Origin: Clostridiales bacterium
Lineage (GTDB): Bacteria > Bacillota > Clostridia > Christensenellales > Borkfalkiaceae
Length of the DNA: 45,606 bases
Reading direction: 5' to 3'
NCBI GenBank assembly: GCA_022781715.1
Contig: JALETB010000025.1
Location: 1 to 45,606, forward strand
Positions within the stretch are counted from its first letter, which is position 1; every line of letters starts with the position of its first letter. The position numbers were made by a program, and so were the translations under genes. The notes under the pieces are model-generated. The model saw only the letters and a list, made by a program, of their open reading frames with translations. It was not told where the DNA came from and did not search any database. This document shows positions 1 to 45,606 of the stretch, piece after piece.

Positions 1-1
1 A

Positions 2-379
2 AAAAACGAAAAAAACGGCGACGAAAACGGTTTCGATAAAACTCTTCTTGACGGAAGCATCGGCAAAAACGAGGTTTTGCCCGAGGCGAAAAGCGCGGAC
101 GGCAACGCTCGCGATATCCCGACGAGAGAAAGCAAATTCGGATTTATAGAAGAAGAACGGAGAAAACTTGCCGCCGTGAAAAAACCGCAACTCCGCGAGC
201 CGGCGGAAGAAGCGGATTACGTGCTCAACGCCCTCGAAAGGGCGTTGAAAAAGCGCGATTACGAGGGCGTGACGATTGCATTCATTGCGCTTAAATATCT
301 CGCCGCTATCGAGAAAAAGCTCAAAATCGATTTAAGGAGAGTTTCCGACGGAATCGCGGAGAAAATGGATAAAAAGTAA
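2..379 (+). CDS. C-terminal part of a hypothetical protein, truncated by the window edge
   Basis: Frame 2 is open from the first bases (KNEKNGDENGFDKTLLDGSIGKNEVLPEAKS...) into the listed ORF 77..379, so the TTG at 77 is probably internal. Confidence 0.6.
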   Translation, partial: KNEKNGDENGFDKTLLDGSIGKNEVLPEAKSADGNARDIPTRESKFGFIEEERRKLAAVKKPQLREPAEEADYVLNALERALKKRDYEGVTIAFIALKYLAAIEKKLKIDLRRVSDGIAEKMDKK

Positions 380-396
380 TAAATAACGGTGCGGAA

Positions 397-978
397 ATGA
401 AAGAAATAATGCTATCGTCGGAGAAAATTTTCGACGGAAGAATAATAAAATTAAGGAAAGACGAAATTATAACCGAGAAGGGTATAAAACAGTCGCGCGA
501 GGTCGTTTCGCACGGCGGCGGCGCAGCGGTGCTTGTCGCCAAGGACGGAAAAATTCTGCTCGAAAGGCAGTTCCGTTATCCTTACGGCGAAATTTTGTGG
601 GAAATCCCCGCGGGGAAACGTGATGAGGGCGAAGATTTTGCCGAAACGGCGAAGCGCGAACTCGAGGAAGAAACGGGTTACGTCGCCGGAAAACTCGTAA
701 AACTGTTCGAAGTTTACCCCACGCCCGGCTACACGAACGAGATAATCGGAATTTTCAAAGCCGAGGGGCTGAAAAAAGGCGTTCTGCATTTCGACGAGGA
801 CGAGGATATAACTTCGGAGTGGATTCCGGAAGAAAAAGTGTTCGAAATGGTTGAAAACGGCGAAATTAAGGACGGGAAAACGCTTATAGCCCTGCTTTGG
901 TATAAAGCGGAGAAGTTTCGCCGCGAAGAAAAACCCGCCCGCAAAGAGAAACCCGCCCGCAAAGAGAAAACCGTATGA
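397..978 (+). CDS. NUDIX hydrolase, ADP-ribose pyrophosphatase-like
   Basis: NUDIX box-like GKRDEGEDFAETAKRELEEETGY (GX5EX7REUXEEXGU pattern); Lys/Arg-rich C-terminus. Confidence 0.9.
   Translation: MKEIMLSSEKIFDGRIIKLRKDEIITEKGIKQSREVVSHGGGAAVLVAKDGKILLERQFRYPYGEILWEIPAGKRDEGEDFAETAKRELEEETGYVAGKLVKLFEVYPTPGYTNEIIGIFKAEGLKKGVLHFDEDEDITSEWIPEEKVFEMVENGEIKDGKTLIALLWYKAEKFRREEKPARKEKPARKEKTV
931..966 (+). repeat. 18-bp perfect tandem repeat (2 copies) encoding KPARKE
   Basis: aaacccgcccgcaaagag repeated exactly twice at the 3' end of the NUDIX gene. Confidence 0.9.
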
Positions 979-1820
979 CGAGGAAGATGACAGGACTTGA
1001 AAAAAGCGCGAAAACCGACACCGTCGGGATGATTTTAACGCTTATTCTTTACGCCGTGGGTGCGGTTTCCGCTCCTTACGTCAAAGTTGCGGGGTGGCTC
1101 GGCGGGGGCGTCGAACTCGAATGGTATCTCGCGTTCGCGTTCAAAACGATCTGTTCCGTTCTGCCGGTATACCTGATGTTTCAGTTCGGATTCGGAAAAG
1201 CCGTAACAGGTTTCTGCGGCGGAATCAAAGGACTTTTGCTTTGCATTCCGGCGTTTCTGGTCGCACTCGACAACTTTCCTTTTCTGCCGCTTTTAAACGG
1301 AGATCTGGCGTTTAACGGTGCTATAGGCGGACTTTTCCCTTACGTTCTCTATTGCTTGTCGATAGGGATCATGGAGGAAACGATATTCCGCGGGACGATT
1401 TTTCCGCTGTTCCTGTTCAGGTTTCAACATAATAAAAAAGGAACTTTTTGGGCGATTGCGGCATCGTCCGCGATATTCGGCGCGATGCACCTTCTGAACC
1501 TCTTCGGCGGTTTTTCGCCCATGGTTTTTCTTCAGGTGGGGTATTCTTTCCTTATAGGATGCATGTGCGCCACGGCATTGCTTTTTTCGGGCAATATCGT
1601 CGTTCCGATAATAATTCACGCCCTTTTCGACGTCGGCGGCTTTCTCACCGATTCGGGGTTCTGCACGGGAACGTTATGGACAACGGGCAACGTGATTTTG
1701 ACGGCGGTTTTGTCGGTAATTTTTGCCGCCGCGATAGTTTTAGCATTTTTCAAAACCGATTTCGGTAAATTTTATGAAACTATGAATCTCTCTCGGCTAA
1801 GCCGCTCCGAAAAACAATAA
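975..1820 (+). CDS. CPBP-family intramembrane metalloprotease
   Basis: Motifs EETIFRG...R and GAMHLLN plus multiple hydrophobic segments; overlaps the upstream stop by 4 bp. Confidence 0.8.
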   Translation: MTRKMTGLEKSAKTDTVGMILTLILYAVGAVSAPYVKVAGWLGGGVELEWYLAFAFKTICSVLPVYLMFQFGFGKAVTGFCGGIKGLLLCIPAFLVALDNFPFLPLLNGDLAFNGAIGGLFPYVLYCLSIGIMEETIFRGTIFPLFLFRFQHNKKGTFWAIAASSAIFGAMHLLNLFGGFSPMVFLQVGYSFLIGCMCATALLFSGNIVVPIIIHALFDVGGFLTDSGFCTGTLWTTGNVILTAVLSVIFAAAIVLAFFKTDFGKFYETMNLSRLSRSEKQ

Positions 1821-1832
1821 CAAATCATCCGA

Positions 1833-1872
1833 CTGACAGACCGTCCGCGATTTTTCGCGGACTTTTTGTCAG
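1833..1872 (+). terminator. Intrinsic terminator downstream of the CPBP gene
   Basis: gtccgcga-tttt-tcgcggac followed by tttttg; an outer ctgaca/tgtcag stem encloses it. Confidence 0.75.
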
Positions 1873-1913
1873 GGATTCCATTCGTCATCACTAATTACCG
1901 AAAAGGCGACTTT
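1872..1913 (+). repeat. Dispersed intergenic repeat, copy A
   Basis: gggattccattcgtcatcactaattaccgaaaaggcgactttt matches the reverse complement of 20609-20650 with 3 mismatches in 42. Confidence 0.85.
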
Positions 1914-1947
1914 TTTAGGCTTAGAAAACAATTCTGCAAAAAATCGC

Positions 1948-1976
1948 TTGCTTTTTGTTCGTTAAACAGTTATTAT
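1948..1976 (+). promoter_or_regulatory. Putative sigma-A-type promoter for the Na/Pi cotransporter
   Basis: TTGCTT-N17-TATTAT. Confidence 0.45.
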
Positions 1977-2074
1977 GGATAATGGAGTTATTGACAAAAG
2001 AGCCTTTCATCCGCGTGAAAAAACCGAACGAAAGGGAATGAAAAGAGAGGATTTTCACCCGGAAAAAACTGTTT

Positions 2075-3733
2075 ATGGAGTTTACGGATAATTATTTGAT
2101 AGCGTTGTACCTCGTCGCTGCGCTCGGCGCGTTTCTGATCGGCTTCAAACTGCTGTCGGAAAACTTGCAGAAAGTGGCGAACAAGGGCTTACGAAAACTT
2201 TTCGACAAAACCTCGAAAAGTAAAATCGCAGGCGTTGGCATCGGCGTCGGCGCGACGGTTCTTATGCAGAGTTCGGGAGCGACGACGGTTATGGTCATCG
2301 GTTTCGTCAATGCCGGAATGATGAGCCTTTATCAGGCTACCGCCGTGATTATGGGCGCGAATATCGGTACGACGATAACCACCATTCTCATAGCGTTCGG
2401 CGTGACGAGCGTGGGAAAATATTTCATGATTTTCTCGTTCGTCGGAATTTTCCTTTCAATGCTTTTAAAACAAGGCAAGGCGAAGAGTTGGAGTCTTACG
2501 CTTGCCGGTTTCGGTCTTGTTTTTTTCGGTCTTACGATCATTTCCGCCTGCAGCAACGGGTTTAAGGATAACGAAACGATAAAAGGCTTGCTCAGCAGCA
2601 GTATTGAGCCGTCGTTTATCGAGCCGATCGTTCTTATGTTCATCGGCGCGCTCATAACGGCTATCATGCAGTCCAGCACCGCCGTCAACGCGATTTTGCT
2701 TTCGCTCGTTTCCGCGGGCATTCAGATAGGCAGCGGCGGCAACGCCATTCTTTATATCGTTCTCGGCACGAACATCGGCACGTGCGTCACCGCGCTCATC
2801 AGTTCCATCGGTGCGACGACAAACGCCAAGCGTTCCGCGCTCATTCACTTCCTGTTTAACTTCTTCGGCTCGGTGATTTTCCTTATCGTGCTTATGATCT
2901 GGAATGGCTTTATGGATGATTTCTGGACGCAGATTATCTCCACCGGCGAAATGCAACTGGCGTTTTTCCACCTTGCGTTCAACTCAATCTGCACGCTTAT
3001 TTTCCTTCCGCTCACGAACCTTATCGTTAAGACTACGGAAATTATAATACGCGACAAAAACACCGAAGAAGAAATCCGCATCACGTTCATGGACGAACGT
3101 ATGCTTTCCACGCCCACCGTCGCGATAGCGCAACTTCAGAAGGAAACGGTGGCTATGGGCGACAGGTGTATGAATAACCTCCACGCCGCGTTCACGGCTT
3201 TCGTGGAGAGGGACGTTTCCGCAACCGAAACCGTTCATTCCGAAAACGACGAAATCACGATAGTTTCAAAACAGATAACCGATTACCTCGTGAAGGTGTC
3301 CGGCGAGGACGTTTCCGTTCACGACGATCAGAGAATATCCATTCTTTATCACGCGCTTGCCGACCTTTTGCGTATTTCCGAAATTTCGGACAACGTCGCC
3401 AAGTACACGAGGACGAGCGTCGAAAAAAATCTCGCGTTCTCCGAGCAGGTTATAGAAAAACTCAAAGCGATGTATGAAGACTTAAGCGAAATGTATAAAC
3501 TCGCCGCCGCCATTTTCGAAACGAAGAACAAGGACGGATTCGCTTCTCTGGAAAAAATCGAAAACGAAGTGGATTCTATGAGAAAATCGCTTATCGACGA
3601 GCATATCGCAAGGCTCAACGCCGGCACGTGTTCGCCAAAAAACAGCGCGGTTTTCATCAACCTCGTTTCCAATCTCGAGAGAGCGGGCGACCATATCAAT
3701 TTTTTCGCTCATACCATAGAAGATCTTCAATAA
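2075..3733 (+). CDS. Na/Pi cotransporter family protein with C-terminal PhoU-like domain
   Basis: Duplicated QSSGATTVMVIGFVNAG / QSSTAVNAILLSLVSAG motifs; helical PhoU-like C-terminus (NLERAGDHINFFAH). Confidence 0.9.
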   Translation: MEFTDNYLIALYLVAALGAFLIGFKLLSENLQKVANKGLRKLFDKTSKSKIAGVGIGVGATVLMQSSGATTVMVIGFVNAGMMSLYQATAVIMGANIGTTITTILIAFGVTSVGKYFMIFSFVGIFLSMLLKQGKAKSWSLTLAGFGLVFFGLTIISACSNGFKDNETIKGLLSSSIEPSFIEPIVLMFIGALITAIMQSSTAVNAILLSLVSAGIQIGSGGNAILYIVLGTNIGTCVTALISSIGATTNAKRSALIHFLFNFFGSVIFLIVLMIWNGFMDDFWTQIISTGEMQLAFFHLAFNSICTLIFLPLTNLIVKTTEIIIRDKNTEEEIRITFMDERMLSTPTVAIAQLQKETVAMGDRCMNNLHAAFTAFVERDVSATETVHSENDEITIVSKQITDYLVKVSGEDVSVHDDQRISILYHALADLLRISEISDNVAKYTRTSVEKNLAFSEQVIEKLKAMYEDLSEMYKLAAAIFETKNKDGFASLEKIENEVDSMRKSLIDEHIARLNAGTCSPKNSAVFINLVSNLERAGDHINFFAHTIEDLQ

Positions 3734-3739
3734 AATTTT

Positions 3740-3766
3740 AACGTCCTTGAAAAAGGGCGTTTTTTA
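3740..3766 (+). terminator. Intrinsic terminator after the Na/Pi cotransporter
   Basis: aacgtcc-ttgaaaaa-gggcgtt followed by ttttta. Confidence 0.7.
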
Positions 3767-3801
3767 TTGTCTCGCGGTCGAAACAGTGGCGGGGAGTTTA
3801 T

Positions 3802-3841
3802 TTTACGCCCCGGCGGGGGTATAATTTACGTCCCGGCGAGG
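3802..3841 (+). repeat. Two 17-bp imperfect direct repeats, 23-bp period
   Basis: tttacgccccggcgggg (3802-3818) and tttacgtcccggcgagg (3825-3841), 15/17 identical, with TATAAT at 3820-3825 between them. Confidence 0.7.
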
Positions 3842-3895
3842 CACAATCATAACGTGGGGAATCTATATAAATTTTCCCCGAAAGGAGAACGCGTT

Positions 3896-4027
3896 ATGAG
3901 CAGAAAAAAGAAACATCCCGTTAAAAAAATGACGGAAAAAGACTATCGGAATTACGTAATGTCGCTTAAAGACGAAAAGCCCGTTGAGGCGGTCGTTCCC
4001 GAGGATCGACGCTTTTCGCCGAAATGA
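3896..4027 (+). CDS. Small basic hypothetical protein (43 aa)
   Basis: ATG at 3896 with upstream aaaggag; MSRKKKHPVKKMTEKDYRNYVMSLKDEKPVEAVVPEDRRFSPK. The listed start at 3767 is probably too early. Confidence 0.55.
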   Translation: MSRKKKHPVKKMTEKDYRNYVMSLKDEKPVEAVVPEDRRFSPK

Positions 4028-4104
4028 GCCTGTTTCAGCCGAAAAATATCGGATCAGAAGTGATTATTTGATGAAAAATCCTTGTTTTTTCCCGTGGTTT
4101 ATTG

Positions 4105-4110
4105 TATAAT
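4105..4110 (+). promoter_or_regulatory. Putative -10 box (TATAAT) for the GNAT-like gene
   Basis: ttgttttttcccgtggtttattgTATAAT; the -35 is weak. Confidence 0.4.
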
Positions 4111-4134
4111 TTTAGCAGAACAAAAGGAGAACGT

Positions 4135-5259
4135 ATGGTCAGAATAGTCGAAGCGGTCACGCCTGCACAAATGAGGGCTTTTGCCAAATATCCTCTGGAA
4201 CTTTACAGAAACAGCGACTATTACGTTCCGTGTTTCACGAGCGACGAAAAGAACATTAAAAACCCGAAGAAAAATTACGCCGCCGAAGGGTGCGAAGTGA
4301 AGTGCTTTCTCGCCGAGAAAAACGGCAGGGTCGTCGGCAGAATCGCGGGCATAATCGTCGCGGAAAGCAACAGGAAATTCGGCGAAAAGAAGATAAGATT
4401 TTCGCGGTTCGATTTCAATGGCGACGAGGACGTCGCCGAGGCTCTTCTGAATAAGGTCGCGGAGTTCGGAAAGGAACGCGGAATGACCGTGATTCACGGC
4501 CCGTGGGGGTTTAACGACACCGACAGAGAGGGAATGCTCACGAGCGGTTTTAATCTCCCCGCCACTTACGCCACCAACTACAATTACGAGTATTACGCCG
4601 ACGTAGTGCAGAAACTCGGATTTAAAAAGGAAAGCGAGTGGGTGGAGTTCGCGATTTACCCCGAAACGCTCGACCCGAAGATTTACAAGGCGGCGGAATT
4701 CGTGCAGAAACGCTACGGTTTTGTCGAATTGAACGACAAATACCCGATAAAACGTGTTATCAAAGAGTACGGGGATTTGTTTTTCGATTGTTACAACGAG
4801 GCTTATAAAGACCTCGATTGTTACGTGGAACTCAAAGGTAAAGTCAAGCAGAACGTTATCATGCAGTTTGCAACAGTGATAAATCAGGATTATTTCTCTT
4901 GTATACTCGACCCGAAAACGGGTAAAATCGCCGCATTCGGAGTGGTTATTCCCGCGATAGGCGACATAATAAAGAAACATAACGGCAATCTGGTGGCGAG
5001 TGCGCTTCCTCTTTTGAAAGCGATAAAAAAGCCCGCCGCGCTGGAACTTACGCTTATAGGCGTCGCGCCGGAATACAGAAACACGGGCGTTAACGCGATG
5101 ATCATCACGAGAATTCATCGCAACATAATGAAAAACGGAATAAAGAAAGTGGTGTGTAACCCTATGCTCACGTCCAACGCGGGGATTCTGACGCAATGGA
5201 AGTGGGTGGAACACAAAGAGATAAAACGCCGCGCCACTTTTGAAAAGGAAATATCGTAA
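4135..5259 (+). CDS. GNAT-like N-acetyltransferase family protein
   Basis: ATG 4135 preceded by aaaaggagaa; GNAT-like segments (CFLAEKNGRVVGRIAGI; LTLIGVAPEYRNTGVNAMII). Confidence 0.7.
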   Translation: MVRIVEAVTPAQMRAFAKYPLELYRNSDYYVPCFTSDEKNIKNPKKNYAAEGCEVKCFLAEKNGRVVGRIAGIIVAESNRKFGEKKIRFSRFDFNGDEDVAEALLNKVAEFGKERGMTVIHGPWGFNDTDREGMLTSGFNLPATYATNYNYEYYADVVQKLGFKKESEWVEFAIYPETLDPKIYKAAEFVQKRYGFVELNDKYPIKRVIKEYGDLFFDCYNEAYKDLDCYVELKGKVKQNVIMQFATVINQDYFSCILDPKTGKIAAFGVVIPAIGDIIKKHNGNLVASALPLLKAIKKPAALELTLIGVAPEYRNTGVNAMIITRIHRNIMKNGIKKVVCNPMLTSNAGILTQWKWVEHKEIKRRATFEKEIS

Positions 5260-5333
5260 TAAATTATTGCCGGATATTTCCGACCGGGGAATTCGGGCGG
5301 ATTCGACAAGGACGGCATTTTAATTGAATGATA

Positions 5334-5378
5334 ACGCACCACGGTGGAAAAAATTTTCCGTCGCGGCGCGTTTTTTTA
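5334..5378 (+). terminator. Long hairpin terminator after the GNAT-like gene
   Basis: acgcaccacggtggaaaa-aa-ttttccgtcgcggcgcgt, 16 of 18 positions pair including wobbles, followed by a T-run. Confidence 0.7.
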
Positions 5379-5396
5379 CGCCGAAATTGTTGTGTT

Positions 5397-5431
5397 TTGA
5401 CAACGTTTATGTTATTATATAATTATATAAT
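5397..5431 (+). promoter_or_regulatory. Putative asnS promoter region
   Basis: TTGACA at 5397; TATAAT at 5418 (15-bp spacer, suboptimal) and at 5426. Confidence 0.5.
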
Positions 5432-5466
5432 ATATATTTTTAAATTATGTTCAGGAGCGGACGTTT

Positions 5467-6861
5467 ATGCGGAAGAGAATACTTTTAAAAGATATTTATG
5501 CGGACGTAAAGAGTTTCGGCGACAAAAAAGTTACCGTTATGGGCTGGGCGAGAACGATCAGGGATTCCAAAGCCTTCGGATTCATCGAAATCAACGACGG
5601 CAGTTGTTTCAGGAACGTTCAGGTTGTTTTCGAGCGCGAAAAAATCGATAATTACGACGAAATCGCCAGGCAGAACGTCGGCGCGTCGCTCGTCGTGGAC
5701 GGCACGCTCGTTTTAACCCCGGAAGCGAAACAGCCTTTCGAAATCAAAGCGGAAAAAATAACGGTGGAAGGAACTTCTTCGCCCGATTATCCGTTGCAGA
5801 AAAAACGTCATTCTCTCGAATATCTTCGCGAGATCGCTTATTTAAGACCGCGCACCAACACCTTCTCGGCTGTGTTCAGAATCAGGAGCGAAGCGGCTTT
5901 CGCCATTCACGAATTTTTCAACGCGAGGGGCTTCGTTTACGTTCACACGCCGCTCATCACGGGCAGCGACTGCGAGGGCGCGGGAGCGATGTTCCAGGTA
6001 ACCACTCTCGACCTTAACGACGTTCCCAAAAAGGACGGCAAGGTTGACTACGTGCAGGACTTTTTCAAAAAACAGGCGAGCCTCACCGTTTCGGGGCAAC
6101 TTTCCGCCGAGGCATACGCCATGGCGTTCGGAAACGTTTACACGTTCGGCCCCACATTCAGAGCGGAACGTTCCAACACGGCGCGCCACGCGGCTGAATT
6201 CTGGATGATAGAGCCGGAAATGGCTTTCGCCGATCTTGCGGACGATATGGACGTTGCGGAAGCGATGGTTAAGCACATTATTTCGCATGTTATGAAAACC
6301 TGCCCCGCCGAACTCGAATTTCTCAACAACTTCGTGGATAAGGGGCTTATCGACAGGCTTACGCACGTTATGACGAGCGACTTTGTGAGATTGCCTTATA
6401 CCGAAGCGATAAAGATCCTCGAGCCGGTTAAAGACAAATTCGAATATCCTGTTTTCTGGGGTTGCGACCTTCAGAGCGAACACGAGAGATATCTCACCGA
6501 GCAGGTTTATAAAAAACCCGTTTTCCTCACCGATTATCCGAAGGAAATCAAGGCTTTCTATATGCGCCTTAACGACGACGGGAAAACCGTCGCGGCGGCG
6601 GACCTTCTCGTTCCCGGCATAGGCGAACTCATCGGCGGCAGCCAGAGAGAGGAGCGCGAGGACGTACTTCTTGCCAGAATGAACGAACTCGGGCTTAACC
6701 CCGCCGATTACGACTGGTATTTGAATCTTCGCAAATACGGCGGAACGACCCACTCCGGTTTCGGGCTCGGTTTTGAAAGAATGGTTATGTATCTCACCGG
6801 CATCGCGAACATAAGAGACGTAATTCCCTTCCCGAGAACGGTAGACAATCTCGAATATTAA
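5467..6861 (+). CDS. asnS: Asparaginyl-tRNA synthetase
   Basis: N-terminal OB-fold ([25 protein letters not shown]), class II motifs ([39 protein letters not shown]). Confidence 0.95.
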
Positions 6862-6922
6862 TAAAAACAAAAAATAAGATAATCGAATTTGCGGTTAGTT
6901 CCATTAAGGAGAAAACAAATTT

Positions 6923-7207
6923 ATGACTGTTGATGAAGCTAAGCAGGCGTTTGAAGCAATGAGAGCGCAGGGTGCGGATGATAACGCGATTCTCGGAACT
7001 TTGTACAGAATGTTCCAGGATGATAAACTCGATATAGACCAACTCGACGCGCTTGTGAACGTGCTTGGATACGAACTTACTGACGACTTCAAACAGATGT
7101 CGCCGGAAGATCAAAAAACGAAAGGTTGGGAAGCGGACGACGAAGATGCCGACGATGATGAAAAGATCGGCAGTCTTTTCTTAGATGATTCGGAAGTAAT
7201 CAAGTAA
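6923..7207 (+). CDS. Small acidic hypothetical protein (94 aa)
   Basis: ORF with ATG and upstream aaggag; acidic C-terminus; no family recognised. Confidence 0.7.
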   Translation: MTVDEAKQAFEAMRAQGADDNAILGTLYRMFQDDKLDIDQLDALVNVLGYELTDDFKQMSPEDQKTKGWEADDEDADDDEKIGSLFLDDSEVIK

Positions 7208-7232
7208 GAACTCATTAGGAGAACAATCCCCT

Positions 7233-8249
7233 ATGAAAATAATCATAGACGCATTCGGGGGCGATAACGCGCCCGAAGAAATAGTACAGGGCGCGATTGC
7301 CGCCGTAAACGAAAAAGACGGCTTCGACATCGCGCTCGTCGGTAAGGAAAACGCCGTCCGAGAGATTCTCGGGCGGTGCGAATACGATTCGTCGAGAGTT
7401 TCCGTTATAAACGCGGACGACGTGATAACGTGCGACGACGTGCCTACGGAAGCGATAAAAAGTAAACCCGATTCCTCGATAGTGGTCGCCGCAAAAATGC
7501 TCAAAAACGACGAACAGGCAAAAGCCTTCGTGTCGGCGGGGGCAACGGGCGCAGTTCTCGCCGCGGCGGTTCTGCTCACGCCGAGAATAAGAGGAATTCT
7601 TCGTCCGGCGCTCGCTCCGCTTCTGCCGAATCTCAAAGGCGGCGAAACGATGTTGCTCGATTGCGGGGCGAATGTCGATTGCAAGCCGCAATATCTCGTT
7701 CAGTTTGCGCTGATGGGCAGCGTGTATATGAGCGAAGTCGCGGGCGTAAAAAATCCGCGGGTCGCGCTTTTGTCGAACGGCACGGAAGATAAGAAGGGCA
7801 ACGCTCTCACAAAAGAAGCGTTTGCTATGCTCAAAGAATCAGAAGGGCTTAATTTCGTCGGAAACATGGAAGCGAGAGATATCCTTTCGGGCGAATACGA
7901 CGTCGTCGTGGCGGACGGATTCAACGGAAACATCGCGCTTAAGAGTATCGAAGGCGCGGTGGGGTGCATTTTCACAACGCTCAAAACCGAAATAAAAGCC
8001 TCCAAAAAAGCCACACTCGGCGCGCTGATGATGAAGGGCGCGTTTAAAAAAGTCAAGGCAAAACTCGATTATAACAAAAAAGGCGGTGCCGTTCTTTTAG
8101 GAATGGACAAGATTATAGTAAAAGCGCACGGTTCGTCCAAAGCCGAAGCGATGAAAAACGCCATTTTCCAGGCGTATAACGCGGCGGCGATGAACGTGAG
8201 CGGCAAAATAAAAGAAAATATCGGCAGAATAAGCGGGGAGAGCGTATGA
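7233..8249 (+). CDS. plsX: Phosphate acyltransferase PlsX
   Basis: MKIIIDAFGGDNAPEEIVQGA, VSAGATGAVLAAA, DGFNGNIALKSIEG; located upstream of rnc. Confidence 0.93.
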   Translation: MKIIIDAFGGDNAPEEIVQGAIAAVNEKDGFDIALVGKENAVREILGRCEYDSSRVSVINADDVITCDDVPTEAIKSKPDSSIVVAAKMLKNDEQAKAFVSAGATGAVLAAAVLLTPRIRGILRPALAPLLPNLKGGETMLLDCGANVDCKPQYLVQFALMGSVYMSEVAGVKNPRVALLSNGTEDKKGNALTKEAFAMLKESEGLNFVGNMEARDILSGEYDVVVADGFNGNIALKSIEGAVGCIFTTLKTEIKASKKATLGALMMKGAFKKVKAKLDYNKKGGAVLLGMDKIIVKAHGSSKAEAMKNAIFQAYNAAAMNVSGKIKENIGRISGESV

Positions 8250-9220
8250 TTTTCGTTATGTACGAATGCGAAGAGCGGCTCGGCTACACGTTTAAGGACA
8301 AAACGTTGCTCCGCACTTGTTTCACTCATTCGTCTTATTCCCACGAGCACGGCGGGAAAAACAACGAACTTCTCGAGTTTTTCGGCGACGCGATTCTTGA
8401 ATTCGTCGTCACGGAATATCTTTTCGCAAAGTATCCGACGGAGAGCGAAGGCGTTCTCACCGGTTATCGCCAGCAGATAGTTTCGAGGAAACCTCTTGCG
8501 GAGGCGATAGTCAGGCTCGGGTTGAACGAATACATACTTTTCGGTGAGGGCGAGCGGAAAAATCCACCCGAACACCACGAAGCCGCTTGCGAAAATCTAT
8601 TCGAAGCGCTCGTTGCCGGGATTTATATCGACGGCGGACTGGACGAAGCGAAAAACTTCATCAGGCGGGTTTTACTGTCGCGGTTCAGACCGGATAAAAA
8701 CGGCGCGAAAACCGAAGAAATTCCCGTTGCCCCGGTGATGAAAACCGAGAATTACAAAGGCAGATTGCAGGAGTATGTTCAAAAGAACAAACTCGGCGAA
8801 ATCGTTTACCGCGAAAAGAACAAAACAGGTCCCGCGCATGATCCCGTGTTCACCGTTTCGGTGACGGTGGGCGGCAGGGAACTCGGAACGGCGGCGGGCA
8901 GAAAGAAGAGCGACGCGGAACAATCCGCGGCGAAAACCGCGTTCGATAAACTGACGGGAAAACCCGACGCAAAAACCTTAAACAACGCAAAAAATACGGC
9001 AAACATAAAAAGCGGCAAAGCCGTGAAAAATAAAAATCGCGGCAAAACCGGACAGAGGGCGGGCATTTCCCGGCCGGACAACAAACAGGCGGGCAACCGA
9101 CAAACGGATAAGACCCGCGCCAAAGAAAAGCAGACAACGGGAAACAAATCCCGTCCGGATAATAAAAAATCGGGGAAAGGCAAACTTGCGGCAAACCCGG
9201 AAAGGAGAAAGATTAAGTGA
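8246..9220 (+). CDS. rnc: Ribonuclease III with long basic C-terminal extension
   Basis: RNase III signature NELLEFFGDAILEFVV, dsRBD (KGRLQEYVQKNKLG...), then about 90 aa of Lys/Gly/Asn-rich tail. Confidence 0.93.
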   Translation: MIFVMYECEERLGYTFKDKTLLRTCFTHSSYSHEHGGKNNELLEFFGDAILEFVVTEYLFAKYPTESEGVLTGYRQQIVSRKPLAEAIVRLGLNEYILFGEGERKNPPEHHEAACENLFEALVAGIYIDGGLDEAKNFIRRVLLSRFRPDKNGAKTEEIPVAPVMKTENYKGRLQEYVQKNKLGEIVYREKNKTGPAHDPVFTVSVTVGGRELGTAAGRKKSDAEQSAAKTAFDKLTGKPDAKTLNNAKNTANIKSGKAVKNKNRGKTGQRAGISRPDNKQAGNRQTDKTRAKEKQTTGNKSRPDNKKSGKGKLAANPERRKIK

Positions 9221-12200
9221 ATTTTAAAAGAATAGAACTTGTAGGGTTCAAATCTTTCGCCGACAAGCAAGAAATACAATTCGATAACGGAGTAACTTGT
9301 ATCGTAGGTCCGAACGGTTGCGGAAAAAGTAACGTAGCCGACGCTATAAGATGGGTTCTGGGCGAGCAATCTGCAAAGCAACTGAGAGGCTCGAACATGC
9401 AGGACGTTATCTTCAACGGAACGCAGAACAGAAAGGCACTTTCTTATTGCGAAGTGTCGCTCGTGTTCGACAACACCGATAAGATTTTCAAGGACCTCGA
9501 TTACACCGAAGTGGTTTTCACCAGAAAACTTTACAGATCGGGCGAAAGCGAATACTACGTCAACAGAAAACTTGCAAGGCTGAAAGATATAGTCGATTAT
9601 CTTCGCGAAGGCGGCATTTCCAAGGAAGGTTACACCATCATCGGTCAGGGCAAAGTAGCGGAGATTCTCTCCTCGAAGCCCGAGGACAGAAGAACGATTT
9701 TCGAAGAAGCCGTCGGCATTGCCAAAACCAAGCAGAAAAGGCTTGAAACCACGAGAAAACTCGACAGAACGAGAGATAATATCGTTCGTATTTCGGATAT
9801 CACGTCCGAACTCGAACGTCAGATAGAGCCGCTTAAAAAGCAGGCGGAAAAAACCCGCAGTTACATGGCTTTGTCGGACGAACTCAAATACCACGAGATT
9901 AACGCTTACCTTTATAAATCCTCGCACGCGTCGCAGTCGAAAGCCACGATAAACGGAAGAATAAGGGATATCGTAAACGAACTCGCGCTCAGAAGCGCGG
10001 AACTCGACGACGCGATAAAAAGTTATAACCGCCACCAGAAAGAGGTTGCGGACGCAGACGAATACGTAAAACAGGTCAACGACGAACTTCTCGAAAAAAC
10101 TCAGGAGTTTGAACGTCAGTCCGGTAACGCCAAGGTCTACGGCGAAAAAATCAATTATTTCAGAAATGAAATAAAAAGGCTTCGTCAGGCGGTTACGGAC
10201 GCGGAAACGCGCCTTAAAGAACTCGCGGAAGAAATTTCGGCAAAGAAAGACGGCGTGCTGGAATGCGAAAAACAACTCGCCGAACTCGAAATCAAGGGCG
10301 GCAAAGTCAGTTCCGAACTCGCGAGGGTTATCTCGGCGATTTCCGAGGGCGAACAGAACGCGCGTAACGCCCAGGACGCGATTTTAAAAAGCGTGGAATC
10401 GCTCGCCGACCTCAAACAGAATATCGGCGCGCTTTCTTCCGAAAAGAGCGTTATAGAGGCAAGGCGGAAAGAAACCAACGAACGTCTCGATTCGCTTTCC
10501 GGCAAACTCTCCGAACTTACGATGGAGAACACCGTTAAGCAAGCCGAACTTTCGCAGACAGAAAAACTCATCGCCAACACCAAAAACGATATCAAAGACA
10601 AGGAAAACGATATCGCCGCGACGAATATTTACATATCGGACATCAATTCGCGTATATTCAAACTCAATTCCGAAATAGCCGCTCTCGAAGCGAACAAACG
10701 CACGTTCGCGAGCATAAGGGATAACTTCGAAGGTTTCCCGGTTTCGGTAAGACATCTGTTGAACAGCGGAAAGAGCAACCCCGAAGTCGCGAAGAGGATA
10801 AAAGGCGTCGTCGCTAACCTTGTCAAAACGGACGCCAAATACGAAACGGCAATCGAAACATGTTTCGGCGGCGCGATGCAGAACGTCGTTACCGCAACGC
10901 CGGACGACGCGCAGTACCTCATCAATTTCCTTAAACGCACCGAGGGCGGGCGAGTAACGTTCCTCCCCGTTTCGTCGATGAAACCGAGAGCGGACGGCGC
11001 GGATACGCGTATGGCTCAGGACGAAAAAGGCGCGCTCGGGCTTGCCACATCGCTCGTTACTTATGATAAATATTTCGATAACGTAATAAGATTCCTTCTC
11101 GGCAACACGCTCGTCGTGGATACTATCGAGAACGCGACGAATATCGCCAAAAAGTATCGCTTCGGTTTCAGAATAGTTACTCTCGACGGCGACGTTCTCT
11201 CGTCCAATGGTTCTATGTCCGGCGGTTCGAGAAGGCAGGGCGCGTCGGGTATTCTTTCCATGGACAGAAAGGTTGACGACGCCGACAAAGCCATCGCCGA
11301 AAAGAAAGAGGAGATGGAGAGAAGAAACCACAAGAAGGCTCAACTCGAATCTCAGGTTGCGGAGCAGAAAGCCGACCTCGAAAGAGTCAACGTTTTCCTT
11401 CAGGATTTAAGGCAGAAGTCGGTCGCGCTCAAAGAGCAGATCGCCGCCAACGAAATCAAGATCGAGGACGTCAAAAAGGATATCGAGGGTTGCAGAAACT
11501 CTATTGCGCTCATCTCTTCGAGAATAACGGAAATCGACAGAGAATATTCGGATATCGAAAGCGGCAACCAGGCTCTCGAACAGAAGAAACGCAGCGCGTC
11601 GTCGGATGCGGCGAAGAATCAGAACGTGTTCGACGAATACAAGAAGAAGAGGGACGAACTCGTCGAGGAAAACACTCGTATTCAGGCGAAACTCGGCTCG
11701 CTTGCCGCCGAAATTAAGGCGGGACGCGACGAAATCGCCCGTATGGAAGCAGAAAGAGAAACCCTCGCAAAGAACAGAGAGAAAGATCTCCGCACCATCG
11801 ACGACGACGATTCGATAGTTTCGGGGCTTATGAGCGAGGTCGAAAAGGTCGCGCTCACCGGCTCGCAGAAAGAATATCTTCAGACGCTCAAAGACAAGAG
11901 GGCTTCGTTTGAAAGAAGAAAAGCCGAACTCGGCGAAAGCGTGCGTCAGGACAACCTCCGCCGCGAAATGGTTCAGGCAGAGATAACAAAACTCAGCGAG
12001 AAGAAGTATTCGGAAGAAGTTTCGCTCTCGAAGATCGACAGCGAACTCGAATATATGCAGCAGAGAGTTGCGGAAGAATATAACGTCACTTACGAGGATG
12101 CTCTTCCGTCGGCGGATCCGGAGTACGATATAACCATTTCGGCTCAGGAGATTTCAAGGCTCAAAAAGAAGATAAACGCTCTCGGCAGCGTCAATCCCAC

Positions 12201-12804
12201 TGCGATTGAGGACTTCGAGGTTCTCGACGCGCGTTATCAAGATATGGTGGTGCAGCGAGACGACCTTCTCAAAGCGGAAGATGACCTGAAAAACGTTATC
12301 AACGACCTCACGAACGAAATGAGCGAGAAATTCTCTGCGGGTTTCGCCAAAATCAGAGCGAACTTCTCCAGAATATTCAAGGAATTGTTCGGAGGCGGAT
12401 CTGCGGACCTTATTCTCGAACAAGGCGAAACGGACGACCCGCTCGAACAGGGCGTCGAAATCGTTGCCGAGCCGCCGGGGAAGAAGTTGCAGAAGATATC
12501 GCTTTTGTCGGGCGGCGAAATGTCGCTCACCGCAATAGCCATTCTCTTCGCTATACTGAAACTCAAGCCGATGCCGTTCGTCGTTCTCGACGAAATAGAA
12601 GCCGCGCTGGACGACGCGAACGTAGAGAGATTCGCGAACTATCTCAGGAATTTCTCGGACGATACGCAGTTCATAGTCATAACCCACAAAAAGGTTACGA
12701 TGGGTCTTGCGGACGCGCTCTTCGGCGTGACGATGCAGGAGAAAGGAGTTTCGAGAATCGTTTCGGTTAAACTCGCCGAAGTCGTCGACACGCTCGGAAC
12801 CTGA
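9217..12804 (+). CDS. smc: Chromosome segregation ATPase SMC
   Basis: Walker A GPNGCGKSN, coiled coils, hinge, LSGGE signature, VVLDEIEAALDDANV; GTG start overlapping the rnc stop. Confidence 0.97.
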   Translation: MNFKRIELVGFKSFADKQEIQFDNGVTCIVGPNGCGKSNVADAIRWVLGEQSAKQLRGSNMQDVIFNGTQNRKALSYCEVSLVFDNTDKIFKDLDYTEVVFTRKLYRSGESEYYVNRKLARLKDIVDYLREGGISKEGYTIIGQGKVAEILSSKPEDRRTIFEEAVGIAKTKQKRLETTRKLDRTRDNIVRISDITSELERQIEPLKKQAEKTRSYMALSDELKYHEINAYLYKSSHASQSKATINGRIRDIVNELALRSAELDDAIKSYNRHQKEVADADEYVKQVNDELLEKTQEFERQSGNAKVYGEKINYFRNEIKRLRQAVTDAETRLKELAEEISAKKDGVLECEKQLAELEIKGGKVSSELARVISAISEGEQNARNAQDAILKSVESLADLKQNIGALSSEKSVIEARRKETNERLDSLSGKLSELTMENTVKQAELSQTEKLIANTKNDIKDKENDIAATNIYISDINSRIFKLNSEIAALEANKRTFASIRDNFEGFPVSVRHLLNSGKSNPEVAKRIKGVVANLVKTDAKYETAIETCFGGAMQNVVTATPDDAQYLINFLKRTEGGRVTFLPVSSMKPRADGADTRMAQDEKGALGLATSLVTYDKYFDNVIRFLLGNTLVVDTIENATNIAKKYRFGFRIVTLDGDVLSSNGSMSGGSRRQGASGILSMDRKVDDADKAIAEKKEEMERRNHKKAQLESQVAEQKADLERVNVFLQDLRQKSVALKEQIAANEIKIEDVKKDIEGCRNSIALISSRITEIDREYSDIESGNQALEQKKRSASSDAAKNQNVFDEYKKKRDELVEENTRIQAKLGSLAAEIKAGRDEIARMEAERETLAKNREKDLRTIDDDDSIVSGLMSEVEKVALTGSQKEYLQTLKDKRASFERRKAELGESVRQDNLRREMVQAEITKLSEKKYSEEVSLSKIDSELEYMQQRVAEEYNVTYEDALPSADPEYDITISAQEISRLKKKINALGSVNPTAIEDFEVLDARYQDMVVQRDDLLKAEDDLKNVINDLTNEMSEKFSAGFAKIRANFSRIFKELFGGGSADLILEQGETDDPLEQGVEIVAEPPGKKLQKISLLSGGEMSLTAIAILFAILKLKPMPFVVLDEIEAALDDANVERFANYLRNFSDDTQFIVITHKKVTMGLADALFGVTMQEKGVSRIVSVKLAEVVDTLGT

Positions 12805-12810
12805 TATATA

Positions 12811-12849
12811 CGGGCAAAGTCTTGTTTCGTCGGAATCGGGCTTTGCCCG
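12811..12849 (+). other. 9-bp perfect inverted repeat between smc and ftsY
   Basis: cgggcaaag (12811-12819) and ctttgcccg (12841-12849) with a 21-nt loop; no following T-run. Confidence 0.65.
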
Positions 12850-12892
12850 CAATCGTTAAATATCGTTAATATCTATATAAGGAAAAGCAGAT

Positions 12893-13792
12893 ATGGGATT
12901 TTTCGGAAAACTTTTCGGTGCGCTTAAAAAAACGAAAGAGGGTTTGGGCAACAAACTCCGCCAACTTTTTTCAAGGGATAAAATCGGCGACGATTTTTAC
13001 GAGGACCTCGAGGACGTTCTGATATCTTCCGATATTTCGGTCACGACGGCGGATGAAATCGTCGAAAATCTTCACGACAGAATGATCGAAGAAAGAGAAT
13101 CGGACAAAGATAAAGTTCTTCAGGCTTTGAAAGACGAAATTTACGCCTGCCTCGATAACGCGGGAGAATTCGAACTCGAATACCCCGCCGTGATAATGGT
13201 AATCGGCGTGAACGGAGTTGGTAAAACCACTTCGATAGGCAAAATGGCGCACCTTTTCACTTCGCAGAAAAAGACGGTCACGATCGCCGCCGCGGACACT
13301 TTCAGAGCAGCTGCCGCCGACCAGCTCGAAATCTGGGCGGAGCGCGCGAAGGTAAGAATAGTCAAAAGCGTTGAAGGCAGCGACCCGTCCGCCGTCGTTT
13401 TCGACGCGCTTTCTTCGGTGAAAGCCAAAAAAACCGACGTTCTCATCATCGATACCGCCGGCAGGCTTCACACCAAGTCCAACCTTATGGAAGAATTGAA
13501 GAAGATGTCGAGAGTGGTGGAGAGGGAATACCCCGAAGCGCATTTCTATAAACTCATCGCTTTGGACGCGACGACCGGGCAGAACGCTTTATCGCAGGTG
13601 GAAGTGTTCAACGAAGCCGTCGGCATAGACGGAATCATTCTCACGAAACTCGACGGAACGGCGAAGGGCGGTTTCGTGGTTTCGCTCTGCAACGAACTCT
13701 GCGTACCCGTGGCATTCGTCGGAACGGGCGAAAAAATCGAGGACGTGGACACTTTCGACAAAGAATCGTTCGTGGACGCGATTTTCGACTAA
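12893..13792 (+). CDS. ftsY: Signal recognition particle receptor FtsY
   Basis: SRP GTPase NG domain: GVNGVGKTTSIGKMA, DTFRAAAADQL, DTAGRLHTKSNLMEEL, TKLDGTAKGG. Confidence 0.97.
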   Translation: MGFFGKLFGALKKTKEGLGNKLRQLFSRDKIGDDFYEDLEDVLISSDISVTTADEIVENLHDRMIEERESDKDKVLQALKDEIYACLDNAGEFELEYPAVIMVIGVNGVGKTTSIGKMAHLFTSQKKTVTIAAADTFRAAAADQLEIWAERAKVRIVKSVEGSDPSAVVFDALSSVKAKKTDVLIIDTAGRLHTKSNLMEELKKMSRVVEREYPEAHFYKLIALDATTGQNALSQVEVFNEAVGIDGIILTKLDGTAKGGFVVSLCNELCVPVAFVGTGEKIEDVDTFDKESFVDAIFD

Positions 13793-13810
13793 AAAACACA
13801 TTTAAATTTT

Positions 13811-13840
13811 GCGGTGTAAGGCAAAAATGCTTGACACCGC
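13811..13840 (+). other. Hairpin overlapping the -35 box of the ylxM-ffh promoter
   Basis: gcggtgt (13811-13817) pairs with acaccgc (13834-13840); the 3' arm includes part of TTGACA. Confidence 0.6.
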
Positions 13841-13859
13841 TATTTTATTATAGTATAAT
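13831..13859 (+). promoter_or_regulatory. Consensus promoter for ylxM-ffh
   Basis: TTGACA (13831-13836), N17, TATAAT (13854-13859). Confidence 0.8.
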
Positions 13860-13896
13860 GCAAATAGTTACAAGAGGGAAACGGGGCGGAAAAGAT

Positions 13897-14211
13897 ATGA
13901 AAGTCGGCGACGAAATCTATTATAACGAACTTTTCGCCGAGTACTGTGAACTTTTAAGCCCGGCGCAGAAAGAGATATTCGATTTATATTCGGGTATGGA
14001 TCTTTCTTTGGGCGAGATTGCGGAGATAAAAGGCATATCCCGCCAGAGCGTGTCGGACGCGGTTACCAAAGCGAAAAAACAACTTGTTTCGTTTGAGGAA
14101 AAATTGAGGCTATGTTCTAAGAAAAAGTCGATTTATCGACTTATAGAGGGGCTTAGCAAGGAAAATGAACCGATAAAAAAAGAGATTGAAAAAATTTTGG
14201 GAGATAACTGA
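13897..14211 (+). CDS. ylxM: YlxM/p13-like DNA-binding protein, ffh-associated
   Basis: YNELFAEYCELLSPAQKEIFDLYSGMDLSLGEIAEIKGISRQSVSDAVTKA HTH; directly upstream of ffh. Start set at ATG 13897. Confidence 0.88.
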   Translation: MKVGDEIYYNELFAEYCELLSPAQKEIFDLYSGMDLSLGEIAEIKGISRQSVSDAVTKAKKQLVSFEEKLRLCSKKKSIYRLIEGLSKENEPIKKEIEKILGDN

Positions 14212-15530
14212 TGGCGGTATTCCAAGGTCTGTCCGAAAAACTTAATCACATATTTTCCAAGATGACCAAAAAAGGCAGGCTCACCGAACTTGAAATAAAG
14301 CAGGCGATGAGAGAGGTCAGGATAGCCCTTCTCGAAGCGGACGTAAACTTAAACGTCGCCAAGGACTTCATCGCAAAGGTGAGCGAAAAGGCCGTCGGGC
14401 AGGAAATTTTAAAGAGTCTCAGCCCGGCGCAACAGGTCATAAAAATCGTAAACGAAGAGTTGACCGAACTTATGGGGTCGACGAACAGCAAACTCATCGT
14501 CAGTCCGGAGCCGCCCACGGTTATAATGATGTGCGGACTTCAGGGCGCGGGTAAGACCACGCTTTGCGGAAAACTTGCCGTTTATCTTAAAAAACAAAAC
14601 AAAAAACCATTGCTTGCCGCTTGTGACGTTTATCGTCCCGCGGCGATAAATCAACTTAAAATCGTCGGTGAAAAAGCCGGTGCGGACGTGTTCGAAAAAG
14701 GTCAGGGCAACCCCGTCAAAATTGCGACGGAAGCCGTCGAACACGCTAAAAAGTACGGCTATGACACCGTTATCGTGGATACGGCAGGCAGACTTCATAT
14801 CGACGAAGCGTTGATGGAAGAACTGGAAAACATCACCAAGGCGATAAGAGTGGACGAAATTCTGCTCACGGTCGATTCGATGACCGGTCAGGACGCCGTT
14901 AACGTTGCGAAAACGTTCAACGAAAGGCTCGAACTCACCGGCGTCGTCCTCACAAAACTCGACGGCGATACGCGCGGCGGCGCGTGCCTTTCGATAAAAG
15001 CGGTCACGGGCAAACCGATAAAATTCGCGTCCGTCGGCGAAAAACTCACCGACCTCGAGCCGTTTTATCCGGACAGAATGGCGAACCGAATCCTCGGAAT
15101 GGGCGACGTTCTCTCGCTTATCGAAAAAGCGCAGGAAGCCGTTTCGGAAGAGCAGATGGAAAAGATGGAGCGCAAGTTCAAATCGAACAGTTTCACTCTG
15201 GACGATTATCTCGAACAGTTTGCGATGCTCAAAAAAATGGGCGGCGCGAAGAGCCTTCTGAGCATGCTCCCAGGTATGGGAACGAAAGTTAAAATCAGCG
15301 ACGGCGACATTGACGAAAAGAAAATCGAACGCACCAAAGCGATTATCCTCTCGATGACGAAAAAGGAACGGAACGACCCTTCGATAATCAACTTTTCGAG
15401 AAAAACGAGGATCGCGAAGGGCAGCGGAACGACGATTCAGGAAATAAATCAACTTCTCAAACAGTTCGAACAAACCAAACAGATGATGAAGATGATGAAA
15501 AACAAACGCGGTTTCAAAATGCCGTTCTAA
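14211..15530 (+). CDS. ffh: Signal recognition particle protein Ffh
   Basis: GLQGAGKTTLCGKLA, DTAGRLHIDEALMEEL, TKLDGDTRGG; C-terminal M domain (MLPGMG). Confidence 0.97.
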   Translation: MAVFQGLSEKLNHIFSKMTKKGRLTELEIKQAMREVRIALLEADVNLNVAKDFIAKVSEKAVGQEILKSLSPAQQVIKIVNEELTELMGSTNSKLIVSPEPPTVIMMCGLQGAGKTTLCGKLAVYLKKQNKKPLLAACDVYRPAAINQLKIVGEKAGADVFEKGQGNPVKIATEAVEHAKKYGYDTVIVDTAGRLHIDEALMEELENITKAIRVDEILLTVDSMTGQDAVNVAKTFNERLELTGVVLTKLDGDTRGGACLSIKAVTGKPIKFASVGEKLTDLEPFYPDRMANRILGMGDVLSLIEKAQEAVSEEQMEKMERKFKSNSFTLDDYLEQFAMLKKMGGAKSLLSMLPGMGTKVKISDGDIDEKKIERTKAIILSMTKKERNDPSIINFSRKTRIAKGSGTTIQEINQLLKQFEQTKQMMKMMKNKRGFKMPF

Positions 15531-15665
15531 GAGCGGAAAATCGCAAACGAAATGCCGCTTTGAGAGCGGAAATCGGTAAAAACGCAAAAATAACAAAACA
15601 AGAAAGCAACGTAAAGAATTTTACGAGCGATAAATCATGAAATTATTAAACGGAGGATATAAATC

Positions 15666-15962
15666 ATGGCAGTAAAAATGAGATTGACAAGACTCGGGGA
15701 TAAGAAATCTCCCACTTATCGTATCGTTGTTATCGACAGCAGAAAGGCAAGAGACGGCGAATATATCGATAATATCGGACATTACAACCCCACCGCAAAT
15801 CCTGCGGAAGTCGTAATCGACAAAGAGAAAGCGGCAGACTGGCTTGCTAAAGGCGTACAGCCCACCGAAACCGTAAGAGCGCTTCTTCTCAACGCCGGCG
15901 TTATCGAGAAGTCCGAAAAATTGTCGCCTTCCAAGACTAACCCCAAGAAGAAAAAGAAGTAA
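15666..15962 (+). CDS. rpsP: 30S ribosomal protein bS16
   Basis: MAVKMRLTRLGDKKSPTYRIVVIDSRKARDGEYIDNIGHYNP. Confidence 0.97.
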   Translation: MAVKMRLTRLGDKKSPTYRIVVIDSRKARDGEYIDNIGHYNPTANPAEVVIDKEKAADWLAKGVQPTETVRALLLNAGVIEKSEKLSPSKTNPKKKKK

Positions 15963-15982
15963 TTTTCGGGAAGTGAAAGTGA

Positions 15983-16219
15983 ATGTTGGATTTAATTAAG
16001 TATATCGTCGATCATTTTGCCGAGGATCCGGCTAACGTCGACTATAACGTTGTCGAAAAAGGCAATGCCGTGGACGTTACGATTCTTCTTAACGAAAGCG
16101 ATATGGGCAAGGTGATAGGTCGTCAGGGAAAAATCGCCAAGGCGCTCCGCACCATCGTCAATTCCGCTTCCAAAAAGACGGGCAAAAGATACAACATCGA
16201 AATCAAGGGAAAGAACTAA
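15983..16219 (+). CDS. khpA: KH-domain RNA-binding protein
   Basis: KH motif VIGRQGKIAKALRTIV; between rpsP and rimM. Confidence 0.92.
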   Translation: MLDLIKYIVDHFAEDPANVDYNVVEKGNAVDVTILLNESDMGKVIGRQGKIAKALRTIVNSASKKTGKRYNIEIKGKN

Positions 16220-16249
16220 ACGCTTTTTTCCGATATTTCAGCAATAATC

Positions 16250-16284
16250 GGCTGCGTTTTAAAATCATAAAACGCAGCCCTTTT
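16250..16284 (+). terminator. Strong hairpin terminator immediately upstream of rimM
   Basis: ggctgcgtttta-aaatca-taaaacgcagcc, 12-bp perfect stem, then cttttt. Confidence 0.8.
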
Positions 16285-16294
16285 TAAAATTCCT

Positions 16295-16801
16295 ATGACA
16301 GACAAAATAGAAATAGGCGCGGTTGCAAAACCGCAGGGGATAAAAGGCGAACTAAAAATCAGGCTTTTTTGCGACGGCTTCGATTCGGTTAAAAACATAA
16401 CCGAAGCCGAGGTTGACGGGAAGGTTTATAAGGTTGAAAGTTTCCGTTTCTGCGGCGGCGAGGAGGCGATTTTAAAACTCGTCGGGCTTGACGACAGGAA
16501 TCAAGCCGAACTTTTGCGCAGAAAAGAAGTGTTCGCGCATAAAAACGAAATCGAAGTCGAAGATGGAAGGTATTTCATCTCCGACGTTTTAGGTTGCAAA
16601 CTCTGTCTCACGAGCGGAAAAGAACTCGGCGAGATTTTTGATATAATAAGCGGAAACGTGGATTATTATTACGTTAAAACGAGCGAGGGAACGGCTGTTT
16701 TCCCTCTTATCGACGGGCTTTTAGAAAACGTTGATATTGAAGCGAAGAAAGTTACGGTGAATGCGAAGAAGTTCACGGAGGTGGTGATGTATGAGGATTG
16801 A
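16295..16801 (+). CDS. rimM: Ribosome maturation factor RimM
   Basis: IEIGAVAKPQGIKGELKIRLFCDGFDSV..., locus context before trmD. Confidence 0.92.
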   Translation: MTDKIEIGAVAKPQGIKGELKIRLFCDGFDSVKNITEAEVDGKVYKVESFRFCGGEEAILKLVGLDDRNQAELLRRKEVFAHKNEIEVEDGRYFISDVLGCKLCLTSGKELGEIFDIISGNVDYYYVKTSEGTAVFPLIDGLLENVDIEAKKVTVNAKKFTEVVMYED

Positions 16802-17525
16802 CATTCTTACCCTTTTCCCCGAAATGTTCACACCGCTCACCGAGAGCATAATCGGCAGGGCAATCAAGTCCGGGAAAGTGGAAATCGTCGTTACCGATAT
16901 CCGCGATTACACGGAAAACAAACACAGAAAATGCGACGATTACCCCTTCGGGGGCGGCGCGGGAATGGTAATGACTCCTCAGCCGATTTATTCGGCTGTT
17001 CAGGCGGTCGACCCGAACCACGAGGCGAGAAGAATTTTTATGTCGCCTAAGGGGCGGAGATTTTGTCAGGGAATGGTTTCCGAACTGCTTTCCTACGACA
17101 GAATTTTGCTTCTTTGCGGGCATTACGAGGGCGTGGACCAACGAGCGCTCGACCTGTGCATAGACGAGGAAATGTCGCTCGGCGATTTCGTGCTTACGGG
17201 CGGAGAAATCCCCGCGATGGCGATAACCGATTGCGTTTGCAGGTATATCGACGGGGTTATTTCCGGCGAAAGTCTGTCCGAAGAGAGTTTCACGGGTAAT
17301 CTTCTCGAATATCCGCAGTTTACGCGGCCGCAGGTTTTCATGGGGCTTTCCGTGCCGGAAGTTCTTGTTTCGGGCAATCATAAAGAAGTGGATAAGTGGC
17401 GCAGAAACGAAGCGGTTAAAATAACAAAAAAACTTCGCCCCGACCTGATTGCTTCCGCATCTGGGGTTACATCGGTATCCGGTGGCGCGTCCGCATCGGA
17501 GAACGCGCCCGCAAAAAAGGACTGA
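16791..17525 (+). CDS. trmD: tRNA (guanine-N1)-methyltransferase TrmD
   Basis: MRIDILTLFPEMF, LLCGHYEGVDQR, SLGDFVLTGGE. Confidence 0.96.
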   Translation: MRIDILTLFPEMFTPLTESIIGRAIKSGKVEIVVTDIRDYTENKHRKCDDYPFGGGAGMVMTPQPIYSAVQAVDPNHEARRIFMSPKGRRFCQGMVSELLSYDRILLLCGHYEGVDQRALDLCIDEEMSLGDFVLTGGEIPAMAITDCVCRYIDGVISGESLSEESFTGNLLEYPQFTRPQVFMGLSVPEVLVSGNHKEVDKWRRNEAVKITKKLRPDLIASASGVTSVSGGASASENAPAKKD

Positions 17526-17531
17526 GCGAAT

Positions 17532-18425
17532 ATGGAAAACAACGAAAGAAAGATAAACTGGTTTCCGGGACATATGGCGAAGGCTTTGCGGCAGATGGAA
17601 GCCGACGCGAAGTTGTGCGACGGTGTTATTCTCGTAATGGACGCGCGCGCGGTTTTCGCGTGTTTCAACAAACGGCTCGATAAGATTTTCGGCAACAAAC
17701 CTGTTGTTTACTGTATCAATAAAAGAGATCTTATCTCCACGGCTCAGGCTAAAAAAATCGAGAGTTATTTTAAACAAAACAACCTCGTTTATGAACTTAT
17801 AGACGGACTTTCCAAGCGTGATGGGCAGAATTTGCGCGCTAAATGCGACATCGCTCTGAAAGAAAAAATCGAGCGGAACGCCGCCAAGGGCGTGACCAGA
17901 ACGTTGCGTTTTATGGTCGCGGGATTGCCGAACACGGGTAAGTCTACAATTATAAATACGATAAGCGGCTCCAAGAAAGCGGAAACGGGCAACAAGGCGG
18001 GAATCACGCGGAGCAACAAATGGATAAGACTCGGTAATTTCGACCTTCTCGACACGCCCGGAACGATGCCGCCGAACATCGAAAATCAGATCTACGCAAG
18101 GCATCTCGCCTACATCGGCGCGATAAACGACGATATTCTTCATACGGAGGACCTCGCGCTCGAACTTATTAAGGAACTCGCGAAGATTGCTCCGAAGGAA
18201 TTTAAAGAGAAATACAAACTCGATTCGCTTGACAAAGAGCCGCTCGCGCTGTTCGACGAGATTTGCAAAAAACGTGGATATCTTCTCCGAGGCGGAGAGA
18301 GCGATTACGAGCGCGCGGCAAAAGCAATCATCGACGATTTTCGCAAGGGCAGAATAGGTAAAATTGCGCTCGAAACCGAGCCTGTCGGGAATCAGGTAAA
18401 GCCCGCCGAAAAGGAAAATAACTGA
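17532..18425 (+). CDS. rbgA: Ribosome biogenesis GTPase RbgA/YlqF
   Basis: INWFPGHMAKALRQM; circularly permuted GTPase with NKRDL before GLPNTGKSTIIN. Confidence 0.95.
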   Translation: MENNERKINWFPGHMAKALRQMEADAKLCDGVILVMDARAVFACFNKRLDKIFGNKPVVYCINKRDLISTAQAKKIESYFKQNNLVYELIDGLSKRDGQNLRAKCDIALKEKIERNAAKGVTRTLRFMVAGLPNTGKSTIINTISGSKKAETGNKAGITRSNKWIRLGNFDLLDTPGTMPPNIENQIYARHLAYIGAINDDILHTEDLALELIKELAKIAPKEFKEKYKLDSLDKEPLALFDEICKKRGYLLRGGESDYERAAKAIIDDFRKGRIGKIALETEPVGNQVKPAEKENN

Positions 18426-18428
18426 AAA

Positions 18429-19061
18429 ATGACCGATAAAACAAGAGAAAAAATCGAAAACGACAGAGCGTTTCAGAACGAAAAAATCAAATATATAGCA
18501 GGCGTGGACGAGGTTGGCAGAGGCCCGCTTGCGGGTCCGGTTGTGTGCTGTGCGGTTATCATGCCGCTCGACGACGAAAATGCCGTCGACGGGGTGGACG
18601 ACAGCAAAAAAGTGTCCGAAAAAAAGCGCGAGGCGTTATATGATATCCTTCGCGAAAAGGCGATCGCTTGCAAAATATGCAGGGTAGAACCGGAAGAAAT
18701 CGATGAGATCAATATTCTCGAAGCCACGAAAAAATGTATGAAAATGTGCGTCGAGGGGCTGGGCGTAAAGCCTGATCTTGTGCTTGTCGACGCCGTCAAA
18801 CTCGACGTTCCGGTTAAAACCGAGGCGATTATCAAAGGCGACGCGAAAAGTTATAATATCGGCGCGGCGTCGATTATCGCCAAAGTTTTCAGGGATAAAC
18901 TCATGGAGGAGTACGACGAAACATACCCCGATTATGGGTTTAAGAAGAATAAGGGTTACGGCACCAAAGCGCATATCGACACGATAAAGGAGAGGGGAAT
19001 ATGCCCGATTCACAGAAAGACTTTCACAAAAAACTTCTCGGCAGAAGAGGGGAGAAATTAG
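18429..19061 (+). CDS. rnhB: Ribonuclease HII
   Basis: YIAGVDEVGRGPLAGPVV, DSKKVSEKKRE, NKGYGTKAH. Confidence 0.95.
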   Translation: MTDKTREKIENDRAFQNEKIKYIAGVDEVGRGPLAGPVVCCAVIMPLDDENAVDGVDDSKKVSEKKREALYDILREKAIACKICRVEPEEIDEINILEATKKCMKMCVEGLGVKPDLVLVDAVKLDVPVKTEAIIKGDAKSYNIGAASIIAKVFRDKLMEEYDETYPDYGFKKNKGYGTKAHIDTIKERGICPIHRKTFTKNFSAEEGRN

Positions 19062-19363
19062 CCGCCGGCGAAATCAAGAAGTCGGGCTATAGGCTCGTTA
19101 AACGCAATTTTGTCACTCCTTACGGCGAGGCTGATCTCATCTTTGAAAAGGGCGACGAGATTGTTTTCGTCGAGGTTAAAACCCGCAGCAACGAGATTTT
19201 CGGCACGCCGCGCGAGGCGGTGGGTTATAAAAAACAGGAGAAGTACAGGAACATCGCGGAGTATTATTTTGCGGATAAAGGCGGTTCGGACGGAAAGAAC
19301 GTGAGTTTTGCCGTCGCGGAAGTTACACCCGCGGGAGTCAGGGTGATTTACAACGCTTTCTGA
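19001..19363 (+). CDS. yraN: YraN/UPF0102 family nuclease-like protein
   Basis: LLGRRGEKLAAGEIKKSGYRLVKRNFVTPYGEADLIFEKGDEIVFVEVKTR. Confidence 0.88.
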   Translation: MPDSQKDFHKKLLGRRGEKLAAGEIKKSGYRLVKRNFVTPYGEADLIFEKGDEIVFVEVKTRSNEIFGTPREAVGYKKQEKYRNIAEYYFADKGGSDGKNVSFAVAEVTPAGVRVIYNAF

Positions 19364-19407
19364 GCGGATCGAACAGGCAGGAAGGACAGGACGGAAAAAT
19401 TCCGTAC

Positions 19408-19494
19408 ATGAAACTCGATTATTACGATAAAAATGGAAATTTGCGTAACTTCGGCTTCGGGGATAGAAGCCGTAACGAAAAGAGAACTATATAA
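19408..19494 (+). CDS. Possible 28-codon upstream ORF overlapping the rlmL start
   Basis: ATG 19408: MKLDYYDKNGNLRNFGFGDRSRNEKRTI*, in a different frame from rlmL; weak ribosome-binding site. Confidence 0.25.
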   Translation: MKLDYYDKNGNLRNFGFGDRSRNEKRTI

Positions 19495-20572
19495 GATCAC
19501 GGGCGTAAAAGATCTTTCTGCCGTCGACGGCAGAATATGTTTTGAGGGCGACGAGGAAACTCTGGCGAAGTGCAATCTGTTTTTGCGGACGGCGAACCGT
19601 GTTGAGATAATCGTCGGCAGGTTCAAAGCGGAAACTTTCGACGACCTTTTCGACGGGATAAGGAACATCGAATGGGAAAAGTATATCGATAAAGACGGAG
19701 AGATAATCGTTTCGGCGAAGAGCGTTATGAGCAAATTATTCGCTTATTCCGCCATTCAGTCGATAACCAAAAAAGCAGTGTGCGAGCGGCTTAAGTCCGC
19801 CTATAAGTCGATTAACTTAGCAGAAAGCGGTGCAAGACACAAAATCGAAGCGGCGATAAGAAAGGATTTCGTGACCGTTTCGCTCGACACATCGGGCGAA
19901 GGACTTCACAGGCGCGGATACCGCGGGCTTGTGGGCGAAGCACCTTTGAAAGAAACGCTTGCTTCCGCGCTTATTCAACTCTCCGTGTGGGAGCCTTCGA
20001 GACCGTTCGCGGATATTTTTTGCGGCACGGGAACGATTCCGGTCGAGGCTGCGCTCATTGCGGCGAACATCCCGAGCGGAATGAACAGAGATTTCGATTA
20101 CCTTCACTGGAAGGGAACAAACAGAACGATTTTCGACAAGATTAAGGAAAAAGCCGCGTCCGAAATAAACACGGACAGAGAAGTTCGCATAAGCGGCTTC
20201 GATATAGACGAAAAGCAACTCAAACTCGCGAGAAAGCACGCCGAAATCGCGGGGGTTAAGGATATGATTCACTTCCAGCGGGCGGACATGCGCGGTTTTT
20301 CCTCTCGGTTTTCCCACGGGGTGATTATTTCCAATCCGCCCTACGGCGAAAGACTTTCCGAAAGGCGAGAGATCGAAAAACTTTACAGAGATTATGGAAA
20401 AATCGTTAAAAATCTCGACGAATGGTGTTGCTACACGCTTACTTCCGTAGACGATTTCGAACGGCTCTTCGGCAGAAAAGCCGATAAAAAACGCAAGATT
20501 TACAACGGAAAACTCGAATGTAACTTCTATTCGATGCTCGCCGCGCCGCCGAAAAAAGCAACCTCCCGTTGA
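19433..20572 (+). CDS. THUMP-domain class I SAM rRNA methyltransferase (RlmL/YpsC-like)
   Basis: THUMP region plus FADIFCGTGTIPVEAALIA and SNPPYGERL. Confidence 0.9.
   Translation: MEICVTSASGIEAVTKRELYKITGVKDLSAVDGRICFEGDEETLAKCNLFLRTANRVEIIVGRFKAETFDDLFDGIRNIEWEKYIDKDGEIIVSAKSVMSKLFAYSAIQSITKKAVCERLKSAYKSINLAESGARHKIEAAIRKDFVTVSLDTSGEGLHRRGYRGLVGEAPLKETLASALIQLSVWEPSRPFADIFCGTGTIPVEAALIAANIPSGMNRDFDYLHWKGTNRTIFDKIKEKAASEINTDREVRISGFDIDEKQLKLARKHAEIAGVKDMIHFQRADMRGFSSRFSHGVIISNPPYGERLSERREIEKLYRDYGKIVKNLDEWCCYTLTSVDDFERLFGRKADKKRKIYNGKLECNFYSMLAAPPKKATSR
19802..19815 (+). repeat. 14-bp motif tataagtcgattaa, copy in the rlmL-like gene
   Basis: Exact match to 26266-26279, 33779-33792 and 34111-34124. 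Confidence 0.8.
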
Positions 20573-20611
20573 GCCGCCGAAAAGATAAATGTTCGCCGCG
20601 CCGCCGAAAAA
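20538..20611 (+). repeat. 19-bp direct repeat spanning the 3' end of the rlmL-like gene
   Basis: tcgccgcgccgccgaaaaa at 20538-20556 and 20593-20611. Confidence 0.8.
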
Positions 20612-20624
20612 GACGCCTTTTCGG
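20604..20624 (+). terminator. Hairpin after the rlmL-like gene, inside the dispersed-repeat region
   Basis: ccgaaaa ... ttttcgg, 7-bp stem; no long T-run. Confidence 0.4.
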
Positions 20625-20650
20625 TAATTAGTGATGAAGAATTGAATCCC
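20609..20650 (-). repeat. Dispersed intergenic repeat, copy B (inverted relative to copy A)
   Basis: Reverse complement matches 1872-1913 at 39/42 positions. Confidence 0.85.
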
Positions 20651-20697
20651 TAATTAAAAGCAAAACGGAAAATCCGTTAAAATAAAAGGAGAAAAAT

Positions 20698-21126
20698 ATG
20701 TTAAAAGGTATTTCGAAAATTGTCAGCCCCGAACTTATCAAAGTTCTTTGCGAAATGGGTCACGGCGACGAAATCGTCATCGCGGACGGGAATTTCCCGA
20801 GCGAAAACTTCGGGCAGAGGGTTATCCGCGCCGACGGAATAGGTGGAGCGGAAATGCTCGACGCCTGCCTGCAACTCATTCCGCTCGACACTTATTCCGA
20901 CCCGAATTTCATTCTGATGCAACTTATGGATTGCGACAAAGGCAGAATCAACCCCGTAATCTGGGATGAATATAAGAAAATCGCCGAAAAACACGATAAA
21001 AACGTGAAAGCCGGCAATATCGACCGTTTCGAATTTTATGAACGCGCGAAAAAGGCTTATGCCGTGATCGCGACGGGCGAATCGGCTGTTTATGCGAACA
21101 TCATCCTCAAAAAAGGCGTTATTTAA
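20698..21126 (+). CDS. RbsD/FucU-family sugar mutarotase, FucU-like
   Basis: MLKGISKIVSPELIKVLCEMGHGDEIVIADGNFPSE typical of the family. Confidence 0.88.
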   Translation: MLKGISKIVSPELIKVLCEMGHGDEIVIADGNFPSENFGQRVIRADGIGGAEMLDACLQLIPLDTYSDPNFILMQLMDCDKGRINPVIWDEYKKIAEKHDKNVKAGNIDRFEFYERAKKAYAVIATGESAVYANIILKKGVI

Positions 21127-21200
21127 TTGCCCGCGCGACGGCAATCGGTTAATTCATACCCGAAAAAGCGAAAAAAATCGAACGAAAGGCGTTAAAATGC

Positions 21201-21229
21201 TTGCAATATTTTTCGGTATATGATAAAAT
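21201..21229 (+). promoter_or_regulatory. Putative rplS promoter
   Basis: TTGCAA-N17-TAAAAT. Confidence 0.4.
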
Positions 21230-21298
21230 GGCTAAGACTTCGGGCGGTCCGCTGGCTTAATCGGCTATGAACGTCGCGTAATAACGGAGGTAAAAGTC

Positions 21299-21640
21299 AT
21301 GACTATTATTGAACAGATCGAAAAAGAGAACCTTAAAGGCGAAGTTCCCGTATTCGCAGTCGGCGACACGGTAAAAGTTTCCGTTAAGGTTATCGAAGGC
21401 GCAAAAGAGAGAATTCAGAACTACGAAGGTATCGTTATCGCCAAGAAGAACGGCGGAATCAGAGAAACCTTCACCGTCAGAAGAATTTCTTACGGTATCG
21501 GCGTTGAAAGAACGTTCCCCGTTCATTCTCCCAAGATTGCCGGCATCACGGTTATTAAAAGAGGTAAAGTCAGAAGAGCAAAACTTTACTATCTCAGAAA
21601 TCTCACCGGTAAGGCTGCAAAACTTGAAGAGATTCTTTAA
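21299..21640 (+). CDS. rplS: 50S ribosomal protein bL19
   Basis: [62 protein letters not shown]. Confidence 0.96.
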
Positions 21641-21721
21641 TTTTTTGCGGACGGTAAAAGCGGAACCGCTTATTGCGTAAATAACCGATAAGAAAACGCT
21701 TTGTCATCACCAAGAAAAGAG

Positions 21722-21750
21722 AGTTCGGTTTTTTCCGGACTTTTTTTTTG
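21722..21750 (+). terminator. Terminator after rplS
   Basis: gttcgg-tttttt-ccggac (one wobble) followed by a run of Ts. Confidence 0.7.
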
Positions 21751-21840
21751 CCCTTTTTCCGCTTGCGGCGGTTGTCGGGGATGAGCAGCAGAGACGCAGG
21801 GCGGGAATAAGCGACAAGAGTGCGGGAAATGACGAAAAAT

Positions 21841-21872
21841 CACTTTTCATTATATATATATTATGAAAAGTG
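21841..21872 (+). other. Near-palindrome upstream of the GT-C-like membrane protein gene
   Basis: cacttttcat (21841-21850) and atgaaaagtg (21863-21872) flank an AT-only centre. Confidence 0.65.
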
Positions 21873-21998
21873 AGAAAAAATCGAAAAAAACATTTTACAA
21901 ACAAAAAAATTAGTTGTATATTAAATATGTGGATCGTTGACCGGGCGCGTTCTTACGCAACTTCCCGGCTGCGTCAAAACAATAAAAAGGAAACGCTT

Positions 21999-23765
21999 AT
22001 GAAGAGAAACAAATCCTTATTTTATATCGCGCTTATTATTTCGGCGCTGTTATACGCGCTTACCTGCGGCTTTGCGGCTACGAGCGTCAAAGCGCCGCAG
22101 ACGGCGTTTTCCACGGTTAACGTCGAGACGACGGACGGCGGAACGGTTTCCCCGTCAAAATCGAGCAACGTGACTCTGGATATCGAAAAGGGTACGAACA
22201 AGGTTTACGCTTACATAGGCGAAATTCGCACTCACCGCACGGATAAGGACGGAAAGGCTTACGTCAACGTCGTTTTCGATTTTAAAAGACAGTCGAACGA
22301 CGATTCAACATATTTAAAACGCGTGGGCAACGACGAAGAGAGCAGAATTTATCTCAACAAAAACAGCGGCGGGTATAAATGGACGCTTATTTACGACGGC
22401 GGAGAAAGTACGCTCGACTACAATCGCGTTAAAATCAGCACCGTCGATGAAATGGATATTTACGAGGTTGCATTTATCGGCAAGGACGGAAATCCGCTTG
22501 CGGCTTCTTATCGTTACGGATCGGATATAGACGGCGAAACCGGACACGAAAACATCTGCGACGAACGTTCGTCGTTCACCGCGTCGAAATCTGCGGCGAA
22601 TAATTTTACCGACAGAGAGCTCGACGAAATCGCGGCGGTTAAAACCGTGATGCGCAACGACGGCTCCACGCTCGGCAGAGGTGTTTTAAACGCCGAAATC
22701 AACGCGCTTTCGGTGGCGGCGTTCGGACTTAACACGTTCGGTTTGCGTTTTCCGTCGGTCATAGCCGGTTTTGCGTTGATTATCGCGGTTTATCTCATCG
22801 CAGAAACGCTGTTCGGAAACGATTACGCCGCGTTGTTCGCGTTTATCGTCTGCCTTGCGGGCGGCAGCGCGTTTATGACGTCTTTCACGGCGGTCGGCGC
22901 GATATCCGCTTGTTTCGCCGTTTACGCGTTTTATTTCGCGTTCAAATTTTTTATCGAGGATTATTACGTCGAAGATAAAAAATCAACCGTTTTGCATATC
23001 GGGCTTACGGGTTTGTTCTTCGGACTGGCTGTTGCGGCAAACGCCTCGCTTCTGATTTTGCTCGCGGGGCTTATCGCGATAGTCGTTTACGCGGCGATAA
23101 GGGGCGCGACGAGATATAAAGCCGAAGAAAAAGCGGCTAAGGGGCTTGAAAAGGAAAACGTATTCGTCGCCTATCGCGGGAAGAAAATCGTTTTCGGCGT
23201 TTCGTCCGTGTGCGCGCTGACTGTTTTGCCGATTTTGATAGTTCTCGCGTCTTACGCGTTCGTCGGTTCCGCGCTCGGGAAGATTTATCGCGGAGGGTTT
23301 CTGAACGCTTCGTTTGCGTATATCGGCTCGGCGTTCGGTTTCGGCGGGGACGCGCTACTGCCATTGAAAATGCTTGCGGGCTTCGGCAGCGCGGGCTATA
23401 AAGATTACTTTGCAATCGCGAACTGTTTTGCTTCGCTTTTGTGTCTTGTTTCGCTCGCGTTCGTTATAATAACGCTTGTTTGCGCGGGAAACGAAAAGTT
23501 TGCCGAGGCGGCGGAAACCTCGAGAAATAAAACCAAACTTATTCTCACGGCGTTTGCGGCGGCGTTTATCGCGCTTTTGTTTGGCAAGAGCAGCTCGGTT
23601 GCCGATTTTGCTCTTTGCTCGGCGTTTTATTCGCTTATAGCCGCGCTCGCGCTCGATTCCGCACTTAAAATATTCGGCAAAAATATCAGAACGGTCGCGC
23701 TCGTCTGCATTTGCATATGCTTCGCGGCATTCGCGTTCGGCTACGTTTACGGTATCGCCGTCTGA
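21999..23765 (+). CDS. Multi-pass membrane protein, possible GT-C (PMT/ArnT-like) glycosyltransferase with a large N-terminal extracytoplasmic domain
   Basis: Start MKRNKSLFYIALIISALLYALTCG; PMT-like GRGVLNAEINALSVAAFGLNTFGLRFPSVIAG; about 10 later hydrophobic segments. Assignment tentative. Confidence 0.55.
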   Translation: MKRNKSLFYIALIISALLYALTCGFAATSVKAPQTAFSTVNVETTDGGTVSPSKSSNVTLDIEKGTNKVYAYIGEIRTHRTDKDGKAYVNVVFDFKRQSNDDSTYLKRVGNDEESRIYLNKNSGGYKWTLIYDGGESTLDYNRVKISTVDEMDIYEVAFIGKDGNPLAASYRYGSDIDGETGHENICDERSSFTASKSAANNFTDRELDEIAAVKTVMRNDGSTLGRGVLNAEINALSVAAFGLNTFGLRFPSVIAGFALIIAVYLIAETLFGNDYAALFAFIVCLAGGSAFMTSFTAVGAISACFAVYAFYFAFKFFIEDYYVEDKKSTVLHIGLTGLFFGLAVAANASLLILLAGLIAIVVYAAIRGATRYKAEEKAAKGLEKENVFVAYRGKKIVFGVSSVCALTVLPILIVLASYAFVGSALGKIYRGGFLNASFAYIGSAFGFGGDALLPLKMLAGFGSAGYKDYFAIANCFASLLCLVSLAFVIITLVCAGNEKFAEAAETSRNKTKLILTAFAAAFIALLFGKSSSVADFALCSAFYSLIAALALDSALKIFGKNIRTVALVCICICFAAFAFGYVYGIAV

Positions 23766-23806
23766 AGTCTGTGAGACGAAAGCGATGAAACCGCAGGGGA
23801 GGGATT

Positions 23807-25324
23807 ATGTTAGCGAAAACACGCGGCTTCGTTATCACGGGGCTGGACGGAAGAGAGGTCGACGTGGAAGTCGACACCAATTTAGGGCTTCCGGGCTTTG
23901 AAATAGTAGGGCTTCCGGACGCTGCCGTAAAGGAATCCAAGGAAAGGGTTCGTTCGGCGATAAAAAACAGCGGCAGGAAGTTTCCCATTCACAAAATAAC
24001 GGTCAATCTCGCGCCTGCGGAACTTAAAAAAGAGGGCGCGGGGCTCGATCTGCCCATAGCCGTGGGCATAATCGCGGCGAACGGACAACTCGCGAGCGCA
24101 GACGTGAAAGCGGCGATGATAGGCGAACTTTCTCTCGACGGAAAAATAAGGGGCGTGAACGGCATTCTGCCCATACTTATCTCCGCGCGCGAAAAAGGCG
24201 TCAAGGAAATGATAATTCCCGGGGAGAACTCGGAAGAAGGCAGTTTCATAGACGGGATAACCGTCCGCGCGGCAGACGATCTCAAATCGGTCTGCGATTA
24301 TCTCGAAGGCAAAGGCGACTTGAAAATAGTCGAAAAAAAGGAATACGCGCAGGTTTATCAGGCTGCGGAATACGACAGCGATCTGAAATACGTCAAAGGT
24401 CAATTAGTCGCGCGGCGCGCCTTAGAGGTGGCGGTGAGCGGCAATCACAACATAATTCTCGAAGGGCCGCCGGGCGCGGGCAAAACGATGCTCGCAAAGT
24501 GCATACCTTCCATTATGCCGGACATGAGTTTCCGCGAGGCTCTCGAAACCACGAAGATTCACAGCGTGGCGGGCAAAATGAAAGACACGGAAGGCATAGT
24601 TTATCGCCGTCCGTTCATGAGTCCGCATCACACCGCATCGAGAGTTTCGATAATCGGAGGCGGTCAGTCCGCAAAACCGGGCGTAGTCAGCCTTGCGCAC
24701 AACGGAGTTTTGTTTCTTGACGAAATGCCCGAGTATCCGCGTTCCGTTCTCGAAAGTTTAAGACAGCCCTTAGAGGACAGGGTTATAACCGTAACGAGGG
24801 TGAAAGCCAATCTCGAATATCCCGCGAGTTTTATGCTTGCGGGGAGCATGAACCCCTGCCCGTGCGGTTATTATGGCTCAAAGGACAGAGAATGCACCTG
24901 TTCGCCGATGCAGATTAAAAAATACAGAGAAAGAATCTCCGGTCCGCTGCTCGACAGAATGGACATAAGGATAAACGTCGATAACGTAAAATACGACGAA
25001 CTCACAGACAAAACGGAAGCCGAAAGTTCGGCGGAAGTGCGCAGGAGAGTGAACAGAACGCGCGCGTTGCAAAGAGAGAGGTTTAAGGACGACGGAATCT
25101 CGTCCAATGCCGAAATGAGCGAAAAACATCTCAATAAATATTGCGTTTTGTCGCGCGAGTGCGAAGAAATACTGAAATACGCGTTCGAATCGCTCAAAAT
25201 GTCGGCAAGAGCGCGGAGCAGAATAATCAAAGTGGCAAGGACGATCGCCGATATGGACTTATCGGAAAACATCGAACCAAAGCATTTGCTCGAGGCGATA
25301 AGTTACAGAGGTGACGGATTATGA
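23807..25324 (+). CDS. comM: YifB/ComM-type Mg-chelatase-like AAA ATPase
   Basis: LPGFEIVGLPDAAVKESKERVRSAIKNSG, GPPGAGKTMLAKC, PCGYYGS...ISGPLLDRMDI. Confidence 0.93.
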   Translation: MLAKTRGFVITGLDGREVDVEVDTNLGLPGFEIVGLPDAAVKESKERVRSAIKNSGRKFPIHKITVNLAPAELKKEGAGLDLPIAVGIIAANGQLASADVKAAMIGELSLDGKIRGVNGILPILISAREKGVKEMIIPGENSEEGSFIDGITVRAADDLKSVCDYLEGKGDLKIVEKKEYAQVYQAAEYDSDLKYVKGQLVARRALEVAVSGNHNIILEGPPGAGKTMLAKCIPSIMPDMSFREALETTKIHSVAGKMKDTEGIVYRRPFMSPHHTASRVSIIGGGQSAKPGVVSLAHNGVLFLDEMPEYPRSVLESLRQPLEDRVITVTRVKANLEYPASFMLAGSMNPCPCGYYGSKDRECTCSPMQIKKYRERISGPLLDRMDIRINVDNVKYDELTDKTEAESSAEVRRRVNRTRALQRERFKDDGISSNAEMSEKHLNKYCVLSRECEEILKYAFESLKMSARARSRIIKVARTIADMDLSENIEPKHLLEAISYRGDGL

Positions 25325-26415
25325 CGGAACTTACGGGAATCGAAAAGGCGATAGTTTTTCTCGATTCGACGGAAGGACTCGAATATAAATACAAGAAAAC
25401 GATTATCGATAATTTTAAAGGCGATTTGTTCAAGGACAAAGCAAGGCTTCTGAAGTTTTTCGAGGATCGCGGCGAGCGAGTGCTGGGCAAGTCCTTAGCG
25501 GAAATGCTCGGCGACGAGAGTTATGTGGAAAAACGCGTGGCGGAGGCGACTTCGGGGGCGGACGACGTTATAACTATCGCGTCCGTCGGCGAAAAGGGAA
25601 GTTATTATCCCGAACCGCTCAGGGAAACGCCCGTTCCGCCTCTCGCGCTTTACGTCAAAGGCAACAAGGAACTGCTGAAAGAGAAACATAAAATTTCTAT
25701 AGTAGGCTCGCGAAAAACTTTGCCGCAATATCTATCCGCAACGGAAAAGATTGCCCGCGAACTGAGCGAAAACGGCGCGGTGGTCGTCACCGGGATTGCC
25801 GACGGAGCGGACAGCGCGGCGATAAAAGGCGCTCTTCCTTCCGGCAGGATAATTTCGGTTCAGGCGAGCGGGATTTATCCCGTCGTGCCGGCGAGCAAAC
25901 AGAACTTAGCGAACGAAATCGCGAAGAACGGACTTCTGATAAGCGAAAACCCGAAAGGATACGTGCCGAGGTCGTTCTCTTATCCGGTGAGAAACAGAAT
26001 AATCGCGGCTTTGTCGCCGGTAACCTTGATCGCAAGCGGCAACGCGAAGAGCGGAGCAAAATACACCGCCGATTACGCCGCGGACTACGGGAGGGAAATC
26101 GCTTGTTTTCCCTACGGACTCGGCGTCGCTTCGGGCGAACTTTGCAAGAGCCTCATTAAGAGCGGCGCGGCTATGACAGAAAGTGCAAAAGAGGCGGCTT
26201 TCCTGATGGGGATGACCTTTGAAAAGAAATCCGAAATTCAACTGAACGAAGTTGAAAAAGCCGTTTATAAGTCGATTAAATCAGGAATTAACTCAACAGA
26301 CGCGCTCGCTTTGAAACTCGGTTTCAAGATATACGAACTGCTTACGATAACCGTTTCGCTCGAAATGAAAGGGCTGATCGTTAAAGGTCCGGACGGCAGA
26401 TTCGAAGCGAATTAA
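25321..26415 (+). CDS. dprA: DprA/Smf-family protein, divergent
   Basis: IVGSRKTLPQY, VVVTGIADGADSAAIKGAL, YPVRNRIIAALSP, winged-helix-like C-terminus; between comM and topA. Confidence 0.85.
   Translation: MTELTGIEKAIVFLDSTEGLEYKYKKTIIDNFKGDLFKDKARLLKFFEDRGERVLGKSLAEMLGDESYVEKRVAEATSGADDVITIASVGEKGSYYPEPLRETPVPPLALYVKGNKELLKEKHKISIVGSRKTLPQYLSATEKIARELSENGAVVVTGIADGADSAAIKGALPSGRIISVQASGIYPVVPASKQNLANEIAKNGLLISENPKGYVPRSFSYPVRNRIIAALSPVTLIASGNAKSGAKYTADYAADYGREIACFPYGLGVASGELCKSLIKSGAAMTESAKEAAFLMGMTFEKKSEIQLNEVEKAVYKSIKSGINSTDALALKLGFKIYELLTITVSLEMKGLIVKGPDGRFEAN
26266..26279 (+). repeat. 14-bp motif tataagtcgattaa, copy in dprA
   Basis: Exact match to the other copies listed. Confidence 0.8.
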
Positions 26416-26524
26416 CCGCAGGCGGGAGAGCCGAAACCGACAGAACCGAAACGGAGCGAATCAAGCCCGCAACCAAGCGGACAAACATAAAACAAAAAAA
26501 TCAACGCAAAAAGCGGAGGGAAAT

Positions 26525-28852
26525 ATGCAACTTATTATTGTGGAATCGCCGTCAAAGGCAAAAACGATCGAGAAATATCTCGGCGGAAAGTATAAGGTGG
26601 ACGCCAGCGGCGGACACGTCAGAGATCTGCCGGAGAAAAGGCTCGGCGTTAACATAGCGAAGAATTACGAGCCGAATTACGTTATCACGGCGGATAAAAA
26701 GCCCGTCATAAAAAGACTTAAAGAAAAGGTTGAAAAAGCCGATAAAATTTACCTCGCAACCGACCCGGACAGAGAGGGGGAGGCGATAAGCTGGCATTTG
26801 CAGGAAGTTCTCGGGCTTAAAGACAAGGCTCAGAGAATCGAATTCAACGAAATAAGTGAAAAAGCCGTTAAAGAGGCTTTGAAAAATCCGAGAGAAATCA
26901 ATTATAATCTCGTGGATTCTCAGCAGGCGAGAAGAGTTCTGGACAGACTCGTGGGTTACAAACTCAGTCCCCTTCTTTGCAAGAGAATTCAGAACGGATT
27001 GTCCGCAGGGCGCGTTCAGTCCGTCGCGCTCAGAATAATCGTCGACAAGGAAAGGGAGATAAGGGCGTTCGTTCCCACGGAATACTGGAACGTCACCGCC
27101 ACTTTGTCGGACGGTCAGCATAAGTCTTTCGCAGCGTATCTCGCGGAGAAAAACGGCAAAAAGTTCAAGCCCGCCAACGGCGAAGAGGCGAACGAAGTGG
27201 AAAACGCCGTAAAAGCCGCGGGCAACGCGTTCATCGTTAAGCAGGTTAAAAAGACGGATACGAAGAGCCACGCCCTTCCGCCGTTCACCACGTCCACCAT
27301 GCAGCAGGACGCGTCGGCAAAACTCAACATGTCCTCGCCGATGTGCATGCAGGTCGCTCAGCACCTTTACGAAGGTATCGAAACCCCCGAGGGGCATCTC
27401 GCGCTCGTGACCTATATCAGAACGGACTCCGTGAGAATTTCCGCAGAGTCGCAGGCAAAGGCGAGAGAGTTTATTAAGGAAAAATACGGCGAGGAATACG
27501 TCCCCGAAAAGCCGAATTTCTACAAATCCAAAAAGAACGCGCAGGACGCGCACGAGGCTATCCGTCCGATAGATTTGTCAATGACGCCCGAAAAGGTCAA
27601 ACCCCTTCTTGACAGAAACCACTACAACCTCTATAAACTCGTTTACGAGAGATTTATCGCCTCGCAGATGAGCGAAGCGAAGTATAATTACGTCACGATA
27701 GATTCCGTCTGTGGCGATTACACGTTCAGAACGAACGGCAGAACGGTGGTTTTCAAAGGTTATACCGCCGTTTACGACGATTATAAATTCGCCGCGGAAA
27801 ACGACGACGGCGAAATCGTCAAGGTTATCCCGTCCGTTAAGGAAGGCGACGGGCTTACGAGCGAAAAAATCGAAAAAGAGCAGAAGTTCACCAAGCCGCC
27901 TGTAAGATTCACCGACGCGAGCCTCGTCAGAATAATGGAAGAAAAGGGAATCGGCAGACCGTCCACTTATGCGACGATCATTTCCGTTCTTTCCAAACGT
28001 AAATATACCACGAAAGAAAACAAATATATAGTCCCCACGGATATCGCGTTCAGAATAACCGATATGCTCGTCAAGTATTTCCCGGACGTTATGGACGTTT
28101 CGTTCACGGCAGGAATGGAAGACAAACTCGACGATATCGAGCAGGGCGGGCAGGACTGGCACAAGATTATAGCCGATTTTTATCCGCCGTTTGCCGAAAA
28201 ACTCGCTTTTGCGGCGACGGACGGTGACGAAGTTACCGATATTCTCTGCGAAAAGTGCGGCGCGCCGATGATAAGGAAGAACGGCAGATATGGCAAATTC
28301 CTCGCTTGTTCCAATTATCCGGAATGTTCCAATATCAAGTCCGAAAAAGAAGAAGTTTCGGACGTGAAGTGTGACAAATGCGGCGCGATGATGGTCTATA
28401 AAACGGGTAAATACGGAAGATTTCTCGCTTGCCCCAATTACCCCGAATGCACGAACGTGAAGCCCATCGACGAGGAAACCACGACTGAAAAATGCGAAAA
28501 ATGCGGCGGAGACATGGTCGTCAAAAATGGCAGGTTCGGCAAATATCTTCAATGCACAGCGTGCAAGGCGACGAAGAGCCTTGCCGAAAAGGCGGGAATT
28601 TGCCCGCAGTGCGGCAACCCAACGCAGAAGATGACGTCAAAGAGCGGAAAGTCGTTCTACGGCTGCTCGAATTACCCCGAGTGCAACTTTATGAGTTGGG
28701 ATATGCCCACGGGCGAACATTGCCCCAAGTGCGGAAGTTATATCGTCCTCGCAAAGGACGGAAAAACCCGCAAATGTTCCAACAAGGAATGCGATTATTC
28801 GGATAAGCCGAAAAAGAGCAAAAAAAGCGAAAAAACGGAAGAGAAAAATTGA
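26525..28852 (+). CDS. topA: DNA topoisomerase I with multiple C-terminal zinc-finger motifs
   Basis: Toprim (LIIVESPSKAKTIEKYL, DPDREGEAISWH), active site IRTDSVRIS; about five Cys4 motifs at the C-terminus. Confidence 0.97.
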   Translation: MQLIIVESPSKAKTIEKYLGGKYKVDASGGHVRDLPEKRLGVNIAKNYEPNYVITADKKPVIKRLKEKVEKADKIYLATDPDREGEAISWHLQEVLGLKDKAQRIEFNEISEKAVKEALKNPREINYNLVDSQQARRVLDRLVGYKLSPLLCKRIQNGLSAGRVQSVALRIIVDKEREIRAFVPTEYWNVTATLSDGQHKSFAAYLAEKNGKKFKPANGEEANEVENAVKAAGNAFIVKQVKKTDTKSHALPPFTTSTMQQDASAKLNMSSPMCMQVAQHLYEGIETPEGHLALVTYIRTDSVRISAESQAKAREFIKEKYGEEYVPEKPNFYKSKKNAQDAHEAIRPIDLSMTPEKVKPLLDRNHYNLYKLVYERFIASQMSEAKYNYVTIDSVCGDYTFRTNGRTVVFKGYTAVYDDYKFAAENDDGEIVKVIPSVKEGDGLTSEKIEKEQKFTKPPVRFTDASLVRIMEEKGIGRPSTYATIISVLSKRKYTTKENKYIVPTDIAFRITDMLVKYFPDVMDVSFTAGMEDKLDDIEQGGQDWHKIIADFYPPFAEKLAFAATDGDEVTDILCEKCGAPMIRKNGRYGKFLACSNYPECSNIKSEKEEVSDVKCDKCGAMMVYKTGKYGRFLACPNYPECTNVKPIDEETTTEKCEKCGGDMVVKNGRFGKYLQCTACKATKSLAEKAGICPQCGNPTQKMTSKSGKSFYGCSNYPECNFMSWDMPTGEHCPKCGSYIVLAKDGKTRKCSNKECDYSDKPKKSKKSEKTEEKN

Positions 28853-28857
28853 AACCG

Positions 28858-30171
28858 ATGAAAGAAGTCGTTAAAATTATCGGCGGCGGGCTTGCCGGCA
28901 GCGAAGCGGCGTATTATCTCGCGAAAAAGGGATATAACGTTAAACTGTACGACATAAAGCCGAAGAGTTTCACCCCCGCGCATAAAAACCCGCTTTACGG
29001 CGAACTTGTTTGTTCGAATTCGCTCAAAAGCAACGATGTTTACGCCAACGCCTGCGGACTTTTGAAAGAAGAAATGCGTATTTTAGGCTCTATGGTCATA
29101 GAATGCGCGGATAAAACGAGTGTTCCGGCGGGCGCGGCTTTGGCGGTGGACAGGGATAAATTTGCCGAGGCGATCACCGAAAAACTTAAATCCTGCGACA
29201 ATATCGAATTCGTTTGCGAAGAAGTGAGTTCTTTCGATTTGAACGAAAACGTCATCGTTGCCACGGGACCGTTAACTACGGGTGGACTTTGCGAATTTAT
29301 ATCGCATATAACCGGCGACGGATTTTATTTTTACGACGCCGCCGCGCCGATAATTTCGGGCGATTCGATAGATATGAACGAAGCGTTCGTTTCGGACAGA
29401 TACGGCGAAGCGGGCGAGGGCGATTACGTAAACTGCCCGATAGATAAGGACGGTTATCTTGAATTTTATAAGCAACTTGTCACCGCAAAACGCGCCGAAT
29501 TGCACGATTTCGAGGACGTCAAAGTTTTCGAGGGGTGTATGCCGGTGGAAGTCATGGCGGCCCGCGGCGAGGATACGTTAAGGTTCGGTCCGTTAAAACC
29601 CGTGGGGCTTACCGACCCGAGAACGGGCAAGCGCGCTTACGCCTGCATGCAACTGAGAAAAGAGGACGAAGAGGGCAGAAGATACAACATCGTCGGGTTT
29701 CAGACGAATCTTTTGTTTCCCGAACAAAAACGCGTTTTTTCCATTTTTCCCGCCCTTAAAAACGCGGAGTTTCTGCGTTACGGCGTGATGCACAAAAACA
29801 CTTATATAAACTCGCCGAAAAATCTCAACGCGGATTTTTCGATGAAACAGCACCCGAGCGTTTATTTCGCCGGGCAGATAACGGGCGTGGAGGGTTACGT
29901 CGAAAGCACCGTAAGCGGGCTTATGGCGGCGATTAATCTCGACAGAAAACTGAGCGGAAAAGAGCCGCTTGAACTCAATCCGGACACGGTAACGGGCGCG
30001 CTTTCGCAATATATAGCCGCGCCGAACGCCGATTTTCAACCGATGAACGCGAACTACGGAATACTTTCGCCGCTTGCGTTGTCTTACGGAAAAGTTAAAA
30101 AAGCAGACAAAAAACGTCTTTTAAGCGAAAGGGCGTTAATCGAAATAAAGAAAATCAAGGAAGTATTATGA
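28858..30171 (+). CDS. trmFO: Methylenetetrahydrofolate-tRNA-(uracil-5-)-methyltransferase TrmFO
   Basis: VKIIGGGLAGSEAAYYLAKKGYNVKLYD, ELVCSNSLKSND, YFAGQITGVEGYVES. Start chosen at ATG 28858; TTG 28849 is possible. Confidence 0.95.
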   Translation: MKEVVKIIGGGLAGSEAAYYLAKKGYNVKLYDIKPKSFTPAHKNPLYGELVCSNSLKSNDVYANACGLLKEEMRILGSMVIECADKTSVPAGAALAVDRDKFAEAITEKLKSCDNIEFVCEEVSSFDLNENVIVATGPLTTGGLCEFISHITGDGFYFYDAAAPIISGDSIDMNEAFVSDRYGEAGEGDYVNCPIDKDGYLEFYKQLVTAKRAELHDFEDVKVFEGCMPVEVMAARGEDTLRFGPLKPVGLTDPRTGKRAYACMQLRKEDEEGRRYNIVGFQTNLLFPEQKRVFSIFPALKNAEFLRYGVMHKNTYINSPKNLNADFSMKQHPSVYFAGQITGVEGYVESTVSGLMAAINLDRKLSGKEPLELNPDTVTGALSQYIAAPNADFQPMNANYGILSPLALSYGKVKKADKKRLLSERALIEIKKIKEVL

Positions 30172-30707
30172 GTATAGAATTTAAAGGTACAACCATATGC
30201 GCCGTGAGGAAAAACGGCAAAACGGCAATTGCCGGCGACGGACAGGTCACAATGGGCGAGTCGGTCGTTTTTAAAAACAGCGCGAAAAAGGTCAGAAGAA
30301 TTTACAACGGAAAAGTCGTGATAGGCTTTGCCGGCGGAGTTGCGGACGCGTTTTCGCTTTGCGAAAGGTTTGAGGCGATGCTCAATAAGTACGCGGGTAA
30401 TCTGGAGCGCAGCGCGGTGGAACTCGCCGAGCAGTGGCGCAGAGATCAGGCGGGGAGAAAACTCGAAGCAATGATGATCTGTGCGGATAAAAACAATCTG
30501 CTCATCGTTTCCGGTATGGGCGACGTTATGGAGCCGGACGGCAACGTGTGCGCTATCGGAAGCGGCGGAAATTACGCGCTCGCCGCGGCTAAGGCACTCG
30601 TGGAAGAAACCGATCTTGAAGCCGACGAAGTAGCAGTCAAGGCTCTCAAAATCGCAAGCGAGATCTGCATTTTCACCAACGATAACATTCGTTGCGAAAC
30701 AGTGTAA
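30168..30707 (+). CDS. hslV: ATP-dependent protease subunit HslV
   Basis: TTICAVRKNGKTAIAGDGQVTMG; overlaps trmFO by 4 bp and precedes hslU. Confidence 0.96.
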   Translation: MSIEFKGTTICAVRKNGKTAIAGDGQVTMGESVVFKNSAKKVRRIYNGKVVIGFAGGVADAFSLCERFEAMLNKYAGNLERSAVELAEQWRRDQAGRKLEAMMICADKNNLLIVSGMGDVMEPDGNVCAIGSGGNYALAAAKALVEETDLEADEVAVKALKIASEICIFTNDNIRCETV

Positions 30708-30719
30708 GGAGGTTTTCAA

Positions 30720-32030
30720 ATGGATTTAACCCCGAGAGAGATAGTAAAAGAACTGGATAAATACATCATCGGTCAGGACAAGGCGAAACGCGCCGTCGCG
30801 GTGGCTCTTCGCAATCGTTACAGAAGAAGCCGCCTTTCCGAAGAACTCCGCGAGGAGATCACGCCGAAAAACATCATCATGAAAGGACCTACGGGCGTGG
30901 GTAAAACCGAAATTGCGAGGAGGCTCGCAAAACTCGTCAAAGCGCCGTTCATCAAGGTGGAAGCCACCAAGTATACCGAAGTCGGTTACGTCGGCAGAGA
31001 CGTGGAGTCGATGATAAGAGATCTCGTTGAAGCGAGTTACCGCATGGTAAAAGAAGAGCAGGTCGCCGTCGTTTCCAAGCGGGCGAACGCAACCGCCGAA
31101 AAGAAGATTATGGGCGTTTTACTCGACGCTTTGAAAACCGAGCGCGGCGATAAGCCCAAGGACGAATGGGAAGCCGAAGTTTTGAGAAAACTTCGCACCG
31201 GCGATTACGATAAATTCACGATAGAAATAGACGTTGCGGAAGAATCTCAGCCGCTCGAACTTATGAACGGAATGAGTACGGAAATTTCGCTCGGCTCTAT
31301 CTTCGGCGATATTATGCCCAAGAAACGCAAGCGCAGAAAGATATCCGTAAAGGAAGCGATGAATCTTATCGTCGCCGAAGAGAGCGAAAAACTCATCGAT
31401 AACGACGCCGTTAAAACGGAAGCCGTCCGCCGCGCCGAAGAAGAGGGCATTATCTTCATCGACGAGATAGACAAAATCGCGAGCGGCGCAAAGACAAACG
31501 GTCAGGACGTTTCGAGAGAGGGTGTGCAGAGGGATATTCTGCCGATAGTCGAAGGTTCTTCGGTCAACACAAAGTACGGGATAGTCAAAACCGATTATAT
31601 TCTGTTCATCGCGGCGGGCGCGTTCCACGTTTCCGCGATAGAGGACCTTATCCCCGAATTGCAGGGTCGTTTCCCGATAAAGGTCGAACTCGTTTCGCTC
31701 ACGAAAGAGGATTTTATCAACATTCTCACCATTCCGCAGAACGCAATCACCTCGCAATATGCCGAACTGCTCGCAGTGGATAACATAGAACTCGAATTCA
31801 CGCCGGACGCGATTTCGAAAATAGCGGAAATTTCGGCTGAAATCAACGTCACCGGCGAAGATATCGGAGCGAGAAGACTTCACACCGTTATGGAAAATCT
31901 GCTCGAGGATATTTCGTTCAACGCCGGCGGAGATATTCCGCACACAAAGGTCGTCGTGGATGAAAAATACGTCGAAGAGCATTTGTCCGCCGTCATCGCC
32001 GGGCAGAGCGTGAAAAAATATATTCTGTAA
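30720..32030 (+). CDS. hslU: HslU ATPase subunit
   Basis: LTPREIVKELDKYIIGQDKAKRAVAVALRNRYRR, GPTGVGKTEIARRLA, FIDEIDKIA. Confidence 0.97.
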   Translation: MDLTPREIVKELDKYIIGQDKAKRAVAVALRNRYRRSRLSEELREEITPKNIIMKGPTGVGKTEIARRLAKLVKAPFIKVEATKYTEVGYVGRDVESMIRDLVEASYRMVKEEQVAVVSKRANATAEKKIMGVLLDALKTERGDKPKDEWEAEVLRKLRTGDYDKFTIEIDVAEESQPLELMNGMSTEISLGSIFGDIMPKKRKRRKISVKEAMNLIVAEESEKLIDNDAVKTEAVRRAEEEGIIFIDEIDKIASGAKTNGQDVSREGVQRDILPIVEGSSVNTKYGIVKTDYILFIAAGAFHVSAIEDLIPELQGRFPIKVELVSLTKEDFINILTIPQNAITSQYAELLAVDNIELEFTPDAISKIAEISAEINVTGEDIGARRLHTVMENLLEDISFNAGGDIPHTKVVVDEKYVEEHLSAVIAGQSVKKYIL

Positions 32031-32051
32031 GATTTTTTAAGAGGTTACTAT

Positions 32052-33299
32052 ATGATAAACATCCCAAAGGGTACGAAGGACGTTCTGCCTTCGGAGAGTT
32101 ATAAGTGGCATTACGTGGAAAGAATCGCCAGAGAAACCGCCGATCTTTATTGTCTTAACGAGATAAGAACGCCGACATTCGAGCATACCGAACTCTTTCT
32201 GAGGGGCGTCGGCGACACGACGGATATCGTCAACAAGGAAATGTACACTTTCCGCGACAAAGGCGACAGGAGCATTACGTTAAAACCGGAAGGCACCGCG
32301 GGCGTTGCCAGAAGTTTCATCGAAAACGGACTTTTCAACGGCGCGATGCCGCTCAAAATGTACTATATCACGCCCGTTTTCCGGTATGAAAATCCGCAGA
32401 AGGGCAGGCTCAGAGAACATCACCAGTTCGGCGTGGAAGTCTATGGCGGAGCGGGGGCGGATACGGACGCGGAAGTCATAAAACTCGCTTACACCGTTCT
32501 GAAAAAATGCGGACTTTCGGTCAAACTCTATATCAACAGTATGGGTTGCCCCGATTGCAGAAAGAAATATAACGAGGCTCTTAAAGCCTATTTTGCCGAT
32601 AAACTGGACAAACTTTGCCCCACCTGCCGCGAAAGGTATTACAAAAACCCCCTTCGTATTCTCGACTGCAAGGAAGAGGAATGCAAGGCTCTTTGCAAGG
32701 ACGCGCCGAAGATTATCGATTATCTTTGCGACGATTGCTCCGCGCACTTCAAAAAACTTCAGGAACTTCTCACCGACTGCGGCGTCGCGTACGAAATCAA
32801 TCCTTTCATCGTCCGAGGACTTGATTATTACACGAAAACGGTGTTTGAATTCGTCACCACTGCGCTCGGCTCGCAAGGTACGGTCTGCGGCGGCGGAAGA
32901 TACGATAACCTTATTTCGCAGCTTGGAGGAACTCCCACTTGCGGCGTCGGCTTCGGAATGGGTATCGAAAGGCTTCTGATGCTTATGGAAGCGGAAAACG
33001 TGATTATTCCCGCGCACGAGAACGTGAAACTTTATATCGCGACGATGGGCGACGCGGCTTATAAAAAGGCGTTCGAAATCGTTTCAGCGCTCCGCGACAA
33101 GGGCGTTAAGGCGGAAGTCGACCACGCGGGCAGAGGAATCAAGGCGCAATTTAAATACGCCGACAAAATTCACGCCGAAAACGTCGTCACGCTCGGCGAG
33201 AACGAACTTGCGTCCGGAGTCGCGCAGATAAAGAATATGGCGGACGGAAGCCTTAAGCAAGTGAAAATCAACGAAATTTCGTTATATTTCGCCAAATAA
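32052..33299 (+). CDS. hisS: Histidyl-tRNA synthetase
   Basis: IPKGTKDVLPSESYKWHYVE, class II motifs, VRGLDYYTKTVFE, GGGRYDNL. Confidence 0.96.
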   Translation: MINIPKGTKDVLPSESYKWHYVERIARETADLYCLNEIRTPTFEHTELFLRGVGDTTDIVNKEMYTFRDKGDRSITLKPEGTAGVARSFIENGLFNGAMPLKMYYITPVFRYENPQKGRLREHHQFGVEVYGGAGADTDAEVIKLAYTVLKKCGLSVKLYINSMGCPDCRKKYNEALKAYFADKLDKLCPTCRERYYKNPLRILDCKEEECKALCKDAPKIIDYLCDDCSAHFKKLQELLTDCGVAYEINPFIVRGLDYYTKTVFEFVTTALGSQGTVCGGGRYDNLISQLGGTPTCGVGFGMGIERLLMLMEAENVIIPAHENVKLYIATMGDAAYKKAFEIVSALRDKGVKAEVDHAGRGIKAQFKYADKIHAENVVTLGENELASGVAQIKNMADGSLKQVKINEISLYFAK

Positions 33300-33325
33300 C
33301 GCGCATAATAAGGGCAGGAATTGCA

Positions 33326-33451
33326 ATGACCGAGGTCTTTAAAAAAAGACGAAAAGAAGTCTTTTTTAAGGGAAAACGAAGTCTTGTAAAAAAGACGAAT
33401 CACTATGGAGGAAATTATTATGGAAGAAAAGATAATAAACGTTCTGGATGA
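33326..33451 (+). CDS. Possible Lys/Arg-rich leader ORF (41 codons) overlapping the thioredoxin start
   Basis: ATG 33326 with upstream aggaattgca: MTEVFKKRRKEVFFKGKRSLVKKTNHYGGNYYGRKDNKRSG*; stop at 33449-33451. Confidence 0.35.
   Translation: MTEVFKKRRKEVFFKGKRSLVKKTNHYGGNYYGRKDNKRSG
33335..33396 (+). promoter_or_regulatory. Alternative hairpin-forming region between hisS and the thioredoxin gene
   Basis: gtcttt/aaagac (33335-33350), aaaaaagac/gtctttttt (33342-33367) and gtctt/aagac (33381-33396). The first two share sequence and are mutually exclusive. Confidence 0.55.
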
Positions 33452-33749
33452 CGAGTTCGAAGCCGAAGTTTTAAAGTCGGACAAGCCCGTTCTTGTCGAT
33501 TTCTGGGCGAGTTGGTGTATGCCTTGCAAAATGCAAAGCGAGGTTCTGCACGAAGTTTTTCCCAAACTTGCGGGAAAAGTCAAGGTCGTTAAGGTCAACG
33601 TGGACGAGTGTGAAAAAACGGCAATCAAGTACGGAATTTCGAGTATTCCCACGCTTATGGTTTTCATCGGCGGCGAATTGAAACAGAAAACCGTCGGTTT
33701 GAGTTCTTCTGCCGAGATAAGCGAAATGCTTATCGAATACATCGGCTGA
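33420..33749 (+). CDS. Thioredoxin-family protein with CMPC active site
   Basis: VLVDFWASWCMPCKMQSEVLHEV, SIPTLMVFIGGE; RBS ggagg at 33408. Confidence 0.92.
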   Translation: MEEKIINVLDDEFEAEVLKSDKPVLVDFWASWCMPCKMQSEVLHEVFPKLAGKVKVVKVNVDECEKTAIKYGISSIPTLMVFIGGELKQKTVGLSSSAEISEMLIEYIG

Positions 33750-33775
33750 ATTCAGACTTACAAACTTAAAAGCGA

Positions 33776-33792
33776 GGCTATAAGTCGATTAA
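33776..33792 (+). repeat. 17-bp direct repeat, left copy
   Basis: ggctataagtcgattaa, identical to 34108-34124. Confidence 0.85.
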
Positions 33793-33821
33793 CGGCATGA
33801 AAACTTAACAATTAACTAGTG

Positions 33822-33860
33822 GCGCCGGGGCGGAATGAAATTCCGCCCCGGCGCAATTTT
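33822..33860 (+). terminator. Perfect 15-bp-stem hairpin, probable terminator after the thioredoxin gene
   Basis: gcgccggggcggaat-gaa-attccgccccggcgc then aatttt. Confidence 0.7.
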
Positions 33861-33862
33861 GA

Positions 33863-34048
33863 ACTTATGAACAAAGAAAATTAAATAACGTAACGCAAAG
33901 ACAAATGGCAGAGTATTTAAAAATTGCTCAGCCGTCTTATATTCGATATGAAAACGGGACTGCCGAACCCAGCCTGGAAAATCTTGTTAAAATCGCAGAT
34001 TTTTTTGATGTTTCAACAGACTATCTATTAGGAAGAGAGGAATTTTGA
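33863..34048 (+). pseudogene. 5'-truncated XRE/Cro-CI HTH regulator remnant
   Basis: Open frame ...QRKLNNVTQRQMAEYLKIAQPSYIRYENGTAEPSLENLVKIADFFDVSTDYLLGREEF*. The first HTH helix and any normal start are missing; the frame is closed by a stop at 33860-33862. Confidence 0.7.
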
Positions 34049-34107
34049 TAAGAATAATATCAATAGCATCTTATTTTGGAATATGTTGAAATAAATCGTA
34101 GTAATGT

Positions 34108-34124
34108 GGCTATAAGTCGATTAA
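34108..34124 (+). repeat. 17-bp direct repeat, right copy
   Basis: ggctataagtcgattaa, identical to 33776-33792. Confidence 0.85.
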
Positions 34125-34154
34125 ATACGTAATTTTATTATTTATATATAAAAT

Positions 34155-34190
34155 AAAACAGGCGGAAACCGTGAGGTTTCCGCCTGTTTT
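34155..34190. terminator. Bidirectional terminator, 16-bp perfect stem
   Basis: aaaacaggcggaaacc-gtga-ggtttccgcctgtttt; T-rich on both strands. Confidence 0.85.
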
Positions 34191-34216
34191 GTCGATAAGG
34201 TACAGAGGGGTAAGAC

Positions 34217-34241
34217 GGCGGGCGAACAATGTTCGCCCGCC
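34217..34241. terminator. Hairpin downstream of radA
   Basis: ggcgggcgaac-aat-gttcgcccgcc, 11-bp perfect stem. Confidence 0.55.
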
Positions 34242-34358
34242 ACATGTTATTGTTGCGTATGCAACAGACGGGGTGGTTGTTTTTTTTGATAAAAATTTGC
34301 GGGAAACGCTCGATTTAGAGTATTGTTTCGATTTGCCGCTTTATTTGTAGACTTTTTA

Positions 34359-35738
34359 TTAGTCTTGTTTGCCGTTTTCGGGGAAGAGATATTTTATCGC
34401 CTGGTAAACGTGCTTTATCGGAACGATTTCGATTTTGTCTGCGTATTTTTTTAAATTATCGCAGTTTCTCGCCGGCAACAAAACTTTTTTGTAGCCTAGT
34501 TTGTAAGCGTTTTCAACGCGTTTGTCGGCTTGCGTTACCGGGCGGATTTCTCCTGTTAAACCGATTTCGCCGAACGCGCACACGTCGCCCGCCACCGATT
34601 GATTTTTGTAAGAACTCGCCAGGGCGAGAGCAACGGCAAGGTCGCTCGCAGGCTCGGTCAGTTTGATTCCGCCCATAACCGTGACGTAAACGTCGAACGT
34701 GTAAAACGGCATATAGGCGCGCTTTTCGAGTACGGCGAGGATGAGCATCGTACGGTTATAGTCAAGCCCGAGCGGCATTCTGCGCGGCATTCCGAAAACG
34801 GTTTTGGAAAGGAGCGTCTGAATTTCAACCGGCATGCAACGGTTACCCGAAACCGACGGTGTGACCACGCTCCCGGGTTCTTTTCCGTGTTCTTCCGAAA
34901 CGAAAATGCCGTTGTAGTCCTTAACGCCGAAAATTCCGTTTTCTCTCATTTCGAAAACGCCCACTTCCTGAGCGGAGCCGAATCTGTTTTTCACGGCGCG
35001 GAGCAGTTTATAGTTGTCCTGCGGCTGCCCCTCGAAGTAAAGCACCGTATCCATAATATGTTCGAGAACCTTCGGACCGGCAATTGCGCCCTCTTTGGTG
35101 ACGTGTCCGACGATGAAAACGGTCGTTTTCGACGACTTTGCAAAACGCATAAGCCGCGACGCGCACTCTTTCACTTGCCCCACCGTGCCGGACGAGCCGC
35201 TGAGATCGCTGAGATAAACCGCCTGAATTGAATCGACGATCAAAAAGTCGTAATTTTCGGCTTCATCGATAATGTTGTCGAGGCAGGTTTCGTTCATAAG
35301 CATCATGCTGTCCGAATTTATGCCGAGCCTGTTGCAACGCATTTTGACCTGCGCTCGGCTTTCTTCTGCGGACGCGTATAAAACCTTATATTTTTTCGAA
35401 AGCGACAGGGCGACCTGCGTCATAATCGTCGATTTACCGATTCCCGGATCGCCGCCGATAAGCACGAGCGACGACGGAACGATGCCCCCGCCGAGAACAG
35501 TATTAAATTCGTCGATGCCGGAATCGATTCTCTCAAGTTTTTCGTGTTCCACTTCCGAGAGTCTGACCGGTTTGTTGTAGGTCGGGCGTTTCGTTTTGTC
35601 GGTCTGCGGAGTTTGTTCTTCAATTTCTTCGTTGATCGTACCGAACTTCCCGCACGACGGACATCTGCCGAGCCAGCCCGGCGTAACCGCGCCGCATTCC
35701 GAGCATACGTATTTCGAAGTGATTTTGCTTTTTGCCAT
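34359..35738 (-). CDS. radA: DNA repair protein RadA
   Basis: CSECGAVTPGWLGRCPSCGKFG zinc motif, GGDPGIGKSTIMTQ, AVKNRFGS motif, Lon-like C-terminus. Confidence 0.96.
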   Translation of the reverse strand: MAKSKITSKYVCSECGAVTPGWLGRCPSCGKFGTINEEIEEQTPQTDKTKRPTYNKPVRLSEVEHEKLERIDSGIDEFNTVLGGGIVPSSLVLIGGDPGIGKSTIMTQVALSLSKKYKVLYASAEESRAQVKMRCNRLGINSDSMMLMNETCLDNIIDEAENYDFLIVDSIQAVYLSDLSGSSGTVGQVKECASRLMRFAKSSKTTVFIVGHVTKEGAIAGPKVLEHIMDTVLYFEGQPQDNYKLLRAVKNRFGSAQEVGVFEMRENGIFGVKDYNGIFVSEEHGKEPGSVVTPSVSGNRCMPVEIQTLLSKTVFGMPRRMPLGLDYNRTMLILAVLEKRAYMPFYTFDVYVTVMGGIKLTEPASDLAVALALASSYKNQSVAGDVCAFGEIGLTGEIRPVTQADKRVENAYKLGYKKVLLPARNCDNLKKYADKIEIVPIKHVYQAIKYLFPENGKQD

Positions 35739-35799
35739 ATTTTTACCCCTTTGCTTAATTTCAGCCCTCTCGCTTGGCTAGCCAAAGGCGTTTTGGCGG

Positions 35800-35823
35800 G
35801 TTCTGACGCAATTGCCTGTGGCT
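35800..35823. repeat. Imperfect intergenic repeat, copy 1
   Basis: gttctgacgcaattgcctgtggct; 19/24 aligned to 37033-37055. Confidence 0.5.
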
Positions 35824-35837
35824 GAGCGTTGGCGAAA

Positions 35838-36974
35838 TCAATCTTCTTTTTTCGTCAGACAATAAGCCTGAACGGCAATTCCTTCCTCTCTGCCGACGAT
35901 GCCTATGCCCTCCAAAGTGGTGCAGGTTATGCCCACGGCGGAATCTTCAAGCCCGAGATTTTTGGCGAGACTTGACCTTATCGTATCCACGTATTTTGAG
36001 AGTTTCGGTTTTTGTGCTTGGATCACCGCAGACACGTTAATCGGCTTATAGCCCGACTTATTGAGCAAGTCAAGAACATTTTGCAACAATAAAATGCTCG
36101 AAATGCCCTTGTATTTATCGTCGGTGTCGGGGAAGTATCTGCCGATGTCGCCGAGACTTGCAGAGGAGAGCAGTGCGTCCATAATCGCGTGGGTTAAAAC
36201 GTCCGCGTCGCTGTGACCTAAAAGTCCTTTGTCGTGCGGAATTTCCACGCCGCCTAAAATAAGTTTTCTGTTCTCGACGAGAAGATGCAGGTCAAACCCT
36301 GTGCCGACGAAAAGCCTGCCGTTGCCGCCGATTGAAAAATCTTCGGCATAAGTGAGTTTTTTGTTTGCGTTTTCGCCCCGAGCGATATGACATTTGCCGA
36401 TATATTTTGCAAAAACGCCCGATTCGTCGGTAAAAACTTCGTCGTCCGAAGCAAGCGAGAATGCTTTTCTGATCAGTTCGGTTTTAAACCCTTGCGGGGT
36501 CTGAACAGCGTATTTGCCGTCTCTCGAAGAAGAAACAAGAACTTTTTCTCCGTTTTCTTCCTTCACTTCACCTATCGTGTCAGTGAGAGGGACCGCGGTT
36601 ATCGCCGAACCAAACTTTGTCGCGGTTTTCACGCAGTCGCAAATAATGCGTCTCGATACGAACGGACGCGCCCCGTCGTGAATGAGAACAATGTCGCCGG
36701 ACACGGCTTCAAGACCGTTTTTAACCGACTTGCCTCTTGTTGTCGATCCCGTCACAAAAACGGCGTTAATCGACCTATCGAGGCACTTTTTTCTGAAAAT
36801 CTCTTCATCTTGCTTTGTGCAGACAACAATTATTTCGTCGATAACGCCCGAATCCGCAAACGCGCAGACAGTCTTTTCAAAAGGCGTAATTCCGCCGATA
36901 TCTTTCAGAAGTTTATTAAAACCGAACCCGGCTCTTTCGCCCGAACCGGCGCACGTTATAATCGCGCTTACCAT
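35838..36974 (-). CDS. ispDF: Bifunctional IspD/IspF (MEP pathway fusion)
   Basis: N-terminal IspD (SAIITCAGSGERAGFGFNKLL, VLIHDGARPFVS), C-terminal IspF (VGTGFDLHLL, GGVEIPHDKGLLGHSDADVLTHAIMDALL). Confidence 0.94.
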   Translation of the reverse strand: MVSAIITCAGSGERAGFGFNKLLKDIGGITPFEKTVCAFADSGVIDEIIVVCTKQDEEIFRKKCLDRSINAVFVTGSTTRGKSVKNGLEAVSGDIVLIHDGARPFVSRRIICDCVKTATKFGSAITAVPLTDTIGEVKEENGEKVLVSSSRDGKYAVQTPQGFKTELIRKAFSLASDDEVFTDESGVFAKYIGKCHIARGENANKKLTYAEDFSIGGNGRLFVGTGFDLHLLVENRKLILGGVEIPHDKGLLGHSDADVLTHAIMDALLSSASLGDIGRYFPDTDDKYKGISSILLLQNVLDLLNKSGYKPINVSAVIQAQKPKLSKYVDTIRSSLAKNLGLEDSAVGITCTTLEGIGIVGREEGIAVQAYCLTKKED

Positions 36975-37012
36975 AATCTTCTCCTTATTTCTATATCCTT
37001 TATTGCTATATC

Positions 37013-37042
37013 ATTATATAATTCTAAGTTCCGTTCGGACAA
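37013..37042 (-). promoter_or_regulatory. Putative ispDF promoter
   Basis: Minus strand TTGTCC-N18-TATAAT. Confidence 0.35.
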
Positions 37043-37055
37043 ATCGCCTGCGGCT
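37033..37055. repeat. Imperfect intergenic repeat, copy 2
   Basis: gttcggacaaatcgcctgcggct; see copy 1 at 35800-35823. Confidence 0.5.
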
Positions 37056-37299
37056 ACTCGTTGATAATCTCGTAAAGAGAAGAGGCTTCGTCTTTGCGGA
37101 CGGTTTCTTTAAGGTTAAGCACGCGGAATTTAAGCGAGCCTTCGCCGAACGCGATGGAAACCACGTCGCCGACTTTAAGATTATACGCGGGTTTTACGGA
37201 TTTTCCGTTGACTTCAACCCTTCCGCCGGAGCAGGCGTCGTTCGCAACGCTTCTGCGCTTTAAAATACGCGAAACTTTCAAAAATTTGTCTATTCTCAT
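37054..37299 (-). CDS. rqcP: S4-domain RNA-binding protein, RqcP/YabO-like
   Basis: MRIDKFLKVSRILKRRSVANDACSGGRVEVNGKSVKPAYNLKVGDVVSIAFG. Confidence 0.88.
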   Translation of the reverse strand: MRIDKFLKVSRILKRRSVANDACSGGRVEVNGKSVKPAYNLKVGDVVSIAFGEGSLKFRVLNLKETVRKDEASSLYEIINE

Positions 37300-37425
37300 A
37301 AAAACCTCGTTAAATTGCGGCGCGACCGGACTTTGTTTCGGTTCTTTGCCTCGGTTCTCCGCCTCGATTAATATTAAAAAATTATATTATTTCCGTCAAA
37401 ATTTGTAATATTGCCGTTAAATTAC

Positions 37426-37454
37426 TTGACAAGAAGTGCGTTCGGCATTATAAT
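37426..37454 (+). promoter_or_regulatory. Consensus rpoB promoter
   Basis: TTGACA (37426-37431), N17, TATAAT (37449-37454); a further TATAAT lies at 37465-37470. Confidence 0.8.
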
Positions 37455-37616
37455 TATGTAATGCTATAATTTCCATAATAGCGTCTTTTTGCGCCTTTTC
37501 GGAAAAAATCTTTCGGACGCGGACGACGGCAAAAACTGGAACAAGGATTGTTTTTTACAGATAAAATCTGAAAAAACGGGAAATTTCAGTGGCGGATATC
37601 CGACCGGTCTTTGCTC

Positions 37617-37659
37617 GACCGAACATGGCGGGAAAAACAAACCCGTCAACCCCTCGGTC
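37617..37659 (+). promoter_or_regulatory. Structured element in the rpoB leader
   Basis: Outer stem gaccga/tcggtc (37617-37622 with 37654-37659), inner stem ggcggg/cccgtc (37627-37632 with 37642-37647, one wobble). Confidence 0.4.
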
Positions 37660-37716
37660 ACAGGCGTATTATACACCATTACGGAAATTAAATCAACAAA
37701 AAAAGGAGTCAATTTA

Positions 37717-40700
37717 ATGACACGCAATTTACCGTTAGTTAAATTCGGAAACGTTGAGAGAAGAACTTTCTCCAAGATAAAAGAGGTTCAGCCGATGCCT
37801 TATCTTATCGAGGTGCAGAGAGATTCTTACGCCAACTTTATCGAAGAGGGTATAAGCGAAGTTTTTGAGGACTTTTCGCCTATAACCGATTATTCCGATC
37901 GTTTCGAACTTTATTTCCTCGATCATTCCCTTTCCGATAAGCCGAAGTACGACGAGAAAGAATGCCGCGACAGAGACGCCACCTACGCGGTACCTTTAAA
38001 AGTAAAAGTCAGGCTCGTGAACAAGGTCACGGGCGAAGTTCTCGATCAGGACGTATTCATGGGCGAACTTCCCAAGATGACCGAGAACGGTTCGTTCATC
38101 ATAAACGGCGCGGAACGCGTTATCGTTTCGCAACTTGTCCGTTCTCCCGGCGTATATAACGGGTTCGAATTCTCCAAAACGGGCAGAAAACTTTACGGCA
38201 CGACGATTATCCCCAACAGGGGCGCGTGGATAGAGTTCGAGCAGGACGCCGACAACACACTGTGGGTTAAAGTCGACAGAACGCGTAAACTCACCGCCAC
38301 CGTTCTTCTCCGCGCTCTCGGATTCGGAACGGACGAGAGCATAAAGGAAATTTTCGAGGATGACCCGATGATTCTTGCCACTATGGACAAGGACGTCGCC
38401 AAGTCCGAAGGCGAAGGTCTTTTCGAACTTTACAGAAGACTCCGTCCCGGCGAAGTTCCCACCGAAGAAGCCGTTCGTCAGCATCTTAAAAATCTTTTCT
38501 TCGACCCGAGAAGATACGATTGCGCGAGAGTGGGCAGATATAAATTCAACAAACGCCTTAACATCGGCGTAAGACTTCCGGGTGTAGTCGCTTACGAGGA
38601 CATCGTAAACGAGGACGGCGAACTTCTCGTCAAAAAGGGCGAAACCATTTCTCCCGAACAGGCGAAACTTATTCAGAACAGCGGCATAAACGTCGTTTAC
38701 GCTCTCGTCGACGGCGACAAAAAGCATAAAATCATCGGTAACAATATAGTCGATTTCGAAGCGGTCGCAGGCGTTTCGCCCAGACCTTTCGGGCTTATCG
38801 AAAATATTTATTACCCCAATTACGTCTTCGCGAAAGAACTTGCCGAAGCGGTTAAAACAAGCACCGTCGAGGACGTCGCGGAAAAATATCTCGACAGAAT
38901 CAATCCTCTTTTCTACGTGGAAGAAACCACCACTCCCGCCGGCGAAGAAGTCAAGCCCGAGGACAAGAAAAACGAGGAAAAGAGAAGAGAACTCCGCAGA
39001 AGATTCGTTTTCGCATGCCGCGCGTTCTTCGATATCATGGAAGCGGGCGTTCCCGAAAAACTCACGAGCGAGCAGAAGAAGAACATCAAGCCGCTCATCG
39101 ACAAACTCAATCATAAGCATATAACCACGGACGATATCATCGCTACCATTTCTTTGAACAGCGACCTTAATTACGGTATCGGCTCCGTAGATAATATCGA
39201 CCACCTCGGCAATCGTAGAGTAAGGTCGGTCGGCGAACTTTTGCAGAACCAGTTCAGAATCGGTATCAACCGTCTTGAAAGGGTCATCAAAGAAAGAATG
39301 TCCACTCAGGATCCCAAGGATATCACTCCCAACGGACTTATCAACGTAAGGCCGGTTTCGAGCGCGATCAAGGAATTCTTCGGTTCTTCCCAACTTTCCC
39401 AGTTCATGGATCAGACCAACCCCATTGCGGAACTCACTCACAAGAGAAAACTTTCCGCTTTAGGACCGGGCGGCTTGAACAGAGAAAGAGCGACGTTCGA
39501 AGTCCGAGACGTTCACTACACGCACTACGGCAGAATGTGCCCCATCGAAACTCCCGAAGGTCAGAACATCGGTCTTATCACTTCGCTTTCGGCTTACGCA
39601 AAGGTTAACGAATACGGATTTATCGAGTCCGCTTACAGAAAAATAGACAAGGCGACGGGCAAGGCGACGGATCACGTCGATTATCTCACCGCCGACGAAG
39701 AGGATGCGTTCGTCGTTGCTCAGGCAAACGAGCCGCTCGACGAAGAAGGTCGTTTCATAAACGCGCGTGTCGCATGCAGAAGAAGAGACGAGATAACCGA
39801 ACTTCCGAGAGAAGAAATCGATTATATGGACGTTTCGCCCAAGCAACTCGTTTCGGTTGCTACCGCGCTTATTCCCTTCCTTGAAAACTGCGATACGAAC
39901 CGCGCGCTCATGGGCTCGAACATGCAACGTCAGGCAGTGCCGCTTCTTAAACCCGAAACTCCTATCGTAGGAACGGGTATCGAAGCGAAAATCGCTTACG
40001 ACTCCGGCGTTATGATCATCGCCGAAAAAGCGGGCGTAGTAAAGTCGGTATCCGGCAGCGAAATCGTCGTCAACGAAAACGACGGAACGACTACGGGATT
40101 CGACAGAGTTTATGTTCTCAAAAAATTCCAGAGATCCAACCAAGGCACCTGCCTTAACCAAAAACCCATCGTCAAAGTGGGCGATATAGTAGAAAAAGGA
40201 ACTATTCTCGCGGACGGCCCTGCTACTTGCGACGGTGAACTCGCTCTCGGCAGAAACATTCTCATCGGCTTCATGACGTGGGAAGGTTATAACTACGAGG
40301 ACGCGATACTCCTTTCCGAGAAACTCGTTCAGAACGACGTGTTCACGTCTATCCATATCGAAGAACACGAAATCGAATGTCGTGAAACCAAACTCGGCAA
40401 CGAAGAGTTCACGAGAGATATCCCCAACATCGGCGATGACGCGCTCAAAGATCTCGACGAAAACGGCGTTATCCGTATCGGCGCGGAAGTTACGAGCGGC
40501 GATATTCTCGTAGGTAAAGTTTCCCCGAAGGGCGAAACCGAACTCACTCCCGAAGAAAGACTTTTAAGAGCGATTTTCGGCGAAAAAGCGAGAGAAGTCA
40601 AAGATACTTCGCTCCGCGTTCCTCACGGCGAAGGCGGTATCGTTGTAGACGTAAAGAAATTCACCAAGGCTAACAAGGACGAATTGTCGCCGGGCGTAAC

Positions 40701-41712
40701 CGAACTCATCAGAGTTTATATCGCGCAGAAGAGAAAGATCTCTGTCGGCGATAAGATGGCGGGACGTTACGGAAACAAGGGCGTTATTTCGAGAATCCTC
40801 CCCGAAGCGGATATGCCGTTCTTAGCGGACGGAACTCCGTTGCAGATCGTTCTTAACCCGCTCGGCGTTCCTTCCCGAATGAATATCGGTCAGGTTCTCG
40901 AAGTTCACCTTTCGCTCGTGTGCAAACAACTCGGATGGAAGATCGCGACCCCCGTTTTCGACGGAGCGAGCGAAAAAGAAATCAAAGAACTTCTCGAAGA
41001 AAATCACTTCGTCAATCCTTACGGCGAAGTCGACGGAAAGATTCAACTTTACGACGGCAGAACGGGCGAACCGTTCGAACACAGAGTAACCGTCGGTTAC
41101 ATGTACATGATCAAACTTCACCACCTCGTAGACGATAAGATCCACGCCCGTTCGGTAGGACCTTACTCGGTGGTAACGCAGCAACCCCTCGGCGGAAAGG
41201 CGCAGTTCGGCGGACAGAGATTCGGCGAAATGGAAGTCTGGGCTCTCGAGGCTTACGGCGCGTCGCATATTCTGCAGGAAATTCTTACCGTCAAGTCGGA
41301 CGACGTTGTGGGAAGAGTTAAAACTTACGAGTCTATCGTCAAGGGCAGCGACATTTCCGAACCGGGCATACCCGAATCGTTCAAGGTTATGCTCAAAGAA
41401 CTTCAGAGTCTGGCTCTCGATATGAAAGTCCTTACCGAGAATCACGAAGAGATTAACCTTAAAGATCTCACCGATGACGCCGACGACGTCAACGTAAACA
41501 TCAGAGAAAAAGAACACGTCGATTACGTCGAACTTGCTCCCGAGAAGGAAGAACTTCCGGAGGAAGAAGAGGACGAGGTCGGTTCTATCTTCGACGATTA
41601 CGACGAGGATACCTTCAACGAGGACGACGGATTCAAGTCGAGCGATCTCTTTGACGATTTTGACGATCTGGACGATCTTGACGCCGACACGGATGACGGC
41701 GACGATAAATAA
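37717..41712 (+). CDS. rpoB: RNA polymerase beta subunit
   Basis: ATG 37717 with upstream aaaaggag; [57 protein letters not shown]. The listed start at 37489 is likely spurious. Confidence 0.97.
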
Positions 41713-41735
41713 AACGGGAGGAGTCGTAAATATAT

Positions 41736-45545
<3,810 letters not shown>

Positions 45546-45606
45546 TAACGATGCGTAAAACGCAGTAAAATCTAATATAAACGTGATTCACGTTAATTAA
45601 AGAGAA

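Follow-up and report, generated by a model that had tools for sequence, protein, structure and literature searches.

A dispersed, helically phased chromosomal motif, candidate site of an HU/IHF-like protein, accounts for paired 17-bp repeats beside a dead XRE gene in Borkfalkiaceae

Why would two identical 17-bp direct repeats lie on either side of a piece of regulator gene, in the middle of an AT-rich patch between the thioredoxin gene (trx) and radA? This is the question raised by one locus in the 45,606-nt stretch of Clostridiales DNA that we analyzed (the window). The initial annotation took the patch for the scar of an accessory element, inserted or deleted between the repeats, with a decayed regulator left inside. 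Much of that description holds. Both repeats are exact copies of GGCTATAAGTCGATTAA, on the same strand and 332 bp apart (Table 1), and GC content drops to 21-41% in 100-bp windows across positions 33850-34200, versus 48% in the sampled genome. A search for Rfam RNA elements at the locus gave no match. Four congeners retain hisS-trx, but other DNA follows trx in them and the trx-radA junction is not kept. Just upstream of trx (window 33331-33399), we also noticed an imperfect 23-bp direct repeat, cgaggtctttaaaaaaagacgaa, with copies 46 bp apart.

We found that the regulator piece is of XRE type, as had been proposed, since a profile search against Pfam HTH_3 gives a match of 1.5e-14 that covers profile positions 11-55 of 55. 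It had also been described as lacking both a start and helix 1; there is indeed no start upstream of Met33905, but a bit more of the helix is kept (EQRKLNN) than was thought. The frame opens immediately after the terminator-like hairpin of trx, and the window copy begins at YEQRKLNN. Intact homologs of 68-82 codons, 70-78% identical to it, exist in several genera (G009, G052, G015, G022, G044, G050, and G014). They have about 10 extra N-terminal codons, the N terminus being mostly MKIFQERL-.EQRKLN, and their own upstream region rich in GCTATA, while the window copy has neither. Because the window copy lacks a start and the GCTATA-rich upstream region, it is a 5'-truncated and probably dead gene, in line with the decayed regulator that had been suspected. 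As a separate observation, most of these small XRE genes (MKIFQERLxEQRKLN..., L373-L379) are preceded by many GCTATA/TATAGC half-sites in their upstream region, and the genes are possibly a mobile or self-regulated unit.

The repeats themselves have a different explanation. The exact 17-mer is present in 12 copies in the 1.67-Mb genome, and in 200 when up to three mismatches are allowed (8 for a reversed control). In 376 kb of this genome, no 12-mer is more over-represented than ATAAGTCGATTA, with 40 copies versus 0.17 expected. With a weight matrix of 80 bp and 37.6 bits (core 21.8, flanks 15.8), we detected 139 sites of at least 16 bits in 577 kb, versus 1 with the reversed matrix, or about 400 sites per genome. 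The window contains 11 sites of at least 14 bits (Table 1). The two 17-bp repeats are thus two of about 400 copies of a dispersed chromosomal motif, and the XRE remnant between them is a dead gene unrelated to them. A scar would account for a truncated XRE gene in AT-rich DNA with identical 17-mers on either side. However, the same 17-mer occurs ten more times exactly and hundreds of times approximately, copies lie within coding sequence free of indels and also in species that do not have the patch, and about 7 site pairs within 350 bp are expected per genome from motif density. Such a repeat pair is therefore not unique to insertion boundaries, as target-site duplications would be, and with repeats that are ubiquitous and unrelated to the patch we reject the scar reading as highly improbable. 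One contig end (G000:C25, L113:9026-10089) shows an inverted duplication with two motif copies on each arm, which is probably an assembly artifact.

Table 1. Features between trx and radA, and motif copies throughout the window
Feature	Position	Core	Strand	Score (bits)
Motif copy 1 (left 17-mer)	33776..33792	33778-33791	+	41.9
Motif copy 2 (right 17-mer)	34108..34124	34110-34123	+	37.3
XRE/HTH_3 remnant, 5'-truncated by ~10 codons; open frame lacking start and promoter	33863..34048		+	
Terminator-like hairpin of trx, abutted by XRE remnant	33822..33854		+	
Terminator-like hairpin, radA side	34155..34190		.	
Motif copy in ispDF coding sequence	36767..36780		-	39.4
Motif copy in ispDF coding sequence	36038..36051		-	28.0
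Motif copy in coding sequence	26265..26278		+	39.4
Motif copy in RlmL-like methyltransferase gene	19801..19814		+	34.6
Motif copy	17789..17802		-	34.1
Motif copy	14133..14146		-	39.1
Weaker motif copy	6339..6352		-	18.7
Weak motif copy	19087..19100		+	15.8
Weak motif copy	1313..1326		-	14.2

The motif has an elaborate anatomy. Its consensus is AAAAgtccG-n-CTATAAGTCGATTA-wC-n5-TTTT plus further A/T peaks, the core being flanked by A/T tracts with a 10.4-bp spacing over about 75 bp. In 301 sites picked by core alone, these peaks fall at approximately -27, -17, -7.5, +4, +13, +23.5, +34.5, and +45.5, and the same 10.4-bp period is measured in the flanks alone in G000, G002, and G007. The A/T pattern has its center of pseudosymmetry at +8 to +9.5, on the central TCGA. 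The core contains two TpA steps, 4/5 and 13/14, with a spacing of 9 bp, and an A-tract and a T-tract lie about 15-16 bp to either side.

We then considered where the sites lie. They are evenly split between strands, both genome-wide (99 vs. 101) and within the coding sequences of G000 (17 sense, 20 antisense). With gene direction standing in for that of replication, strand bias is thus lacking, and we rejected polar sites of the Chi/KOPS kind. Using a home-made gene caller in G000, site density is about 6.6-fold higher outside genes, and convergent intergenic regions have about 4.5-fold more sites per kb than tandem ones. In four species, the spacing of sites is overdispersed (10 observed vs. 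35 expected at 50-400 bp), with the exception of 11 pairs spaced by only 8-12 bp, among which nine are inverted hairpins. For sites in genes, 65 of 74 orthologue comparisons show no gap near the site; these copies are not insertions and arise by substitution. Between motif-rich species, sites are conserved at the same codons in 21/46 comparisons (reciprocal pairs counted twice), and in 10/24 at 35-50% protein identity, while 6-22% of other 14-mers in those alignments are kept. The genes that carry sites are unrelated housekeeping genes, and this, together with the location at convergent 3' ends rather than promoters, led us to reject a regulon or operator. A mobile repeat was rejected because the flanks past the phased tracts are not conserved, and a phage-borne motif because 77 IMG/VR contigs each have one exact 14-mer and none has repeated copies.

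How widespread is the motif? In 121 genomes, exact ATAAGTCGATTA is found 2-130 times per genome in g1, 17-70 times in g29, and 8-75 times in g32, versus 0-2 times outside these three. Members of g1 are diverged, with thioredoxins 44-74% identical to that of the window. Using the g1 matrix, we found dialects with the same layout and another central 4-mer (regex counts include overlapping matches): CCCG in part of g32, TTAA/TTTA in g31, and GCGN in g8, where the variant in G021 is CTATAAGGCGATTA. The top k-mers of G021 were considered as a dialect and rejected, being leucine-rich-repeat and other local repeats; its top 12-mers come from tandem leucine-rich-repeat-like repeats about 69 bp apart (G021:C13, L148:15261-16239). 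Genera with canonical HU or without HU showed 0 sites in 147 kb.

The 9-bp spacing of the TpA steps and the flanking A-tracts suggested the DNABII family as candidate binder. A PF00216 search, which tested this one guessed family and was not an unbiased scan, revealed in motif-rich genomes a distinct DNABII subfamily with GEYVHISGFATF (FATF-type), whose members are 67-79% identical in alignment to the 91-residue protein of G000 (C11:2032-2301). Motif-free genera have a canonical HU with GFG[ST]F or no DNABII, and three g32 genomes carry both types. The FATF-type protein was found in 20/22 motif-rich versus 16/99 other genomes (Fisher P ~3e-11, not corrected for phylogeny), an association that is confounded by phylogeny. 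All 16 motif-poor carriers belong to g8, g31, and g33; g8 (G021) and g31 combine the protein with variant motifs, and g33 is a real exception, with the protein present and no site in 20 kb (about 5 expected). The gene was not detected in G001, which has the most motif copies, or in G014, genomes that are 83% and 80% complete. Outside g1, genomes without a FATF-type protein never have more than one exact motif copy. As a side observation, most genomes in g9, g11, and most of g7 and g10 have no DNABII/HU protein, although several are 97-99% complete, which is unusual for bacteria.

By sequence and model, the FATF-type protein clearly belongs to the DNABII family. Its PDB matches are HU/IHF, the closest solved homologs being HU (40-44% identity), and its AlphaFold2 model (pLDDT 95) retrieves HU-DNA and IHF as top Foldseek matches. 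N62 and P63, the NP at the tip of the beta-arm, are invariant. With curated NCBIfam models, an IHF identity finds no support, the scores being far below IHF cut-offs (65.7 vs. 111 for IHF-alpha). In viral contigs, no FATF protein was found above 40% identity.

Our best guess, from correlation and geometry and with roughly even chances of being right, is that the FATF-type protein binds the motif; the evidence is as evenly balanced for seeing in the ~400 chromosomal copies candidate sites of a sequence-specific HU/IHF-like nucleoid protein of this type. IHF introduces two kinks into DNA, spaced by 9 bp within a 35-bp stretch, and binds with higher affinity next to an A-tract (PMC8421141). A DNABII protein fits the anatomy of our sites, with their pseudodyad, 9-bp spacing of TpA steps, and A-tracts located ~15 bp outward. 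A FATF-type dimer would be centered on the pseudodyad, at the central 4 bp; it would kink both TpA steps (T4pA5 and T13pA14 of CTATAAGTCGATTA) and clamp the two tracts on either side, A and T, while the further phased A/T tracts would favor wrapping of about 75 bp. One site per ~3-4 kb, preferentially at 3' ends between convergent genes, might then provide fixed bends or topological anchors. Against this reading, ~13 bits would suffice to address 400 sites, far less than 37.6 bits, a specificity beyond that of known HU or IHF. The match to the IHF consensus WATCARNNNNTTR is also only partial and varies across dialects: in the g1 dialect, 7/9 positions agree (reverse strand) and the A-tract is present, but the strict consensus, which we discarded as a description of the motif, does not hold for the dialects with CCCG or TTAA.

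The proposed system would share with IHF (himA/himD) the DNABII fold, a pseudodyad with possible kink steps 9 bp apart, a flanking A-tract, and site specificity (predicted for the FATF type), but the FATF type is a single gene in most genomes and the core is not WATCARNNNNTTR across dialects. IHF has been reported as essentially restricted to Proteobacteria (PMC5683647). Unlike the FATF subfamily, which has GFATF instead of GFG[ST]F and for which specificity is proposed, HU of the HBsu type binds without sequence specificity. DNABII proteins with a site preference are known outside Proteobacteria, such as Borrelia Hbb and TF1 of phage SPO1, but these have few sites, in contrast to the hundreds of chromosomal copies with dialects seen here.

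Two other readings deserve to be weighed against FATF-type binding. The motif statistics closely match published descriptions of DNA-uptake sequences (PMC1626085, PMC2397512, and PMC7811141), self-DNA marks spread by uptake bias and recombination. Like the USS of Pasteurellaceae and the DUS of Neisseriaceae, the motif has hundreds of dispersed copies on both strands that arise by substitution, not insertion, inverted pairs forming hairpins at 3' ends, overdispersed spacing, positional conservation, excess information, and lineage dialects, and it shares with USS A/T tracts one helical turn apart. It differs from both by its longer, symmetric flanks, higher information, and a 3-4-fold lower density. 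Competence pilus and ComEA were not found in this clade: none of the 26 relatives tested, whether motif-rich or not, has ComGB/PilC or true ComGA/PilB, and no match to ComEA exceeds the cut-off in 29 genomes. ComEC alone is present, independently of the motif and thus also in motif-free genera. A differential gene-content screen for a receptor, with samples that are too small, returned housekeeping genes. The sole pseudopilus operon (prepilins, prepilin peptidase, PilC, and PilB; L346:1-9196) is on contig C113 of G000, which has no motif site; found in 0/26 relatives and on a contig without sites, it may be acquired or on a contaminant contig. We therefore consider an uptake sequence to be rather unlikely, despite the resemblance.

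Another protein wrapping or organizing the chromosome could produce helical phasing over ~75 bp, a pseudodyad with variable central 4 bp, and more sites than expected between convergent genes, the places in which positive supercoils accumulate. It might be DNA gyrase at preferred sites, a factor resembling Noc or MatP, or some unknown protein of the nucleoid. Gyrase, however, is universal whereas the motif is clade-limited, and known gyrase sites are far less specific than this core; the FATF-type DNABII is the sole candidate factor found, and we judge such an organizer to be unlikely. Going further with the FATF reading, it is conceivable, though we would bet against it, that in these bacteria the main HU-type protein has become an IHF-like architect that recognizes specific sequence. 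Its ~400 anchors of 75 bp per chromosome would be conserved in position and written in lineage-specific dialects of the central 4 bp that coevolve with the protein, a chromosome-wide address system resembling uptake sequences, without competence.

Taken together, these findings show that the dead XRE gene at this locus is ordinary, while the motif is real and unusual. Two families of Gram-negative bacteria, both competent, are known to carry dispersed motifs of this sort. A motif with the same statistics in Clostridia without a competence pilus would mean that such motifs may arise without DNA uptake, via a nucleoid protein, or else that there is an unknown route of uptake. If the FATF-type protein does bind these sites, sequence-specific and chromosome-wide binding by an HU-like protein is predicted outside Proteobacteria.
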